A DNA stretch of 64,000 nucleotides from Vulcanimicrobiota bacterium (GCA_013290125.1 JABCYQ010000007.1:1-64000); one strand, 5' to 3'; positions 1-64,000 are shown, counted from the first letter of the stretch. A program made the numbers and translations. The notes: generated from the letters alone by a model not told the origin.

Positions 1-2
1 TG

Positions 3-656
3 CCGGTTTCCGTCATGAACCCGGCCACGAAGCGCACCGAGACCGTGCAGCTTTCGAAGGCGGTGTTCGTGGACGCGATCCGCCACACGCTGTACGCCCC
101 GCAAGGCGCGGCCTATCTGCCCTATGTCATCGATCGCGCCGATCGCCGCGACTATGCCCCGCTGGGGCAGATGATCGCCACGGTGACGCAGGGGATCAAC
201 CAGGGGCTCGATCTCGGCGCCAATCTATCGTACTCGTGCGCCGATTGGATGCCGTTCATCGATCCTAAGCAAGTGGCGGATGCGGCCGTAAACTCGTTTG
301 CCGGAGACTTGCGCATCCGAGCGCAGCAACATGCGTGCTCGGTTTGGAACGTGCCGCCGATGCCGTCCAGCTTCAACGACCCGGTGCATAGCAGCTTGCC
401 GGTTCTGATGATCTCTTCAAGCAACGACCCTGGTACGCCGCCGCGCTACGGCGAAGCAGCTCTGCGCTATCTTCCAAACGCGCGAGAGGTGCTCGTCAAA
501 GGGGGCGGCCACGCCGCCGACACGCCGTGCACGGAACGCCTCATCGTCGAATTCGTGCGCGCCGGATCAGCCAAAGGGCTCGATGTCGCGCAATGCACCG
601 CGACATTTGCGATGCCCCCATTCGCTAAATCGATGAAGGGCTGGCCCTCGCCATGA
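3..656 (+). CDS. Alpha/beta hydrolase, TAP-like C-terminal part (5' end outside window)
   Basis: This is the C-terminal part of a secreted-type alpha/beta hydrolase of the tripeptidyl aminopeptidase (SCO7095/TAP) family. The frame is open to the window edge, so the true start and the nucleophile serine lie upstream. The visible part carries the TAP-like C-terminal domain: an acid loop SSNDPGTPP (Asp at about nt 426) and the motif GGGHAADTPC (His at about nt 510), which fit the Asp and His of the catalytic triad. Peptidase or esterase substrate cannot be told. It lies 31 bp upstream of the monooxygenase and may share its transcript. Confidence 0.72.
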   Translation, partial: PVSVMNPATKRTETVQLSKAVFVDAIRHTLYAPQGAAYLPYVIDRADRRDYAPLGQMIATVTQGINQGLDLGANLSYSCADWMPFIDPKQVADAAVNSFAGDLRIRAQQHACSVWNVPPMPSSFNDPVHSSLPVLMISSSNDPGTPPRYGEAALRYLPNAREVLVKGGGHAADTPCTERLIVEFVRAGSAKGLDVAQCTATFAMPPFAKSMKGWPSP

Positions 657-687
657 TCGGCGGTTTTCGCGCGGAAAGTCACTGCGC

Positions 688-2196
688 TTGACGAACGTCG
701 ACTGCGCGGATGTCTTGATCGCGGGTGCGGGCCCGACAGGCCTGATGTTGGCGGGCGAGTTGGCGTTGGCGGGCGTCGACGTTGCCATTGTCGAGCGGCG
801 CGCCACCCAGGACCTAGCCGGTTCACGTGCGGGCGGTCTGCATTCGCGCACCATCGAGGTTCTCGATCAGCGCGGAATAGCCGATCGGTTCCTCGCTCAG
901 GGGCAGGTGGTTCAGGCCGCAAGCTTCGCTGGGATCACTTTGAACATCGGCGATTTCCCCACGCGGCACAACTACGTGCTCGGACTGTGGCAGAACCATA
1001 TCGAACGTATCCTGGCCGGCTGGGTCGGCGAGCTGTCGGTGCCGATCAATCGTAGTCGGGAAGCGATAGGTTTCTCGCAGGACGATACCGGCATCGACGT
1101 CGAGCTGTCCGACGGCCAGTCACTGCGCGCGAAATATCTCGTTGGGTGCGACGGAGGACGCAGTCTGATCCGTAAGGCCGCCGGCATCGAATTCCCCGGC
1201 TGGGATCCTACGACAAGCAGCCTGATCGCCGAGGTTGAGATGACCGAGGAGCCGGAATTGGGCATCCACCACACCGCGCTTGGCATCCATTCCTTTGGCA
1301 AGGCGGAGTACGAGATCCGCGACGGCAAGGTGGTCTACCAGAATGGGGGCCCGACGCGGGTCATGGTGACCGAAGCACACATCGGGGCCACGACCGAACC
1401 GACACTGCGCGATCTCAGAGCGGCGCTCATCGCCGCATGCGGAACTGACTACGGGATCCACAATCCCACCTGGATCTCCAGGTTCACAGATGTGACTCGG
1501 CAAGCCGCGACCTACCGAGATAGGCGAGTTCTGTTGGCCGGCGACGCCGCACACGTGCATGCCCCGGATGGTGGACAGGGCCTCCAGACGGGCGTTCAAG
1601 ACGCGATGAATCTGGGATGGAAGCTGGCCCAGGTGGTCAAGGGGATGTCGCCGGAAGGCCTTTTGGATACGTACCATGCCGAGCGCCACCCCGTCGCTGC
1701 CCGCGTTCTGCAAAATACGATGGCGTCGATCGCGCTTCGCCGCCCAGACGAACGCACGAAGGCCCTGCGCGACACGGTCGGCGAGCTTCTTAGCCTGGAC
1801 GAGCCTCGCAAGCGATTCGCCGCGATGATGTCGGGTCTGGACATTCGCTACGACCTAGGCGAAGGGCACCCGCTTCTCGGACGCCGTATGCCCGATCTCG
1901 ACGTGGTCACTGCCAACGGCTCGCTTCGGTTCTTCACCCTGCTGCATGATGCTCGCCCGGTGCTGCTCAACTTCGGTGAGCAAGGCGGCTTCGACATCAC
2001 TCCATGGTCCGATCGCGTTCAGCTGATAGACGCCAAATATGATGGTGTGTGGGAACTTCCGGTGCTCGGCCGGGTTCCTGCTCCCGCTTCCCTATTGATC
2101 CGGCCCGATGGATACGTCGCTTGGGTGGGAGAGCGAACCCAGGTGGGCCTCAGTGACGCGCTGACTACCTGGTTCGGAACGGCTGCCGCGGTTTAA
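688..2196 (+). CDS. FAD-dependent aromatic monooxygenase, Rox/PheA-TfdB type
   Basis: Class A flavoprotein monooxygenase of 502 aa that would hydroxylate an aromatic substrate using NAD(P)H and O2. The N-terminal Rossmann motif GAGPTG (residues 13-18) binds FAD. The second FAD motif, GDAAHVHAPDGGQG, is near residue 285. A thioredoxin-like C-terminal domain follows from about residue 400, ending with a segment typical of rifampicin monooxygenase (Rox) relatives. Translation appears to begin at TTG, with GGAAAG about 10 nt upstream; no better start precedes the FAD motif. Rifampicin inactivation is possible by family, but related enzymes act on many phenols, so substrate is open. Confidence 0.82.
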   Translation: MTNVDCADVLIAGAGPTGLMLAGELALAGVDVAIVERRATQDLAGSRAGGLHSRTIEVLDQRGIADRFLAQGQVVQAASFAGITLNIGDFPTRHNYVLGLWQNHIERILAGWVGELSVPINRSREAIGFSQDDTGIDVELSDGQSLRAKYLVGCDGGRSLIRKAAGIEFPGWDPTTSSLIAEVEMTEEPELGIHHTALGIHSFGKAEYEIRDGKVVYQNGGPTRVMVTEAHIGATTEPTLRDLRAALIAACGTDYGIHNPTWISRFTDVTRQAATYRDRRVLLAGDAAHVHAPDGGQGLQTGVQDAMNLGWKLAQVVKGMSPEGLLDTYHAERHPVAARVLQNTMASIALRRPDERTKALRDTVGELLSLDEPRKRFAAMMSGLDIRYDLGEGHPLLGRRMPDLDVVTANGSLRFFTLLHDARPVLLNFGEQGGFDITPWSDRVQLIDAKYDGVWELPVLGRVPAPASLLIRPDGYVAWVGERTQVGLSDALTTWFGTAAAV

Positions 2197-2207
2197 GGCA
2201 CCGATCG

Positions 2208-3374
2208 TCAGTACTTCGGCACCGAAGGATCGATCTCGGTCGACCAGCGCGTAGCGCCGCCGTTCATGTTGTACACGTTTTCGAAACCTTGCATGCGAAG
2301 CAGCGTGGTCACGCGCGAACTGCGGCCGCCGCTGTGGCAGAAGATCACGACGTCTCGATCGCGTGGTATCTCCGCCACACGTTCGGCGACTTCGTGCGCC
2401 GGGATGTGCATCGTGTGGGGCAGCGCCGCGATCTCGAGCTCATCTTCGTCGCGCACGTCGAGCAATTCGAACGCGTCTTTGCGATCGAGACGCTCCTTCA
2501 CCGCTTGCGGTTGGACGTCGAACGGGGTCTGTTGCACGTTTTCGCTCCTCTGGCCGTTGCTCGCGCACTCGTCGGCCGCACCGAGCGGCGCACGCATCGT
2601 GGATGATTCGCCGCATGCCGGGCACGCCGGATCTTTGCGCACGCGCATTTCGCGGAACGACGCGTCGAGCGCGTCGTACACGAGAAGTCGCCCGGATAGC
2701 GGCGTGCCGATGCCGATGATCGCCTTGATCGCTTCGGTCGCTTGCAGGAGGCCGATGATTCCGGGCACGACGCCGAGCACGCCCGCATCTTCACAAGAGG
2801 GCGCGAGACCGGCGGGCGGCGCTTCCGGGAATAAACAGCGGTAACACGGCCCTGTGCGCGCATCGAACCACGACACGTGGCCTTCGAAGCGGTAGACGGC
2901 ACCATACACGTACGGCTTCTCCGCGATCACGCACGCGTCGCTTGCGGCGTACCGCGTCGGGAAATTATCCGCGCCGTCCACGACGATGTCGTAGCCGCGC
3001 ACAAAATCAACGGCATTCTCAGTAGTCAATCGTTCATCGCGCTGCACGACGTTGACATGCGGGTTGAGTTCGCGAATGCGTTGAGCAGCCGACTCAGTTT
3101 TCTTTTGCCCGATCGTCGCCGTCGAGTGTATGACTTGGCGCTGCAGGTTCGTCGCATCTACGACATCGTCGTCGATGATACCGATCGTGCCGACGCCCGC
3201 CGCCGCGAGGTAGAGCGCCGAAGGCGCGCCGAGCCCGCCGGCGCCGATCAATGCGACGCGCGCCTGCTTGAGCTTGCGTTGGCCCTCGAGTCCGACATTG
3301 GGCAAACGCAAATGCCGGCGATAGCGCAGGCGCTCATCTTGTGAAAGTTCGGTCGCTTCGGTCGTGTGAATCAC
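2208..3374 (-). CDS. moeB: Sulfur-carrier adenylyltransferase with rhodanese domain (MoeB/ThiF-MoeZ type)
   Basis: An E1-like enzyme that adenylates the C-terminal Gly-Gly of a sulfur-carrier protein (MoaD or ThiS type) and, through its rhodanese domain, supplies sulfur for thiocarboxylate formation. Residues 1-260 form the ThiF/MoeB fold, with nucleotide motif GAGGLGAP and two zinc CxxC pairs (CYRC and CPAC). Residues about 285-388 are a rhodanese domain whose catalytic Cys lies in FCHSGGRS. The length of 388 aa matches MoeZ-type fusions. GTG start. It ends 12 bp from the convergent monooxygenase. No other molybdopterin or thiamine gene is adjacent, so the partner is encoded elsewhere. Confidence 0.88.
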   Translation of the reverse strand: MIHTTEATELSQDERLRYRRHLRLPNVGLEGQRKLKQARVALIGAGGLGAPSALYLAAAGVGTIGIIDDDVVDATNLQRQVIHSTATIGQKKTESAAQRIRELNPHVNVVQRDERLTTENAVDFVRGYDIVVDGADNFPTRYAASDACVIAEKPYVYGAVYRFEGHVSWFDARTGPCYRCLFPEAPPAGLAPSCEDAGVLGVVPGIIGLLQATEAIKAIIGIGTPLSGRLLVYDALDASFREMRVRKDPACPACGESSTMRAPLGAADECASNGQRSENVQQTPFDVQPQAVKERLDRKDAFELLDVRDEDELEIAALPHTMHIPAHEVAERVAEIPRDRDVVIFCHSGGRSSRVTTLLRMQGFENVYNMNGGATRWSTEIDPSVPKY

Positions 3375-3405
3375 GGGATGACCTGGTTCGCGAGCGGTGC
3401 GGGGT

Positions 3406-4080
3406 TTACTCCCGCATCATCATGTAGACGATTGCCGCGAGGATGCCGCCCGCGATCGGCGCGGCGATGAACAGCCAGAGCTGCGACAGCGCCCACGAGC
3501 CGACGAATATCGCCGGCCCGATGCTGCGCGCCGGATTGATCGAGGCGTTGGTCACAGGGATCGCGGCAAAGTTCGTCACGGCGAGCGCAAGGCCGATCGG
3601 AATGCCGGCGAAGCCGCCGGGCGCTTTATCTGAGGTTGAGCCGAGCACCGTCAGGACGAGCACGAACGTGAAGAACATCTCGGTGAGAAACGCCGCCAGC
3701 GTGCCGTAGCCGCTTGGCGAATGGTCTCCGAATCCATTGGCCGCAAATCCGGTTGACGTCGGATCGTAGCCGCCGGCGACGCCGCCCGCGATCAGGAGCA
3801 GCACACCGCACGCGGCGATTGCGCCGACGATCTGCGCGATGATGTAGCCCGGCACCGAAGCCCACTTGAATTTGCCTGCGACCGCGAGACCGATCGTCAC
3901 CGCCGGGTTGATGTGGCAACCCGAGATCGGACCGATGGCATAAGCCATGGCGACGAGTGCGAGACCGAACGCAAGCGAGATGCCGACGGGCCCGAGCGCC
4001 TTGCCGTCGAGGACGGCCGAGCCGACGCCGACGAGCACCAGGACAAACGTGCCGACGAATTCCGCCGTATATTTCTTCAT
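3406..4080 (-). CDS. aqpZ: Aquaporin, MIP family (AqpZ-like)
   Basis: Membrane channel for water or small neutral solutes, 224 aa with six membrane helices and two half-helices. Both signature motifs are present: NPA at residues 58-60 and NPAR at 182-185. The start at 4080 is chosen because the protein then begins at the conserved first helix and a GGAGG ribosome site lies just upstream; a longer frame adds 65 unrelated residues. The selectivity filter looks unusual by hand alignment to E. coli AqpZ: Phe38 and Arg185 are kept, but Asn170 replaces the usual His and Ala179 the usual Thr. The upstream region holds two palindromes. Confidence 0.9.
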   Translation of the reverse strand: MKKYTAEFVGTFVLVLVGVGSAVLDGKALGPVGISLAFGLALVAMAYAIGPISGCHINPAVTIGLAVAGKFKWASVPGYIIAQIVGAIAACGVLLLIAGGVAGGYDPTSTGFAANGFGDHSPSGYGTLAAFLTEMFFTFVLVLTVLGSTSDKAPGGFAGIPIGLALAVTNFAAIPVTNASINPARSIGPAIFVGSWALSQLWLFIAAPIAGGILAAIVYMMMRE

Positions 4081-4123
4081 GACGCCTCCATAGACGTTGT
4101 GGTGCCGATGGTTACGCTTCCCA

Positions 4124-4156
4124 ATGTAGGGCGGACCTTCATGGTCCGCCCTACAT
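4124..4156. repeat. Perfect inverted repeat, GTAGGGC-type palindrome
   Basis: Two 14-bp arms (4124-4137 and 4143-4156), perfectly complementary, around the 5-nt loop TTCAT. The outer part is ATGTAGGGC and its complement. It sits 44 bp upstream of the aquaporin start and 9 bp from a second, different palindrome at 4165-4185. The outer sequence GTAGGGC recurs in the palindrome at 13584-13606. It is too symmetric and too long to be chance; a REP-type element or a hairpin in the aquaporin leader are both possible. Confidence 0.85.
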
Positions 4157-4164
4157 CGCCACGA

Positions 4165-4190
4165 GGGCCGACATGAAGTCGGCCCCTTCA
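4165..4190. repeat. GGGCCGAC palindrome family, single copy (inverse orientation)
   Basis: Arms GGGCCGAC (4165-4172) and GTCGGCCC (4178-4185), loop ATGAA, followed by CTTCA. This is the reverse complement of the copy at 48435-48459 over arms, loop and tail, so it belongs to the dispersed family described at 12259-12322. This copy lies upstream of the aquaporin rather than at a gene end. Confidence 0.88.
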
Positions 4191-4227
4191 TAGGCACAAC
4201 TAGCGCATCCGAGGAACTCGACGTCAC

Positions 4228-4434
4228 ATGACCCCAGATGCAGAACTCGATAAGCCATCGCTCGACCTGCGGCACATCGGCAGAGTCTACGACAAAGAGA
4301 TGCCGATCCGCAACGCCGGGATGGAGATGGCCAAACCAGGCATGCCAGACATGCGCAGACGGAAATTCACCGTGCGTCTACCCGGTCAAGTGGAAACTCC
4401 CGGACCCGACGATCCGCCTCAAAACGAACGCTGA
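4228..4434 (+). CDS. Small hypothetical protein (doubtful)
   Basis: A 68-aa frame starting at ATG with GAGGA about 10 nt upstream. It is rich in Pro, Arg and Met and has no recognisable domain or signal peptide. A second frame over almost the same bases is equally open (4238-4444), which weakens the case. It converges on the GNAT gene with 6 bp between. It may be only intergenic sequence. Confidence 0.3.
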   Translation: MTPDAELDKPSLDLRHIGRVYDKEMPIRNAGMEMAKPGMPDMRRRKFTVRLPGQVETPGPDDPPQNER

Positions 4435-4440
4435 CTTTCG

Positions 4441-4935
4441 TTAGAGCGTAAGTTCCATCTCGTTCGAGTTGGTGAAACCGAGCGATTCGTAGATGCCGCG
4501 CCCGAACGGGGATGCGTGGAGCTTCGCCCTCTTACACCCGGATCCGCGCAGCCATTCCACCGATGCGCTGCTCAACGCGCGGGCGATGCCGCGCCCGCGG
4601 AATTCCGGCTTTACGTAGACCCCGATGATCCAGCCGATCGCGGATCGGCGCACGAGCGTGGAATGCCATCCATCGTCGACATACGCACACGATGAACCGA
4701 CGAAATCGCCGCCGATGCGCGCGAGGTGCCACTGCGCGCCGCCCGTCGTCGTGCGACCCACGAAATACCGTGTCTCGCGCTCTGCCCAGTCCGGTAAAAG
4801 ACCGCTGACGTCCATGTCGAGTTCGAGTTTCATATCGTAACGAAACCGCACGCCCACTTCGATGTCGGCAGCGGTGCTCACCGCGACGATCTCAAACGGT
4901 TGTGCGCTCTCGTGTACTTGACTAATTGTACTCAT
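4441..4935 (-). CDS. GNAT-family N-acetyltransferase
   Basis: Acetyl-CoA-dependent acyltransferase of about 164 aa. The acetyl-CoA binding motif A is visible as RGRGIA preceded by the beta-4 strand GWIIGVYVKPEF, and the C-terminal part has the ...YESLGF... strand typical of the fold. Substrate unknown. The start at 4935 (ATG) is preferred to one 42 bp upstream because the longer form would run into the regulator gene start on the other strand. It is divergent from that MocR-type regulator, so the two share a very short promoter region. Confidence 0.75.
   Translation of the reverse strand: MSTISQVHESAQPFEIVAVSTAADIEVGVRFRYDMKLELDMDVSGLLPDWAERETRYFVGRTTTGGAQWHLARIGGDFVGSSCAYVDDGWHSTLVRRSAIGWIIGVYVKPEFRGRGIARALSSASVEWLRGSGCKRAKLHASPFGRGIYESLGFTNSNEMELTL
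4913..4932. promoter_or_regulatory. Possible MocR operator: direct repeat TGTACT
   Basis: TGTACT occurs at 4913-4918 and again at 4927-4932, 14 bp apart, at the start of the acetyltransferase and just before the divergent regulator gene. A TTGACT at 4918-4923 with a loose TATTGT about 18 bp further could be the regulator's promoter. MocR/GntR regulators often bind direct repeats near their own promoter, so self-regulation is plausible. This rests on short matches only. Confidence 0.3.
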
Positions 4936-4948
4936 TGGCCTTATTGTT

Positions 4949-6559
4949 ATGGTAATGGATGGGGTCAATAAGAACAAGGGTGTGGGGCCGCTGGAATGTG
5001 TGGTTTTGCATCCGCGCGACCGCCGCCCGCTATATCAGCAGCTCGCCGAGGGCGTGGCATTCCAGATCCGCAATCTCGGACTGGCGCCCGGCACGCGGCT
5101 GCCGGCGCTCCGCGACATCGCAAAGTCGCACGGAGTGGCGCTGGTCACCGCGAGCCAAGCGTACGAAGCGCTGGCCGCCGAAGGGCTGATCGCGTCGCGC
5201 ACCGGCCGCGGAACGTTCGTGCTAAGCGCGGCAGAGGCTCCACACTCCAATGGGAGAGCGAACGTCTCCTCACCCCCGGCACGCGCTCGAGATCGAGACG
5301 TCGAAGGCGGCGATGCAGAGGCGTCGATCTCGCGTTACGGCGCGCAGAATCGGCGCGTCGCAGCGCTCCAGTTGCTGCGCTGGAAGGTGGCACCGGGCGC
5401 GATCGCGCTCTCGAATGGGCACACTGCGCCTGAGACCTATCCCCTCCCGGACTTCGCGCGCTGTTACGCGCGCACGTTCCTCGATGACCCGGCGGAGATC
5501 CATCAGTATCGGGCAGACCGGGGCGACGAGCGCCTGCGCGAGTTGTTCGCGGATCGACTGCGCGCCCGCGGCGCGGACGTCTCGCCCGACGACATCCTCA
5601 TCGTGAGCGGCGCGCAGCAGGCGCTCAGCCTCGTTGCCGAGTCGTTCCTCGAACCAGGCGATTTCGTCGCCGCGGAAGCGCCGACGTATTTCGCGGCGCT
5701 CGAAGTCTTCGATCAGCGGCGCGTCTCGTGGGTGAATCTCGCTGGCGACGCAGACGGCGTGAAGCCTGCCTCCGTCCGCGACGGCACAAAGCGCTTCTCA
5801 CCGCGGCTGATCTATCTGAACACGGCGGCGCACAACCCAAGCGGCGCGTTCCTCTCGCGATCGCGCCATCGCGCGATCCTCGATGCGGCCGCGGAAAGCA
5901 AGGCGGTCGTCGTCGAAGATCAGACGTGCTGGCCGCTCTGTTTCGATGGCGAAGCGCCGCCGCCGCTCTTCGCGTCATCGGATGGCGCCAACGTCGTTCT
6001 GATCGAAAGTCTGTCGAAGTTGCTCTTCCCAAGTCTGCGCATCGGCTACATCGCCGCACGCGGTGCCGCGATGCGTTCGTTGTACGCCGCCAAACTTCGC
6101 GCGGACACATTCACGACGACCGTCGCGCAACGCGCGCTCGTACGTTTTCTCGAATCGAAGTCCGCCGCGCGGCATCTGCGCAACGCGCGCTTCCTCTATC
6201 GGCGGCGCCGCGACGCGCTGCTGCATGCGCTTCGGCGCGTGGTGCCCGAAGGCACGGTCGTCAGCGCATCGCGCGGCGGCGTAAACGTCTGGGTCGAACT
6301 TCCGAAGGGCTGGTCGTCGGTGGACCTATTCGGACATGCGGCGCGCGAAGGGCTGCTCTTTTTACCGGGAGCGCCGTTCTATCCGACGATGCCGGCGCAA
6401 AACACACTGCGCCTCTCCTACGGCACGTTGCCCGAAAGCGCCGCGAGCGACGCGATGGCGCGTTTCGGACGCGCGCTCCGTTCGTATGCGGCAGCGCGCC
6501 GGTCCGGAACGCGGCTCGCAGGGGATGACGCAGGTCGCGGTATCGTCGCCGCGGTGTGA
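4949..6559 (+). CDS. MocR-type regulator: GntR winged helix fused to class I aminotransferase
   Basis: A 536-aa protein combining a DNA-binding and a PLP domain. Residues about 18-95 form a GntR winged helix (DRRPLYQQLAEGVAFQIRN start, GRGTFVL wing). A linker follows, and then from about 140 a fold-type I aminotransferase domain with the PLP lysine in SLSKLLFP near residue 356. Such proteins usually sense PLP or an amino-donor compound rather than catalyse turnover. Start uncertain: ATG at 4949, or ATG at 4955. The P5C dehydrogenase gene begins 128 bp downstream on the same strand and is the obvious candidate target, though that is inference from position. Confidence 0.85.
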   Translation: MVMDGVNKNKGVGPLECVVLHPRDRRPLYQQLAEGVAFQIRNLGLAPGTRLPALRDIAKSHGVALVTASQAYEALAAEGLIASRTGRGTFVLSAAEAPHSNGRANVSSPPARARDRDVEGGDAEASISRYGAQNRRVAALQLLRWKVAPGAIALSNGHTAPETYPLPDFARCYARTFLDDPAEIHQYRADRGDERLRELFADRLRARGADVSPDDILIVSGAQQALSLVAESFLEPGDFVAAEAPTYFAALEVFDQRRVSWVNLAGDADGVKPASVRDGTKRFSPRLIYLNTAAHNPSGAFLSRSRHRAILDAAAESKAVVVEDQTCWPLCFDGEAPPPLFASSDGANVVLIESLSKLLFPSLRIGYIAARGAAMRSLYAAKLRADTFTTTVAQRALVRFLESKSAARHLRNARFLYRRRRDALLHALRRVVPEGTVVSASRGGVNVWVELPKGWSSVDLFGHAAREGLLFLPGAPFYPTMPAQNTLRLSYGTLPESAASDAMARFGRALRSYAAARRSGTRLAGDDAGRGIVAAV

Positions 6560-6624
6560 ACCGCTCGGTTGCCTGTCGGCTTCGGCATAGCGCCACCTCG
6601 ATCCCGAGCCCACGGTCCAAGGTA

Positions 6625-6638
6625 TGCCCGCGCGGGCA
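6625..6638. promoter_or_regulatory. 14-bp GC palindrome before P5C dehydrogenase
   Basis: TGCCCGCGCGGGCA is fully self-complementary and lies 49 bp upstream of the dehydrogenase start, downstream of the regulator gene. It could be an operator or part of a leader hairpin. In GC-rich DNA such palindromes also arise by chance, so this is weak. Confidence 0.22.
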
Positions 6639-6686
6639 CGCGGAAGTATCCTAACAAACAACACAACCGGGAGAAGAAATAAGAAC

Positions 6687-8255
6687 ATGGCAACACTGAT
6701 CGCCGAAATCGCGCCCTTCGCCAACGAGCCGATCCTGACGTTTCGCGACGAAGAATCCAAACGCGCTATGCGCGAGGCACTGGCGAACGCGCGCCGCGCG
6801 CCCGGCGCCGTGTACGACCTCATCATCGGCGGCAAGCGCGTGAAATCACCGAAGCAGTTCGAATCGCGCAATCCGGCCAAACCGTCCGAAGTGGTCGGCA
6901 CCGTGCAATCCGCCACCGTTGAACAAGCACGCGAAGCGGTCGCAGCTGCAGAAAAGGCGTTCGCAACGTGGTCGCGTGTGCCGGCGTCGCAACGCGCCGA
7001 CTTGCTTTTCAAAGCCGCAGCCGAAGTCCGCCGCCGGCGCTACGAATTCGATGCGCTCCTCGTCCTCGAAGTCGGCAAGAGCTGGGGCGAAGCCGACGGC
7101 GACACAGCCGAAGGCATCGATTTCCTTGAATACTACGCGCGCGAGATGCTGCGTTACGACGGCGTGCATCCGGTCACGCCGATTAAAGGCGAGAAAAACG
7201 GCATGCGCTACATCCCGCTCGGCGTCGGCGTGGTCGTGCCGCCCTGGAACTTCGCCTTCGCGATTCTCGTCGGCATGACGGCCGCGGCTATCGTGACGGG
7301 CAACACCGTCGTGCTCAAACCGTCGAGCGACTCGCCCGTCATCGCTGCGAAATTCGTCGAACTGCTCGAGAACGTCGGCATGCCGCCAGGCGTCGTGAAC
7401 TTGGTCACGGGATCCGGCGGTGCTATCGGCGACGAGCTCGTCAAACATCCGCGCGTGCGCTTCATCGCCTTCACCGGTTCCAAGGAGATCGGCCTTCGCG
7501 TCAATCAGCTCGCCGCCGAACCGCGGCCCGGCCAGATCTGGATCAAACGTGTCGTGGCGGAGATGGGCGGCAAAGATTCAATAGTCGTCGCCGCCGACGC
7601 GGATCTCGATGCCGCGGTCGAAGGCGTGGCGCAAGCCGCGTACGGCTATCAAGGGCAGAAATGCTCGGCGTGCTCGCGCGCGATCGTCGAAGCCCCGGTC
7701 TACGACGAATTTCTGCGCAAGCTGGAGGAGCGCGTCAAGACGATCACCGTCGGCGATCCGGCCGAGCCGGAGAATTACATGGGGCCGGTCGTGAACGAGC
7801 GCTCGCTGCAGAAGATCATGTCGTACGTCGAACAGGGCAAGAAAGAAGGCCGGCTCGTCAGCGGCGGGCAGCGTGCTCCCGGCGATGGATGGTTTGCGCA
7901 ACCCACGGTGTTCGCCGACATCCCGCCCGACGGCAAACTGGCGCAAGAAGAGATCTTCGGTCCGGTGCTCGCCGTGATCAAGGCGAAAGACTACGATCAG
8001 GCCATCGAGATCGCGAACAACACGGAATTCGGTTTGACGGGAGCGGTCTACTCGCGCGACCCGGCCAAGCTCGATCGCGCGCGCGAAGAATTCCACGTCG
8101 GCAATCTGTATCTGAACCGCAAATGCACGGGCGCCATGGTCGGCGCGCATCCGTTCGGCGGCTTCAACATGTCGGGAACGGATTCAAAAGCGGGTGGGCC
8201 GGACTACTTGCTGCTGTTCATGCAAGCAAAGTCCGTCAGCGAGAAGGTCGGCTAG
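6687..8255 (+). CDS. pruA: L-glutamate gamma-semialdehyde (P5C) dehydrogenase
   Basis: NAD-dependent aldehyde dehydrogenase of 522 aa that converts glutamate-gamma-semialdehyde (from proline or arginine breakdown) to glutamate. The general-base Glu is in AEMGGKD near residue 291 and the catalytic Cys in GQKCSACSRA near residue 325. The N-terminal region matches the RocA/PutA-2 type rather than general ALDH. The start at 6687 follows a GGGAG ribosome site; an upstream in-frame ATG lies in the palindrome and adds no conserved sequence. No proline dehydrogenase gene is nearby. It ends 19 bp from the convergent hypothetical gene. Confidence 0.93.
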   Translation: MATLIAEIAPFANEPILTFRDEESKRAMREALANARRAPGAVYDLIIGGKRVKSPKQFESRNPAKPSEVVGTVQSATVEQAREAVAAAEKAFATWSRVPASQRADLLFKAAAEVRRRRYEFDALLVLEVGKSWGEADGDTAEGIDFLEYYAREMLRYDGVHPVTPIKGEKNGMRYIPLGVGVVVPPWNFAFAILVGMTAAAIVTGNTVVLKPSSDSPVIAAKFVELLENVGMPPGVVNLVTGSGGAIGDELVKHPRVRFIAFTGSKEIGLRVNQLAAEPRPGQIWIKRVVAEMGGKDSIVVAADADLDAAVEGVAQAAYGYQGQKCSACSRAIVEAPVYDEFLRKLEERVKTITVGDPAEPENYMGPVVNERSLQKIMSYVEQGKKEGRLVSGGQRAPGDGWFAQPTVFADIPPDGKLAQEEIFGPVLAVIKAKDYDQAIEIANNTEFGLTGAVYSRDPAKLDRAREEFHVGNLYLNRKCTGAMVGAHPFGGFNMSGTDSKAGGPDYLLLFMQAKSVSEKVG

Positions 8256-8274
8256 GAGAGAGACGCCGCGGCTG

Positions 8275-8616
8275 TTAGTGCCGGCGGAACCAGACGTGGA
8301 GGCCGTTGCACGCGCCGAATGCCACGATCTCTTCTTCGAGACCGCGCAGCCACTCGCGCGACGGAACCGTGCGCTTATCCCATGAAATCGTCACGCCGCT
8401 CAATCCGGCTGTGATCTGTCGCGAAACGGAGACTCCGGCCAGATCGGCCGCGGCGCCGATGAACTGATCGAACGCCGCGCCCATCTCGGGCGGCGTGGCC
8501 ATGGGCCGAGTGAGGACGAAGCGCAGCGGATCGGACGGAGCATTTTTGTCCTGTCTGTTCGTCGAATCGCTCCGAGACGGATTCGGCATCGTCTTCGTAC
8601 TCGCTGACACAGCCAT
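8275..8616 (-). CDS. Conserved-looking hypothetical protein
   Basis: A 113-aa soluble protein without a recognised family. The first 45 residues are low-complexity and polar; the rest is a plausible alpha/beta domain ending in GLHVWFRRH. The start at 8616 is chosen for its AAGGGGAA ribosome site about 9 nt upstream; the longer frame would overlap the methyltransferase gene on the other strand. It is divergent from that operon by 118 bp. Confidence 0.55.
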   Translation of the reverse strand: MAVSASTKTMPNPSRSDSTNRQDKNAPSDPLRFVLTRPMATPPEMGAAFDQFIGAAADLAGVSVSRQITAGLSGVTISWDKRTVPSREWLRGLEEEIVAFGACNGLHVWFRRH

Positions 8617-8734
8617 GCGATGTTCCCCTTGGTGCTTGTTATTACGCGGTTCAGTCCGTTCATGATACCCAACTGAAAAGCAAATGGGAAGCGGGCGGGT
8701 CAAGAAGTGACGAGCGTCGTACCGCTTTAGTCCA

Positions 8735-9415
8735 ATGCAGCGCACCATCCAAGCAGAACTCATGGATGACGAGGCGAGCGGCACGGTCGCCGACCTGAGC
8801 GAAAATCTGCGCGACCTTGCTCGCATCAACGCATGGTTCGGCGGGACGCACGCGATTCTGCGCGCTATCGACGCGCTGTCCGTGATGCCGCGCACCATTT
8901 TGGATGTCGGTTGCGGCGGCGCCGATGTGCCGCGTGCCGTTATCGAGCATCTGTCCGGCCGCGGCTTGCCGGCGACTTGCGTGGCGCTCGACCGCTCTGC
9001 ACGTATCCTCTCTTACGCCTCCGCCGTGGTGCGCGATAACGACGCGATTTCGACAGTGCAAGGCGACGCGACCGCGCTGCCGTTCGAAGCCGGCAGCTTC
9101 GACCTCGTGACCTGCAGCCTAGCGCTGCATCATTTGACGCCAGCAGACGCGGTGCAAGCGTTGCGTGAGATGGCGCGCGTCGGCGCGAACGTCATCGTCA
9201 GCGACCTTCGGCGGAGCCGCGCAGCGTGGCTTGCAGCGCATGCCTTGCTTCCGCTGATCACCCGCAATCGATTCACCTTGCATGACGGTCCGATATCGGT
9301 CCAGCGCGCGTACACACCGGACGAAGTCCGGTCGATGGCGGAGCAGGCCGGCTGGACACGCATCGAAGTTCGCGCGGCTTTCGGCGCGCGGTTGTTGCTC
9401 ACCGGTGGCAGATGA
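8735..9415 (+). CDS. Class I SAM-dependent methyltransferase
   Basis: A 226-aa methyltransferase with the Rossmann SAM site ILDVGCGGADVP near residues 55-66, an acidic loop (CVALDRS) and the post-II/III segment DLVTCSLALHHLT. The family is of the methyltransf_11/25 kind found with type III polyketide synthases and isoprenoid quinone genes. It is the first of four genes with 4-bp stop/start overlaps (ATGA, ATGA, GTGA), so all four should be translated together. No substrate can be assigned. An O- or C-methylation of an aromatic or polyketide intermediate is inferred from the neighbours. Confidence 0.82.
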   Translation: MQRTIQAELMDDEASGTVADLSENLRDLARINAWFGGTHAILRAIDALSVMPRTILDVGCGGADVPRAVIEHLSGRGLPATCVALDRSARILSYASAVVRDNDAISTVQGDATALPFEAGSFDLVTCSLALHHLTPADAVQALREMARVGANVIVSDLRRSRAAWLAAHALLPLITRNRFTLHDGPISVQRAYTPDEVRSMAEQAGWTRIEVRAAFGARLLLTGGR

Positions 9416-10566
9416 CCGCCGACGTCGTGGTCGTCGGCGCGGGGCCAGCGGGTTCGTCGATCGCGCTTCGACTCTGCCGCGCCGGCGTCGGCGTCGTATT
9501 GCTCGAACGCAAGCGCTTTCCGCGCGACAAAGTCTGCGGCGAATACTTGAGTCCCGGCGCGCTCGCCGCGCTTGCCGAATTGGGCGTCGATCACCGCGTC
9601 GCTTCGCTCGGTCATCCGATCCGGCGCGTCGCGCTCTCCGCGTTCGGACACGGACCTGTGATCATGTCTCTTCCCGCCGGCGGCGCGCTCGCGCTGTCGC
9701 GCGCGGATCTCGATTCTTTGTTGCGCGATGCCGCTATCGCAGCCGGCGCCGAGCCGGTTGATGGCATTTTCCTTGATCTTCGCGCTGAGGGCGCGGGTTG
9801 GCGCGTCTCCTATCGCGATTCCTCGGGAGCCGCACGGTTCTGCACGGCGCGAGCCGTCGTGGGAGCCGACGGCGCGTGGTCGAGCGTCGCTCGAAGCGCC
9901 GGACTGGCGGGGGACACGCGCCGGGCAGGCCGATGGGCCGTCGGTGGACACGTTCGTTCAAGCGAGGCGCAAGGCGACACGCTGGAGATGTTCGTCGGCA
10001 CGGGCGGCTACTATGCGCGCAACCCGCTCGGCGGCGAACACTGCAACTCGATGCTCGTCATGCCGAAGCCGGTCGCGGACGACGCGCGCGCCGATGCGAT
10101 CGTGGACGAAGTCACGGGCGGCAGATATCGCTTCGAAGGCGCGTCGCTCGTCAAGCGAGTCGCGGTCGGCCCGCTGCGCTACGCGCCGGATTCAGTCGCC
10201 GTACCGGGCGTTGCGCTTGCAGGCGATGCCGCCGGCATGCTCGATCCGTTCGTCGGGCAAGGCGTCGCCGTCGCGCTGGAAAGTTCCGCGTCGTGCGCCG
10301 CCGGCGTCATCGCGCATCTCGCCGGGGCGCCTGCGCGTGAGACGGTTGGTGCGATCCGCGACGCACGCCGCCGCATCGAGCGGCCCCGCCGTCTGCTTGC
10401 GGGCGCCGTAGACCTCATCGTGCGCACGCCGCTCTTGCGTGCGCTCGCGCTGCGCCGTGCGCGGCGCGATGTCGCAGCAGCCGAGATGGTGCTCGCCGCC
10501 GTCGCGGGCGCAGTACCAAACGCGCAGACGATGTCGCCGGTCGCTCTCGTACGGCTGCTCGCATGA
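9412..10566 (+). CDS. Geranylgeranyl-reductase-family FAD oxidoreductase
   Basis: A 384-aa flavoprotein of the GGR/halogenase-like superfamily. FAD motif GAGPAGSS lies near residue 9, the family hallmark CGEYLSPG near residue 44, and the second FAD motif GDAAGMLDPFVGQGV near residue 268. Members saturate isoprenoid chains or oxidise/hydroxylate aromatic polyketides. It overlaps the methyltransferase stop and the next start by ATGA. In this operon a redox tailoring step is the likely role. Confidence 0.85.
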   Translation: MTADVVVVGAGPAGSSIALRLCRAGVGVVLLERKRFPRDKVCGEYLSPGALAALAELGVDHRVASLGHPIRRVALSAFGHGPVIMSLPAGGALALSRADLDSLLRDAAIAAGAEPVDGIFLDLRAEGAGWRVSYRDSSGAARFCTARAVVGADGAWSSVARSAGLAGDTRRAGRWAVGGHVRSSEAQGDTLEMFVGTGGYYARNPLGGEHCNSMLVMPKPVADDARADAIVDEVTGGRYRFEGASLVKRVAVGPLRYAPDSVAVPGVALAGDAAGMLDPFVGQGVAVALESSASCAAGVIAHLAGAPARETVGAIRDARRRIERPRRLLAGAVDLIVRTPLLRALALRRARRDVAAAEMVLAAVAGAVPNAQTMSPVALVRLLA

Positions 10567-11012
10567 TGCGCACAGCATCATCGGTCGATATCGCCGCCGC
10601 GCCGCGCGCGATCTACGATATGGTCGAGGACATCGGCCGGTGGCCAAAGCTTTTGCCGCACTATCGTTTTGTCGAAGTGCTCCGCGAGGCGCCGGACGGG
10701 CGCATTGCGGTCATGGGCGCGCGCCGCGGAAGCATACCCGTGCGATGGACTGCCGCTGAACGATTGTTCCCAAATGTGCCGCGGATCGAGTTCACGCACG
10801 TGGCAGGCTGGACTAAGGGCATGGAAGTCGCGTGGCGCTTTGAGGCGGTCGCTGCCGGAACGAGAGTCACCATCGATCACGAGCTTGATTTTCGCCGCGT
10901 CCCCCTTATCGGGGATTGGATCGCGCGCAAAGTCATAGGCGATTTTTTCATTCATTCGATCGCGAACGCGACGCTCGCGCGCTTTAAACAACTGATGGAG
11001 AGTGCAGCGTGA
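10563..11012 (+). CDS. SRPBCC (START-like) protein, polyketide cyclase/dehydrase type
   Basis: A 149-aa helix-grip-fold protein. The N-terminal strand with AAAPRAIYDMVEDIGRWP and the following ...LPHYRFVEV... are typical of the polyketide cyclase/aromatase and CoQ-binding COQ10 families, which hold a hydrophobic ligand in a cavity. Between a flavoprotein and a ketosynthase, a role in folding, cyclising or carrying a polyketide or lipid intermediate is the natural inference. It begins ATGATG overlapping the previous stop and ends in a GTGA overlap with the ketosynthase. Confidence 0.78.
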   Translation: MMRTASSVDIAAAPRAIYDMVEDIGRWPKLLPHYRFVEVLREAPDGRIAVMGARRGSIPVRWTAAERLFPNVPRIEFTHVAGWTKGMEVAWRFEAVAAGTRVTIDHELDFRRVPLIGDWIARKVIGDFFIHSIANATLARFKQLMESAA

Positions 11013-12238
11013 GCCGCGTATTTATCACCGGCATCGGCGCGATCACGCCGATCGGCATCGGCCGCGAGGGCCTCTGGGAAGGCGCGACCAGCGGACGGCG
11101 GGGCGTCAGAGCGATCGACCGCTTCGACACGTCGGAGATGCGCTCCAAGGTCGCCGGTCAAGTGGACGATTTCGACGCGACCGCCTTTTTAGACCGCAAG
11201 CAAGCGCAGCGCACCGAACGTTTCAGCCAATTCGCGATCTCGGCGGCGCGCATGGCGTTCGACGACGCCGGCATGCGCCTGAGCGGCGACCACGATGATA
11301 TAGGCGCGTGGATCGGAACCGCTCTCGGCGGCGTCGTGTTCGCCGAATCGCAGTACAAGAACTACGCGGAGCACGGACTGCGCGGCGTTCACCCAACGCT
11401 GGCGCTGAACGTGTTCGGTGCGTCATCGTGCTGCAACGTCGCGATCCATTTCGGACTGCACGGGCCGACGCAATCCAACTCGAACTCGTGCGCCGCGGGC
11501 GCGGTGGCGATCGGCGACGCCTTCCGCGCGGTGCGCGACGGCGTGTGCCGCGCAGCGCTCGCCGGCGGCGTCGAAGCGCCGCTCGCTCCGCTCACGTTCG
11601 GCGCATTTGACATCATCAAGTCCATGTCGACGCGTAATGCAGATCCGGCGAGCGCTAGCCGGCCGTTCGACGCGGGGCGCGATGGCTTTGTCATGTCCGA
11701 AGCCGCGAGCATGTTGCTGCTCGAGCGCGAAGAAGATGTGATCGCGCGCGGCGCGACACCTTATGCGGAGATCGCCGGCTACGCGTTGACCAACGACGGA
11801 GAACATATGACCGCGCCGCGCGACGATGGGCGCGAGGCGGCGAAGGCTATGTTGCGAGCGCTCGCCGAAGCGCGCGTATCGCCCGACGAAGTGGATCACG
11901 TCAACGCGCACGGATCGGCGACGCCGCTCAACGATTCGACCGAGAGTCGCGCGATCCGCGCGGTGCTCGGCGCGGCCGCCGACCGCATCATCGTTTCGGG
12001 AACCAAAGGAATGACCGGGCACGCGCTCGGCGCGACGGGCGCTATCGAGGCCGCGCTCTGCGCGATGTGCATAAAGGAGAGCACGGTCGTGCCGACCATC
12101 AACTTGGAGATGCCCGGACCGGATTGCGACCTGCGCTATTCGCCGGAAGTCGCGACACCGCTCAAACAGAATGTCGTCTTGTCGAATAGCTTCGGATTCG
12201 GTGGGCTGAACGCAGCACTCGTCTTCAAGTCGGCCTAA
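11009..12238 (+). CDS. Beta-ketoacyl-ACP synthase, FabF/KAS II type
   Basis: A 409-aa condensing enzyme that extends an acyl chain with a malonyl unit. The catalytic Cys161 is in NSNSCAAGA, with His301 (VNAHGSATPL), Lys333 and His338 (GTKGMTGHALGATGA), so the C-H-H triad with Lys is intact. It lies in the four-gene coupled operon and not with acpP, fabD or fabG, which suggests a dedicated pathway rather than housekeeping fatty acid synthesis. GTG start with GGAG upstream. A palindrome pair follows 20 bp after the stop. Confidence 0.87.
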   Translation: MSRVFITGIGAITPIGIGREGLWEGATSGRRGVRAIDRFDTSEMRSKVAGQVDDFDATAFLDRKQAQRTERFSQFAISAARMAFDDAGMRLSGDHDDIGAWIGTALGGVVFAESQYKNYAEHGLRGVHPTLALNVFGASSCCNVAIHFGLHGPTQSNSNSCAAGAVAIGDAFRAVRDGVCRAALAGGVEAPLAPLTFGAFDIIKSMSTRNADPASASRPFDAGRDGFVMSEAASMLLLEREEDVIARGATPYAEIAGYALTNDGEHMTAPRDDGREAAKAMLRALAEARVSPDEVDHVNAHGSATPLNDSTESRAIRAVLGAAADRIIVSGTKGMTGHALGATGAIEAALCAMCIKESTVVPTINLEMPGPDCDLRYSPEVATPLKQNVVLSNSFGFGGLNAALVFKSA

Positions 12239-12258
12239 CGATCGTTTTACAAAACGTC

Positions 12259-12322
12259 TGAAGGGGCCGACGTAGTCGGCCCGACCAAACGTTACGTGGG
12301 CCGACTTGCGTCGGCCCCTTCA
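12259..12322. repeat. Facing pair of GGGCCGAC palindromes between convergent genes
   Basis: Two stem-loops. The first has arms 12264-12271 and 12275-12282 and is preceded by TGAAG. The second has arms 12298-12305 and 12310-12317 and is followed by CTTCA. The pair is itself an inverted repeat, because the TGAAGGGGCC at the left is complemented by GGCCCCTTCA at the right. It fills the 85-bp gap between the stops of the ketosynthase and the anti-sigma gene. It may act as a bidirectional terminator or a REP-like element; there is no T-run on either side. Confidence 0.9.
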
Positions 12323-12323
12323 A

Positions 12324-12989
12324 TTAATTGAGTGTTGCGGCGATGAACGGCTTGGTCGTCGGCGCTTTTGAACCGCCGGCCGGTTCGACCGTGACCGCAA
12401 GCAGCGTGCCCTTCGGCTGGCCACCCGGCAAGGTCGCGGCGCCGTGTCCTCGCGCATCTGCTTCAAACGTCGGCTCGGGTACCGGTTTTCCGCCGGGTTG
12501 GATGATCCACGCCTGATACACTTTGCCTGGCGGCAACGCCGACAATCCGATCGCTTCCAAACGGAGTACGCCATCTGCTGCGATGACTCGACCGCTTGCG
12601 CTGCATGCAGTCGCGCCGGGTAGACACTGGATCGCCCAGGATTGTTCGCGGTTGCTAGGCGTTCCGAAGATGATCAGTGCGGCGATCGCGGCGGCGACCG
12701 CGACTATCGCGGCGTAGAACCGTTTGCGTCGGAATATCGAAACCGGTGCACTCGTCTGCGAACGGGCCGTGGCGGCGCCTAGGACGCGCGCTCGAAGCGC
12801 CGCCGGCGGCTGCTCAGCGGCGGCGGCGGCTAATCCGCCGGTTGCCGCCAGCGCGGCGGCGTATTCGTCGGCACACACCGAACATTCGCGGATATGCACA
12901 AGCGCAGTGGCGCGCTCGTCGCGGTTGAGCGCATCGAGCGCACAGAGCGACGCGAGTTCGAGCATTTCGTCCGTGTGTGCGGTTTTCAC
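12324..12989 (-). CDS. Zinc-type anti-sigma factor with RskA-like domain
   Basis: A 221-aa single-pass membrane protein predicted to hold the neighbouring ECF sigma factor inactive. The N-terminal ZAS motif HIRECSVC gives HxxxCxxC, followed by one membrane helix (AAIVAVAAAIAALIIFG) and an extracytoplasmic RskA-type domain to the end. The GTG start is fixed by a GTGA overlap with the sigma gene's stop, so the two are translationally coupled. Regulated proteolysis of the anti-sigma in response to a surface signal is how the family works; the signal here is unknown. Confidence 0.85.
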   Translation of the reverse strand: MKTAHTDEMLELASLCALDALNRDERATALVHIRECSVCADEYAAALAATGGLAAAAAEQPPAALRARVLGAATARSQTSAPVSIFRRKRFYAAIVAVAAAIAALIIFGTPSNREQSWAIQCLPGATACSASGRVIAADGVLRLEAIGLSALPPGKVYQAWIIQPGGKPVPEPTFEADARGHGAATLPGGQPKGTLLAVTVEPAGGSKAPTTKPFIAATLN

Positions 12990-13525
12990 GAGGGCACCGC
13001 CTGATGCAGCGACTCGAATAGTCGTCGTAGACCTATGCGGATCCGGCTCTTCACCGTGCCGAGAGGTGCGTTCAGCCTCTCGGCGACTTCGCGATACGAC
13101 AGTCCGCCGAAATACGCACACTCGATGGCCTGCCGTTGGTCGTCAGGAAGCGACGCGACCGCGCCCTTGACTGCCGCTGAACGGAACTGTTCGAAGACCT
13201 GATCTTCGAGCGCGATCTCGGACGGCATCTCCGTCGGCATTTCGGGTTCGCGTTTGCGCACTGCAGCGCTGCGCAGGACATCGAGCGCGGCATTGCGCGT
13301 GACGCGGGCGAGCCATGCGGCGAAATTTCCGCCGGCGAACATTTGCGGCCGCGACCAGATCTGCAAAAAGACGCTTTGCGTGATGTCTTCGGCTTGTTGC
13401 TGGTTGTCGAGAACGCGTCGCGCAATGCCGTAGACCAGAGCCGCGTGCCGGTCGTAGAGCGCCGCGAACGCATCGTGTTCGCCCGCCGCGACCCGTTTGA
13501 CGAGCTGCGTATCGTCTACGGCCAT
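12986..13525 (-). CDS. ECF RNA polymerase sigma factor (SigK/RpoE-like)
   Basis: A sigma factor of about 179 aa with region 2 (YDRHAALVYGIARRVLDN to VTRNAALDVLR) and region 4 (LPDDQRQAIECAYFGGLSYREVAERL). The start at 13525 (ATG) is chosen because the conserved part begins there; an in-frame ATG at 13564 is possible. It is coupled to the zinc anti-sigma gene. The gene is divergent from the nickel/cobalt transporter and DUF4331 operon across 268 bp, so that operon is a reasonable candidate regulon, without direct evidence. Confidence 0.87.
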   Translation of the reverse strand: MAVDDTQLVKRVAAGEHDAFAALYDRHAALVYGIARRVLDNQQQAEDITQSVFLQIWSRPQMFAGGNFAAWLARVTRNAALDVLRSAAVRKREPEMPTEMPSEIALEDQVFEQFRSAAVKGAVASLPDDQRQAIECAYFGGLSYREVAERLNAPLGTVKSRIRIGLRRLFESLHQAVPS

Positions 13526-13579
13526 GCCATGCGGTTCGCTCGAACGGCTCCGGCGGCCTGGCATCGCAATCCCCGTGTC

Positions 13580-13606
13580 CGTAGTAGGGCAAGCATCGCT
13601 TGTCCT
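13580..13606. repeat. GTAGGGCAAGC palindrome, shared 19-mer with 53781-53799
   Basis: Near-perfect hairpin: arms AGGGCAAGC (13586-13594) and GCTTGTCCT (13598-13606), one mismatch, loop ATC. The 19 bases CGTAGTAGGGCAAGCATCG at 13580-13598 occur again, identically, at 53781-53799 inside a coding sequence. The outer GTAGGGC also matches the palindrome at 4124-4156. It lies in the 268-bp region between the sigma gene and the divergent transporter gene, where no other feature is seen. Confidence 0.7.
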
Positions 13607-13793
13607 CGAGCGAATTGCAGCCCACGGTCGATCGGCGACGTTTACCACTGAAGCGAACGCGACTGGTCCGCGGGCGATGATTTGCAGCATGGCTGCATAG
13701 ATAACGAACGAGCGTGCATCCCGGCTTGCGATGCCGGTCACCATCACACTGCCGGCTCTTCATCCGCTCGCCGCATTGCCCCGTTATGCACAC

Positions 13794-15329
13794 ATGAGCT
13801 TCGTGCGCCGCGGTCTCATCGCTTCGTTCACTCTGGTGCTCGCGACGTGGTGCGGACCGGCTCTCGCACATCCGCTGGGAAACTTCACGATCAATCACCT
13901 CGTGAAAGTGCGCCAGTCCGGTGTCCGGCTTGACATCCGCTACGTCTTGGACATGGCCGAGATACCCACGTTTTCCGTCATGCGCGCGCGCAGCGCCAAC
14001 GCGACGCTCGACGCGGCAGAGCTGCGCGCATGGTCGGATGACGAGACGCGCGTCGTCATCGCTGGTCTGGACGTGGAGAGCGGCGGCCGCCGCATCGCGC
14101 TCGTGCCGCTCGGGGTGCCGGCCGTGCGTACGCGGCCTGGAGCCGGCGGATTGCCCACCCTTTACTATACGGTCGACCTCTTCGCACAGCCACAAGGTGC
14201 GGCCGTGACGATCTCCGACCAGACGTATCCGGATCGCATCGGGTGGAAAGACGTCGTGGTCTTTCCCGCGACCGAACCAACCGCAGAGCTCACGCACTAT
14301 CCGACCGCTTTGCTCGCGTCACCTCGAGATGTGACGACCGCGTCGCTCGAACGCGCGCACAGTGGGCTATGGATAGCATCGCGGTCAGAAGCAAACGGCG
14401 CGTCAGCACCGCAGCCCGGCCCATCCCAGATCCGCTCAAACGTCTTAGCGGATATGCTTGCGCGCGGACCGAGCAGCGCGCTTGTCATCGCGCTGACGTT
14501 GCTCGCCGCGATCGGCCTCGGCGCTTTGCATGCGCTCGAACCCGGTCACGGCAAGACGCTGCTGGCGGTCTCGCTCGTTGGAGCGCGCGCCACGCCGAAG
14601 CAGGCCGTGACGCTCGCCGCCGCGTTGACGATTGCGCATACGGCCGGTGTCATCGCGCTCGGCCTTGCGCTGCTCTTCGCCGCTCGCTGGATCGTGCCCG
14701 AGAACGTCTACCCGTGGCTCACCGCGATTTCGGGCCTCGTCGTCGTCTGTCTCGGCGGCGGCGCTCTCGCGCGGTACCTACGAGCGCGCCATCACTCATC
14801 GGGCGGCCACGAACATCACGGCGACCACGATCATCACGGCGACCACGAACACTCGCACGCCGAAGGCGCAGCGCACGGGCATTCGCACGCGATTCCCGGC
14901 AACGCGCCACTTTCGTTCGGCAACGTGGTCTTGATCGCGATGAGCGGCAACATCGCGCCATGCCCGGCCGCGCTCGTCGTGATGCTTGCCGCGCTCGCAC
15001 TGCATCAAGTCGCCTACGGCATCGTGATCATCGTCGCGTTCGGCATCGGCCTTGCGGCCGTGCTCACGGGCTTGGGTCTGGCGCTTGTCCGCGGAACGGC
15101 GTGGATCGGACGCAGCCGGACGGCCGAACGCTTCATGGCGTACGGACCCGTTGTATCCGCGTGCGTCATCTCCATCATCGGCGCGATTATGCTAGGTCAA
15201 GGAATCGCAGGCGGCATCATCCGCGTGCAGCTCTGGGCCGTTATCGCACTGACATTGAGCGCTATCGCGGGTTACGCATTGCAAGCAGCGTACGGCCACG
15301 CTCACCGGCACGAAAGAAGTCACGCATGA
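13794..15329 (+). CDS. NicO/RcnA-type nickel-cobalt transporter with large exported N-terminal domain
   Basis: A 511-aa membrane protein. It starts with a signal peptide (cleavage after PALA, before HPLGNF) and an extracytoplasmic domain to about residue 220. The NicO transporter part follows, with motif HALEPGHGKTL near residue 244, several helices and a histidine-rich cytoplasmic loop (dozens of His/Asp/Glu, residues about 337-367) before the last helices. NicO proteins export or import Ni2+/Co2+. The start at 13794 is preferred because it places the signal peptide first. It overlaps the next transporter gene by ATGA. Confidence 0.85.
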   Translation: MSFVRRGLIASFTLVLATWCGPALAHPLGNFTINHLVKVRQSGVRLDIRYVLDMAEIPTFSVMRARSANATLDAAELRAWSDDETRVVIAGLDVESGGRRIALVPLGVPAVRTRPGAGGLPTLYYTVDLFAQPQGAAVTISDQTYPDRIGWKDVVVFPATEPTAELTHYPTALLASPRDVTTASLERAHSGLWIASRSEANGASAPQPGPSQIRSNVLADMLARGPSSALVIALTLLAAIGLGALHALEPGHGKTLLAVSLVGARATPKQAVTLAAALTIAHTAGVIALGLALLFAARWIVPENVYPWLTAISGLVVVCLGGGALARYLRARHHSSGGHEHHGDHDHHGDHEHSHAEGAAHGHSHAIPGNAPLSFGNVVLIAMSGNIAPCPAALVVMLAALALHQVAYGIVIIVAFGIGLAAVLTGLGLALVRGTAWIGRSRTAERFMAYGPVVSACVISIIGAIMLGQGIAGGIIRVQLWAVIALTLSAIAGYALQAAYGHAHRHERSHA

Positions 15330-16141
15330 TCGGTCCAGCAGCGCCACTCAGCATCGGTGCGACCGTGTTCACAGTCTTCGCGCTTGGCCTACGGCACGGT
15401 GCAGACCCCGATCACCTCGCGGCGATCGACAACTTGACGCGCAACGGCCTTTCAGCCGGCCGAAAGCTCAGCAGATTTTTCGGCGCCCTTTTCGCAGGCG
15501 GCCATTCGGTCATGGTGCTGTCGATCGCCGCCCTCGCCGGGTTGCTCGGCAGCCACATCGCGCTGCCCGGCGCGCTGATCGAGACGGTCGGCACTTGGGT
15601 GAGCATCGTGACGCTCTTCGCTATCGCCGCATTCAACATCAAGCAGCTGCGCTCGGCCGAAACAGGCGGATCGATCGGGCTCAAGCTCGCCTTGCTGCCG
15701 CCGCGCCTTCGCGCCGCTACCGGCCCGCTCGCCGCGATGCTGGTCGGTCTGCTCTTCGGGCTCGGCTTCGACACGTCGAGCCAAGTCGCGGCGTACGCGC
15801 TCGCGTTCACGACCGGAGGCGGCGTGATCGGCGCAGTCGTCATCGGTTTGATGTTCTCGATGGGCATGGCCGTGACCGATACGCTCGATAGTCTCCTCGT
15901 CCACAAACTGTACAGCCGTCATCCGCTGGAGCTCGTGCGCGCGACACGCACGTGGATCATGGCGGTCACCGGGCTTGCCGTCTGCGTGGGCTCGTATGAA
16001 TTGGCACAGGTCCTCGGCTGGCGCTCGCCGCTGCCGGATCTTGCCGTAAGCGGTGTTCTCGTCGCCTCATTGCTCGGTGTGTTCGCTTTCACGCTCTTCA
16101 GTTTAGAGAAGAAAGCAGACGCCGCGAGAGTGGTGGCGTGA
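15326..16141 (+). CDS. Nickel/cobalt permease, HoxN/NixA (NiCoT) family
   Basis: A 271-aa integral membrane protein with about seven or eight helices. The metal-binding signature is RHGADPDHLAAIDN near residue 24, equivalent to the HAx4DH motif of NiCoT permeases, and GLGFDTSSQVA is the second family motif near residue 145. It should carry Ni2+ or Co2+ across the cytoplasmic membrane. The start overlaps the NicO stop (ATGA). Having both a NicO and a NiCoT protein in one operon is unusual and may couple export and import or different metals. Confidence 0.87.
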   Translation: MIGPAAPLSIGATVFTVFALGLRHGADPDHLAAIDNLTRNGLSAGRKLSRFFGALFAGGHSVMVLSIAALAGLLGSHIALPGALIETVGTWVSIVTLFAIAAFNIKQLRSAETGGSIGLKLALLPPRLRAATGPLAAMLVGLLFGLGFDTSSQVAAYALAFTTGGGVIGAVVIGLMFSMGMAVTDTLDSLLVHKLYSRHPLELVRATRTWIMAVTGLAVCVGSYELAQVLGWRSPLPDLAVSGVLVASLLGVFAFTLFSLEKKADAARVVA

Positions 16142-16232
16142 ACGTGTGGCGGGCACGGGTCTGCCATCAACTCACGAAGAGGCGTCCGATCGAAACCGGC
16201 CGTCAGCTTCATCCGGAGGTGCGAATAAAGGA

Positions 16233-17015
16233 ATGAACTCAAGTATCAAAGGGTCCGCCGGCGGTCTGACGGCGATCGCGGCGCTCGCCGCTGCGGCCCT
16301 CATCTATGCAGGTCACGTCGCGCAAGCGTCGGACCACCAGGACTCGCCGACCACGGTCGCGCGGCCCGGCGCGGACATCACAGACGTGTTCGTGTACCAA
16401 GCGCCGGACAACGCTGCGAACGTCGTCCTGCAGATGAACGTCCATCCGCTCATCCCGACCGGGATGGGACCGTCGACGTTCTTCGATCCGGCCGTCATGT
16501 ATCAATTCAAGGTCGAGAACAACGCGTCGCTGAGCGGCAACGAAAACCTCGTGCTCCAATTCCAGGCGGCGGGCACGGGCGCTTCACAGCAGATAAACGT
16601 CTACGGACCGTCTGCTCCGATCGCCACCGGCACGAATTCGAAATTCGTGCCGAAGGTCGGTTCGGTCACTTACAATACGGTCGCGGCGGCGCTGCCGAAC
16701 GGCATCCGCGTGTGGGCCGGCCCGGAGAAGGACAATTTCTTCTTCGACTTGTCGCGCTTCTTCCAGATCTTGCCCGACCGCAATTTCCAGAACCAGCCGA
16801 ACCCGCCGCCGCCGGATCCCGCTCTTGGTTTCCGCGGATTCACGGCCGGCTACAACACACTGCATGGCACCTCGTGTGACCTGTCAGCCTCGCAAGACAT
16901 CCTATCCGCCAACGGTTTCAACGTCCTCGCCATCATCGCGGAAGTTCCGAAGTCGATGCTGGGGACCGGCAAGATCGGCGTATGGGCCACTACCAGCACG
17001 GTCTCCGGTCAATAG
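16233..17015 (+). CDS. DUF4331 protein, N-terminal half, exported
   Basis: A 260-aa secreted protein. A signal peptide ends near residue 32 (AQA before SDHQDSP). The mature start SDHQDSPTTVARPGADITDVFVY is the hallmark beginning of DUF4331 proteins, and the sequence then follows that family to about its middle. Full DUF4331 proteins are usually near 450-500 aa, and the remaining half appears in the next gene. The start at 16233 has GGAGG 11 nt upstream; a longer frame adds no signal peptide. Function of the family is unknown. Confidence 0.8.
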   Translation: MNSSIKGSAGGLTAIAALAAAALIYAGHVAQASDHQDSPTTVARPGADITDVFVYQAPDNAANVVLQMNVHPLIPTGMGPSTFFDPAVMYQFKVENNASLSGNENLVLQFQAAGTGASQQINVYGPSAPIATGTNSKFVPKVGSVTYNTVAAALPNGIRVWAGPEKDNFFFDLSRFFQILPDRNFQNQPNPPPPDPALGFRGFTAGYNTLHGTSCDLSASQDILSANGFNVLAIIAEVPKSMLGTGKIGVWATTSTVSGQ

Positions 17016-17033
17016 GAAGGACACGAAAATATC

Positions 17034-17636
17034 ATGCGCATCTCGCTCAAGCAAACGGCCGCGCTGACGGTCGCGCTCGTCGCGCTTGCAGGCTGCAGCC
17101 ATTCATCCGCGGCTCCGGTGCCGCCCGGCGCGAAGACGTACAAGCAGATCGAACGGCTCTCGGAGCCGGCGGTCAAGGAAGTGTTCGAGAACTTCACCGA
17201 TCACGACACGACCAACCGCACCACGCCCGCGAACGACAGCCTCCTCCAAGGCGAAGTGAACACGTTCATGACCACGGTGGCCGGCCGCAGCCAGGCGACG
17301 TCCAACGCGATCATCTCCGTCCTCTTCCCCTTCGAGATCACAGCCGACATGAGCGTCAATCTTCCCGCAGGCGGACAGCCGGCCGGACAGTATGGCGCGT
17401 ATCTCGGAATCCAGACCGGCGGCGCCACCGGCAACACGTTCGGCGGCCGCTGGCTCAACGATGACTCGGTCAAGATATCGCTCGGGGCGATCTTCGGGAA
17501 CACGCTCGCCGCGCTCGGCGCCGCTCCCGAGGACAACCACGAATCGTGGTGCCTAGCCGACGACAACCTCTCGAACGGGCAAGGCACGTTTCAGACCTAC
17601 AGCAACACGTTCCCCTACGTCAACGCGCCGTACTGA
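17034..17636 (+). CDS. DUF4331-type C-terminal half, lipoprotein
   Basis: A 200-aa lipoprotein: signal peptide with lipobox LAGC (Cys at residue 21). The mature part begins near QIERLSEPAVKEVFENF, which resembles the stretch after the centre of long DUF4331 proteins (interior ...RMGNPLINEV... type). It ends with NTFPYVNAPY, as the full-length family does. It follows the N-terminal half by 18 bp on the same strand. The two together would rebuild one DUF4331 unit, one soluble or exported and one lipid-anchored. The assignment is by eye. Confidence 0.7.
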   Translation: MRISLKQTAALTVALVALAGCSHSSAAPVPPGAKTYKQIERLSEPAVKEVFENFTDHDTTNRTTPANDSLLQGEVNTFMTTVAGRSQATSNAIISVLFPFEITADMSVNLPAGGQPAGQYGAYLGIQTGGATGNTFGGRWLNDDSVKISLGAIFGNTLAALGAAPEDNHESWCLADDNLSNGQGTFQTYSNTFPYVNAPY

Positions 17637-17649
17637 TCGGCGGCGTGCA

Positions 17650-19008
17650 GTGAACGGATCGCGGGCCCCCCTGGCCATCCTCGCCCTGGCGCTGATCGCG
17701 CTAGCGGTGTGGCCCGCGTTCGTCACGCGCATGAACCTCGATTCTTCATCGACTTCAGTCGCGTCGGCGGCCGCGGTCGATGCAATATTTACGCCGGCGC
17801 CCGTCACGCGCGACTATCTCGTCCGCGATGGCCTCGTATCATTTTACGAACGAGCGGTGCGCCGTACACCAAGCGATCAGATCATGGCGCGCATGCTCGC
17901 CGGCCAGTATCTGATGCGCTTTCGCGAGCGCGGCGATGTCGGCGATCTGAAGCGCGCGCGTATCGCTGCTTCGCGCTCGCTTATGTTGCAGCCGCGTCAC
18001 AATGATGGTGCGGAAACCGAACTCGGATCTGTCGCCCTTTCTTTGCACGACTTCCGCGCCGCGCAGCGCTACTACGAAGACGTCACCCGCATGGCGCCCT
18101 GGAATCACGATAGTTGGGCGAATCTCGCCTCAGCCGACATGGAGCTTGGCGAATACGCGGCAGCGCGGCAAGTTCTGGCTAAGTCGCAAGGCCCGTATGT
18201 CGACGCCGCCCGGGAAACGTCGCTCGCCCGCTACGACGAGCTCACCGGAGATTTGAGGCGCGCGCAGTCGCACCTTACGGTCGGCATGCAGCAGATCGAT
18301 TCGGTGATCGACAATCCCGCGGAAGCGCGCGCGTGGTATCATTTCCGCGCAGGTGAGCTGGCGTTTGAGAACGGCGACGCGCGCGGCGCGGAACGCGACT
18401 TGCACGACGCGCTTGCGATCTATCCCGACGATGCAAAGGCCTATAACACACTCGCGCGCATCTATTGTGCCACGCATCGCTGGCGCGAGGCTCTCGCTGC
18501 AGCGGACAAGGCGGCCGAACTCATGCCCTTGCCGGAGACGCTCGGCTATGAGTTCGACGCACAACGCGAGCTCGGTGACAAACCCGGCGCCGCCGAGACG
18601 CAAGATCTGATCTTCGCGATCCAGCGCATCGGCAACGCGAACGGGATCAACGATCGCGCGATCGCGGTCTACGAAAGCGAACACGGTCTCCGGCTTGGCG
18701 ACGCGGTCCTGATCGCACGCCGCGATCTTGCTTCGCGCGACGATCTCTACGCCGAGGACACGCTCGCGTGGGCGCTCGCCATGGATGGCCGTTTCGGCGA
18801 GGCGCGTCCGCATGCCGCAAGAGCCGTCGCCGTCGGCACGCGCGACTCTCGCGTGCTCTTCCACGCAGGCTGGATCAGCTTCCGTCTTGGCGACCAAGCA
18901 AAAGCGCGGCTGCTTCTGCAGAGCGCGCTAGCCGTCAATCCCGAGTTCCATCCGTATTATGCCGACTGGGCACGCGCGGCGTTGCGCCGGCTCGTCATGT
19001 CCCGATAA
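17650..19008 (+). CDS. TPR-repeat protein with N-terminal membrane anchor
   Basis: A 452-aa protein starting at GTG 14 bp after the DUF4331 lipoprotein. One N-terminal hydrophobic segment (ILALALIALAVWPAFV) should anchor it, with the rest outside the cytoplasm. Several tetratricopeptide repeats can be recognised, for example around SWANLASADMELGEYAAARQ and AYNTLARIYCATHRWREAL. TPR proteins accompany DUF4331 genes in other genomes, so it likely assembles or scaffolds the exported DUF4331 pair. It is the last gene of the operon; no terminator is apparent. Confidence 0.72.
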   Translation: MNGSRAPLAILALALIALAVWPAFVTRMNLDSSSTSVASAAAVDAIFTPAPVTRDYLVRDGLVSFYERAVRRTPSDQIMARMLAGQYLMRFRERGDVGDLKRARIAASRSLMLQPRHNDGAETELGSVALSLHDFRAAQRYYEDVTRMAPWNHDSWANLASADMELGEYAAARQVLAKSQGPYVDAARETSLARYDELTGDLRRAQSHLTVGMQQIDSVIDNPAEARAWYHFRAGELAFENGDARGAERDLHDALAIYPDDAKAYNTLARIYCATHRWREALAAADKAAELMPLPETLGYEFDAQRELGDKPGAAETQDLIFAIQRIGNANGINDRAIAVYESEHGLRLGDAVLIARRDLASRDDLYAEDTLAWALAMDGRFGEARPHAARAVAVGTRDSRVLFHAGWISFRLGDQAKARLLLQSALAVNPEFHPYYADWARAALRRLVMSR

Positions 19009-19182
19009 GCGGCACAACGGGCGCATCTTCGCAAATATTTCTATAAGTGGGCGGTGCAAAAACTGGGCCGAACCTTGATTCTTCGTCCCTGCGCCACGCG
19101 ACGATTGCAGGGGCCGCGGCGAATATAGTATGTCCGCAGAAACCGCTCGAGATCAACGCTCGGAAAGCTTCAAGGCCCGTCC

Positions 19183-20484
19183 ATGTCACCGCGCCGGAAC
19201 GATTCCAGCCCCGCGATGCATCAACTTCGTAATGGGTTGCGCATCGTCAGCACGCCCATGCATAACGCCCGAACCATGAGCATCGCGTTTGCGGTTCGTG
19301 CGGGTTCCGTCTATGATCCGCCGCGCTCGGCCGGCCTCGCCCATTTCCTGGAGCACCTCGTCTTCAAGGCGACTGACGATTACTCGCGCCCCGAGCTCGC
19401 TGAGGCGATGCAGCGCTGCGGCAATCGCTTCGATCCCACCACCGGCAAAGAGACCATCTCGATCGCGGGCACAGTGCCGACCGGTAAACTTGACGACGCG
19501 CTCGCGCTCGTAGCAAGCGTGACGCAACGACCACGGTTCGAAAACGACGACGTCGAGACCGAGCGCCAAGTCGTGCTGGAAGAGCTACGCGACTGGGAGG
19601 ACGATCCGAGCAAGCGGATCGAGGCGCTCGCTGACCGCACGCTCTGGGGCACGCATCCGTTGGGCCGCGACACGGGTGGCACTCGGTCGAGCGTGCGCGC
19701 AATTTCGCGCGCGCAAGTGCGCCGTTTTCATCGCCGCTATTTCCATCCGCGCAACGCGGTTCTAAGTCTTGCGGGTCCGATGTCGCATCGCGACTTGCTC
19801 GGCGTCGCGCGCAAGCATTTCGGAGATTGGCGACCAGAGGCGACAGCGGTCATGCCCAAGCGCCACCCGATCACGGCCGACGCGCCGGCGATCCTTCAGG
19901 GACGCCGTTCAAAAGTATTGCGCCGCAGCGACACGTCGCAAGTCTGGTTCTCCGTTTCCACGACGACGCCGTCGTATCGTCACGGCTACGACGCAGTGCT
20001 GCGCGCGCAGCTGGCGCAAGTACTGATCGGCGATGGCGACGGAAGCCGACTCTGGGACGGCCTGCGCGAACGCATGGGTCTGGCGTACGAAGTGTACGCC
20101 ACACTGGACTTCTACGGCGAATCGGGCGTCATGAGCGCGCTCTGCGCCGTCGGTCGCGGACGCGCGAGCGCGGCGGTGCGCGAGATGAAGCGCATCTTGG
20201 ACGAGACCGCGGATGGATTCACGCGCGAGGAGTTCTCGCGCGGTAAGGCCGCCCTCGGCGCGCAGATTGAACTGAGTTCAGACTGGAATGCCGCGAATGC
20301 CGCGCGCTATGCCGAACTCGCGCTCTTCGAGCAGCAGCTCGTGACGCCGGCGCAAGAGCTCGCGATGCTCGACAAAGTGCGCCCGCCCGAATTCAACCGC
20401 TTTGTCAAAGCGAACGTCAGATGGGATTCTGCCGCAGTCTGCGCGATCGGTGGCGGCCCCGCTCTCGCAGCCGTCCGCGACTAA
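19183..20484 (+). CDS. M16-family zinc metallopeptidase
   Basis: A 433-aa insulinase/processing-peptidase-like protein. The inverted zinc motif HFLEH (HxxEH) is at residues 54-58, with the third ligand Glu in the downstream ERQVVLEELRDWEDDP segment near residue 130. An M16 C-terminal domain follows. No signal peptide is seen. Single M16 proteins of this length often form dimers and cut peptides or process cofactors. ATG start at 19183, with a second ATG at 19216 possible. The 174 bp before it contain nothing I recognise. Confidence 0.85.
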   Translation: MSPRRNDSSPAMHQLRNGLRIVSTPMHNARTMSIAFAVRAGSVYDPPRSAGLAHFLEHLVFKATDDYSRPELAEAMQRCGNRFDPTTGKETISIAGTVPTGKLDDALALVASVTQRPRFENDDVETERQVVLEELRDWEDDPSKRIEALADRTLWGTHPLGRDTGGTRSSVRAISRAQVRRFHRRYFHPRNAVLSLAGPMSHRDLLGVARKHFGDWRPEATAVMPKRHPITADAPAILQGRRSKVLRRSDTSQVWFSVSTTTPSYRHGYDAVLRAQLAQVLIGDGDGSRLWDGLRERMGLAYEVYATLDFYGESGVMSALCAVGRGRASAAVREMKRILDETADGFTREEFSRGKAALGAQIELSSDWNAANAARYAELALFEQQLVTPAQELAMLDKVRPPEFNRFVKANVRWDSAAVCAIGGGPALAAVRD

Positions 20485-20530
20485 CCTCACTCAAACCTTC
20501 GCAAGACGCCGATCAATCCTTAGCCATCCT

Positions 20531-20558
20531 GAAAGGGGCCGACGCTAGTCGGCCCTTA
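20531..20558. repeat. GGGCCGAC palindrome between convergent genes
   Basis: Arms GGGCCGAC (20536-20543) and GTCGGCCC (20548-20555), loop GCTA, preceded by TGAAAG. It lies in the 75-bp gap between the M16 peptidase stop and the stop of the convergent lipoprotein gene. It is a member of the dispersed family. Confidence 0.87.
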
Positions 20559-20559
20559 T

Positions 20560-20985
20560 TCAGTTGACTACAATCGTAATCGTCCCCGGCTCCTTGTAAA
20601 AAGCCTGACGGACTTCAACGGCATACGATCCCAACCTATGGGCGCCGAAATTCGTCGTGTGACCTACCAGCGGATCAAGGTGCCCACCGTTGCTTGTCCA
20701 TCGCCCGGTTACGCTCTGGTACGTTACCGGGCCTCTACATTCAAAACCCGAAAAGTTTTGGTGCCTTACGAAGACTGCAAGCGCATCTCTCTGGCCCGGA
20801 TGTATTGTTCCCGACGACGCCATGATAACTAGACGATCGCATGGGTTCGGGTCAGTCGCCGGATTGACAAATACGCTCTGTAGAACTGGCGACCGAGCCT
20901 GTTGTACATCGAAGCCGCCACCTGCGCCGCCACAGGCCGTCAGTACCGGAGTGAGGACAATAATGAGGTAGACTCCCAGTTTCAT
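20560..20985 (-). CDS. Hypothetical lipoprotein
   Basis: A 141-aa lipoprotein with signal peptide and lipobox LTAC (Cys at residue 18) followed by a glycine-rich spacer. The mature part has two Cys residues and a likely beta-sandwich with the final strand FYKEPGTITIVVN, reminiscent of Ig-like surface domains. No named family recognised. ATG start. It is convergent with the M16 gene. Confidence 0.6.
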   Translation of the reverse strand: MKLGVYLIIVLTPVLTACGGAGGGFDVQQARSPVLQSVFVNPATDPNPCDRLVIMASSGTIHPGQRDALAVFVRHQNFSGFECRGPVTYQSVTGRWTSNGGHLDPLVGHTTNFGAHRLGSYAVEVRQAFYKEPGTITIVVN

Positions 20986-21054
20986 CAGCCCTCTCCTTGT
21001 AAATTGAAATGCATCGTGTTCAACTTCGAGCTGCAGAACTCAAATCAGGGCTCT

Positions 21055-21746
21055 AACTTGAACACAGAACCCTCGTTTTTTGCACCTCCGAATTGAGTTG
21101 TGCCATAAAGCGCCCCCGTACTATCGGCGATTAAACCCGCGACCGATTGCTCGCCGTCACTTGGGGGCCCCGGAAACTGTAGATGACGCGCTCAGTGTAA
21201 CCGGTTCCGGAGTTCTCCAACTTAAAGACTATACCAGCGCCAGGACACATGCCATTGATGGAGTCTGCAGTGCCATAAAGTGCGCCTGGGCCGCTCGCGA
21301 TCAGTCCTCCGAACGGATAACGGCCGTCGCACCCACCCTGGAAACTGAAGAGAACGCTCTCCGCTCCTGAGGGCTTTACCCTGAACACCGTTCCGCAACC
21401 ATTTGGACAAAGGTCGCTCCCTCCGCCGGTGGTCGTGCCGTAGAGCGCCCCGAGTTTGTCGGCGATCAATCCGGCATACGGTCCTTGGCCGTCGCTGCCG
21501 CCGTTGAACCGGTGAAGGATGGTCTCCACGTAACCCGTCGCCGACGGCTTCAATTCAAACACGATGCCACAGCCGAGTGAGCAGTTCAAACTTCCTCCCC
21601 CCGAATAAGTCGTGCCGTACAACGCGCCGCCGTTGCCCGCGATTAGTGCTGCGATAGGTAGCGAGCCATCGTCTCGGCCTTTGAAACGATAGAGGACGCT
21701 TTCGGTGCCCCGAAGCGCCGCAACCCACAATCAAGGCGGTCGTCAC
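21055..21746 (-). pseudogene. GloVer-repeat propeller protein, two frameshifts
   Basis: It encodes the repeat (DG..P.AGLIAD..GALYGTT..GG....GTVF) of the choice-of-anchor tandem GloVer proteins. Four full repeats are readable, the last in a different frame, continuing AGLIADSTGALYGTTQFGG to a stop at 21055. One base missing from the C-run at 21163-21167 would join the frames. At the 5' end a GTG at 21746 overlaps the upstream gene's stop (GTGA). Its frame (GCGASG...) joins the repeats if one base of the 4-base run at 21708-21711 is removed. Both changes lie in homopolymers, so sequencing error cannot be excluded. Confidence 0.68.
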
Positions 21747-22786
21747 GGGATGAACTTCGCGATCTTGTTTGACCCCTGCTCGACGATCCAGAGATTTCCG
21801 TCGGGGCCAAGCGCGATTCCAACCGGACCGCTGCCGGGCGCCAGGGCATATTCAGTGATAATTCCGAGCATCGAGATCCTAGCGATCTTATTCGCGGCAA
21901 ACTCGGTGAACCACACGACCCTATTTGTTTTTATGATCGCAACGGGGCTGGACGAACTTGTCGGAATAGGATACTCAGTCAGCACGCCCAGTTGCGAGAT
22001 TCGACCGATCTTGTTCGCGCTGCCCTCAGTGAACCAAGCATTCCCGTCGGTCGCCGCGGCAATGCCGCCGTCTGCGTTCGATCCGGCTGGGAGCGCGAAG
22101 TCGGTCTTCACGCCGCCGGCGGTCACGAAGCCGATCAAGTGTCGCCCAGTGAGCGTGTACCACACGCCACCGCCTGCTTCCGAGGCGACTTGACCCGGCG
22201 TCTCAACTCCACCATACTGCGCCAACAGACTCTGAACGCCGCCGGTCGTCATCCTGACGATACTCGTGTACGACTGGTCGTGACATCGCGGCGGTGAGCA
22301 GATGATCTTAATCCCCGATGTCGTGAGCCATACATCTTTGCCCGGCAGCCCTCCAATCCCACCGTTCACGAGGCCGCCAGTATAGCTGGTTAACGCGCCC
22401 GCGGTTGTGATTGCGTATATTCCGCGGTAAGCGGTGAACCAGATGCGACCGTCGGCGGCGGTGGTGATCGGTCCACGCGGTAAATAAGGGACGCCGTATT
22501 CGGTAAATTCGCCTGTCGTCGTCATGCTGGCAACTTTTGAGGCATTGGTTTCGGTGAACCAAAGATTTCCGTCCGGACCAGCGGTTATGTCGGCCGCGTT
22601 GCTTCCAGAGGTAGGTATGGGGAATTCCGCCGCGACACAAAGGTGGACGCACGTGCCGCGGCCGCTTGATTCCGATATCGCGGCGGGCGCCGCGACGCTA
22701 ATGTGGCCGGCCGGCGGCGCGCCGGCGCTGCACCCGGACAAGAAAATCAGGATGACCGGCAGGAAGAGAACGTGATTCGTTTTCAT
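21743..22786 (-). CDS. Streptogramin-lyase-like (Vgb) beta-propeller lipoprotein
   Basis: A 347-aa lipoprotein with lipobox LSGC (Cys about residue 19) and about seven propeller blades carrying the repeat GPDGNLWFTE...NKIARIS typical of the virginiamycin B lyase/NHL fold. Such proteins are commonly labelled Vgb lyase. Most are not shown to cleave streptogramin, and I cannot confirm the catalytic residues, so it is better read as a surface propeller. The start at 22786 puts the signal peptide first. It is followed, with a GTGA overlap, by the GloVer pseudogene. Confidence 0.75.
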   Translation of the reverse strand: MKTNHVLFLPVILIFLSGCSAGAPPAGHISVAAPAAISESSGRGTCVHLCVAAEFPIPTSGSNAADITAGPDGNLWFTETNASKVASMTTTGEFTEYGVPYLPRGPITTAADGRIWFTAYRGIYAITTAGALTSYTGGLVNGGIGGLPGKDVWLTTSGIKIICSPPRCHDQSYTSIVRMTTGGVQSLLAQYGGVETPGQVASEAGGGVWYTLTGRHLIGFVTAGGVKTDFALPAGSNADGGIAAATDGNAWFTEGSANKIGRISQLGVLTEYPIPTSSSSPVAIIKTNRVVWFTEFAANKIARISMLGIITEYALAPGSGPVGIALGPDGNLWIVEQGSNKIAKFIP

Positions 22787-22813
22787 GGCGCTTTCCAATT
22801 CACGATAAACATA

Positions 22814-23043
22814 TCAAGGAACCAGCTTTCCTATCTTGTTGCCCGAGATCTCCGTGAACCAAATGTTGCCGTCGCTTCCCCGGGCAATTCCGATGGGACC
22901 GCTCGACCCTCACGGAGAGACGTCCGATCGGTCACGCTCCGATCACCGACGGCCGCAAGTGTCGAATTGGCCGCGCACCCGGAGCAGACTATGGCCGAGA
23001 TGCACGCGAGAACCGCGGCAACGACTCCTTTTGTTCTTCGCAT
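22814..23043 (-). pseudogene. Remnant of a third Vgb-like lipoprotein: signal peptide joined to the last blade
   Basis: The 5' part encodes a lipoprotein signal peptide with lipobox CSGC and a short spacer. Near 22900 the frame shifts directly into one final blade, [18 protein letters not shown] followed by NKIGKLVP and a stop at 22814. All internal blades (expected about 280 aa) are missing. The best reading is a large internal deletion of a gene like its two neighbours. No single base change rescues a full-length protein. Confidence 0.7.
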
Positions 23044-23052
23044 TTCGATCTC

Positions 23053-24282
23053 CTAATGAGACCTACTGGGTACGATGGTGGATCTTGCGCTCTCGCGAAC
23101 TCGAATGAGCGGTCGGTGCGCCGCACCGCGGTGCAGCGGGCCGCCGCTCACGGTGAACACCGCTACAGAGTCGTTCAGGATATCGGTGAGCCACACCGAT
23201 CCGTTGAACCCCGGTGCGACCGCGAGTGGTTGTATCGGGAAGTTCGACGGTGTGACGTACTCGACGAACGTTTGTGCCACTGGATCGACACGGCACAGCG
23301 CGCTGTTGAAGTCTTCGGCGAACCATAAAGAACCGTCTGGTCCTGAGACCATGTAGTCTGGACGCGAGACTTTCGTTGGGGTCTGGAATTCCTGGATACT
23401 GCCCGCCGTCGTTATCAGCGCTGCTTGGTTTGCGTCTCGTTCGGTAAACCATAGGTTTCCGTCAGCGGCCGCCACGATCGTATGCGGATAGCTGTTCGCT
23501 GTCGGAGTGGTGAATTCGGTGATATGCCCCGTCGCGATATCGAGCCGCGCGACTTTGCTGTTGGAAACCTCGGTGAACCACATGTTGTTGTCGGGCCCCT
23601 TCGTGATGCGTCCGCCGTTGCCGCCGGCCGTTGGAATCTGGTAGACGTTGATCACCGTGCCGGCAAGGGTCATCCGTCCGATCTTCGACGAATTCGAGTG
23701 ATCGAACCAGATATTTCCGTCTGGGCCGATCGCGATGCCGCGCGGGCCCTCTAGCTGGGGCTGCATTGGGAACACGGCCGGATCGAGCGGGTAAATCGTG
23801 ATGACACCGAGCGGTGTGACTTGCGCGATGGCGTTGAGTTGGGCCATCGAGATGTACATGTTGCCATCGGGGCCAAGGACCATATCGGTGGGTCCGGCGC
23901 TGCATATGGGTGGTGGATTTAGACATTGTGGATCCGACGGGAAAGTCCACGCCGACACAAGGCCGGCAGCATTGTAACGCGCGATCTGATTGCTATTGTA
24001 AACGCTGACCCACATGTCTTGGTCGGATCCCATGGCTATGCCCGGCAGATACTCGTTTGGATCAAACGTCTCGGGCATTGGAAAGCTCGTCGCATACGCT
24101 ACCGGCACCGGCGGATTGGCAGGCGTCTTCAACTGCTCGACGTGCTCGCGAGGCCTGATCGGCGGCAGTGCCGATTGTTTCGTGCCAACAGCCGAGCATC
24201 CGACGATCGCCAGGCCAAGCGCGATGGCACCGCTTTTCAGCGCCGCGCGACATAGATCAGACATTTTTGCGATCCGAATCAT
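23053..24282 (-). CDS. Streptogramin-lyase-like (Vgb) beta-propeller lipoprotein
   Basis: A 409-aa lipoprotein. The signal peptide starts at ATG 24282 with GAGAG about 6 nt upstream and ends in lipobox IVGC. Six or seven blades follow, with repeats such as GPDGNIWFDHSNSSKIGRM and GPDNNMWFTEVSNSKVARL. A 40-residue basic C-terminal tail after the last blade has no match to the fold. It is a paralogue of the protein at 21743-22786 and, with the remnant between, forms a tandem cluster on one strand. Ligand unknown; cell-surface binding is likely. Confidence 0.75.
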   Translation of the reverse strand: MIRIAKMSDLCRAALKSGAIALGLAIVGCSAVGTKQSALPPIRPREHVEQLKTPANPPVPVAYATSFPMPETFDPNEYLPGIAMGSDQDMWVSVYNSNQIARYNAAGLVSAWTFPSDPQCLNPPPICSAGPTDMVLGPDGNMYISMAQLNAIAQVTPLGVITIYPLDPAVFPMQPQLEGPRGIAIGPDGNIWFDHSNSSKIGRMTLAGTVINVYQIPTAGGNGGRITKGPDNNMWFTEVSNSKVARLDIATGHITEFTTPTANSYPHTIVAAADGNLWFTERDANQAALITTAGSIQEFQTPTKVSRPDYMVSGPDGSLWFAEDFNSALCRVDPVAQTFVEYVTPSNFPIQPLAVAPGFNGSVWLTDILNDSVAVFTVSGGPLHRGAAHRPLIRVRESARSTIVPSRSH

Positions 24283-24558
24283 TTGAAGCTCTCTCACCTT
24301 TCCGGTCTCGCTTTGGCGCGCTGGTCCGCCTGCGTGCGATGAGCCGATGCAGTTCTAGTCCTTGGTCCGCAACCCACGTGCGATCGCGATCCGAGCTGTT
24401 CGGAGCGACGGGTTTGTCCGGATCACGACGCTCATTCTCCATGTGTTACAGCCTCGCAGTTTGAAGTGCGCGGATCGACCGACGACTGAATCGTAGCATG
24501 CCGCTTGGTGACGGTACATCGGTAAATGTACGTACGCAGAGCTTCGAACGTGGGACGC

Positions 24559-27024
24559 CTAAGGGGTCGACGCGGCGTCGACCGCCATGTCCTCGGACCA
24601 TGCCGAACCTTCAGCTAGCAACTCGTCGAACTCAGGCGGGGATAGCCGTCGATGGATCTCCTCAAGCAACCGCTCATACGCCCACTTTTCCGTCGCTTCG
24701 CGCTCGAGAGCGAGCCGCTCGTACTGAGCGTTGACATAGCCGACGACGCGAGCCGCTGACCTGACCTCGCCGCTGATGGCTTTCAGCAGCGCCAAGTGTT
24801 GGAGCGCCACGTAGGTATTCCACTCGTTGCGCTCACCACGCGCACACCGCAAGCCTGCGCAAGCCGATTCTCTTGCATCCTGTAATCGCCCGAGCGCGAT
24901 GCAATACGCGGCACGATTGTTGTGATCGATGGCGAGGTTCGCCACTTCCTTGCCCCGCGACGTGATCTCAAGCGATTCGGTCACAAGGCGAAGTGCGCGT
25001 TCGGGGTGGCCGTCCGCGAACTCCAACTCGCCGAAATTGCCGAGCACGTCCGCGGTGGCAAGCTCGTCGCCGATCTCCCTGCACGCCGCAACCGCCTGGA
25101 TGTAGTGCCGCCGTCCGCCTGCGAGGTCGCCTTGCGCATACGCACTCACACCAAGAAGTCCTAGGCACGAAGCGATGCCGACTTTGTCCCCACGTTCGCG
25201 AAACGCGGCGACGGCACGTTCGATGACTCGGCGCGCCTCATCGGTGTTTCCGGTTTGAAGCAGACTATATGCGAGCATGCGCAGAGAATACGCCGCACCG
25301 CGCAAGTCGCCGACATGCTCGTAGAGTTTGAGGGCGCGCTCTGCGCTGGCTCGCATCGGTTCGCCCTGCATAAATCGCGCTCGCGCCCGCCAAAGCCGAG
25401 CCGCAACGGCAGGTTGGCAGTCTTCATCAATGGATTCAAGACCGAGCGCCACCCAGGTTCGCGCTTCCCCGGCGAGGCCGCCGAGGAACCAAAGCCGCTC
25501 GAGGTGCCCCGCGATGGCGGCGCCGGTCGCGACATCGTTTCGCGCGGTCAACGCCCAGCGCATCGCGGCGCGGTAGTTCTCGACGTCCAGCTCGACCGTC
25601 GCAAGCCAAGCAGCGGCAGAACCATATCCGTAGCGCTCGTCGGCCTCGATCGCTTGCTTCAAGAAATAGGCGGCGTGCCGCCGCGCGAGCAGATCCATCT
25701 CTCCGGCGATCGCGAGTTCTTCAAGTACGTACGCTTTCGTCGTCTCAAGGAGATGGAAGCGCTCCCGCCGTGGTCCTGCCTCGACCGCGACAAGCGATTT
25801 GTCGACAAGCGCTGCCACGAGATCCACGAAATCGCCCTCGTCGAGTCCCTCGCCGGCGCAGATCGCGGTAGCCGCGTCAAGTGTGAAGCCGCAAAAAACG
25901 CCGAGCCTGTTGAGCAGCCGCCGCTCGTCGGCACTGAGATGGTCGTAACTCCAGTCGATCAGCGCCGTGAGCGTCTTGTGCCTTGGCAGCGCGGTCCGTG
26001 AACCGCCTGTCAGTAGACTGAAGCGGTCTTCAAGCTTGCGCGCGAGGCTGCGGACGTCCAACGCGTTGGTTCGGCTCGCAGCCAACTCGATCGCGAGCGG
26101 GATGCCATCAAGGCGGATGCAGATCTCGGCGACCGCGGGAGCGTTCTCGTCCGTGAGGACGAAGCGCGTGTCGGACGCTCGAGCGCGATCGACGAACATC
26201 TCGATGGCGCCGAACGCCGCAGCCTGCTCGGCGTCTACGACCGGATCTTGCTCCGGTACCGACAACGACGGTACCCGGTGCACGACCTCGCCTTCAACCC
26301 CAAGCGATTGGCGCGATGTCGCGAGGATGCGAATACCGGGGCATCGCCGTAGGATTTCTTCGATCAGCGTTCCGACGCCATCGAGGACGTGCTCGCAGTT
26401 GTCGAAGATGAGGAGCGATTGCATAGCGGCGAGCATATTGATAATGTTTTCCGTCGGCGTGGCTCGCAGAACGTCGCGGGTTGCGAGCGTCTTTGCGACG
26501 ACCGCCGGCACCAGCGACGGATCAGAGAGAGGAGAGAGATCGAAAAACCATACTCCATCGTGGTGACGATCCAGTCTGTCGAGCCCGACGCGGACCGCGA
26601 TCCTCGTCTTGCCCACACCTCCGGACCCGGAGAGCGTAAGTAGACGGCTGCCGTCAAGTAACGCCTGCACCACCGCCAGCTCTTCGGTCCTGCCGACGAG
26701 TGCTGTGAGTTGGATGGGCAGGTTGTTCTTCTGCGCAACGGACATCCTTGCGGGAGCGGTCGCCTGGAGCAATCCAAGTCGTCCGGCCTCGACCACCGCT
26801 CGAGTGCGAGTCGTCGCGCCGAGCTTATCGAGGAGGTGATGGATGTGCGTCTCGACGGTGCGGCGGCTGATCGCAAGCCGTTGCGAGATCTCTTTGTTCG
26901 TCAAGCCATGTCCCATCAATGCGAGAACTTCGAGCTCGCGTTGAGTGAGCAACTCGCCTGATAAAGACGGATCGTCGCGCGCCGGTTGCCCGGTCGCAGT
27001 TGTCGATTCGAGGTCCTGCGTCAT
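24559..27024 (-). CDS. LuxR-type regulator with NB-ARC-like ATPase and TPR region
   Basis: An 821-aa regulator. A LuxR helix-turn-helix occupies residues about 26-84 (LTQRELEVLALMGHGLTNKEISQRL). An NTPase domain follows with Walker A GSGGVGKT (133-140) and Walker B LLIFDNCEHV, then a winged linker and a C-terminal TPR-like sensor region. MalT/LAL regulators carry the HTH at the C-terminus; here it is at the N-terminus. ATP-driven oligomerisation on inducer binding is the expected mechanism. The last codons overlap a palindrome at 24565-24583. Target genes unknown. Confidence 0.85.
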   Translation of the reverse strand: MTQDLESTTATGQPARDDPSLSGELLTQRELEVLALMGHGLTNKEISQRLAISRRTVETHIHHLLDKLGATTRTRAVVEAGRLGLLQATAPARMSVAQKNNLPIQLTALVGRTEELAVVQALLDGSRLLTLSGSGGVGKTRIAVRVGLDRLDRHHDGVWFFDLSPLSDPSLVPAVVAKTLATRDVLRATPTENIINMLAAMQSLLIFDNCEHVLDGVGTLIEEILRRCPGIRILATSRQSLGVEGEVVHRVPSLSVPEQDPVVDAEQAAAFGAIEMFVDRARASDTRFVLTDENAPAVAEICIRLDGIPLAIELAASRTNALDVRSLARKLEDRFSLLTGGSRTALPRHKTLTALIDWSYDHLSADERRLLNRLGVFCGFTLDAATAICAGEGLDEGDFVDLVAALVDKSLVAVEAGPRRERFHLLETTKAYVLEELAIAGEMDLLARRHAAYFLKQAIEADERYGYGSAAAWLATVELDVENYRAAMRWALTARNDVATGAAIAGHLERLWFLGGLAGEARTWVALGLESIDEDCQPAVAARLWRARARFMQGEPMRASAERALKLYEHVGDLRGAAYSLRMLAYSLLQTGNTDEARRVIERAVAAFRERGDKVGIASCLGLLGVSAYAQGDLAGGRRHYIQAVAACREIGDELATADVLGNFGELEFADGHPERALRLVTESLEITSRGKEVANLAIDHNNRAAYCIALGRLQDARESACAGLRCARGERNEWNTYVALQHLALLKAISGEVRSAARVVGYVNAQYERLALEREATEKWAYERLLEEIHRRLSPPEFDELLAEGSAWSEDMAVDAASTP
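24565..24583. repeat. Palindrome at the 3' end of the LuxR-type gene
   Basis: GGTCGACGC and GCGTCGACC around one base, preceded by AAGG. The layout resembles a diverged member of the GGGCCGAC family, here inside the last codons of a gene (C-terminal VDAASTP). It could work as a terminator for that gene. Confidence 0.4.
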
Positions 27025-27188
27025 AGCCTACACCGTTGGAAAATGACCTCCGCCAACAGCAATAACCAAGGCGGCCAATAACGGACCGCTCACGGTGACC
27101 AGCGCCGTTCACGTTTGCGGTGGCGTAACCCTGGCTTAAATCGGCCTCTGGGTCAGATCGAACAAGGAGACAAATTGGCGGAACGGTT

Positions 27189-27800
27189 CTACGCGGGGAC
27201 GCGCATCGCGTGGAGGACCGCGTCGGCGGCAGCATCGATGCCGAGGCGATCGGTGTTCACGACCAGATCGTAGTTCGACGCATCGCGCCAGTCGACATGA
27301 TAGTGCGTCTGCATATATGCAGCGCGAGCTGAATCCGATTTCTTGATCTCGCGCATTGCTTCTTCACGGGAGTGCGAGCCGCGGCGCATCAAGCGAGCGA
27401 TGCGACCCTCGTGAGAAGCCGCGACGAAGATCCGAAAGACGTCCCGCCGATCGCGAAGCAAAACCGGCGCGCCGCGACCGATGACGACTAGCGGCTCGCC
27501 ATGAGCGCGTTCTTGGATGATGCTTTCGGTGAGCTGCACGAGCCGCTCTTCTGACCAATCGGGCAGACCGTCTGGACCATACGATTCAGGATAGGCCGCC
27601 GTGATCACGCGGAATAGGCGATCGACAAAACTTTCGACGTGTTCGTCGCGTGCACGCACGTATGCCAGCGGCGCGCCGATACGCGCGGCGACGAGATCGA
27701 CGATTTGATTATCGAGAAGCTCGGCATGCATCGCTTGCGCCAAGCGCTCGCCGACGTCGCGGCCGCCCGATCCAAGTTCACGCCCGATCGCCACGATCAT
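27189..27800 (-). CDS. Cytidylate kinase-like protein
   Basis: A 203-aa P-loop protein. It opens with MIVAIGRELGSGGRDVGERLA, whose GxxxSGGxxVG is the nucleotide-binding loop of the cytidylate-kinase-like family (PF13189). It contains the arginine-rich lid segment RIARLMRRGSHSREEA and ends with the NTD...DAAADAVL segment usual in the family. True CMP kinases are longer and differ in the CMP-binding insert, so the substrate is uncertain. The start at 27800 removes a non-conserved 17-residue extension. Confidence 0.8.
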   Translation of the reverse strand: MIVAIGRELGSGGRDVGERLAQAMHAELLDNQIVDLVAARIGAPLAYVRARDEHVESFVDRLFRVITAAYPESYGPDGLPDWSEERLVQLTESIIQERAHGEPLVVIGRGAPVLLRDRRDVFRIFVAASHEGRIARLMRRGSHSREEAMREIKKSDSARAAYMQTHYHVDWRDASNYDLVVNTDRLGIDAAADAVLHAMRVPA

Positions 27801-27999
27801 GGGCGCAGTGATTCGGGCGAGGGCCAATCCCCGCCTTGCGAGGCTTTTCAAGCCGTGGGTGAGAAACGGCCGCCGATGCGCGGGGTCAGCCGCTTACGGT
27901 TGTCCCTCGACCGCGTCGTGGAAACACGTCTCTTTCAATGAATATGCCCTCGATGCTCCCCATCATGCCGCGAGCGTCACTGCTTTGAGCGAGGCCGGC

Positions 28000-28308
28000 A
28001 TGGTGCTGCCGTTGGCGCGGCGCATCATCGTCGACGGTCTGCTAGCGAGCACGCCCGACGCAGACGCGCTGGTCTACAGGGTCACGCCGCGCGGATTTTT
28101 TCTCGCGCCGCGCGAGCCGGGCCGCGTCCACGATTATCGCTATGATGACGATGCGGAGACGTTCCAGGTCTTCGACCAGTTCGGCGATCCCGTCGCGCTG
28201 GTCGCGCTCGACGACGATGAATGGATCGCCGTTTTGCGCGGCTTCAACGGCGTGCCGTTCCACTTCGGCGGCGCGCAACTGCTGTTGGCGGCGCTCGCGG
28301 CCAAGTAA
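28000..28308 (+). CDS. Hypothetical protein
   Basis: A 102-aa soluble protein, acidic in the middle (YRYDDDAETFQVFDQFGDP) and ending in a hydrophobic helix. No family recognised. The start is uncertain: ATG at 28000 with GAGG upstream, or an upstream in-frame TTG at 27985. It lies between the divergent kinase-like gene and the isocitrate dehydrogenase gene on the same strand. Confidence 0.5.
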   Translation: MVLPLARRIIVDGLLASTPDADALVYRVTPRGFFLAPREPGRVHDYRYDDDAETFQVFDQFGDPVALVALDDDEWIAVLRGFNGVPFHFGGAQLLLAALAAK

Positions 28309-28417
28309 TCGCGTGGCGCCGGTGTCGTGAATGTCGCGCTCGCGTGCAGGGCGGTTCCTGCGCCGACAAAAAGATGCGATGGTTCGCAAGTGGAGCATTC
28401 CAAGACGAGGACGACGC

Positions 28418-29851
28418 ATGTCCGGCAACACGCCCATCACGGTCGCATACGGCGACGGCATCGGTCCAGAGATCATGACGGCCGGCCTCGATATACTCAA
28501 GGCGGCCGGCGCGCGACTCGACATCCATGTCATCGAAGTCGGCGAAAAGGTTTACCTCGCGGGCAATCCGGCGGGCGTTTCGGCGGATGCGTGGGATAGC
28601 ATCCGGCGCACCAAGGTTTTCTACAAGGCGCCGATCACCACGCCGCAAGGCGGAGGGTACAAGAGCCTCAACGTCACGACGCGAACGACCTTCGGATTGT
28701 ACGCCAACGTCCGGCCGTGCGTCGCCTACGCGCCATTCGTCCGCACGAAGCATCCGGGGATGGACGTCGTCATCGTGCGCGAGAACGAAGAAGACGTCTA
28801 CGGTGGAATCGAGTACCGCCAGACCCAAGACATGACCGAATGCCTGAAGCTGATCTCGCGGCCGGGCAGCGAGAAGATCGTCCGCTTCGCCTTCGAATAC
28901 GCGCGGCGCAATAGCCGCAAAAAAGTCACGTGTTTCACCAAAGACAACATCATGAAGATCACCGATGGCACCTTCCACCGGATCTTCGACCAAGTCTCGG
29001 CCCAGTATCCCGACATCCAGAACGAACACTGGATCGTGGACATCGGCTCGGCGAAACTCGCCGACACGCCCGAAGCGTTTGACGTCATCGTCATGCCGAA
29101 TCTCTACGGCGACATACTTTCTGACGTCGCGGCGCAGATCGCCGGCTCCGTGGGACTTGCCGGTTCGGCCAACATCGGCGATACGGCCGCGATGTTCGAA
29201 GCGATCCACGGTTCCGCGCCCCGCCGCGCGGGTCAGAACGTGGCGAATCCATCGGGCCTGCTGCTCGGCGGCGTCCTCATGCTCGTGCACATCGGCCAGG
29301 GCGAGATCGCGACGAAAGTCCACAACGCGTGGCTGAAGACGATCGAAGACGGTATCCACACCTACGATATCTTCCAAGCCGGTCTCTCAAAAGAGAAAGT
29401 CGGCACGCACGAATTTGCACAAGCGGTCATCGCGCGAATCGGTCAAGCGCCGTCCACGCTGAAGCGCGTCGAATACCCAGCCGCTGCGCCGCACGAAGCC
29501 GCGAGCGTCGTCTCCACGCGGAAGGCGGAGAAGAAGAACCTTGTCGGCGTCGACGTGTTCTTGGACTTGCCGCGAGGGGTGCCCGACGAACTCGGTCAGC
29601 GCTTGCAGCCAGCGGCGGGCGATCTGAAGCTCGCGGCGATATTCAACCGGGGAACGAAGGTCTGGCCGGGCGGTGCAGCGGAGACGTTTTGCACCGACCA
29701 TTGGCGCTGTCGCTTCGTTTCCAAGACTGCCGGCGCCGTCATCGCGCATGGCCAAATCCTCGGGCTGCTCGGGCGAGTGGCCGATGCCGGATTCGATTTC
29801 ATCAAGACGGAAAATCTGTACGACTTCGACGGCAAAGCGGGGTACTCGTAA
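28418..29851 (+). CDS. icd: Isocitrate dehydrogenase, long type
   Basis: Oxidatively decarboxylates isocitrate to 2-oxoglutarate in the TCA cycle. At 477 aa it belongs to the long class typified by Thermus and Rickettsia enzymes, with the isocitrate/isopropylmalate dehydrogenase core (NVRPCVAYAPF, VIVRENEEDVYGGIEYRQ, MPNLYGDILSD) in residues 1-335 and a roughly 140-residue extra C-terminal domain. NADP is usual for the class, but the cofactor was not verified. ATG start with ACGAGG 7 nt upstream. The aconitase gene starts 30 bp downstream, so two consecutive TCA enzymes share a transcript. Confidence 0.92.
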   Translation: MSGNTPITVAYGDGIGPEIMTAGLDILKAAGARLDIHVIEVGEKVYLAGNPAGVSADAWDSIRRTKVFYKAPITTPQGGGYKSLNVTTRTTFGLYANVRPCVAYAPFVRTKHPGMDVVIVRENEEDVYGGIEYRQTQDMTECLKLISRPGSEKIVRFAFEYARRNSRKKVTCFTKDNIMKITDGTFHRIFDQVSAQYPDIQNEHWIVDIGSAKLADTPEAFDVIVMPNLYGDILSDVAAQIAGSVGLAGSANIGDTAAMFEAIHGSAPRRAGQNVANPSGLLLGGVLMLVHIGQGEIATKVHNAWLKTIEDGIHTYDIFQAGLSKEKVGTHEFAQAVIARIGQAPSTLKRVEYPAAAPHEAASVVSTRKAEKKNLVGVDVFLDLPRGVPDELGQRLQPAAGDLKLAAIFNRGTKVWPGGAAETFCTDHWRCRFVSKTAGAVIAHGQILGLLGRVADAGFDFIKTENLYDFDGKAGYS

Positions 29852-29881
29852 AGCCGCGAGCGCGAGAAGGCGAGCGAAATC

Positions 29882-32623
29882 ATGACCAACCGCCTCGATA
29901 GCTTCCATAGCGCGTCCACGCTCGATGTGGGCGGTGTGAAGTACGAGTATTACCGCGTCGAGGCAGCCGGATCGAACGTCAGACGATTGCCCTTCAGCCT
30001 GAAGATCCTTCTCGAAAATCTTCTGCGCTTCGAAGATGGCCGTTCGGTAAGAAAAGATCAGATCGAATCGCTCGCAGGCTGGGATCCGAAAAAACTGCCC
30101 GACCGTGAGATCGCATTTCGCCCGGCGCGCGTTCTGCTCCAAGATTTCACAGGCGTGCCGTGCGTCGTGGACCTTGCGGCCATGCGCGACGCGATGGCCG
30201 AGATGGGCGGGGATCCGGAGAAGATCAACCCGTTGCAAGACGTCGAGCTCGTCATCGATCATTCGGTCATCGCCGACGCATACGGTTCGAGCGGCGCGTT
30301 CGCGATCAACGCCGAACTCGAATTCCAGCGCAACGGCGAGCGCTATCAGCTTCTCAAGTGGGGACAAGAGGCACTTCGCCGCTACCGCGTGCTCCCGCCT
30401 GACCAAGGCATCGTCCATCAGGTCAATCTCGAGTATCTCGCGCGCGTCGTCTTCGAGAACGACCACGGCGGAGTAAAAACGGCATACCCGGATTCGCTCG
30501 TAGGCACCGACTCCCACACCACGATGGTCAACGGACTCGGCGTGCTCGGTTGGGGCGCTGGCGGCATCGAAGCCGAGGCTGCCATGCTCGGCCAGCCCGT
30601 CTCGATGACGATACCGGAGGTCGTCGGATTCCGGCTGACCGGCTCGATGCGCGCCGGCGCGACCGCTACCGATCTCGTGCTGACATGCACGGAGATGCTG
30701 CGGCGTAAGGGCGTCGTCGGCAAGTTCGTCGAGTTCTTCGGCCGTGGACTCTCCAACCTCAGTCTCGCCGACCGTGCGACGGTGAGCAACATGTGCCCCG
30801 AATACGGCGCGACCGTCGCGTTCTTTCCTATAGATGAAGAAACTCTTCGCTATCTCCGCCTGACCGGCCGCGAAAAAGCGCGCATCGAGTTGGTCCGCGA
30901 GTACGCGCTCGCTCAAGGCCTCTTCCGCACGGACGAGACTCCCGATCCGCAGTTCAACGACGTTCTCGAGCTCGACCTCGGCGACGTCGAGCCGAGCATC
31001 GCGGGGCCGCGCCGGCCGCAGGACCGGGTGCCGCTCACGGCAGCAAAAGAATCGTTCTGCAAGGCGTTCGGCGAGTTCAGCGAACGGCGCGAAGCCAAAG
31101 TCGCCGCCGCGACCATGTTCGACGGTGAAGGCAACGAAGCGGCCTTGGCGATGGCGAACCGGCGCGTCGTCTCCTACCGCGACGGCGATGCAACGTACGA
31201 CCTATCTGACGGCGCGGTCGTCATCGCGGCGATCACGAGCTGCACGAACACGTCGAATCCGAGCGTGATGGTCGCCGCCGGCTTGCTTGCGAAGAAAGCC
31301 GTGGAGCGCGGCTTGCAAGCGAAGCCCTGGGTGAAGACCACGCTCGCGCCCGGATCAAAAGTCGTGACCGACTATCTTGCCAAAGCCGGGTTGACGCCAT
31401 TTCTCGAACAACTCGGATTCTATCTCGTCGGCTACGGCTGCACCACGTGCATCGGCAACAGCGGCCCGTTGGCTGATCCGATCGCTCAAGCGGTCAACGA
31501 CAATGATCTGATCGTCGCATCGGTGCTCTCCGGCAATCGCAATTTCGAAGGCCGCGTGCATCCACAAGTGCGCGCGAACTACCTCGCATCGCCGCCGCTC
31601 GTCGTCGCGTATGCGCTTGCCGGGCGGATGGACTGGGATCCGATCGCCGAGCCGATCGGCCACGACACCGCAGGCGTGCCTGTCTACATGCGCGATCTCT
31701 GGCCGACGCTTCGCGAGATCGACGAGACGGTCGGCGCGTGCGTCGCGGAGGCGATGTTCCGCCGGCAATACGCCGATGCGTTCGGAGGCGACGAACGGTG
31801 GAAATCGCTGCGCGTCCAACAGGGCAAGCGCTTCGCATGGGAGCCGGGGTCGACGTACGTAAAGCGCCCACCGTTCTTCGACGGCATGACGGTCGAACCG
31901 GCCAGGCCGCAAGATATCCGGCGCGCGCGGGTTCTCGCGTTCGTCGGCGACAGCGTCACGACGGATCACATCTCGCCCGCAGGCAACATCGCAAAGAGCT
32001 CACCCGCCGGTGCCTATCTCATCGCCAACGGCGTCGAGCCGAAAGACTTCAATTCATACGGCGCTCGGCGCGGAAATCATGAGGTGATGGTGCGCGGCAC
32101 TTTTGCGAACATCCGCTTGAGGAATCGTCTCGTCCCCAACGTCGAAGGCGGCGTCACCCGTCATTTGCCTGACGGCGCGCAGATGACCATCTTCGACGCT
32201 GCGCAACGTTATGCCACGGAAAGCGTGCCGCTCATCGTGCTCGCCGGCAAAGAATACGGCGCCGGTTCGTCGCGCGACTGGGCCGCGAAGGGCCCGCGGC
32301 TGCTCGGCGTTCGCGCGGTGATCGCTGAGTCGTTCGAACGGATCCACCGCTCGAATCTCATCGGCATGGGGATCATTCCGCTGGAATATGAGAACGGTCA
32401 GACTGCCGCCACGCTCGGACTTTCGGGCGAAGAGGAATTCGCGATCTCGGGCCTGAGCGACGGAGTGCGTCCGGGTGCGAAGCTGCGCGTGATCGCCACC
32501 GCGGCAAGCGGCGCGCGAATCGAGTTCACCACGATCGCGCGCATCGACACGCCTGACGAGGCCGAGTACTATCGCCACGATGGCATCTTGCCATATGTCC
32601 TTCGGCAACTGAACGCTCGCTAA
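29882..32623 (+). CDS. acnA: Aconitate hydratase A
   Basis: Interconverts citrate and isocitrate through a [4Fe-4S] cluster. 913 aa, matching the AcnA/IRP1 class. Cluster ligands are visible in [13 protein letters not shown] (about residue 449) and in [12 protein letters not shown] (about residues 517-528). The swivel domain with [11 protein letters not shown] is complete near the C-terminus. It lies 30 bp downstream of icd. AcnA proteins in other bacteria can also bind RNA when the cluster is lost; nothing here tests that. Confidence 0.95.
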
Positions 32624-32682
32624 CGTCCCCTGTCTTCGATCGACAGCGGGATGGTTCGCGGAACCGGCGAACTCGTCGCGCG

Positions 32683-33099
32683 ATGCAGGGTTTGCGTTCG
32701 TTCGCGTTCGGCCTTGCGGCGTTGCTCATCATCGCGTCGATCGTGCAGAGCGCAGCGCTCGCATGTGCGACGGCGCGCGGCAAGCGAGTCGAATTGACGT
32801 CGCAATCGCTCGACCCCGACGTCTTCGTCTGGGACTCGATGGCGCGTCTCATCAATTATCAGGCAGGCAAATACCTCACCGCCGACGTCTTGCACCACAC
32901 CCTGCTCGCGCCCGCGGGCACACGCGCCGTCGTCCTCATCTGCCGCGATCGCGTCGTCCATCCGCGTTTCATCGACGGCGTCGCCGACGCGGTGGGTGTC
33001 CGACTTCTGAGCGGTCAATACCGCGGCCAATACGGCTGGGTCGTGTCCGAAGATCTCCATATGCTGTTCGGAGCGTCGTCCACTCATCCGTTGCACTGA
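32683..33099 (+). CDS. Hypothetical exported protein
   Basis: A 138-aa protein with an N-terminal hydrophobic segment (FGLAALLIIASIVQSAALA), probably a signal peptide. The rest is a small globular domain with paired Cys residues and no known family. It lies 60 bp after aconitase and 103 bp before the permease pair on the same strand. Confidence 0.5.
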   Translation: MQGLRSFAFGLAALLIIASIVQSAALACATARGKRVELTSQSLDPDVFVWDSMARLINYQAGKYLTADVLHHTLLAPAGTRAVVLICRDRVVHPRFIDGVADAVGVRLLSGQYRGQYGWVVSEDLHMLFGASSTHPLH

Positions 33100-33201
33100 A
33101 TAGCGGATGCCCCAGCCGCTGCAAAGGTCGCCGTCCAAAGGCGCACGAATCAAAGCGGCCGCATCGTCGACGGGGCACCTCGAAGCTTTGACACGAGCCT
33201 C

Positions 33202-34206
33202 ATGCTGAATTACACGATCCGGCGAACGATCCAGGCAGTGCCGCTGCTGTTGCTCATCAGCGTCATGATGTTCCTGATCCTGAACAAGATGCCGGGTGGT
33301 CCGCTCGCCGCGTATATGCAGAACCCGCATATCACCGCAGCCGATATCGCGCGTCTCAAACACAACTTCGGACTCGACCGGCCGCTCTACGTGCAATATC
33401 TCGATTGGTTCTGGCGGGCGCTGCACGGCGATCTTGGCTGGTCGCAAGTGAATTCGACGACGGTGGTCGAGGCGTTTCGCGAACGGCTCCCGGCCACGCT
33501 CGAGCTCATGTCCGTCTCGTTCATCGTGGCGCTGGCCGTCGGATTGACGTTCGGTTTGATCGCTGCCATCAAGCCGTATTCGGGCTTCGACTATTTCGTC
33601 ACGACGTTCGCGTTTTTCGGGATGTCGATGCCGATCTTCTGGCTCGCGATCATGATGCAGATGTTGTTCTCGGTCAACGGCATCCATTTTCCGCCCGCCG
33701 GCATGGAGAAATTCACGTTTGGGTACAGGCTTGATTTCACGCTGCCCTCTGCTGGGGACCAATCGACTGGCGGCGGCGACTTCTGGGATCATCTCAAACA
33801 TCTGATCATGCCGGCGGCCTGCCTCGCGTTGTTGCAGATCGCGACCTGGTCGCGGTTCACGCGCGCCTCCATGCAAGAAGTTCTGCACACCGACTACATG
33901 CGTACCGCGGCCGCGAAGGGCCTGACGTTTGCGAACATGCTTTTCAAACACGGCATGAAGAACGGCCTGATGCCGGTCGTCACGATCATCGCGCTCAGTC
34001 TTCCGAGCCTTGTCAGCGGCGCGGTCGTCACGGAGACGATCTTCGCGTGGCCGGGAATGGGCCGGCTTTTCATCGTCGGGCTGCAGCAACAAGATTTTCC
34101 GCTCCTGATGGGATATCTGATGCTGGTCTCCGTGCTGGTCGTGGTCTTCAACCTGCTGGCAGATCTCGTGTACGGTTGGCTGGACCCACGGGTGAAGTAC
34201 GACTGA
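33202..34206 (+). CDS. dppB: ABC transporter permease, DppB/OppB type
   Basis: A 334-aa integral membrane subunit of a peptide/nickel/opine importer. It has six helices, the start IRRTIQAVPLLLLISVMMF and the EAA loop EVLHTDYMRTAAAKGL typical of DppB. The DppC partner follows after 1 bp. No substrate-binding protein or ATPase gene is in the window, so those subunits must be encoded elsewhere. Confidence 0.9.
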   Translation: MLNYTIRRTIQAVPLLLLISVMMFLILNKMPGGPLAAYMQNPHITAADIARLKHNFGLDRPLYVQYLDWFWRALHGDLGWSQVNSTTVVEAFRERLPATLELMSVSFIVALAVGLTFGLIAAIKPYSGFDYFVTTFAFFGMSMPIFWLAIMMQMLFSVNGIHFPPAGMEKFTFGYRLDFTLPSAGDQSTGGGDFWDHLKHLIMPAACLALLQIATWSRFTRASMQEVLHTDYMRTAAAKGLTFANMLFKHGMKNGLMPVVTIIALSLPSLVSGAVVTETIFAWPGMGRLFIVGLQQQDFPLLMGYLMLVSVLVVVFNLLADLVYGWLDPRVKYD

Positions 34207-34207
34207 T

Positions 34208-35146
34208 ATGGCAGTGCAGACCGGGCAGATAAGTCCAAACCTCGCGAATGTCGCGGTGGCCGTAGCAGACGACGACTACGCGCGCGAGCGCCACCTGACG
34301 TGGCGAAAATTCAGTCGTCACCGGCTTGCGGTGGCCGGCGCGATCGTCCTTCTGATCATCGTCATCGGCGCGGTCTTCGCCCCGGCGTTCACACACTTCG
34401 ATCCATTCGCGATCGACGACGCGTGGCAGGGAACGCCGCTCGCACCGGGCGTCGCCGGACACTGGTTGGGAACGGACGAAGTGGGCCGAGATCTGTGGGC
34501 GCGTCTGCTCTTCGGCGGCAGAATCTCTCTAACCATCGGTCTGTTCGCCGTGATCATCGAGGTGCTGCTCGGCAGTTTCATCGGCGCGGTATCCGGGTAT
34601 TTCGGCGGCTGGGTCGATGCGGTCCTCATGCGCGTCACAGACGCGTTCCTATGCATACCGCTTTTGCCGCTCTTGCTCGTACTGACCGCGATCGTCGCTG
34701 CCGAGTCCACCAAGGCCGCGCTCAATTTTACATCGATCGTGCTGATCATCGGCTTCTTGTCTTGGATGTCGGTCGCGCGGCTCGTCCGCGGAGCGTTCTT
34801 GAGCCTTCGAGAGAAGGAGTTCTGCGAGGCCGCTCGGGCGATCGGCAGCAGCCACTTCCGCATCATGTTCCGGCACTTGCTGCCGAATGCAATGGCGCCG
34901 ATCGTCGTCCAGGCCACGCTCGACGTCGCGGGCGTCATCACGCTCGAGTCGGTGCTCTCGTTCCTCGGATTCGGCATCCAGCCGCCGACCGCGTCGTGGG
35001 GGAGCATGCTCGCAAATGCGCAGGAGAACATCTCCATCGCATGGTGGGCAGCGGTCTTTCCGGGCCTGTGCATTCTGACGACGGTGCTCGCGATCAACTA
35101 CATGGGCGATGGTCTGCGCGACGCGCTGGACCCCAATGTCCGATAG
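34208..35146 (+). CDS. dppC: ABC transporter permease, DppC/OppC type
   Basis: A 312-aa partner of the preceding permease. The N-terminal cytosolic helix, the segment HWLGTDEVGRDLWARLLFGG and the EAA loop LREKEFCEAARAIGSSHFRI are diagnostic of DppC/OppC. The two together form the membrane channel. It is followed 21 bp later by tRNA-Leu, which probably has its own promoter. Confidence 0.9.
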   Translation: MAVQTGQISPNLANVAVAVADDDYARERHLTWRKFSRHRLAVAGAIVLLIIVIGAVFAPAFTHFDPFAIDDAWQGTPLAPGVAGHWLGTDEVGRDLWARLLFGGRISLTIGLFAVIIEVLLGSFIGAVSGYFGGWVDAVLMRVTDAFLCIPLLPLLLVLTAIVAAESTKAALNFTSIVLIIGFLSWMSVARLVRGAFLSLREKEFCEAARAIGSSHFRIMFRHLLPNAMAPIVVQATLDVAGVITLESVLSFLGFGIQPPTASWGSMLANAQENISIAWWAAVFPGLCILTTVLAINYMGDGLRDALDPNVR

Positions 35147-35167
35147 GTGGTATAATCTCTCCCGTGT

Positions 35168-35254
35168 GCCCAGGTGGCGGAATTGGTAGACGCGCTAGTT
35201 TGAGGGGCTAGTCGGGTAACACCGGTGCAGGTTCGAGTCCTGTCCTGGGCACCA
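35168..35254 (+). tRNA. tRNA-Leu (GAG anticodon)
   Basis: An 87-nt tRNA with the acceptor stem GCCCAGG/CCTGGGC, discriminator A and encoded CCA end. It has a D arm with GGTAGACGC, an anticodon stem CTAGT/GCTAG around the loop TTGAGGG (anticodon GAG, reading CTC and CTT), a long variable arm as expected for leucine, and a T arm with GGTTCGAGTCC. It lies between dppC and the ROK kinase gene. Confidence 0.95.
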
Positions 35255-35267
35255 CCGAGGAGAACGA

Positions 35268-36227
35268 ATGAAGTACGCAATCGGAATCGACCTCGGCGGT
35301 TCGCACACGTTGGCGGCTATCGTCGACGAACGCGGCCGGATCCTCAGCAAGTTCAAGCGCGAGCTTACGGCGCACGATCCCTCGTATGTCGTCGGCGAGA
35401 TCGCGAAAGTCGTCGGCAAAGCCTGCCGCGCATTGCGCGGCAAAAATCTCGTCGGTATCGGGCTCGGGTCGCCCGGCAACATCGACGGCAAGTCCGGTGT
35501 CATCCGATACTCGCCGAACTTCGGCTGGCACGATGTGCCGCTCGGTTCGCTCCTCTTCAAGAAGCTCGATCAGCGCGTCCACATCCTCAACGACGCGCGC
35601 TGCGCCGCGCTCGGCGAGTACGAGCATGGCTCGGGTCGCGGCACGAAAGATTTCGTGCTGATAACGCTTGGAACAGGGATCGGCGGCGGCATCATCGCGG
35701 GAGGCAGGCTCGTCATGGGCGCTGCGATGGGTGCGGGCGAGATCGGCCACCATCAGATAAGACCAATCGACGGTTTCGTCTGCAACTGCGGCAAGACGGG
35801 GTGCTTCGAAGCGCAGGCGTCTGGCACGGGCATGCTTCGTCACGCGCTCGCTCTGGCATCGTCGTTTCCGCGCAGCGTGCTGCTCGCCGGAGATCCGGCG
35901 GCGTGGGGATCGAAGATGATCCGCGAGGCGATGCTTGCGGGGGATGGACACGCGGCGGCGACCTGGGATCGCTGGCTTGCCGATCTCGCGATCGGCGTCT
36001 CCAACATCATCGCATTCGTCAATCCCGAAGTCATCGCGTTAGGCGGCGGTGCTGGACAAGCGGACAAACGCATTCTCGCCGCACCGCTCACGGAGATGGT
36101 CGACAAGCTCACCACCATGTCGCCGCGCGGGCAGACGAAGATCATCTCCGCGAAACTCGGTAACGACGCCGGTGCAGTCGGCGCTGCAACGCTCGCGTTC
36201 CGCGGCGGCATTAAAGCGCTGCGTTAG
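35268..36227 (+). CDS. ROK-family sugar kinase (glucokinase-like)
   Basis: A 319-aa ATP-dependent kinase. The ROK phosphate motif is IGIDLGGSH at the N-terminus, the catalytic Asp lies in HILNDARCAALGE, and the zinc site is HHQIRPIDGFVCNCGKTGC (CxCGxxGC). No DNA-binding domain is present, so it is an enzyme and not a NagC/Mlc regulator. Glucose is the usual substrate, but other hexoses are possible. It starts 13 bp after the tRNA. Confidence 0.88.
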   Translation: MKYAIGIDLGGSHTLAAIVDERGRILSKFKRELTAHDPSYVVGEIAKVVGKACRALRGKNLVGIGLGSPGNIDGKSGVIRYSPNFGWHDVPLGSLLFKKLDQRVHILNDARCAALGEYEHGSGRGTKDFVLITLGTGIGGGIIAGGRLVMGAAMGAGEIGHHQIRPIDGFVCNCGKTGCFEAQASGTGMLRHALALASSFPRSVLLAGDPAAWGSKMIREAMLAGDGHAAATWDRWLADLAIGVSNIIAFVNPEVIALGGGAGQADKRILAAPLTEMVDKLTTMSPRGQTKIISAKLGNDAGAVGAATLAFRGGIKALR

Positions 36228-36246
36228 TCGCGGTTGCCCCCTTGTT

Positions 36247-36282
36247 TGAAGGGGCCGAGTTTATATCGGCCCGCGTTTTTTT
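36247..36282 (+). terminator. GGGCCGA palindrome with T-run: probable rho-independent terminator
   Basis: TGAAGG precedes arms GGGCCGA (36252-36258) and TCGGCCC (36266-36272), then GCG and seven T (36276-36282). It lies 20 bp after the ROK kinase stop, so it should end that transcript. It is the only member of the family with a clear T-run, which supports a terminator role for the whole family, though the others lack it. Confidence 0.75.
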
Positions 36283-36283
36283 G

Positions 36284-36560
36284 CGGCATCACCGGTCGAT
36301 GTCTGCACCGGGGACCAGCCCGCAACGGTCGCGCGACATGCCCCGCGAGGACGCTTCTTCGCTCGCATCCAGCGAGGCGAAGTTCGCTCGGTTCACTTCG
36401 TCGCTCTCGCCATCCATGGCTCCGCTCCTCGTTCAACGCCTCGCTCGGGCATGCCACGCCGGCCGTTGTCGAGTCCCGCCACGGCATCACCGGCGATGTC
36501 GAAAGGCAGGGCGTCGAAAGGCGAGAGCCGCCGAAGTCGAGCGGCGGAGCTAGATTATCC
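36284..36560. other. Noncoding repeat-containing block between inverted palindromes
   Basis: No supported gene in this 455-bp gap (36228-36682). The core holds a near-direct repeat, CGGCATCACCGGTCGATGTC at 36284-36303 and again at 36482-36500 with one base missing. It also has a hairpin with arms CTTCGCTCGC (36357-36366) and GCGAGGCGAAG (36372-36382). Palindromes at 36252 and 36624, in opposite orientation, enclose it. Frames on both strands are open but have no start signal or familiar protein. It may be a small mobile or REP-bounded element or a noncoding RNA. Confidence 0.5.
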
Positions 36561-36623
36561 CGATTTTCCGCCGCGTCCCCGGCGCAGACAGCGATCGGTG
36601 ATGCAGGGGCAAAATGAAAAGTA

Positions 36624-36648
36624 GGCCGATATAAAATCGGCCCCTTCA
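36624..36648. repeat. GGCCGAT palindrome, inverse orientation
   Basis: Arms GGCCGAT (36624-36630) and ATCGGCC (36636-36642), loop ATAAA, followed by CCTTCA. It faces the copy at 36247-36282 and lies 35 bp from the glycosyltransferase stop on the opposite strand. Confidence 0.87.
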
Positions 36649-36682
36649 GTCAGGTCTGTCGACTAGTCGACTGCATCGAAAT

Positions 36683-37948
36683 TTACGCGCCGCGGACGGC
36701 CGCGGTTACTGAAGTCTCCATGAGATCGAGCACGAGCTCGCCGATACGTCGAGCCGCGTCGGGCCGCGCGCTCGCAAGCGCCTTGGCACGCATCTCTATC
36801 AACACATTGGAATTGTCAGATCCGAACAGACGATGGAGCGCAGACCCGACCGAGACGGAATCCATCGCCACTATGCCGGCGCGCCGTGAGATCACGTAGT
36901 CGAGATTCCCGGCCTCTTGTCCTGAGATAAAATCGCAGACGATCACCGGCAGACCGCATGCCGCCGCTTCAGCGATCGTGCCTGGTCCGGCCTTGGTCAA
37001 TAGCGCGTCGGCTGCGCGCATGTAGTCCGCGACGTTTTCCACAAAGCCAAGAATCAGCGCATCTCGCCCGAGCGTTTCGCCGAGCGCCCCGAGCTTGCGC
37101 CGCAACCCGACGTTCTTACCCGCTATCGCGACGACTTGCAGGTCCAGCTCGCGCAACGTCGGCGCGATTCCCTGCAGCAGTCGCGGAACGCGTCCGCCTC
37201 CTTCACCGCCCGCCATGACGAGCAGCGTTCGGCGAGAAGGATCCAATCCGAGCGCGGCCTTCGCGTCTCGCCGGTCTGCGGGCGCCGGCGAGAATCCCGC
37301 CCGGATCGGCAGACCGAAGTCGTGGATCCGAGACAGCGGAATGCCGCGATCGGCGCAGACGCCGCGCGCCTCGGGCGAGCCGACGACATAGTGGTCGGCC
37401 GCGCCGGCCGCGGTCCAACTGTGGTGGATCGTGACGAGATCGGTGATCACCGTCACCAGCGGCGCGGGCAATCCGGATGCGTCGAGCATCTGGCGCGCGT
37501 AGACGTTCAAAAGCGGATGGACGGAGACGACCAGATCCGGCTGGATGTCCTGCAGCATGCGCCGGAAATTGCGACGGATGAAAGGCTTGCCCAACTCGGC
37601 TATCACGCGAAAACGCGTTCGTCCGTTGGTGAGATGGAAAATAGCGGGATATGGGCTCGGCTGCACTTTCAGCATCGAGCCATATGACGCCACGCCCTCG
37701 CGCAACGGAAAAGTTCCGCATGAAGCAAACGCATCGACATGCTGCGTATGGACGTTCAGGGTTGTCGCGACCGCGCGTAATCCGGCGTCTATCGCAAGAG
37801 CGGATGCGCGATGACCGCCGCCGGTGTCCGAGAACAGGAAGAGGATGCTGCGCTCTTTGCTTGCCGGGCGCTCACCCAGGATTTGCACGATGACGTATTT
37901 CGCATTCGTGCAAACGCTCGCCTCCGCGTGTCCCGCGGGCTCACGCAT
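36683..37948 (-). CDS. Diacylglycerol glycosyltransferase (MGDG synthase/UgtP-like, GT28)
   Basis: A GT-B fold glycosyltransferase of 421 aa in the MurG/MGD1 superfamily. The N-terminal motif FLFSDTGGGHRASA fits the acceptor-binding GGGH loop, and the C-terminal donor site has LTKAGPGTIAEAAACGLP. The middle has the family's ...DLVTIHHSW... segment. The family transfers a sugar from a UDP-sugar to diacylglycerol to make glycolipids. Start at 37948 (ATG); a GTG at 37888 would also keep the whole catalytic part. It is divergent from citrate synthase. Confidence 0.8.
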   Translation of the reverse strand: MREPAGHAEASVCTNAKYVIVQILGERPASKERSILFLFSDTGGGHRASALAIDAGLRAVATTLNVHTQHVDAFASCGTFPLREGVASYGSMLKVQPSPYPAIFHLTNGRTRFRVIAELGKPFIRRNFRRMLQDIQPDLVVSVHPLLNVYARQMLDASGLPAPLVTVITDLVTIHHSWTAAGAADHYVVGSPEARGVCADRGIPLSRIHDFGLPIRAGFSPAPADRRDAKAALGLDPSRRTLLVMAGGEGGGRVPRLLQGIAPTLRELDLQVVAIAGKNVGLRRKLGALGETLGRDALILGFVENVADYMRAADALLTKAGPGTIAEAAACGLPVIVCDFISGQEAGNLDYVISRRAGIVAMDSVSVGSALHRLFGSDNSNVLIEMRAKALASARPDAARRIGELVLDLMETSVTAAVRGA

Positions 37949-38083
37949 GCGATGCGCGTACCTCGTCGCGGGAAGGCTCGGGATTGCGGCGAAGAGCGCG
38001 GCTGAAAGGTATGGTGTAACGTTAAGAACAGCGCGATCACTGTCAATCCCGGCCTAGAAGGCGTCGTCGTCGGCGAAACAGCG

Positions 38084-39175
38084 TTGAGCTTAGTCGCAGG
38101 CGAGGAAGGTCGCCTCACCTACCGAGGCTACGACATCTCCGATCTGGCCAAGAACGCATCGTTCGAAGAGACGTCGTTCCTGCTCTGGAACGGCCGCCTT
38201 CCCAACGCGATTGAACTACGTGATTTTCGCAGCCGCATGGCGTCTCGTCGCGCGCTGCCGGAGTCGATCGTGCAGGGCCTGCGCGGCGCACCGCGCGACG
38301 CATGGCCGATGGACGTCCTGCGGACCATCGTCTCGGCTGTCGCGTTGCATGAGCCCGTTCGTGCAGACGGCACGCACGTGTCAGACGTGGACACGGCCAT
38401 GCGACTTACCGCTGTCGCCGCCACCGGCTTCGCCGCGTGGGATCGGATCCGCCGCGGTCTCGAACCGATCGCGCCGCGAACAGATCTTGGACACGCCGAG
38501 AACTTCCTCTACATGAAAAACGGCGAAGCGCCGAGCAAGCTTGCTGCGCGCGCGTTCGACACGTACCTCGTCTTGCTCGCCGATCACGGATTCAACGCTT
38601 CGACCTTCGCGGCGCGCGTCGCCGCGAGCACGTGGTCGGACATGTACGCGGCTGCAACGGCGGCTGTCGCAACGCTGCAAGGCGACCTTCACGGCGGTGC
38701 CCCGGGCAAAGTCATGAAGATGATCCTCGATATCGGATCGCCCGAGAAGGCCGAACCGTACGTCCGCAATATCGTGGACAAGGGCGGCCGGATCATGGGC
38801 ATCGGACATCGCGAATACAAAGTGCGCGATCCGCGCGCCGAACCGCTTGAGACGATGGCGCGAGAACTCGGGCGCGCAGCTGGGACGCCGCAGTGGTACG
38901 ACATAGCGCGCAAGCTCGAGGACGTCTCCGTTCAGGTGCTCAACGAGAAAAAGCCCGGCCGGCGGCTCTACGCGAACGTCGAGTTCTACACGGCGCCGAC
39001 GCTGTACGCCTTGGGCATCGAGCCGGACAGCTTCACGTGCGCATTTGCCTGTAGCCGGATGGCCGGCTGGACGGCGCACGTGATGGAGCAGATGAACGAC
39101 AACCGTTTGATAAGACCGCAAGTGAAATATACGGGTCTCGTCGGGCTGCCGTGGACGCCTGTGGAAAAGCGGTAG
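38084..39175 (+). CDS. gltA: Citrate synthase
   Basis: Condenses acetyl-CoA and oxaloacetate to citrate. From TTG 38084 the protein has 363 aa. The two catalytic His are in LHGGAPGKVM (residue 203) and GIGHREYKVRDPR (residue 242). The usual third residue, Asp in NVDFYS, is Glu here (NVEFYT, residue 300). The conserved N-terminus (NPGLEGVVVGETAL) lies upstream in the same frame, but no ATG, GTG or TTG opens it before a stop at 38003. The true start is probably near 38011, where ATGGTG precedes one extra base, or it uses an unusual start codon. Annotated start is therefore provisional. Confidence 0.9.
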   Translation: MSLVAGEEGRLTYRGYDISDLAKNASFEETSFLLWNGRLPNAIELRDFRSRMASRRALPESIVQGLRGAPRDAWPMDVLRTIVSAVALHEPVRADGTHVSDVDTAMRLTAVAATGFAAWDRIRRGLEPIAPRTDLGHAENFLYMKNGEAPSKLAARAFDTYLVLLADHGFNASTFAARVAASTWSDMYAAATAAVATLQGDLHGGAPGKVMKMILDIGSPEKAEPYVRNIVDKGGRIMGIGHREYKVRDPRAEPLETMARELGRAAGTPQWYDIARKLEDVSVQVLNEKKPGRRLYANVEFYTAPTLYALGIEPDSFTCAFACSRMAGWTAHVMEQMNDNRLIRPQVKYTGLVGLPWTPVEKR

Positions 39176-39188
39176 ACAAAAAAAACGA

Positions 39189-39228
39189 GGGCCGATATAA
39201 AATCGGCCCCTTCAGTCGGCCCCTTCAG
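39189..39228. repeat. GGGCCGAT palindrome plus a partial copy
   Basis: Arms GGGCCGAT (39189-39196) and ATCGGCCC (39202-39209), loop ATAAA, followed by CTTCA, then a second partial GTCGGCCCCTTCAG (39215-39228). It lies between the stops of citrate synthase and the small zinc-ribbon gene, with an A-run (39179-39185) on its left that would give a U-run in the minus-strand transcript. Confidence 0.87.
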
Positions 39229-39231
39229 ATA

Positions 39232-39408
39232 TTAAGCGACCGCTTGTCCCAGCGGCGCCCCGTCCTCGCACACCACCGCATAACCGTGTCTGATCGCCAC
39301 GAGATAACACGCTGAACAAATCCTGAACTGCGGCGGACCAGCCGAGATGAAGTTCAAGAAGAGATTCGAGCGAGTGGCGTCGGAACGGCAGAAGGCGCAA
39401 GCGTGCAT
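39232..39408 (-). CDS. Small zinc-ribbon protein
   Basis: A 58-aa protein with two CxxC knuckles (CAFC and CSAC) about 27 residues apart, a typical zinc-ribbon spacing. The start at 39408 is supported by GAGGAAA about 7 nt upstream; longer in-frame starts exist. It follows the decarboxylase gene on the same strand. Role unknown; a small DNA- or RNA-binding or chaperone-like protein is possible. Confidence 0.6.
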   Translation of the reverse strand: MHACAFCRSDATRSNLFLNFISAGPPQFRICSACYLVAIRHGYAVVCEDGAPLGQAVA

Positions 39409-39483
39409 GTTCGGTTTCCTCTTCAATGCGTAAGACATGCAAGTCGGCGCGCCGTGACGCAAACGGCTGGCGTGCGACGCGCG

Positions 39484-40860
39484 TCACACCGCGGCGGTAG
39501 CCATACGGTCTACGATCGCCGCCGCGCGCTCGCGGTGTTCGGGCTTCATGAGCACGCTGCGCAACACCGCGCACTCTTCCCGATCCCATACGACGTCCGG
39601 CAGCGCCAAGCTCCCTAGACTGCGCGGCAGACGCCAAACCGCGACGTAGAGCGGATCGGATTCGTGGGCGGTGAGAGCGTCGAACGCGGCTTGCGTTCGA
39701 GCCGAGACGTCCGACGCGCGGTCACGCGCGCCCCGCGCAAGCGGTGCGACAGTGAAGATATCGAGCGCCGGCTCGATGACCGGCGTGAGCGCGGGCAAGG
39801 CGCAGGCACGATCGAAAGCCGCCAGCGCCGCCGCTCTGCTCGCCAGCAGCCCGCGGCCCAATCCGGCCGCCGTGAGCGGCAGACAACGCAACGTCGCCCA
39901 CAGCGCAGCGGCGCTCGCGCCGGCGCGCGAACATTCGAGACTGATCTCGCCGAGATGCAGATCCTTGGATGTGAAGTACGTGTATGGCGAGTCGTGCTTG
40001 TAGTACGCGCCGACCGCGGCGTCGCGGAAGAGCACGCAGCCGCAGCCGTACGGCTGCAACCCGTGTTTGTGCGGATCGACGACGATAGAGTCCGCATCGG
40101 CAAGCGCGAGCCACGGCGCCGCTTCCATGCGCGCCTCACTGGCCTGCGCGATGATCCGAAAGAATCCGCCGTACGCCCCGTCGGCGTGCACGCGCCAGCC
40201 ACGCATCGCGGCAAGTTCCACGATCTCGTGCAGCGGATCCACGGCGCCGGACGCAGTCGTGCCCATCGTCGCGACGACCGTTCCGATCCGATCTTTGTCG
40301 GTGCGAGAGGCAAGGCGCGCAACGTCCATGCGACCGCGCGCGTCGACGGGCACGACGACGGTCGGAAGCCCGAGCACCGAACACATGCGTCCGTGCGTGT
40401 AGTGCGCCTCTTCCGAAAATGCTACGGCGGCACCAGGCCGCACGCGCGAAGCGATCCAGAGCGCCTCGAGATTGGCGATCGTTCCCGAACTCGTGAGGTG
40501 GCCGAGGCAGTCGACGGGATAGTCGAACATCGACGCGATCTGCGCGACCGCTTCGCGTTCGAGCGCCGCAGTCGCCGGCCCGCCGTCGAGCGCGTGATTG
40601 TTGGGGTTGATCCTCGCGGCCATCGCATACGCCGCAAGTGCGACGGGATGCGGCGGCTTGATCATCTGTCCGGCGTAGGCAGGATGGAAGTACGGATAGT
40701 TGTCGCGCAGTCGAATACCCAACTCGTCGATGGCAGCCGCCGCGCGCTCGAATGGCACCTCGCCGTCGGCGGAACGATCGAATGCCGCCCATCCCGACTC
40801 CCACTCGGCGATCGCGTCCATTCCGCGCTCGAGCAGAGCACGGAACCGAGGTTCATCCAC
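39484..40860 (-). CDS. PLP-dependent group II decarboxylase (aromatic/glutamate type)
   Basis: A 458-aa decarboxylase of fold-type I group II. The PLP lysine is in VVDPHKHGLQPYGCG near residue 265; upstream are HLTSSGTIANLEAL and HADGAYGGFF, which hold the cofactor. Members decarboxylate glutamate, tyrosine or tryptophan, or cleave phosphoserine-like substrates; the substrate is not clear. GTG start overlaps the stop of the upstream acetyltransferase by 8 bp, so SNF2 helicase, GNAT and this gene form one operon, an unusual mix. Confidence 0.85.
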   Translation of the reverse strand: MDEPRFRALLERGMDAIAEWESGWAAFDRSADGEVPFERAAAAIDELGIRLRDNYPYFHPAYAGQMIKPPHPVALAAYAMAARINPNNHALDGGPATAALEREAVAQIASMFDYPVDCLGHLTSSGTIANLEALWIASRVRPGAAVAFSEEAHYTHGRMCSVLGLPTVVVPVDARGRMDVARLASRTDKDRIGTVVATMGTTASGAVDPLHEIVELAAMRGWRVHADGAYGGFFRIIAQASEARMEAAPWLALADADSIVVDPHKHGLQPYGCGCVLFRDAAVGAYYKHDSPYTYFTSKDLHLGEISLECSRAGASAAALWATLRCLPLTAAGLGRGLLASRAAALAAFDRACALPALTPVIEPALDIFTVAPLARGARDRASDVSARTQAAFDALTAHESDPLYVAVWRLPRSLGSLALPDVVWDREECAVLRSVLMKPEHRERAAAIVDRMATAAV

Positions 40861-41374
40861 CGTGCGGAGCGTTGATCGAATAGACGAGGTGCTGCCAACC
40901 GATGCGCTCGGTCGTTCGTTCCACAGTCATGCCGACGCGCTCGGCGACCGCACGCGACGGTGCGTTCTCCGGCCTTATGAGCGAGATGAGCTTCGGCTGC
41001 TTGAGCACGTTGAAACCATGATCGCGACAGGCGATCGCGCTCTCCGACGCATAGCCGTGATGCCAGTGCATGCTCTTGAATAGATATGCGATCTCGACGA
41101 GCGCGTCCCCGTCGACATCCTGATGAAGGAAGCCGCAAAGTCCGAGGAAGACGCCATCGCGCAGCCGCTCGACGCCGAACATCCCGTGGCCGTGCGCTGC
41201 ATAGTCGGCGGACACATTGTCGAACCAGCTTTGCATCCGCTCGCGCGTCCGCAAAGCCGGATAGTACCGCATGCACAGCGGATCCCCATAGATGGTATAG
41301 ACGTCGTCGAGATCGCGCTGTTCGAGAAAGCACAGCCGAACGCGATCGCTGCGCAGCACTTCGCGGCCTAGCAC
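40853..41374 (-). CDS. GNAT-family N-acetyltransferase, RimJ/RimL type
   Basis: A 173-aa acetyltransferase: N-terminal RLCFLEQRDLDDVYTIYGDP, then HGYASESAIACRDHGF (acetyl-CoA site), and ENAPSRAVAERVGM, the usual pattern of the RimJ/RimL group. These acetylate protein N-termini or small molecules such as antibiotics. GTG start. It lies 6 bp after the SNF2 gene and overlaps the decarboxylase gene, so it belongs to the same transcript. Confidence 0.8.
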   Translation of the reverse strand: MLGREVLRSDRVRLCFLEQRDLDDVYTIYGDPLCMRYYPALRTRERMQSWFDNVSADYAAHGHGMFGVERLRDGVFLGLCGFLHQDVDGDALVEIAYLFKSMHWHHGYASESAIACRDHGFNVLKQPKLISLIRPENAPSRAVAERVGMTVERTTERIGWQHLVYSINAPHGG

Positions 41375-41380
41375 GTCGCC

Positions 41381-44300
41381 CTAGTCACCGATCGGCGCGA
41401 AAAGATCGTCCAGATCCGCCCGCGTGAGGCTTTTGGCGAAGGCGGCATCTGTCGCGATCACCGAGTCGGCCAGGGCTTGTTTGCGAGCCTGTAGCGATTG
41501 GATCTTCTCTTCGACAGAGCCGAGCGTCACGAGCCGATACGCGGTGACGGGCTTCGTCTGGCCGATCCGGTGCGTGCGGTCGATGGCCTGGCGCTCGATC
41601 GCGGGATTCCACCACGGATCGTACAGGATGACGTAATCTGCTTCGGTGACCGTCAGGCCGACGCCGCCGGCCTTGAGGCTCATAAGAAACACCGGCGGTC
41701 CGTCCTCGCGTTTGAAATCCTCGAGGACCTTCTGCCGGTTCTTCGTTGCGCCGTCAAGATATGAGTACTTGAGCGATCGCGCATCCAACGCTTCGCGCAT
41801 GAGCCCGAGCATCTCGGTGAACGAGGAGAAGACGAGCACGCGATGACCGGACTCGACGATCGAGTCGACGAGTTCGAGAAAAGCGGCGAACTTGCCGGAC
41901 GCATCGGGGTCCTCGCGCCAGTGATCGCCGACCAGGCCGGGATGGCAGCAGATCTGCCGCAGTTTGGTGAGCGCCGCGAGGATCGAGAGCTGCGCGCGCC
42001 CGATGCCGTGTTCGTCAACTTCGCGCAAGATCTCGCGCCGCGCGCGCAGCACGATCTCGCGATACGCCTTTTTCTGCGCGGCCGTCATCTCGCACTCGAT
42101 GGTCTGCTCGGTCCGCGACGGCAGGTCGGCTGCGACCTGCGTCTTCAGGCGGCGGATCATGAACGGCTGCACGCGTTTTGCGAGACGCGATTGTTTTTCG
42201 ACATCGCCGTCGCGCATGATCGGCGTCTCGAATACGGACCGGAAATGGCTTTCGTTGCCAAGCAAGCCGGGCATGACGAAGTCGACGATCGACCAGAGGT
42301 CGAGCACCGAATTCTCGATGGGCGTGCCGGTGAGCGCGAGGCGCTGCTCTGCCTCGATCGACTTGATGACCTGTGAGATCTTGGCCTGCGGGTTCTTGAT
42401 CTGCTGTGCTTCGTCGAGGACGACCGCACGAAAACCGATGTCCGAAAGCATCTGCGCGTCGCGGCGCGCGAGCGCATACGATGTGACCAAGACATCGTAC
42501 TGGCTGGCCGTTTTATAGATCGCTTCGCGGCCCGACCCGGCCGAAAGCAGCACGACCTTCAGCGCGGGTGTGAATCGGGTGGACTCGTTGAGCCATGTGT
42601 GTGTGACAGATGTCGGACAGACGATGAGGTTCGGCGCGCTGCCGCGCGCTTCGCGGCGGTTCTCGAGATACGTCAGGACCTGCAGCGTTTTGCCAAGGCC
42701 CATGTCGTCGGCGAGGATGCCGCCGAACTTATAGCGTCCGAGATACGAGAGAAAATCGAGGCCGCGGCGCTGATAGGGGCGCAGCACTTTGTCGAGATGC
42801 GCGGGCGGGTCCACTTCGGCGATGCCGGCGAAATCGCGTACTGCTTCGCGCAATTCGCGAAGGGGCGCCGGAAGTTGTGTATCGCCGCACGCTTTGGCCA
42901 AGTCGTCGTACACAGAAAGCATTTGCGCCGCAGTGAGTCGCGCTTTTCCGCCGCGCTCGAGCGTACCGCCAAAACCGCCGGTCGCTTCACGCAGCAACGC
43001 GAAAGACGAGAGATCGATAAATCTCCCGTCCGAGAGGCGATGGTATCTTCCAGTGCTGTGCCAGAGCGCTTTGAGGTCGTCGGGCGAAAGCTGCTGACCT
43101 TCGAGCAAGAGTTCGACCGAGATCTCCAGCCAATCGATCGGTCCGGTGGTTACGGCCGACGGGCGCTTCGCCTTCGGTTTGCCGTCAGGCTGTTCGCGCG
43201 CGGTGTCGACCGAAACCGAAACTTTGAGCGTCTTCGGTCCGTCGACGAGCGACGCGACCGTGTCATCCATATCCAGCTGGAACTCGGAGCGCCATTGCGG
43301 CAGGACTTCGGTTCCGAAGGCGTATGCCGCATCCGTCGGCTCGATGCGCCACGCGGTTTCGTCGTAGTGCGGCGGGGCGTCGGCCGCCTGTTCGTCATCC
43401 GGACTTTCGAGAAGATCGCGCCAGGGCACGAGTCCGGCTGATTGCAGGCGTTCGCGGACTCTCACCGCTTCTGAGGCGTCGCAATGCGCGTAGCGCGGGG
43501 TGATGCCGTCCAACCCTGTATCCACGCGGAGGAGCGTGGAAAATTCGCCGGGCGTCACACGCCAGTTGGCGCCGCTCGCGGCGTCTTCGATGGCTGCGTG
43601 CGCAGTTATGCCGTCGCCCTGCCAGCGCAACGTGAGCAACACTTGCCGGCGCATCTCGGCGGGCATGAGCATGAGCGATGCCGCGCTGGGCGCATCGAGA
43701 AGTTCGTGCGCGCGTTCTAGGAACTGCGGCACTTCCGGTGGTGTGAGGGCGATGACAGGCGACGATTTCAAGCGCTCGAGAATGCGCAGGCTGAAGCTGC
43801 CGTTATGAAGATGGAAGGTCGCGCCGTCGAACAGCCACGCGGGAGTGCCGTCGACCGATCGGACGACTGCGACATCGACCGGCGATTCGTCCGGCCGCAA
43901 AAATGTGCCGCTGAGATGAAGGTCGCCTTTTTCGTCTCGCGAGCCGGAAAGGCGCAAGCGCAGCGGCGCGAGGACGATCTTCACCGCGGGCATCTGATCC
44001 GGCGAGGCGGCGAGATGATCGTCGAACCGGACGCGCGGATGGGCGATAAGACGCAGCAGGAGCTGCGCGAAATTGCTGCTCAGGCGCTGCGTGTGCTCGG
44101 ACGTCGCGCGCGCAAGCGCGTAGTCGGCGGGTGTGCCGAACATCGCCCCGAGCGTGGAATCTGAGAGCAGCGCGGCATCGTGGCGGTCCCATTCTTCGCC
44201 GCCGAGGTTCGCCTGGCGGGTTGTGCGATACAATTGCTGCAGTTCGGCGTGCGTGCGTGCAACGCCGTGAAGTTTTGGCGCATCGAGCCGGAGTTGTGCG

Positions 44301-44971
44301 TGAAACACCCCAAGGCGATCGTCGAATCCGAAGACCACCCAAAGCCGGCGCCGCGGAACGACGGCCTCGTGATGCGGGGCAAGCATGTCGAGCAGATCGC
44401 GCAGTGCCGGCGCCGCAATCGGACCCGAGTGGCCATTCGTCGCGGCGGCCGAAGATCGAGCGGGGTCGAGCGTCACCGTGGAGTGACCATTCGTCGCACC
44501 CACCTTCGCTTGGTCCAGACCGGCGTGGCCGTTCAGGACCGCGCCGCCGCCGTTCGAGCCGTCAGGCGGCGGTTCGGGCGTTTGCGACGCGAGCTCGATG
44601 AGCATGTAGAGCGCAGCCACGGCGTGCTTGCAGTCGTATCCGTAACGGCACGTGCAATTGCAGCGCAGACCGAGCGGTGGACGCGACGTGTCGCGCGTCA
44701 ACGTGGTGGTGTGCGTCTCGGTATCGGCGACCGTTGCGACAAGATCGACTCGCCGAAGATTCAACGACCTGACTTTGCCGCGCTGATATGCGGCGAGGCC
44801 TTGCGCGATGATCGGTTTAGGGAACGTTCCTTCGATCGCGAGTGGAAGCGGTAGCCATGCTTGCCAGGGTCCGAGCGGTGGACCACCACGCTCCGGCGCA
44901 ACGCCTTCTTCGAACCGAAGCATAACTGGCTGGTGCGGCTTGGATTGCGGACGAATTGACATACTTGCCAT
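41381..44971 (-). CDS. SNF2-family helicase with SWIM zinc finger
   Basis: A 1196-aa DEAD/H-type ATPase that remodels nucleoprotein. The N-terminus has a SWIM zinc finger (CNCTCRYGYDCKH, about residues 104-118). The motor has Walker A DDMGLGKT near 757 and the DEAQ box LDEAQQIKN near 852, and helicase C with DRTHRIGQTKPV near 1125. Bacterial members often act with RNA polymerase or in phage defence, but nothing beside it points to a defence system. The gene opens the operon with the GNAT and decarboxylase genes. Confidence 0.88.
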   Translation of the reverse strand: MASMSIRPQSKPHQPVMLRFEEGVAPERGGPPLGPWQAWLPLPLAIEGTFPKPIIAQGLAAYQRGKVRSLNLRRVDLVATVADTETHTTTLTRDTSRPPLGLRCNCTCRYGYDCKHAVAALYMLIELASQTPEPPPDGSNGGGAVLNGHAGLDQAKVGATNGHSTVTLDPARSSAAATNGHSGPIAAPALRDLLDMLAPHHEAVVPRRRLWVVFGFDDRLGVFHAQLRLDAPKLHGVARTHAELQQLYRTTRQANLGGEEWDRHDAALLSDSTLGAMFGTPADYALARATSEHTQRLSSNFAQLLLRLIAHPRVRFDDHLAASPDQMPAVKIVLAPLRLRLSGSRDEKGDLHLSGTFLRPDESPVDVAVVRSVDGTPAWLFDGATFHLHNGSFSLRILERLKSSPVIALTPPEVPQFLERAHELLDAPSAASLMLMPAEMRRQVLLTLRWQGDGITAHAAIEDAASGANWRVTPGEFSTLLRVDTGLDGITPRYAHCDASEAVRVRERLQSAGLVPWRDLLESPDDEQAADAPPHYDETAWRIEPTDAAYAFGTEVLPQWRSEFQLDMDDTVASLVDGPKTLKVSVSVDTAREQPDGKPKAKRPSAVTTGPIDWLEISVELLLEGQQLSPDDLKALWHSTGRYHRLSDGRFIDLSSFALLREATGGFGGTLERGGKARLTAAQMLSVYDDLAKACGDTQLPAPLRELREAVRDFAGIAEVDPPAHLDKVLRPYQRRGLDFLSYLGRYKFGGILADDMGLGKTLQVLTYLENRREARGSAPNLIVCPTSVTHTWLNESTRFTPALKVVLLSAGSGREAIYKTASQYDVLVTSYALARRDAQMLSDIGFRAVVLDEAQQIKNPQAKISQVIKSIEAEQRLALTGTPIENSVLDLWSIVDFVMPGLLGNESHFRSVFETPIMRDGDVEKQSRLAKRVQPFMIRRLKTQVAADLPSRTEQTIECEMTAAQKKAYREIVLRARREILREVDEHGIGRAQLSILAALTKLRQICCHPGLVGDHWREDPDASGKFAAFLELVDSIVESGHRVLVFSSFTEMLGLMREALDARSLKYSYLDGATKNRQKVLEDFKREDGPPVFLMSLKAGGVGLTVTEADYVILYDPWWNPAIERQAIDRTHRIGQTKPVTAYRLVTLGSVEEKIQSLQARKQALADSVIATDAAFAKSLTRADLDDLFAPIGD

Positions 44972-45106
44972 AATTCGGCGACGACGTGCGGCCTCCCGCC
45001 GGAATGGTTGGAATAGTGCGGACGGCCCCAGGTCGTCCCAGGATGATCAAGGCATCGAGGCAAAACAATATGCAACGACAGACTGCGCTTTGACAGGAGC
45101 TGTGTT

Positions 45107-45955
45107 GTGATCCGATTTTCTCGGGTTCAATTGGCGTTCGCCGCCGCCGGCGTCGTCGCAATCGGTCTCGCGGCGAGTACGCCGCGCGCCCTCGGCAGCG
45201 GCGATGCGCTGCAATACGTCACCAATTCCACAGTCCAGCTGCCCGGCATCATGAAATTGTTCGGCGGCGGGAAGAACATGTCGTCCACGTCGACGACGAC
45301 GATCTCCGCGCAGCGCACGCGGCACGACGACGGCAAAGGCAACACCGTCATCATACAGTGCGACCTCAAGCGCATGGTCAACATCGACGACAACTCGAAG
45401 ACGTATTCAGTCGTCAACTTCGACGATATGATGAACGAGATGTCCGCGGCGCTCAAGGCCGCGCAAGCCAAAACCGGCAGTCCGGCGCCCAAGATCAACG
45501 GCAGCGGCAATATGACGTTCTCGTTCGATGAGAAGCCCGACGCTCAGACGCAGACGATCGCCGGCATGACCGCACACCACGCCGTTGACACTTTGACGAT
45601 GACTTCAACAGGCACCGGCGACTGTCCGAACGCGTCTTTCAGCATGTCGATGGATGTTTGGTTCGCGTCATCTCCCATCAAGATGTCTTGCCCGATGAAG
45701 ATGCCGTCGGCGGCACCGTCCGGCCACGCTGCCAATCCATGCATGCAGAGCATGATGGTTCAGGCGAGCAACGTGCGCGGCTCGCAGGGCCGCATCCCGT
45801 TGAAGACCGTGATAAGCATGCCCATGGGGCCGATGACGATGACGACGACCGAAGAAGTCACATCCGTCAAGACGATTCCGTACGACGCATCGTTCTTCGA
45901 CGTTCCGGCTGGCTACACGAAAATAGACGCGCTCAATCCGTCAACGCCGCACTAG
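45107..45955 (+). CDS. Exported Met-rich protein, possibly DUF4412-like
   Basis: A 282-aa protein with a signal peptide (about 30 residues), then a beta-rich domain. The C-terminal half is rich in Met, Ser and Cys (for example SCPMKMPSAAPSG and MPMGPMTMTTTEEV). The overall pattern recalls DUF4412, an exported domain of unknown role. GTG start with AGGAG about 9 nt upstream. It lies 25 bp before the sensor kinase and may be sensed or regulated by it. Met clusters can bind copper, but that is only a suggestion. Confidence 0.6.
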   Translation: MIRFSRVQLAFAAAGVVAIGLAASTPRALGSGDALQYVTNSTVQLPGIMKLFGGGKNMSSTSTTTISAQRTRHDDGKGNTVIIQCDLKRMVNIDDNSKTYSVVNFDDMMNEMSAALKAAQAKTGSPAPKINGSGNMTFSFDEKPDAQTQTIAGMTAHHAVDTLTMTSTGTGDCPNASFSMSMDVWFASSPIKMSCPMKMPSAAPSGHAANPCMQSMMVQASNVRGSQGRIPLKTVISMPMGPMTMTTTEEVTSVKTIPYDASFFDVPAGYTKIDALNPSTPH

Positions 45956-45980
45956 GGACTGAAGTCGTGGAGATCGCGCG

Positions 45981-48041
45981 ATGAGCGTCCGCATCGCGCA
46001 GCTGCTGGCAGCGATCGTGCTTGCGGTCTCCGCGCTCTTCCTCTACAAATTCTACGACGCGTATCTCGACACCGCAGCGTCCAACACCGTGCGTGTCATC
46101 GGCACGCGTGCGGCGCAGCGCGAGACGGCGCGCGTGAATGGAACGCTTAACGAGATCGAGGCGCTCGCAGCGGCGGTAGCCTCAAACGGCTATCGCCGCG
46201 ACACATTCGCTGCCGCCGCGCGAGCCGCGCTCAGCCGCGATCCGGCGTTGCAGTCCATCGACTACTTCAACAGCGATGGCGTCCACGTGATCCAGATAAC
46301 GCCCAACGGTCCGACAGATCTGACTCATCCGGCGGCGCGGCCGCTCGACGTGTCGTTTGAAATGGTCACGGCCGTGAACATCGTGTTAGAACGCGCGGAC
46401 CTCACTCGTTCGTCGACGGCTTCGGACGTGCTTCGCCCGCCGCGCCGGCGCGGCGAAGTGGAAAGCCCGCTCTGGGTATTCGCTGCTTCGCCGATCATCA
46501 TGAAGCGGGAGCCGAACGGCGAGATCGTCGGCCGCATCGACATCCGGCAGCTGCTCATCAACGATCTCCGATCGGTCGTTCCGCCGGCGAAGTTCGCGCT
46601 GGACGACAGCACGGGGCGCCTCGACACGAGCTGGCCGCCCAGCGGCTGGACGCCAGACCGGTCGGCGCAGAGCTTTCCGATAACGTTTGCCGACCGCCAG
46701 TGGCGTCTGCTCGTCGAACCCGCAGAACCGATCGGCCCGGCTCAAGTCGGTTGGTTCATCATTGGAGCGATCGCGCTCTGGCTTCTTTTGGCGTGGCCGA
46801 TCGAGGTCGTCGGCCAGATAAACCGTCGCGTCCGCGTGCTCAACGAAGGTCTCGAAGAGCGCGTCGCAGCGCGCACGCGTCAGCTTCAGACCACAGTCGC
46901 ACAGACGCGCAGGCTCGCGGCGGTCGTCGAGTCGGTCAGCGAAGGCGTCATGCTCGTCGATATGGACGGGATCGTGCGCTACGCCAATGCGGCACTCGGA
47001 AAAGAACTGCGCTGCGGTGCGCGCGACATCGTCGACAAAACCGTCGTTGACCTCGCACCGCTCGCGTTGTCGCGCACTGCGCTCGACGAGATACGCGCGA
47101 CGGTCGCCAAGCTCGGGTATGTCTACGTCGAGACCGCTCGCACGCGGACGGATGGCAGCAGATACTGGGCCGGCATCGCGTACACCGCTCAGCGCGACCA
47201 AGACGGCAAAATGGTTGGGCTCATCGGCGTCTCGCGCGATATCACCGATCGTCGCGCGCTTGTGGACCAACTCGTGACGGCGAAGGAAGACCTCGAACGT
47301 CAGATGCGCGTGCGGGCGGATTTTATCGGCACGGCCAGTCATGAATTACGCACGCCTGCGACCACATTGCGCACGCTGTGCGCGCTGCTCGTCTCGAAGA
47401 TCGCACCGCGTTATGCGCTCGCCGACGACGACCGCAATCTCATCAGCTTGTTCGACCGCGAGACGAAACGCTTGAGCGACCTCGTCGATGATCTTTTGGA
47501 AGTCGGCCAGATCGACGCCGAAGAGACGCATCGGCCGGAAGCCGATGTCGACGTCGGCCTCGTCGCGCGATCAGAAGTCGAGAGCTTCCATCAGTTAGAC
47601 GACCCCGGCGGACCGCCGATCGAACTTCGCCTTTCTAGCACCCCAGCGATCATGCGCGGCGACGAGGTCGGCGTGCGGCGAATCGTCGTAAATCTCGTCA
47701 GTAACGCGCGCAAATTCACGCCGCGCGATGGACGCGTACAAGTCTCGGTCGAGCGATCGCCGAGCGGTGTGCGTCTGGCGGTTTCCGACACGGGCGTGGG
47801 CATTCCGGAGGCGGACCTTCCGCACATATTCGATCGATTCTATAGAGTCGACCGTCCGGGCACCGCCATTCGAGGCACCGGCTTGGGGCTTGCGATCGTC
47901 GCGCGATTGGTAGAGCAGATGCACGGTCGCATCGCGGTGTCGAGCGAAGTCGGCAAAGGGACGACCGTCTCGATCGAGTTTCCAGCCGTCAACGCCGCCG
48001 TCGCGACGCCGGAATTCGCCCAGCCGACGAAAACCGCGTGA
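45981..48041 (+). CDS. Membrane sensor histidine kinase with PAS domain
   Basis: A 686-aa kinase with a membrane helix at residues about 7-25, an extracytoplasmic sensor to about 255, and a second helix (VGWFIIGAIALWLLLAW). A coiled coil leads to a PAS domain (about 310-415). HisKA with the phospho-His in TASHELRTPA lies near 453, and the ATPase N, G1, F and G2 boxes are NLVSNARKFT, DTGVGIP, FDRFYR and GTGLGL. It overlaps the response regulator gene by GTGA, and the pair is a two-component system. The signal is unknown. Confidence 0.88.
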   Translation: MSVRIAQLLAAIVLAVSALFLYKFYDAYLDTAASNTVRVIGTRAAQRETARVNGTLNEIEALAAAVASNGYRRDTFAAAARAALSRDPALQSIDYFNSDGVHVIQITPNGPTDLTHPAARPLDVSFEMVTAVNIVLERADLTRSSTASDVLRPPRRRGEVESPLWVFAASPIIMKREPNGEIVGRIDIRQLLINDLRSVVPPAKFALDDSTGRLDTSWPPSGWTPDRSAQSFPITFADRQWRLLVEPAEPIGPAQVGWFIIGAIALWLLLAWPIEVVGQINRRVRVLNEGLEERVAARTRQLQTTVAQTRRLAAVVESVSEGVMLVDMDGIVRYANAALGKELRCGARDIVDKTVVDLAPLALSRTALDEIRATVAKLGYVYVETARTRTDGSRYWAGIAYTAQRDQDGKMVGLIGVSRDITDRRALVDQLVTAKEDLERQMRVRADFIGTASHELRTPATTLRTLCALLVSKIAPRYALADDDRNLISLFDRETKRLSDLVDDLLEVGQIDAEETHRPEADVDVGLVARSEVESFHQLDDPGGPPIELRLSSTPAIMRGDEVGVRRIVVNLVSNARKFTPRDGRVQVSVERSPSGVRLAVSDTGVGIPEADLPHIFDRFYRVDRPGTAIRGTGLGLAIVARLVEQMHGRIAVSSEVGKGTTVSIEFPAVNAAVATPEFAQPTKTA

Positions 48042-48415
48042 GACGCGTTCTCTTAGTGGACGACGAGCCGGTGCTGCGCTCGGTCGTGCGCCAGTTTCTG
48101 GAATTCTCCGGCTACGAAGTGGTGGAAGCAGCGGACGGGCGGCACGCGCTATCGCTTGCTCGAGAGCGGCCGCCCGAGATCGTGCTTACCGACTTGCTCA
48201 TGCCGAACATCGATGGTCTGGATTTCTGCCGCGCACTTCGGTCCCATGCCGAAACGCGCGACGTGCCGGTCATCTTCGTGACGGCGCGGAACGCGGATGC
48301 GCTGCAGCGCGCGGAGATGGCGCGCCTCGGCGACGGATTTATCATGAAACCCTTTGAACCCGACGACCTTTTGATGATCATCGACAAAACGCTCGCGCGC
48401 CCCGTCGATAGGTGA
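48038..48415 (+). CDS. Single-domain response regulator (receiver only)
   Basis: A 125-aa CheY-like receiver. Acidic pair DDE near residue 8, phospho-acceptor Asp in LTDLLMP near 52, then Thr (FVTAR) and Lys (MKPFEP). It has no output domain, so it signals by protein contact or serves as an intermediate in a phosphorelay. It is translationally coupled to the kinase (GTGA). Confidence 0.87.
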   Translation: MRRVLLVDDEPVLRSVVRQFLEFSGYEVVEAADGRHALSLARERPPEIVLTDLLMPNIDGLDFCRALRSHAETRDVPVIFVTARNADALQRAEMARLGDGFIMKPFEPDDLLMIIDKTLARPVDR

Positions 48416-48434
48416 TTCTGGAAGGGGGACGGTT

Positions 48435-48500
48435 GAAGGGGCCGACTTCATGTCGGCCCACGTTATGTTCGCCAGGGCCGACATAAAGCCGGCCCCTTCA
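48435..48500. repeat. Facing pair of GGGCCGAC palindromes
   Basis: First copy: TGAAGG, arms 48439-48446 and 48452-48459, loop TTCAT. Second, inverted: arms 48475-48482 and 48488-48495 (one mismatch), loop ATAAA, then CTTCA. Between the response regulator stop (48415) and the YVTN-propeller gene stop (48520). Layout identical to 12259-12322. Confidence 0.9.
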
Positions 48501-48519
48501 TTCTAGCGCGGTGGTTGTT

Positions 48520-50886
48520 CTAGCGCGGTCGTTGATTCGTGCCCAACGACTTCGCGTAATCCATCAAGATCCGATTGAACGTCGCCGCGTCGGCGCGATC
48601 GGCATCGTCGAGATCCAACTTCAGCGAAGCCGTAGCATCTTTCGCGGTCGGCGGATTCACGGCGTCAAGCTTCACGATCGGCGGGCTTTCGATCCAAGGC
48701 GTGACATCTGCTCTGGCGGCGAAGTCGTTTGACATAATGACGGCTGATTTATCGAACTGGCTCATCGGCTGGAGATGCAAGAGCCTCTCAATCGTCGCGA
48801 GCATCCCGCACGTTGTGTAATGCGTGGCATCGACATACGATCTCTTGATCAAGGAGCCGATGATGAGAGCCTCCGCGCGATGATCGCTCACGTGGTCCGG
48901 CCCGGCCTGAGCGTCGTCCTCGACCACAAAAACGATCGTATCCTTCCAGTAGCGGCTGTGACTCAGCGCGTCGATCATCCGGCCGAGTGCAAAGTCGTTG
49001 TCCGCGACCATCGCAAAGGGCGTTGGCATGCCTGGTCGCGTCGCCGATGTGTGATCGTTGGGGAGCCGCACGATCTCTAACGCCGGCAGATTGCCGCTCT
49101 TCACAAAGCCATTGAACTCGCGTAGCCATTCGTCCATTCGCGACTGGTCGGTGACATGGAGATCAAACCCGCGATAGCGCGTATCAAGCCGGCCGACCAG
49201 CGAATCGACGACCGGCCTTTCGGGATCTCCCGCCTTCGTGGCGAAGTCGGTGTATTCGCCGTAATCTCGGACTGATAATCCTTTTGCTATCGCCGCATCC
49301 CAGAGATAGCCGGCAGACGGCCGCGACGGAGGGCTGCCTTCGAAATCATAGTCGCGGCCGCGGCCCGAATAATTCGAGGGCCACAACTTATCGACATAGT
49401 CGGTTGAGTACGCCGCCGTCGACCAGTTATGTCCGTCGGCCGAAACCTCAGCATCTACGTCGAAATTGTCGAGCAAAACAAAGGCATTCGCAAGCCGATG
49501 GATGTTCGGCGTTACGTTCCGCCCGAAGATCGCGAGCGACGCGTCGCCGTTGCCGCGCGGGTCATCCCCGAGAACTTCATCGTACGTCCGATTTTCCTTG
49601 ATGACGTAGATCACGTGCTGCAACGACCCGGTAAGGGCTGGCGGAAGATTTGGGCTGTCGACAACAGAGGTATGAATGACGGGGTATCTGTTACCAATCG
49701 CCGTCTGCAGTCCGAGTTGCAGCGTGGAATCCATAGGCATTGGTACGCGTTCGAGATCGCCGGTGGCGAGCTCCGCGACGTAGTATTGCCTGGGATCTGT
49801 TCCCTGTTTCGATTTGGACCATGCATCGGGATGCGGAAATAGCGGATTTGCATGACCCGAAATGCCGTGGCCGTCAAGCACGATCAATTGCGCTCCGTCG
49901 CGCGAGACAAGGACATCAGTTGGATACCAACCTACCGGCACGGCGCCTTTGACGTCGCGGTTTGTGAGATCGATCGCGACCACCGCATTCACGCCGGCGT
50001 CTGCCACGAACAGCGTCTTGCCGTCGGGTGAGAGAGCGAGCCCGTCTGGCGTCGAACCTTCCGGTAAGTTCGGCTCGAGACCGATGTCGATTTTGTCTCT
50101 TACGGTGTTCGTCGCCGTGTCGATCGAATAGACCGTGTTCTCGTTCGCGCATGCCACGTAGAGCGTGGAGCCGCCGGGCGTCATAAGAAGTGCGTTCGGG
50201 TGCGCGCCGACGGTGATGTGCGCGACATTCTCGCCGGATGCAGAACTTACCACATCGACCGCCGAGCCGGCCCAGTCGCTCACGTAAACGAATTGAGCGT
50301 TGGGCGAAACGGCGACCGCATACGGCTGAACGCCGACCTTCGTCGCCCAGAGTCTTGCGCCGCTCGTGCTGTCCACCGCTACGAGTTCGTTCGTCGCATT
50401 TGATGCGGCGTAGACGATGCGGCCGTCCGGCGACACTGCGAGGCCGGCGATCCATTGCGATGATCCGGTGCCGAGCGGCCACATCCCGAGATCCTTGAGA
50501 GTGCCCTCGTTCGCATCAAAGGCGAATCGTTGAATGCCGCCGTCGGCGGCGGTTGAAGCGTAGAGCGTCTTGCCGTCGGGCGAGAACGCAAGGCCATAAA
50601 ACGTCTTCGCGATCGGCGATGTGTCGGCGACCATTCCGGACTTTTCGTTGACGATCGTCACGGTTTGCACGCCGTAGCCGGCGTTTGATACAGCGAGCCA
50701 GCGACCGCTCGGGTCCTCCACGACGCGCAGCGGCAGCGTGCCCAGCGGCGTGATCTGGCCCGCCGGGGTGATGGTCCAGCCGTTCGGCAACGTCGTGCCG
50801 GCGGCCGCGTGCAGACGTGCGGCCGAGGCGGCGACCAAAGTAGCAACGATCAACACAACTGCAGCGGTGCGCATGCGTATCATCAT
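48520..50886 (-). CDS. YVTN beta-propeller plus phosphoesterase (alkaline/acid phosphatase family), exported
   Basis: A protein of about 788 aa. The first Met (50886) opens a signal peptide. Residues about 50-400 are a YVTN-type propeller with GLAFSPDGKTLYAS-type repeats. The second half is a phosphoesterase-family domain starting with HVIYVIKENRTYDEVLGDD and containing the metal-site segment VVEDDAQAGPDHVSDHR. This fusion is known in bacteria as YncE-like/phosphoesterase proteins and may hydrolyse phosphate esters or lipids at the surface. A longer frame would run over the divergent dehydrogenase gene and is rejected. Confidence 0.82.
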   Translation of the reverse strand: MMIRMRTAAVVLIVATLVAASAARLHAAAGTTLPNGWTITPAGQITPLGTLPLRVVEDPSGRWLAVSNAGYGVQTVTIVNEKSGMVADTSPIAKTFYGLAFSPDGKTLYASTAADGGIQRFAFDANEGTLKDLGMWPLGTGSSQWIAGLAVSPDGRIVYAASNATNELVAVDSTSGARLWATKVGVQPYAVAVSPNAQFVYVSDWAGSAVDVVSSASGENVAHITVGAHPNALLMTPGGSTLYVACANENTVYSIDTATNTVRDKIDIGLEPNLPEGSTPDGLALSPDGKTLFVADAGVNAVVAIDLTNRDVKGAVPVGWYPTDVLVSRDGAQLIVLDGHGISGHANPLFPHPDAWSKSKQGTDPRQYYVAELATGDLERVPMPMDSTLQLGLQTAIGNRYPVIHTSVVDSPNLPPALTGSLQHVIYVIKENRTYDEVLGDDPRGNGDASLAIFGRNVTPNIHRLANAFVLLDNFDVDAEVSADGHNWSTAAYSTDYVDKLWPSNYSGRGRDYDFEGSPPSRPSAGYLWDAAIAKGLSVRDYGEYTDFATKAGDPERPVVDSLVGRLDTRYRGFDLHVTDQSRMDEWLREFNGFVKSGNLPALEIVRLPNDHTSATRPGMPTPFAMVADNDFALGRMIDALSHSRYWKDTIVFVVEDDAQAGPDHVSDHRAEALIIGSLIKRSYVDATHYTTCGMLATIERLLHLQPMSQFDKSAVIMSNDFAARADVTPWIESPPIVKLDAVNPPTAKDATASLKLDLDDADRADAATFNRILMDYAKSLGTNQRPR

Positions 50887-50934
50887 AAAGAAGTGTTTTT
50901 GGCGGCGACTGCGCCGCGCCTGCCTGAGGCGAAC

Positions 50935-52227
50935 GTGCATAGGATTCTGATTCTCGGCGGCGGATTCGGCGGCGTATACGCGGCGATGCGCCTGCAGTCG
51001 CGCCTGCGCCATCGCCCAGACATCGATGTGACGCTCGTCAGCCGCGACAACTACTTTCTCTTCACACCGATGCTGCCGCAAGTCGCCACGAGCTCCGTGG
51101 ACACGCGGCACATCGTGCAGACCATCCGCCGGATCTGTCCTCGCGTCAAACTGCTGCAAGCCGAGATCGAGACGATCGATTTTGCGACGCGCACCGTGAC
51201 GATCAGCCACGCCGAGGGTCATCGGCACCAATTGGGCTACGATCAATTGCTGCTCGCGGTGGGCGGCGTCACGAACTACTTCGGCCTGCCTGGGGTTGCC
51301 GAATATTCGTTGCCGATCAAAAATCTGAGCGATGCGATCCGCATCCGGAACCACGCGCTCGACATGCTGGAGCAGGCCGAGCTCGAAGATGACGCCGCGC
51401 TTCGAAAGCAGCTGCTCACGTTCGTCGTCGCCGGCGCCGGCTTTGCCGGCGTCGAAACCGCGGCCGAACTCGACATTTTCGTCCGACGAGCGGCAAAGCA
51501 ATATCGCAACTTCACGGCGGCGGATATCCGCACGGTCATCCTCGACGCGCAGTCACGCGTGCTGCCCGAACTGAGCGAGCAACTCGCAGCCTTTACGCAA
51601 GCAACACTTGAGAAGCGCGGGATGGAAGTGCGGATGGGCGTGCGCGTGCGAAGCGCCGACGCGGAAGGTATCGACTTGGCCGACGGCACCCGCATTGCGA
51701 CCCGCATGTTCGTCTGGGCCGGCGGCGTCGCGCCCAACCCCGTGATTGCCGCGCTGCCTTGCACAAATCCGCGCGGCCGAATTGAGGTAGACCAGAACCT
51801 CGCAGTCCCGGGCTACGCCGGCATCTGGGCGATCGGCGATTGTGCCGAAGTCGCGTCCGCGCCGGGCGCAAAACCATATCCGCCGACTGCCCAGCATGCT
51901 TTGCGTGAAGGCGAACACGTGGCAGACAATATGATCGCTTTAGCGGACGGCAAACCGCTCAAGCCGTTTGCCTTCACGATGATCGGCCAGATGGCGAATC
52001 TCGGCGAGCGAAGCGCGGTCGCGATGGTCGGAGGCTTCAAGATCTCCGGATTTCCGGCGTGGTGGCTCTGGCGAACGTACTATCTGTCGCGCATCCCAAC
52101 TCTCGAGCGAAAGATCCGAGTGGCGCTCGACTGGACACTCGATTTGCTGTTCTCGCGCGACACGGTCAAACTCTCGATGCCCTCCGACGTTAGGATGGAG
52201 GACGGATCTCATGGTCAGCGCAACTGA
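50935..52227 (+). CDS. ndh: Type II NADH dehydrogenase (NDH-2)
   Basis: A 430-aa membrane-associated flavoprotein that transfers electrons from NADH to quinone without pumping protons. It has an N-terminal FAD motif GGGFGGVYAA, an NADH site GAGFAGVETAAEL, the C-terminal FAD segment IWAIGDCAEV, and a C-terminal amphipathic region. GTG start at 50935 with GAGG just upstream; an upstream GTG at 50893 would add 14 residues. It overlaps the DUF4870 gene by 17 bp. Confidence 0.88.
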   Translation: MHRILILGGGFGGVYAAMRLQSRLRHRPDIDVTLVSRDNYFLFTPMLPQVATSSVDTRHIVQTIRRICPRVKLLQAEIETIDFATRTVTISHAEGHRHQLGYDQLLLAVGGVTNYFGLPGVAEYSLPIKNLSDAIRIRNHALDMLEQAELEDDAALRKQLLTFVVAGAGFAGVETAAELDIFVRRAAKQYRNFTAADIRTVILDAQSRVLPELSEQLAAFTQATLEKRGMEVRMGVRVRSADAEGIDLADGTRIATRMFVWAGGVAPNPVIAALPCTNPRGRIEVDQNLAVPGYAGIWAIGDCAEVASAPGAKPYPPTAQHALREGEHVADNMIALADGKPLKPFAFTMIGQMANLGERSAVAMVGGFKISGFPAWWLWRTYYLSRIPTLERKIRVALDWTLDLLFSRDTVKLSMPSDVRMEDGSHGQRN

Positions 52228-52645
52228 TCAGCCAACCTTGAATTCCGGCATCGCTTCTCAAGATCGAACCTGGGCGGCCGTCGCGCATCTCGCCGCGCTG
52301 ATCGGGCATCTGATCCCATTCGGCAGCATCGTCGGTCCGCTTGTCGTCTGGCTTGTCAAACGCGACGAATCGCCCTTCGTCAACGAACACGGCAAAGAAG
52401 CGGTGAATTTCCAATTAAGCGCTATTGTCTACGGCATTCTATATCTCGCGGTCGCGATCGGTGTCGTGGTCAACGCCGGGGTTCATGTGGCCGACATGGC
52501 GGCATTTCCCGTCTCCCTCTACTGGATTGTCGTTGTAGGAATGCTATTGTGGCTCATTTGGACGGTCAGCGTTATCGTCGGCGCCGCGACGGCGGCGGGT
52601 GGAAAGCCGTTCCGGTATCCCTTGTCGATTCGTTTCATCTCGTAA
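52211..52645 (+). CDS. DUF4870 membrane protein
   Basis: A 144-aa integral membrane protein with about three helices. Hallmarks of DUF4870 (Tic20-like) are visible: DRTWAAVAHLAALIGHLIPFG, VWLVKRDESPFVNEHGKEAVNFQ and the final KPFRYPLSIRFI. Function unknown. It starts inside the end of ndh, so it is co-translated with it. Confidence 0.8.
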   Translation: MVSATDQPTLNSGIASQDRTWAAVAHLAALIGHLIPFGSIVGPLVVWLVKRDESPFVNEHGKEAVNFQLSAIVYGILYLAVAIGVVVNAGVHVADMAAFPVSLYWIVVVGMLLWLIWTVSVIVGAATAAGGKPFRYPLSIRFIS

Positions 52646-52708
52646 CAGCTATCTCCGACGATTTGTGAAAATGCGCGGGCGCGGGGGGCGTCGAACGAGC
52701 GGCCAACG

Positions 52709-53734
52709 ATGATCATCCGCGCGGAACACCTTACCAAGCAGTTCAAGACCTTGCGCCGCAAAGACGGAGCCTGGGCGGCGCTCGCCAATCTCTTCTCGCG
52801 CGACTACGAGACGAAGGTCGCTGTGTCCGACGTCTCATTCGACGTCGCCGCAGGCGAGATCGTCGGATATATCGGCCCGAACGGCGCCGGCAAGTCGACC
52901 ACCATCAAGATGTTGACCGGCATCCTCGTGCCGTCGAGCGGGTCATGCACGGTCAACGGCATCGTGCCCTGGAAAGACCGCCAAGGGAACGGCCGGCAGA
53001 TCGGCGTGGTCTTCGGTCAGCGCACGCAGCTGTATTGGGATCTGCCGCTCATCGAATCGTTTCGGCTTCTGCGAGCGATCTATGGCGTGCACGAATCCGT
53101 CTACGCTCGAAATCTCGCTGAGTTCACCGAGATTCTCGGGCTCGACGAGTTCATCCGCACGCCCGTCCGCCAATTGAGTCTTGGACAACGTATGCGCGGT
53201 GACTTCGCGGCGGCGATGCTGCACGAACCGAAGGTCGTGTTTCTCGACGAGCCCACGATCGGACTCGATGTCGTCGCAAAAGAAGCGATCCGCCGCTTCA
53301 TCCTGCGCGTCAACCGCGATCGCGGCACGACGTTCCTCCTGACGACGCACGACCTGAACGACATCGAAAAACTATGCGAGCGTATCGTGCTCATCGATCA
53401 TGGCCAGAAACTCTATGACGGGAGCATCGACGGGATCCGCGACCGCTTCGGCCGCAAACGCGTGCTCACCGTCGAACTCACAAACGACTGTGCGAACATC
53501 CGCGTGGACATGCCAGGGTCGCACGTGGTCTCTCGCGACGGCCCGCGCATGACGATCGAGTTCGACCGCGATCTCGTGCGTGCCGAACATTTGATCACGG
53601 CGCTCGCGGCGCAATGCGAGCTTAAAGACATCACGATCGCTGAGCCCGAGCTCGAGTCGATAATCCGGCGCGTCTATCAAGGCGGCGCCGACGTACTGAA
53701 AGCGGACGTCAGCCCGACGTTGGCGGCGACATGA
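52709..53734 (+). CDS. ABC transporter ATP-binding protein (viologen/ABC-2 export type)
   Basis: A 341-aa ATPase. Walker A GPNGAGKST near residue 72, a Q-loop (VVFGQRTQLYWDLP), the signature LSLGQRM near 157 and Walker B VVFLDEPTIGLD near 174. The WDLP and C-terminal extension features match the daunorubicin/viologen exporter subgroup, whose permeases are of the DUF990 type, as found downstream. It overlaps the kelch gene by ATGA. Confidence 0.88.
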   Translation: MIIRAEHLTKQFKTLRRKDGAWAALANLFSRDYETKVAVSDVSFDVAAGEIVGYIGPNGAGKSTTIKMLTGILVPSSGSCTVNGIVPWKDRQGNGRQIGVVFGQRTQLYWDLPLIESFRLLRAIYGVHESVYARNLAEFTEILGLDEFIRTPVRQLSLGQRMRGDFAAAMLHEPKVVFLDEPTIGLDVVAKEAIRRFILRVNRDRGTTFLLTTHDLNDIEKLCERIVLIDHGQKLYDGSIDGIRDRFGRKRVLTVELTNDCANIRVDMPGSHVVSRDGPRMTIEFDRDLVRAEHLITALAAQCELKDITIAEPELESIIRRVYQGGADVLKADVSPTLAAT

Positions 53735-54957
53735 CGCAGCGAATTCTTGCCGGCATCGCCACGGCGGCGTTCGTCGCGCTCGTAGTAGGGCAAGCATCGG
53801 CGCGTTCCAGGATTTATCCGAGCCCCGCGCCTTCGTCGACAACAACGCCGATTCCGACGAACAGCCCGGCGCAAACAGCCACGCCACCGCCAGCTCCAAC
53901 TTTACTGCCGGCAACCGCGCCCACGCCGACGGCGACTGCAACACAAACGCCGGACGATTACGTGCTCAGGCCGGATCTCAACAACGGCCGTTGGGTCGAG
54001 GGCCCGACATTGCCGGCGCCCCGTCAAAACGCCGCAGTCGCGGTGCTCAATGGGCGGATCTATCTCATCGGCGGCTTCGGCTCGGACCTGCGGCAACACG
54101 ACACGACGTTTGTTCTCCAGCCACCGCTGGTCACGAGCACGCCGATCCCGGAATTCCAAGGCGGTCCTATTCCCACGAACGTCGGAACGTGGCAGACCGC
54201 CGCACCCGTGCCGGAAAGCGTGGACAACGCTGCCGCCGCCAGCTACCTTGGTTACATCTATCTCGCCGGCGGCCGCATCGAAAACAAAGTGACGAACAAA
54301 GCGTGGCGCTACGATCCCGTCGACGATCGCTGGGCGGAACTTCGATCTATGCCCGTGCCGAGGCACGGCGCGACCATGCAAGCGTTAGACGGCAAGTTGT
54401 ACTTGGTAGGCGGCGCCGCGGCCCACGGCAACGATGACACTTCGATCGAAGTCTTCGACATCGCGCACAACAACTGGAGCCTTATCCAAAACGCGCTCGG
54501 AAACGCGCGGATCGGCGTCGCATCAACCGTGATCCAAGGGAAGATCGCGGTCCTCGGCGGCATGACGCGCGATTCCACGTTCCTTTCGGCGGGCGACTAC
54601 TACGATCCGCAGCGCAATCGTTGGAACGGCGGCGCGAACATGCGCACCGCTCGCGCGAATTTCGGGCTGACGGTCGTCGAGGGTCGGCTCGTCGTGATCG
54701 GCGGGATCACGCCGCCAGCGACGCCAGATCAGGAGCCCGCGCCCACGCAGACTATGGAGATATCCGCCGGGTACGGGGACGGTTGGATGAGCGGACCCTG
54801 GATGCCGTTTCCGCGGCAAGGGATGGCGGTCGCGGCGCTCGGCGACACCATCTATATCATGGGAGGTTCGCCGTGGTACGGCGTCGGCCCGATCGCCGAT
54901 GTCCGCCGCTACGTGAGCCCGCTGATCAAAGTCCGCTTCGGCCCTCGCGCACACTGA
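53731..54957 (+). CDS. Exported kelch-repeat propeller protein in ABC operon
   Basis: A 408-aa protein with an N-terminal signal peptide (cleavage near QASA), a Pro/Thr-rich linker to about residue 75, and then about six kelch blades with repeats like AVLNGRIYLIGGF and LDGKLYLVGGAA. It is coupled to the ATPase (ATGA) and to the first permease (TGATG). It probably sits outside the membrane and may assist the exporter. The signal-peptide end is encoded by a copy of a 19-bp repeat (53781-53799). Confidence 0.82.
   Translation: MTQRILAGIATAAFVALVVGQASARSRIYPSPAPSSTTTPIPTNSPAQTATPPPAPTLLPATAPTPTATATQTPDDYVLRPDLNNGRWVEGPTLPAPRQNAAVAVLNGRIYLIGGFGSDLRQHDTTFVLQPPLVTSTPIPEFQGGPIPTNVGTWQTAAPVPESVDNAAAASYLGYIYLAGGRIENKVTNKAWRYDPVDDRWAELRSMPVPRHGATMQALDGKLYLVGGAAAHGNDDTSIEVFDIAHNNWSLIQNALGNARIGVASTVIQGKIAVLGGMTRDSTFLSAGDYYDPQRNRWNGGANMRTARANFGLTVVEGRLVVIGGITPPATPDQEPAPTQTMEISAGYGDGWMSGPWMPFPRQGMAVAALGDTIYIMGGSPWYGVGPIADVRRYVSPLIKVRFGPRAH
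53781..53799 (+). repeat. 19-bp repeat copy inside the kelch gene signal peptide
   Basis: CGTAGTAGGGCAAGCATCG, identical to 13580-13598. In the kelch frame it encodes the end of the signal peptide (VVGQA) up to the cleavage site. The right half of the palindrome found at 13598-13606 is absent here. Confidence 0.55.
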
Positions 54958-55754
54958 TGGCCGCGGGCGCATACGTCGAGTTCGCGCGGCGCGCGTTCAA
55001 CCGCGAGAGCGTCTACCGCGTCCAAGTCTTCACGAGCATCGGTTCCATCTTGCTGCGCGTGTTTCTCATGGCGACACTCTGGACGGCGCTCTACCGCACG
55101 AATGGTCAGCAGGCCGGCATCACGCTGCCAGGCATGATCACGTACGTCACGCTGGCGCTCGTCATCGGGCTCATCTACAACGTCGACGGCGCCTACGTCA
55201 TCCGTGAGAAGATCCGCGAAGGGTCCATCGCGATCGACTTGATGCGGCCCATCAGCGTGCCCTTATACGTGTTCGCCGACACGATCGGTCAGACGCTGTT
55301 CTCGATGGTTCAGATCATCCCAGCGCTGCTCTTGTCGCTGTTGATCGTGCACATCCAGCCGCCGGTGAACCTCGTCGCGGCCGGCGCTTTTGTGGTCAGC
55401 ATCGGTCTCGGGTTCCTACTGAACTATTTCATCGATCTCATCATGGCGACGATCACGTTTTGGACGATGGAGATATTCGGCGTCCAGATCATGGTGCAGT
55501 TCATCGTCTCGCTGCTTTCGGGAGCGCTTGTTCCGCTGGCGCTCTTCCCGCAAGGTCCGCTGCAGCGCATCGTGCTCGCGTTGCCGTTCGCGGGCCTGTA
55601 CAACGACCCGATCTCTATGTATATCGGGCTTATCTCCGGCTCTGCGATCGCGACGCATCTCGTAACGCAGGTCGTCTGGGTCGCCGTGTTCGGCGTGTTT
55701 GCGACGGTGCTCTGGCGCATCGGTGAGCGCCGCGTGGTGGTGCAAGGTGGCTAG
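54957..55754 (+). CDS. ABC-2 type permease (DUF990 family), first
   Basis: A 265-aa membrane protein with six helices. N-terminal amphipathic part VYRVQVFTSIGSILLRVFLMATLW and the segment REKIREGSIAIDLMRPISVPLYVFAD are usual for PF06182 permeases. It starts at ATG within the kelch stop (TGATG). With the second permease it forms the channel for the exporter. Confidence 0.85.
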   Translation: MAAGAYVEFARRAFNRESVYRVQVFTSIGSILLRVFLMATLWTALYRTNGQQAGITLPGMITYVTLALVIGLIYNVDGAYVIREKIREGSIAIDLMRPISVPLYVFADTIGQTLFSMVQIIPALLLSLLIVHIQPPVNLVAAGAFVVSIGLGFLLNYFIDLIMATITFWTMEIFGVQIMVQFIVSLLSGALVPLALFPQGPLQRIVLALPFAGLYNDPISMYIGLISGSAIATHLVTQVVWVAVFGVFATVLWRIGERRVVVQGG

Positions 55755-56574
55755 CCGCGCAGCGACCGCGGGCGACTACTGGCGCGCCTACCGCGAGTTC
55801 TGGCGCCTCAATTTCCTGACGCTCATCGAATACAAGGGCAATTTCTTCATCTGGCTGCTGTTCAGCTTCGTCTATCACGGCGTCGCGATCGGCGCGATCT
55901 GGGTGACGATGACGCGCTTCCCTTCGATGATGGGCTGGACGTATCAGGAAGTGTTCTTCCTATACACGCTCTTCATGCTCGGGCACACGCTGAACAACAC
56001 GCTGTTCTTCACGGTGGGCAACGTGCCGGAGCTCATCCGAGAAGGAACGTTCGACCGCTATCTCGTGCGCCCGCTCAACCCGCTTTTCCAAGTGCTCTCG
56101 GCGCCGGGCCAGATCTGGCCTGACGAGCTCGCGCTTGCGCTGGTCTTCTTCGCGATCGCGCAGGCGGTGGTGCATCTGCAATGGTCGATCGCGACCGTCG
56201 GATTGCTGTTCGCCGCGATGATCGGCGGCGCGTTCATCGATTTCGCCGTTCAGCTCGTAGTGGCGACGCTCGCGTTCTGGTTCATCCGTCTGGATGCGCT
56301 GCGCTGGGTCGTGATGTCGCTTGAGAACGACTTCACCCGCTATCCGCTTTCGATCTATACACGCAGCGTGCGCATCGTTTTGGGATACGTCTTCCCGTTC
56401 GCGTTCATGAACTATTTCCCGGCGACCGCGCTCTTGCACAAGACGGCCGAGGCCACATACACGCTCAACCCCGTGCTCGGCTGGCTGACCCCTGTGGTCG
56501 GCGCCGTGTGGTTCGGCGCCGCGTATCTATTCTGGAGACGCGGGCTCGACCATCATCAGAGCACGGGATCGTAG
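55747..56574 (+). CDS. ABC-2 type permease (DUF990 family), second
   Basis: A 275-aa partner permease: NFLTLIEYKGNFFIWLLFSF near the N-terminus and IREGTFDRYLVRPLNPLFQVL, matching the EG-RPLNP motif of the family. GTG start overlaps the first permease by 8 bp. It ends the operon, 4 bp from the convergent zinc-ribbon gene. Confidence 0.85.
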   Translation: MASRAATAGDYWRAYREFWRLNFLTLIEYKGNFFIWLLFSFVYHGVAIGAIWVTMTRFPSMMGWTYQEVFFLYTLFMLGHTLNNTLFFTVGNVPELIREGTFDRYLVRPLNPLFQVLSAPGQIWPDELALALVFFAIAQAVVHLQWSIATVGLLFAAMIGGAFIDFAVQLVVATLAFWFIRLDALRWVVMSLENDFTRYPLSIYTRSVRIVLGYVFPFAFMNYFPATALLHKTAEATYTLNPVLGWLTPVVGAVWFGAAYLFWRRGLDHHQSTGS

Positions 56575-56578
56575 GGCG

Positions 56579-56809
56579 CTACCAGTCTATGGCGCGATCC
56601 ATGAGCCAGCGGAAGTAGGTCTGATTCGGCGACTCTGACGCGTGCGGCCACAAGTTCAACCCGCACACGATGCATTGGAGTTCGTGCTCGCTGTAGCCGA
56701 GCACCGGATAGCGATACTCGGTCTTGGAAAGGCCGGGTGCACGGCACTTCGGACAACAGAGCTTGAGCGAAGTCTCAGCGATCACGCGCGGGCCTTTTGC
56801 TAGGGCCAC
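56579..56809 (-). CDS. Small zinc-ribbon protein
   Basis: A 76-aa protein with two Cys knuckles (CCPKC and CIVC), about 25 residues apart, and aromatic residues between. A C-terminal hydrophobic/aromatic end (YFRWLMDRAIDW) may be a short amphipathic helix. No family named. ATG start. Confidence 0.6.
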   Translation of the reverse strand: MALAKGPRVIAETSLKLCCPKCRAPGLSKTEYRYPVLGYSEHELQCIVCGLNLWPHASESPNQTYFRWLMDRAIDW

Positions 56810-56885
56810 GCCGGTTCCTTGAGACGGGCGTCAACGAATTTTGAGACTCGCGGGAGCACGAGCGCCGGGCATCTAATTCGTCGAC

Positions 56886-57311
56886 ATGGACCTCACCAAG
56901 GAGTTCCCGCGCAGTCCGCGCGAGAGGCTCGCGGGTTTGAATATGCTCGCGCGCACGATCGACAAAGCGCGGGCGAAACAAACCGGCTCACTCGGGCCGT
57001 ACCTCTTCGACTGTTCGATGGATCGCCGGCTTTTCGAAGCGCTTCGAACGGACGGCGATGAGTTCTTCGCCGTCGTCGTAGAAACGGAAGACGACGCGCG
57101 CGTCGTCTCGTGGCTTGCGCGCACCGGTCACATGCCGGTGGGAGCGGTTCTCGACGCTTTGAATGCGGACATCGACACGTGGGCGCCGAAGAACGACGAT
57201 GCACGCGCGCGCTTCGAACGGCAACGCGACGAGATCGCGCCCGGAAGGCGTGACGTCCAGACTTGGACGGACCTCATCGACCTGGAAGAAGGCCGGCTCA
57301 AAGCGCGATGA
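56886..57311 (+). CDS. DUF5069 protein
   Basis: A 141-aa protein. The opening DLTKEFPRSPRERLAGLN with LARTIDKARAKQTGSLGPYL is the clear signature of DUF5069. Function unknown. It overlaps the thioesterase gene by ATGA, so the two are expressed together. Confidence 0.82.
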   Translation: MDLTKEFPRSPRERLAGLNMLARTIDKARAKQTGSLGPYLFDCSMDRRLFEALRTDGDEFFAVVVETEDDARVVSWLARTGHMPVGAVLDALNADIDTWAPKNDDARARFERQRDEIAPGRRDVQTWTDLIDLEEGRLKAR

Positions 57312-57718
57312 AGCGCTTTGCGATCGAAGATCGCGTGCGCTGGAGCGACATCGACGCCGCCGGAGTGATCTTCTACGGCGCGTACGTCAGGTTCTTCGAG
57401 ATCGCGGAGAGCGAACTGTTCCGCGCGGCCGGCCTGCCGCTCGGCGTCTTGTATAATAGTTTTGATTGCTGGTTGCCACGCGTGCGCTACTCGTGCGAAT
57501 TCCGCGCGCCCGCCAGACTGGACGACATGCTGCGCATTTCGGCCTGGTTCAAGCGGCTCGGCGCCCGCTCCATGACCCTCGGATTCGAAGTGGAGAAGCA
57601 AGACGGCTTACGCGTGGCAGACTGCGAGATCGTGCTCGCTTGCGTCAGCCGTGCCACGTTTCGGGCGGTCCCATTGCCCGATGCGCTTCGCGCCGCGCTC
57701 ACGCCATTCAGTGATTGA
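57308..57718 (+). CDS. Hotdog-fold acyl-CoA thioesterase (4HBT/YbgC type)
   Basis: A 136-aa hotdog protein. The motif RWSDIDAAGVIFYGAYVRFFE carries the catalytic Asp (DxDxxGxVYY-type) of 4-hydroxybenzoyl-CoA/YbgC thioesterases. Substrate unknown. It starts within the DUF5069 stop and its end overlaps the end of the convergent small gene. Confidence 0.82.
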   Translation: MKRFAIEDRVRWSDIDAAGVIFYGAYVRFFEIAESELFRAAGLPLGVLYNSFDCWLPRVRYSCEFRAPARLDDMLRISAWFKRLGARSMTLGFEVEKQDGLRVADCEIVLACVSRATFRAVPLPDALRAALTPFSD

Positions 57719-57884
57719 CGTCTAGATCGGCAAGGCAGACGCCGCACGGCTCCATGCCGACTTCGTGCGCTTGAGCGGCCGTTAGGTTGAGCAAGGGGCC
57801 GGTTTCGTCTTTCTCGAGTTTGCGGTGGCATTCACTGCCGGCGCGGTGATAGAGCCGGTCGCCGATCTTGCATACGATTTCCAT
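57708..57884 (-). CDS. Small Cys-containing protein
   Basis: A 58-aa protein with the pattern YHRAGSECHRKL ... PLLNLTAAQAHEVGMEPCGVC, resembling the small metal-binding modules related to Ada's N-terminal domain. The start at 57884 is a guess; no good ribosome site is seen. It overlaps the thioesterase stop by 11 bp. Confidence 0.55.
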   Translation of the reverse strand: MEIVCKIGDRLYHRAGSECHRKLEKDETGPLLNLTAAQAHEVGMEPCGVCLADLDVNH

Positions 57885-58019
57885 TGAATATGAGGTTCGC
57901 GCGCGCGCGGCCACGAACCCGCCGTGGCCTCATGTGAATGAGAGTGCGATAAGAATCGCAGGCCGGCGGAATCGTTGCTCAGGAGTTCGGCGTTACGATG
58001 GTCGAAGGGAGTGCAAGCG

Positions 58020-58379
58020 ATGATCGTACATTCGTCCCCGATACGAGGCGGCTGGCGCAGACTGAAGATCGAGCGACACCTCGACCACGCCGCTGCGCCC
58101 GCTGTTCTCGATGAGATCTGCCGTGCCGCAAACGGCGGCTGCTCGAATTTGCTGATCGACTTGGACTCGGTTGACTCGGCGGACGACCATGGCATCGCGG
58201 CGCTCGCAGCGGCGATCGGGCGGATACGCCGCGCGCGTACCAACACCCGCGTCGCAGTGCTCGTACGGAGCGCAGAACTCGCGGACGCCCTGGCCCATTC
58301 GCTGCCGGAATCAGGTGTCGAGATCTGCCGCGATCTAAGCGCGGTCGGCTGCGAAACATTCGAAGTATCGGCCGCGTAA
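58020..58379 (+). CDS. STAS-domain-like protein
   Basis: A 119-aa protein with the alternating beta/alpha pattern of a STAS domain: CSNLLIDLDSVDSADDHGIAALAAAI is like the central DxSGxS region, although the usual phospho-Ser is replaced by Asp-Asp. The start at 58020 has AAGGGAG about 9 nt upstream. STAS proteins relay signals to anti-sigma factors. None is adjacent. Confidence 0.5.
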   Translation: MIVHSSPIRGGWRRLKIERHLDHAAAPAVLDEICRAANGGCSNLLIDLDSVDSADDHGIAALAAAIGRIRRARTNTRVAVLVRSAELADALAHSLPESGVEICRDLSAVGCETFEVSAA

Positions 58380-58445
58380 TATATCGCGGGATATCCAGGC
58401 GGCTCGCCGAAGCCGCGTGCACTATCGAGAAGGGTGAATTGATAG

Positions 58446-59066
58446 ATGAATATTTTTAGCCGTGGCTCATATCTGATACTATGCGCCTTTGTCGCTGCCG
58501 CCGCTGCCGTTCCGTCGGCTGCGCTTGCGGCCGGCGCGAACTTGCCGCTCAGCGTCGGCATCGGCGCCTACGTGCCGGCCTCCGCCGGATCCACGCTTGA
58601 GTCGATAGGCACGCCACCCGGCGTGAGCGTCAAACAGCAAGGCAACGTGGCGATCGAGTTCGCCATCGAGCCAAACCTCTTGTCCGGCGGGTATCGTATC
58701 GACGCCGGATTCATCTCCAGCCGCGAGACCGTTTCAACCCCCAACGGACAACAGGTGCTCGGCGGTCCCCAGGGGCCGATATTCACGCCGGGATCAGAGT
58801 CGATAACGCAGATCCCCGTAACGTTGGAGCAAGACGCCGGCGTCGGCCATCTGGTGCGCCTCGGCGGCGGACTGGGTTACGACTTCGTCAACGTCAGCGG
58901 ATCGAATAACGGCGGCGCGGGCATCAGCCGCCCGGGCAGCGGTTTCGTCGCGGACGCGTTCGGCCAGATCGGACTGGGTTCGTCGTCGGCGTTCGAGGTC
59001 AAGTACTATCTCACGCAGCGTGCGGCGCTGAACGGGTTTGTCATCGGCTTGACGACGCGTCTGTAG
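58446..59066 (+). CDS. Hypothetical exported protein, possible small beta-barrel
   Basis: A 206-aa protein with a signal peptide (ALAA cleavage). Gly/Ser-rich beta strands alternate along the sequence, with a final KYYLTQRAALNGFVIGLTTRL that could be the last strand of an outer-membrane barrel. No family recognised. Its last 26 bp overlap the end of the convergent DUF5996 gene. Confidence 0.6.
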   Translation: MNIFSRGSYLILCAFVAAAAAVPSAALAAGANLPLSVGIGAYVPASAGSTLESIGTPPGVSVKQQGNVAIEFAIEPNLLSGGYRIDAGFISSRETVSTPNGQQVLGGPQGPIFTPGSESITQIPVTLEQDAGVGHLVRLGGGLGYDFVNVSGSNNGGAGISRPGSGFVADAFGQIGLGSSSAFEVKYYLTQRAALNGFVIGLTTRL

Positions 59067-60003
59067 ACGACGCGTCCGCTTGGTAGCCGTTCGAGCGGAA
59101 CTGGTTGAGCAACGGCTTGAGATCCCAGTGCGCCGCGCGGGTGCCTGCCTCGAACCCGCTGCGCAGGAATTGCATCAGGGTGGCTCTGGGATCCTCGGAT
59201 TCGCGAACGGTATCGTAGGGCAGCGCGCCGAGGTGGCCGGCGCCTTGGGGATACCATGCCGCCGGAGTCGGTTGCAGTACGAACTTCGTGAGGTCCGCGG
59301 GCTCGGGCGCCGTGTACGTGTAGTACGTCGGCGCTGGCGTCTTGTCGTCGCCCGGCCAAAATCCGACCGCGATGACTTCAGTCGAATACGCTTCGCGCTC
59401 CACCGGATCCGGTTTGAACGCTCCGCCCGCGAGCGCGCCGGAATAGCGCGCGAGCGCGAGATCGAACGAATGCCAGAACAGATGGGCGGGGCTTTCCTTT
59501 CCGAGAAAGTCGGCCGCGAACTGATCGAAGACGTCTGCGCTCCATAGCAGCGCTTCCCACCAGCGCCGCACGATCACGCGATCGTACGAAGCGTGTTCGT
59601 CGTCCGCGCTGAACGGCGTCTCGAAGCCCATCCGATATGGCTTGTCCAGAATGCACACGCGCAATCCGAGATCCTCGAGCGCGGCGAACAACGCGGCATA
59701 GAAGCGTGCGACCGACATCCCGTCGTGGAGTGAGAACGAGACCGGCTTGTGCGCCGAGCTGCTCCGGATGTTGAGCAGATGATCGATGAAGTCGAATTCG
59801 ATCTCGAAGAAGACGTCGTGTTGGCGCATGCGCATGGTTGTCAGCCCGCGCGGCGTGGGCTGCAACGTGACGTTCCACCAATGAGAGCGGTGCGGAACGT
59901 GTCCGAGTCTGATCTTGCCTACGATCTGGCACATCAGTTGCAGCGTGGTCTTCGTCGGTTTCCAGTCTGCATACGGCAGCGGATTCAAACTTGGATGCGG
60001 CAT
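59041..60003 (-). CDS. DUF5996 protein
   Basis: A 320-aa soluble protein. The opening LPYADWKPTKTTLQLMCQIVG with KIRLGHVPHRSHWWNVTLQ is the DUF5996 signature. Enzyme activity unknown. The start at 60003 is preceded by GAGAGGTG, and the longer frame adds only unmatched sequence. Its 3' end overlaps the convergent barrel-like gene. Confidence 0.82.
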   Translation of the reverse strand: MPHPSLNPLPYADWKPTKTTLQLMCQIVGKIRLGHVPHRSHWWNVTLQPTPRGLTTMRMRQHDVFFEIEFDFIDHLLNIRSSSAHKPVSFSLHDGMSVARFYAALFAALEDLGLRVCILDKPYRMGFETPFSADDEHASYDRVIVRRWWEALLWSADVFDQFAADFLGKESPAHLFWHSFDLALARYSGALAGGAFKPDPVEREAYSTEVIAVGFWPGDDKTPAPTYYTYTAPEPADLTKFVLQPTPAAWYPQGAGHLGALPYDTVRESEDPRATLMQFLRSGFEAGTRAAHWDLKPLLNQFRSNGYQADASSTDASSSR

Positions 60004-60037
60004 TCGACACCTCTCGCGGCTGTATGGGCGCAAGTCT

Positions 60038-60061
60038 GAAGGGGCCGACGCCAGTCGGCCC
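60038..60061. repeat. GGGCCGAC palindrome between divergent genes
   Basis: TGAAGG, arms GGGCCGAC (60042-60049) and GTCGGCCC (60054-60061), loop GCCA. It lies 35 bp upstream of the DUF5996 start, between divergent genes, so here it cannot be a terminator for either gene. Confidence 0.87.
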
Positions 60062-60171
60062 ATGTAGTCTACAGGACCTGGGCTCTCTTCGCAAACGTTC
60101 TCCGATCACGCGGGACATCAAGTTCCCACTCGAAAAGGATGCGCGTCGAAACAGTATTTCGGAGGATCACC

Positions 60172-60435
60172 ATGCAGAATCCAATATGCACCCACCTCGA
60201 TCACATCCACAATGTCAAACCCAGCGCGAACGGCTGCGAAGATTGCCTCAAGATCGGCGCGACATGGGTCCACTTGCGGGAATGTCTGGAATGCGGCCAC
60301 GTCGGCTGTTGCGATGATTCCCCGAACAGACACGCCACAAAGCACTTTCACGCCACAAAGCATCCGATCATCCGTTCGGCCGAGCGCGGAGAGTCGTGGA
60401 AATTCTGCTTTATCGATCAAGTCATGTGGGAGTAG
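60172..60435 (+). CDS. UBP-type zinc-finger protein
   Basis: An 87-aa zf-UBP domain: CTHLDHIHNV, then CEDCLKIGATWVHLRECLECGHVGCCDDS and NRHATKHFHATKHPIIRS give the Cys/His ligands of the three-zinc fold. Bacterial members accompany DUF or MoaD-like partners; the function is not known. ATG start at 60172 with GGAGG 7 nt upstream. Confidence 0.82.
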   Translation: MQNPICTHLDHIHNVKPSANGCEDCLKIGATWVHLRECLECGHVGCCDDSPNRHATKHFHATKHPIIRSAERGESWKFCFIDQVMWE

Positions 60436-60448
60436 ATTCGCCCTCTAT

Positions 60449-60736
60449 TTAGAGGTGCTCGAAGTAGACAATCGCGAGCACTGCGAGCGCCGCGCCGACT
60501 TGCAAAGCAAGCACCTGCAGTGTTGGCTTCGGTAACTTCGGAAACCACGAGATCGCAAAGAAAGCGATGATCACGAACTGCGCCGGCATCAGTATTTGGA
60601 ATAGATGCGCGGCGACGTCCTCATCCGGCTGACGAACGAGCGTGCCTTGGACAATGCCGACGGAAAACGCGGCCAAGAATCCCGTGGAAATTACCAGAGG
60701 GATGAAAGCGCTCGGTCGTTTCAGTAGAGTAAGCAC
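60449..60736 (-). CDS. Small membrane protein
   Basis: A 95-aa protein with three membrane helices (IPLVISTGFLAAFSVGIV, FQILMPAQFVIIAFFAISW and LALQVGAALAVLAIVYF). GTG start with AAGG just upstream. The upstream palindrome 60743-60763 overlaps the ribosome site, so expression is likely repressor-controlled. Confidence 0.62.
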   Translation of the reverse strand: MLTLLKRPSAFIPLVISTGFLAAFSVGIVQGTLVRQPDEDVAAHLFQILMPAQFVIIAFFAISWFPKLPKPTLQVLALQVGAALAVLAIVYFEHL

Positions 60737-60742
60737 GCCACC

Positions 60743-60763
60743 TTACTTTGTATCACAAAGTAA
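60743..60763. promoter_or_regulatory. Operator-like palindrome TTACTTTG-N5-CAAAGTAA
   Basis: Eight-base perfect arms around TATCA, ending 6 bp upstream of the small membrane protein start on the minus strand. It is strikingly AT-rich against the local GC background, which suits a repressor site over the promoter or start region. No regulator gene is beside it. The same region faces the rpoZ promoter about 60 bp away. Confidence 0.6.
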
Positions 60764-60820
60764 TCCGGTCGTGCAAGTCCTTTCAGTAGGTAGAGTCTCA
60801 CGACCGCACACGAGGGAAAC

Positions 60821-60850
60821 TTGACGGTGTGCCTCGCCGCGTTGTATACT
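60821..60850 (+). promoter_or_regulatory. Sigma-70-type promoter of rpoZ
   Basis: TTGACG (60821-60826), an 18-bp spacer, and TATACT (60845-60850). This is a near-consensus housekeeping promoter. Transcription should begin near 60857, about 60 bp before the rpoZ start. Confidence 0.7.
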
Positions 60851-60918
60851 AGGGCTTCCGTTTGTTGGAAACTTTGTCAGAGCGCGTCACAGACCGCTCC
60901 TACCGTTGTGCGGAGATT

Positions 60919-61146
60919 ATGAAAGATCCTAAAAACCATTCGCAGTTCGGAAATATCGATAACCTGCTTTCCCAAATCGATAACAAGTATTTGCTTGTGA
61001 ACGTCGCGCGCGTGCGCGCGCAACAGCTAGTCAACCATACGGAGCCGCTCGTCGAAGGCTCCAATCCGGAGAAAGCCGTGAGCACGGCATTCGCGGAGAT
61101 CGAAGGCAACAAGCTCGACATCACGATGGACGAAAACGCGGTTTAG
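60919..61146 (+). CDS. rpoZ: RNA polymerase omega subunit
   Basis: A 75-aa protein. The segment DNLLSQIDNKYLLVNVARVRAQQL is the omega core that helps assemble the beta-prime subunit, and a Glu/Asn-rich tail follows. The start at ATG 60919 has CGGAG 4 nt upstream; a TTG at 60862 would add unconserved residues. A near-consensus promoter lies upstream. No gmk or dfp neighbour is present, unlike many genomes. Confidence 0.75.
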   Translation: MKDPKNHSQFGNIDNLLSQIDNKYLLVNVARVRAQQLVNHTEPLVEGSNPEKAVSTAFAEIEGNKLDITMDENAV

Positions 61147-61592
61147 TAGTTCGGCCAGAGTCCCGGCGTAGCCAACTCGATCAGATGACCGTCCGGGTCA
61201 TCGAAGTAGACGCTCATACCGCCGCGCGGCCAGCGCACTTCGCTTCGCACCTTCACATCGAACGACGCCAAGCGCGCGATCCACGAATCGTACGAGCCAT
61301 CCGGAATCGCAAACGCCATGTGCACCGGACCGGCGCCATCGTGGCCCGGAACTATACCCCCTGCCGTCTTCATGTCCTCAATTGTTGCGCCGCGCTTGAA
61401 CAGCAGCAGGGTGCCGGAGCGTTTTGCGTCGAGCGCGACGAGCCGCTCACTCTCGAACATGGGCTCAAGGCCAAGCACCTTGGAGAAAAATTCGGCAGAG
61501 GTGCGGACGTCTTCCACGTAGAGCGCGGATTCGAGCAGTCCGGAAATCTCAGCGGACGCCGATCGCGCGCGCTTCGCGTCAGGCGCGCTCAC
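61143..61592 (-). CDS. VOC-family (glyoxalase/bleomycin-resistance) protein
   Basis: A metalloprotein of about 150 aa: LESALYVEDVRTSAEFFSKVLGL, VHMAFAIPD and VYFDDPDGHLIELA show the paired beta-alpha-beta-beta-beta units of the VOC superfamily, with His and Glu ligands in the last segments. Catalysis (glyoxalase, dioxygenase or binding) is unknown. The GTG start at 61592 overlaps the end of queD. Confidence 0.8.
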   Translation of the reverse strand: MSAPDAKRARSASAEISGLLESALYVEDVRTSAEFFSKVLGLEPMFESERLVALDAKRSGTLLLFKRGATIEDMKTAGGIVPGHDGAGPVHMAFAIPDGSYDSWIARLASFDVKVRSEVRWPRGGMSVYFDDPDGHLIELATPGLWPNY

Positions 61593-61947
61593 GCCGCCAC
61601 CGCGCCGCCGCACGCGGCGTTTCGCGTACCGTTACTTCTTCGATCGTCACGCGTGCGCCGACTGCCGCCTGAATTTTCTCGGCTAACACTGTGGCGATGT
61701 TCTCGGCCGTCGTCTGCAGTCCGGAGGCGCTGAATTCCGAGCGCTCGTTCAGGTCGCAGTGATCGAACTCCGCGACCACCTGCTTGAGGATGTTGTAGTC
61801 GACCACCATGCCGTGCTCGAGCCGGTCCGCTGATGCGCATATCTGCACCGTGTAGCGGTGGCCATGACGTCGGTTGCACGGCGAATCGTACGGCAGCGCG
61901 AGCTGGTGCGCTGCATCGAAATGACACGAGTATTCGATCGAGATCAT
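61579..61947 (-). CDS. queD: 6-carboxy-5,6,7,8-tetrahydropterin synthase
   Basis: The second enzyme of the queuosine precursor (preQ0) pathway: it converts 7,8-dihydroneopterin triphosphate to CPH4. 122 aa. Zinc ligands are His14, His28 and His30 (FDAAHQL; HGHRY), and the catalytic Cys24 lies in SPCNRRHGH. The start at 61947 overlaps the queE stop (ATGA). Both genes form an operon; queC and queF are not in the window. Confidence 0.88.
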   Translation of the reverse strand: MISIEYSCHFDAAHQLALPYDSPCNRRHGHRYTVQICASADRLEHGMVVDYNILKQVVAEFDHCDLNERSEFSASGLQTTAENIATVLAEKIQAAVGARVTIEEVTVRETPRAAARWRRERA

Positions 61948-62633
61948 CGACCAGCGGCTCCGCCCCACATGAGATAGTGCAATTGAGGAAGCACGCGCAC
62001 GTCGAAGCGACGCCAGCGCGAATCGGCCAGCACGGATTCCGCGAGCTTCCGCAGCGCCTCGTGATAGGCGGCACCCGTTCCCGCGCTGCCGCTTTCGGGC
62101 TGCAGTACGATCGGCGTGTCGTGAGGCAGCTCGGAGTCTAACTCTAAAAGGCATGCGAGCGTCTCTTCAAGATCGCGCGCATCGCCGATGACGAATTTGA
62201 GCTGCAGGCGGCCCTTTGCCGCGGCGCAGAATTTCTTCAGCACGACCGGCTTCGGCTTATAGCCGGACGAACCGACTTTTGGACTCACGCTGAAGAGCGC
62301 GACGCGCGGAATGTCCGCGAAGATCGTGCCGCTTGTCTCTACGGTGACGTGCGTGCCGGAATCGAGCGCGGCGACCAGCGGACGGATATCTTGGGCGAGC
62401 GGTTCGCCCCCGGTGATCACGACGCGCGGAATGCCGTGCGCCTGAGCCGCGAGCGTCTCCACATCCGTGACTGCGCCGGCCGTGCCGTCGAGCGCGTACG
62501 GCGTGTCGCACCACGCACAGCGGAGCGGGCAGCCGTCCAGCCTGATGAAGAAGGTCGCAGCGCCGGTAAGCGTCCCCTCGCCTTGGACGGAAAAAAACGT
62601 CTCGTTGACCCGCAGTGTCGAAGAATCGCGCAT
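61944..62633 (-). CDS. queE: 7-carboxy-7-deazaguanine synthase (radical SAM)
   Basis: A 229-aa radical SAM enzyme that contracts CPH4 to 7-carboxy-7-deazaguanine. The cluster motif CPLRCAWC (CxxxCxxC, residues 35-42) binds [4Fe-4S]; the next segment TGGEPL is the SAM site. The N-terminus VNETFFSVQGEGTL is characteristic of QueE. It is coupled to queD. Confidence 0.92.
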   Translation of the reverse strand: MRDSSTLRVNETFFSVQGEGTLTGAATFFIRLDGCPLRCAWCDTPYALDGTAGAVTDVETLAAQAHGIPRVVITGGEPLAQDIRPLVAALDSGTHVTVETSGTIFADIPRVALFSVSPKVGSSGYKPKPVVLKKFCAAAKGRLQLKFVIGDARDLEETLACLLELDSELPHDTPIVLQPESGSAGTGAAYHEALRKLAESVLADSRWRRFDVRVLPQLHYLMWGGAAGR

Positions 62634-62756
62634 CGAGCGAATGTTCGCGTCGACCGCGAGGCGCCCCCGCCGCGTGCGTCGAAGGCCAGGCGCCTCTTAC
62701 GCGACAAGCGTTTTTCGCCGTTCTTTTGAGACGGCTTGCCCGAGGAGTACACGCAT

Positions 62757-64000
62757 ATGGCGGCTCCAAGCGTTGCGGGCGTCCGCAACGTCGCTTTCGT
62801 CGGTCCGCATCACGGCGGCAAGACCACGCTCGTCGAAGCGCTGCTCGCACACGCGGGCGCGATTCCGCGCAAAGGCGCTGTGACGGACGGGACCGCGACG
62901 ACGAACCACGATTCCGAATCCATCGCTCATCAGATGTCTGTGGCGCCGGCCTTCGCCCACCTCCAGGTGGGCGACACCCGCGTGAATCTCATCGACTGCC
63001 CGGGGGCGGTCGATTTTTTTGAAGAGACGAAGTTCGTTCTCTTGGCCGCTGACGCCGCGATCATCGTCGTCGAAGCCGACCCAAACCGGCTCCCGCTCGT
63101 CGAATCGCTCGTCGACTATCTCGAACGCATGCGCATGCCGCACTGCTTCGTCATCAACCGCATGGATCGGCCAGGCGCGGACTTCCCCACCACGTACGCC
63201 CGGCTGCGCGAGAAGTTCGGCGCGCACGTCGTCGCAGAACAAGCCCCGATCGGACAAGGCGAGTCGTTCGCGGGCTTCGTGAACGTCGTCAGCATGCAGG
63301 CTTTCAAGTACGGCTCCGACGGCAAGGCTGCTCCCACCGCGCTGCCTGGCAATGCGGAAGACAAGACCCACGAGCAGCTGTTGGAAGCGCTCGCCGATTT
63401 CGACGATCATCTAATGGAAGAGATCCTCGAGGGCACAGAACCTCCGCTCGAAGAGGTCGAGCGCGATCTCAGCGATGACGTCAGCGCCGACAAGATCGTC
63501 CCCGTCGTCGTCGCAAGCGGTATCCGCGGTTGCGGTGTGCCGGAACTCCTCGATCTGATCGTCCGCCAATTCCCGGACGGCGCGCACGTCGTGCGAACCG
63601 CCGAGGATGGCTCGAAAGTCACGCCGTCGGAAAGCGGTCCGGTCATCGCCCAAGTGTGCAAGACGTTTGTTCACCCGCAAAGCGGCAAGCTATCGGTCGC
63701 GCGCATCGTGAGCGGCACGCTGACGCCCGATGCGCAGCTCACGAGCGTCGACCACGCCGACATCAAAGAACGGCCGGGCGGGTTGTACGACCTGCAAGGC
63801 AAGAGCCAGTCCGCGATCACGTCCGCGGGCCCGGGGAGCATCGTCGCGATCGCTCGCCTCGAAGCCACGCACACGGGCGACACCCTCTGCACCGGAACAG
63901 CGAAAGTTCGCATGCCGGTTCCGAAGCTGCTCAAGAGCGCGTTCGCGATGGCCGTGCGCCCGCACGATCGCGCCGACGAAGCGAAACTCTCGCAGTTGAT
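62757..64000 (+). CDS. EF-G-like translation GTPase (3' end outside window)
   Basis: The first 414 codons of a FusA-like GTPase, running off the window. P-loop GPHHGGKT (residues 16-23), G4 NRMD (134-137, instead of NKMD), and G3 DCPGAVDF (residues 80-87), where the catalytic His of DxPGH is replaced by Ala84. Domain 2 begins near residue 300. The start at 62757 has GAGGAG 9 nt upstream. Housekeeping EF-G keeps the His, so this is a paralogue of the FusA2 kind and may hydrolyse GTP slowly or act in regulation. Confidence 0.85.
   Translation, partial: MAAPSVAGVRNVAFVGPHHGGKTTLVEALLAHAGAIPRKGAVTDGTATTNHDSESIAHQMSVAPAFAHLQVGDTRVNLIDCPGAVDFFEETKFVLLAADAAIIVVEADPNRLPLVESLVDYLERMRMPHCFVINRMDRPGADFPTTYARLREKFGAHVVAEQAPIGQGESFAGFVNVVSMQAFKYGSDGKAAPTALPGNAEDKTHEQLLEALADFDDHLMEEILEGTEPPLEEVERDLSDDVSADKIVPVVVASGIRGCGVPELLDLIVRQFPDGAHVVRTAEDGSKVTPSESGPVIAQVCKTFVHPQSGKLSVARIVSGTLTPDAQLTSVDHADIKERPGGLYDLQGKSQSAITSAGPGSIVAIARLEATHTGDTLCTGTAKVRMPVPKLLKSAFAMAVRPHDRADEAKLSQL

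Follow-up and report, generated by a model that had tools for sequence, protein, structure and literature searches.

How a Vulcanimicrobiota bacterium might make a polyketide- or lipid-like product from four tightly coupled genes that include a ketosynthase (KS) but no type III polyketide synthase (T3PKS) is the question raised by the locus described here. The locus lies in a stretch of 64,000 nucleotides, referred to below as the window, from an Eremiobacterota/Vulcanimicrobiota (WPS-2) genome of 2.9 Mb that is 95% complete. ORF calls in the window reproduce the four plus-strand genes of the first-pass annotation (Table 1), whose three junctions are 4-bp ATGA/GTGA overlaps. Pfam and NCBIfam matches are PRK06202-like for the methyltransferase (MT), FAD_binding_3 and GG-red-SF for the FAD-dependent enzyme, Polyketide_cyc for the probable aromatase/cyclase (ARO/CYC) and ketoacyl-synt N and C for the KS. 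The analysis bears out the initial view of a polyketide- or lipid-like operon without a type III synthase, and no T3PKS (PF00195) occurs in the whole 95%-complete host assembly. The operon itself contains no ketoreductase, dehydratase or enoyl reductase gene, nor a dedicated acyl carrier protein (ACP) or thioesterase gene, and neither a chain-length factor (CLF) nor a CLF-like KS is found in the operon or elsewhere in the host genome. The single PF00550 ACP of the host is located in a fab-like neighbourhood near fabH, fabD and fabG (neighbours annotated by eye). Just two ketoacyl synthases score above a trivial level in this genome, both with the active-site Cys, namely the operon KS and a FabF next to rnc and smc, as is typical of fabF genes. 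The dehydrogenase gene upstream is a conserved neighbour that we do not count as a member of the proposed pathway.

Table 1. Positions in the window of the four operon genes, the KS active-site codons and the upstream neighbour.
Feature	Position	Strand	Remarks
L-glutamate gamma-semialdehyde dehydrogenase, upstream neighbour	6624..8255	+	syntenic in most of family f1
Class I SAM-dependent methyltransferase (MT), PRK06202/UbiE-like	8735..9415	+	226 aa; homologous to type III PKS-operon MTs
FAD-dependent oxidoreductase, GG-reductase superfamily	9412..10566	+	384 aa; fold nearest flavin halogenases/monooxygenases
SRPBCC/helix-grip protein, probable polyketide aromatase/cyclase (ARO/CYC)	10563..11012	+	149 aa
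FabF-like ketosynthase (KS)	11009..12238	+	409 aa, GTG start; clade apart from housekeeping FabF
KS active-site codon Cys161	11489..11491	+	
KS active-site codon His301	11909-11911	+	
KS active-site codon His338	12020-12022	+	

A promoter/terminator scan yielded nothing exceeding the shuffled background. Between the dehydrogenase and the MT a small minus-strand ORF (8275-8898), without Pfam match, diverges from the operon, and ORFs of similar size occupy this position in relatives. A partly palindromic repeat, GAAGGGGCCGAC, has 11 matches in the window with at most one mismatch, against 0.52 expected, at 4178, 12260-12321, 20532, 36248, 36636, 39202-39226, 48435-48499 and 60038; the copies at 12260-12321, just 3' of the KS gene, form two inverted arms, and the element looks like a REP-type interspersed repeat.

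The catalytic centre of the KS is intact, as first described: Cys161, His301 and His338, and also Lys333, align with C163, H303, H340 and K335 of E. coli FabF and show no variation across 25 aligned sequences. The original label of FabF-type stands in that fabF is the nearest model, but the score of 460 bits is below the curated cut-off of 493.75 and the KS falls outside the housekeeping clade. The phylogeny comprised 62 sequences including 39 KSs of the four-gene module, housekeeping FabFs, and KSalpha and CLF sequences of Streptomyces/Kitasatospora, with no aryl polyene KS among them. All 39 module KSs form one clade (support 98/96, present in 100% of bootstrap trees) apart from the FabFs of the same genomes, and this clade holds same-operon KSs from Chloroflexota, Thermomicrobiota, ANGP1 and an Actinomycetota MAG. 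A KS that is merely a duplicate of the housekeeping enzyme was rejected by tree and synteny, the host FabF being encoded elsewhere. A third KS family (~35% identity) is separate in the tree and occurs in some f2/f3 genomes (loci L147, L148, L150 and L166), the L166 member lying near genes of shikimate-pathway-like appearance. On a Streptomyces plasmid (L161, 4358-18256) a FabF adjoins genes for an SCP2-domain protein, a FAD oxidoreductase, ACPs and a P450, with a T3PKS and methyltransferase pair close by on the opposite strand.

The pocket positions equivalent to FabF 107, 108, 133 and 193 read A/L/L/P in module KSs, G/I/F/A in FabF and A/T-L/M-L/P in KSalpha; by this alignment all four differ from FabF, and most of the four resemble KSalpha. 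The KSalpha/CLF sequences are placed on the module side of the tree rather than the FabF side with 92/93 support, on long branches that make their position weak. Both features, together with membership of the third gene product in the WhiE/TcmN/BexL family, would suit a minimal type II aromatic polyketide (pigment) pathway, in which a KS homodimer would build a longer poly-beta-keto chain, the ARO/CYC would close the first ring of a polycycle, and the FAD enzyme and MT would tailor it as in spore pigments, without a CLF. Such a pathway appears distinctly unlikely, since the operon has no CLF, second cyclase or ACP gene and the genome no CLF-like KS elsewhere, the MT is of the T3PKS-operon kind, and the KSalpha/CLF rows are long branches of weak placement. 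Type II aromatic systems such as act, tcm and whiE share with the operon a Cys-His-His(-Lys) KS, a single-domain ARO/CYC of TcmN/WhiE/ZhuI fold, a FAD enzyme and an MT, whereas the operon lacks their KSalpha-CLF pair and dedicated ACP and does not conserve the key Arg of the ARO/CYC.

That third protein had been labelled START/cyclase-like, and profile and predicted fold now point to the cyclase side, refined to a likeness to aromatic-polyketide aromatase/cyclases. The best PDB matches of its family profile are BexL, WhiE-type, TcmN and ZhuI proteins, with E down to 8.6e-21, and the SRPBCC profile is nearer to ARO/CYCs than to lipid carriers. The AlphaFold model (pLDDT 88.6) matches first TTHA0849, a protein of unknown function, and then TcmN, WhiE and ZhuI. 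Trp27, Tyr34 and Trp62 align with residues of known ARO/CYCs, and His33, Tyr34, Arg35, His79 and His106 are invariant in the operon family. The position of TcmN R69, an Arg critical in known ARO/CYCs (PMC12664062), is occupied by Glu/Gln in this family, and TcmN Ser67 is replaced by Ala (read off the alignment). Because this Arg is not conserved, catalysis must differ from that of known ARO/CYCs, or the protein only binds. On profile and modelled fold, the third gene product is probably a polyketide aromatase/cyclase.

The FAD enzyme had been described as geranylgeranyl-reductase-like, which holds at the level of superfamily: GG-red-SF is the nearest model, at 123.9 bits against a curated cut-off of 158.8. 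By profile and fold, however, it lies closer to flavin-dependent halogenases, a Cytophaga flavoprotein and aromatic or squalene monooxygenases (hydroxylases) than to proven geranylgeranyl reductases. Hydroxylation is favoured over isoprenoid reduction as its likely reaction. A gene for an 80-81 aa 4Fe-4S ferredoxin lies directly upstream of the MT at seven f2 loci (L046, L049, L052-L054, L057 and L059), where an ACP had been considered for the 80-aa gene and was rejected; a ferredoxin here would suit a reductase more than a hydroxylase and leaves room for reduction. It also bears on a reading as a membrane-lipid or fatty-acid modification operon, in which a second FabF would make a special acyl chain, the flavoprotein would saturate or oxidise an isoprenoid or acyl chain, the SRPBCC protein would carry lipid and the MT would cap the product. 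The GG-reductase superfamily match, the fold match of the SRPBCC protein to TTHA0849 and the fact that FabF is the nearest solved structure to the KS by sequence are all consistent with such an operon. We regard it as rather unlikely in view of the missing reductive genes, the closer affinity of the SRPBCC profile to ARO/CYCs than to lipid carriers, and KS pocket residues that differ from FabF.

The locus is connected to a known pathway through the MT, whose relatives on annotated replicons sit in T3PKS operons. In Deinococcus radiodurans the gene order is T3PKS-MT-FAD and in Paludisphaera borealis MT-FAD-T3PKS with 4-bp overlaps, while in Sphingobium the FAD and T3PKS genes diverge from the MT; on an unannotated Paenibacillus replicon a T3PKS homologue lies upstream of the MT/FAD relatives. 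A profile of four T3PKS-linked MTs finds the operon MT in the host genome with 146.8 bits, the next best match reaching 32.7. The corresponding T3PKS-linked FAD profile gives 133.2 bits for a paralogue on C2 and 116.4 for the operon FAD enzyme, in second place. Models of the UbiE family reach 54 bits on the MT against a cut-off of 158, which argues against a role in quinone biosynthesis or modification by a UbiE-like MT, a UbiH-like flavoprotein and a COQ10-like START protein. Distant UbiE and UbiH matches, and the fold that COQ10-type proteins share with the SRPBCC/START protein, fit a quinone function, but the KS would have no role in it, many members of the class lack the module, and Vulcanimicrobium uses menaquinone (PMC9758169); we consider it highly improbable.

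Operons of the gene order MT, oxidoreductase, T3PKS (hidABC, planctomycetes) are experimentally tied to long-chain alkylresorcinols (PMC10896814), and their MT performs C- or O-methylation (PMC10896814; PMC8086630). The present operon resembles hidABC and its planctomycete counterparts (HidA MT, HidB FAD oxidoreductase, HidC T3PKS) in the leading order MT-FAD and, as in Paludisphaera, in overlapping genes, the likeness running through the relatives above to which its MT and FAD enzyme are homologous. It differs in having no T3PKS and in carrying the ARO/CYC and the FabF-like KS in the position of the synthase. The missing ACP gene is normal for T3PKS operons of MT-FAD-synthase order. Phenolic lipid operons of the srsABC type combine a synthase, an MT and a flavoprotein. 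The tailoring logic of srsABC/bpsAB-type systems is shared; the synthase family is unrelated. The DarA/DarB dialkylresorcinol pathway likewise forms a resorcinol with a non-type-III ketosynthase and a cyclase/aromatase; DarB, a FabH-like enzyme, couples two acyl chains head to head, and the operon KS is set apart from it by being FabF-like.

The arrangement of the module is retained well beyond the window. Among Candidatus Eremiobacterota/Vulcanimicrobiota (WPS-2) MAGs, fetched by name, and in other phyla, the order MT-FAD-ARO/CYC-KS is found in most f1 and many f2 genomes, with overlapping genes at 24/24 MT-FAD, 24/27 FAD-ARO/CYC and 22/26 ARO/CYC-KS junctions measured. This conservation of order and overlap across f1, f2 and other phyla indicates that the operon did not arise by chance. 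The pattern that the first-pass annotation had set against its own reading, a KS inside housekeeping FabF with its three neighbours not conserved, is not what was found, because the KS lies outside that clade and the other genes are kept alongside. The MT is missing in 4/13 f1 genomes and has not been relocated within those four (best match 60 bits); its step would thus be optional. The module genes are split in f3, where MT-FAD and ARO/CYC-KS are ~20 kb apart on one contig of G039. A scan with the ARO/CYC profile returned 40 loci. Four-gene operons among them come from MAGs assigned to Chloroflexota, ANGP1, Bacillota and Actinomycetota, and an MT-ARO/CYC-KS version comes from Thermomicrobiales. 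These assignments are unreliable: two loci with a Proteobacteria label (L067, L069) correspond to Eremiobacterota genomes of the present set, and the Bacillota-labelled ones group with ANGP1.

With a module counted wherever a KS scored about 390 bits or more, and with one genome of split KS and one recognised by its FAD gene added, 51 of 117 genomes of the class carry the module and 57 a T3PKS: 45 the module only (G014 among them), 51 the T3PKS only, 6 both and 15 neither. Many of the 15 are incomplete. Strict exclusion of module and PF00195 is rejected by the six genomes with both. By genus the figures are 22 module only, 15 T3PKS only, 7 both and 4 neither, and the complementarity has Fisher p values of 6e-13 when genomes are counted, 3e-4 for genera and 0.02 for the genera of f2. 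The T3PKS-only label needs just 5 changes on the FabF tree, which implies few independent switches, and one large clade accounts for most of the complementarity. The distribution is thus suggestive and falls short of proof. A search for the same MT/FAD pair beside the T3PKS genes of sister genomes did not find it. At the sister loci examined (L119, L122, L130 and L131), the T3PKS gene is followed by an overlapping gene for a ~166-aa ICMT-like membrane protein, a pair resembling bpsAB; G059, where a GGR-like gene adjoins the T3PKS, is the exception.

Taken together, we give about an even chance to an aromatic-lipid pathway built like the hidABC-type alkylresorcinol operons, in which a co-encoded FabF-like KS and aromatase/cyclase have taken over from the T3PKS. 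The FAS acyl carrier protein of the cell would load a long-chain acyl group onto Cys161 of the KS, and His301 and His338 would decarboxylate malonyl-ACP through approximately three condensations with no reduction. The ARO/CYC would then fold and aromatise the short poly-beta-keto chain, giving a ring like that of an alkyl-resorcinol or alkyl-phenol, which the FAD enzyme may oxidise and the MT, optionally, methylate. The computations establish which genes are present, their conservation and homologies, the lack of a T3PKS, the distinct KS clade and its catalytic residues. We infer the use of the FAS ACP, the number of condensations, the chain length, the ring type, the order of tailoring and the product, which may be an alkylquinone, a pigment or a lipid. 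The non-conserved TcmN Arg, the higher-scoring FAD paralogue, the f2 ferredoxin and the lack of a dedicated ACP or thioesterase are weak points of this replacement pathway. The pairing of T3PKS in the class with an isoprenylcysteine-methyltransferase-like protein, and not with the MT/FAD pair, also counts against it. The wider proposition holds that ring formation in an alkylresorcinol-like lipid pathway passed from a T3PKS to a CLF-free, ACP-dependent KS with an ARO/CYC, and that this version is widespread in Eremiobacterota, Chloroflexota, ANGP1 and relatives. It is advanced more tentatively, as a possibility somewhat short of even.

All type II aromatic PKSs known to us use a CLF. They are treated as KS-CLF systems in the literature (PMC10132072; PMC12664062), and no description of a KS and ARO/CYC replacing a T3PKS, or of type II systems lacking a CLF, was found in the open literature. 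If the replacement is real, two unrelated chemistries, CoA/type III on one side and ACP/FabF plus cyclase on the other, would serve one lipid pathway, and the module would represent the smallest FabF-lineage aromatic PKS core known to us, with no chain-length factor. The published lipids of the cultivated Vulcanimicrobium alpinum include seven that are unidentified (PMC9758169). Hardly any natural products are known from the phyla that carry the module, and genome-mining rules built on a CLF or a T3PKS would overlook such a replacement.
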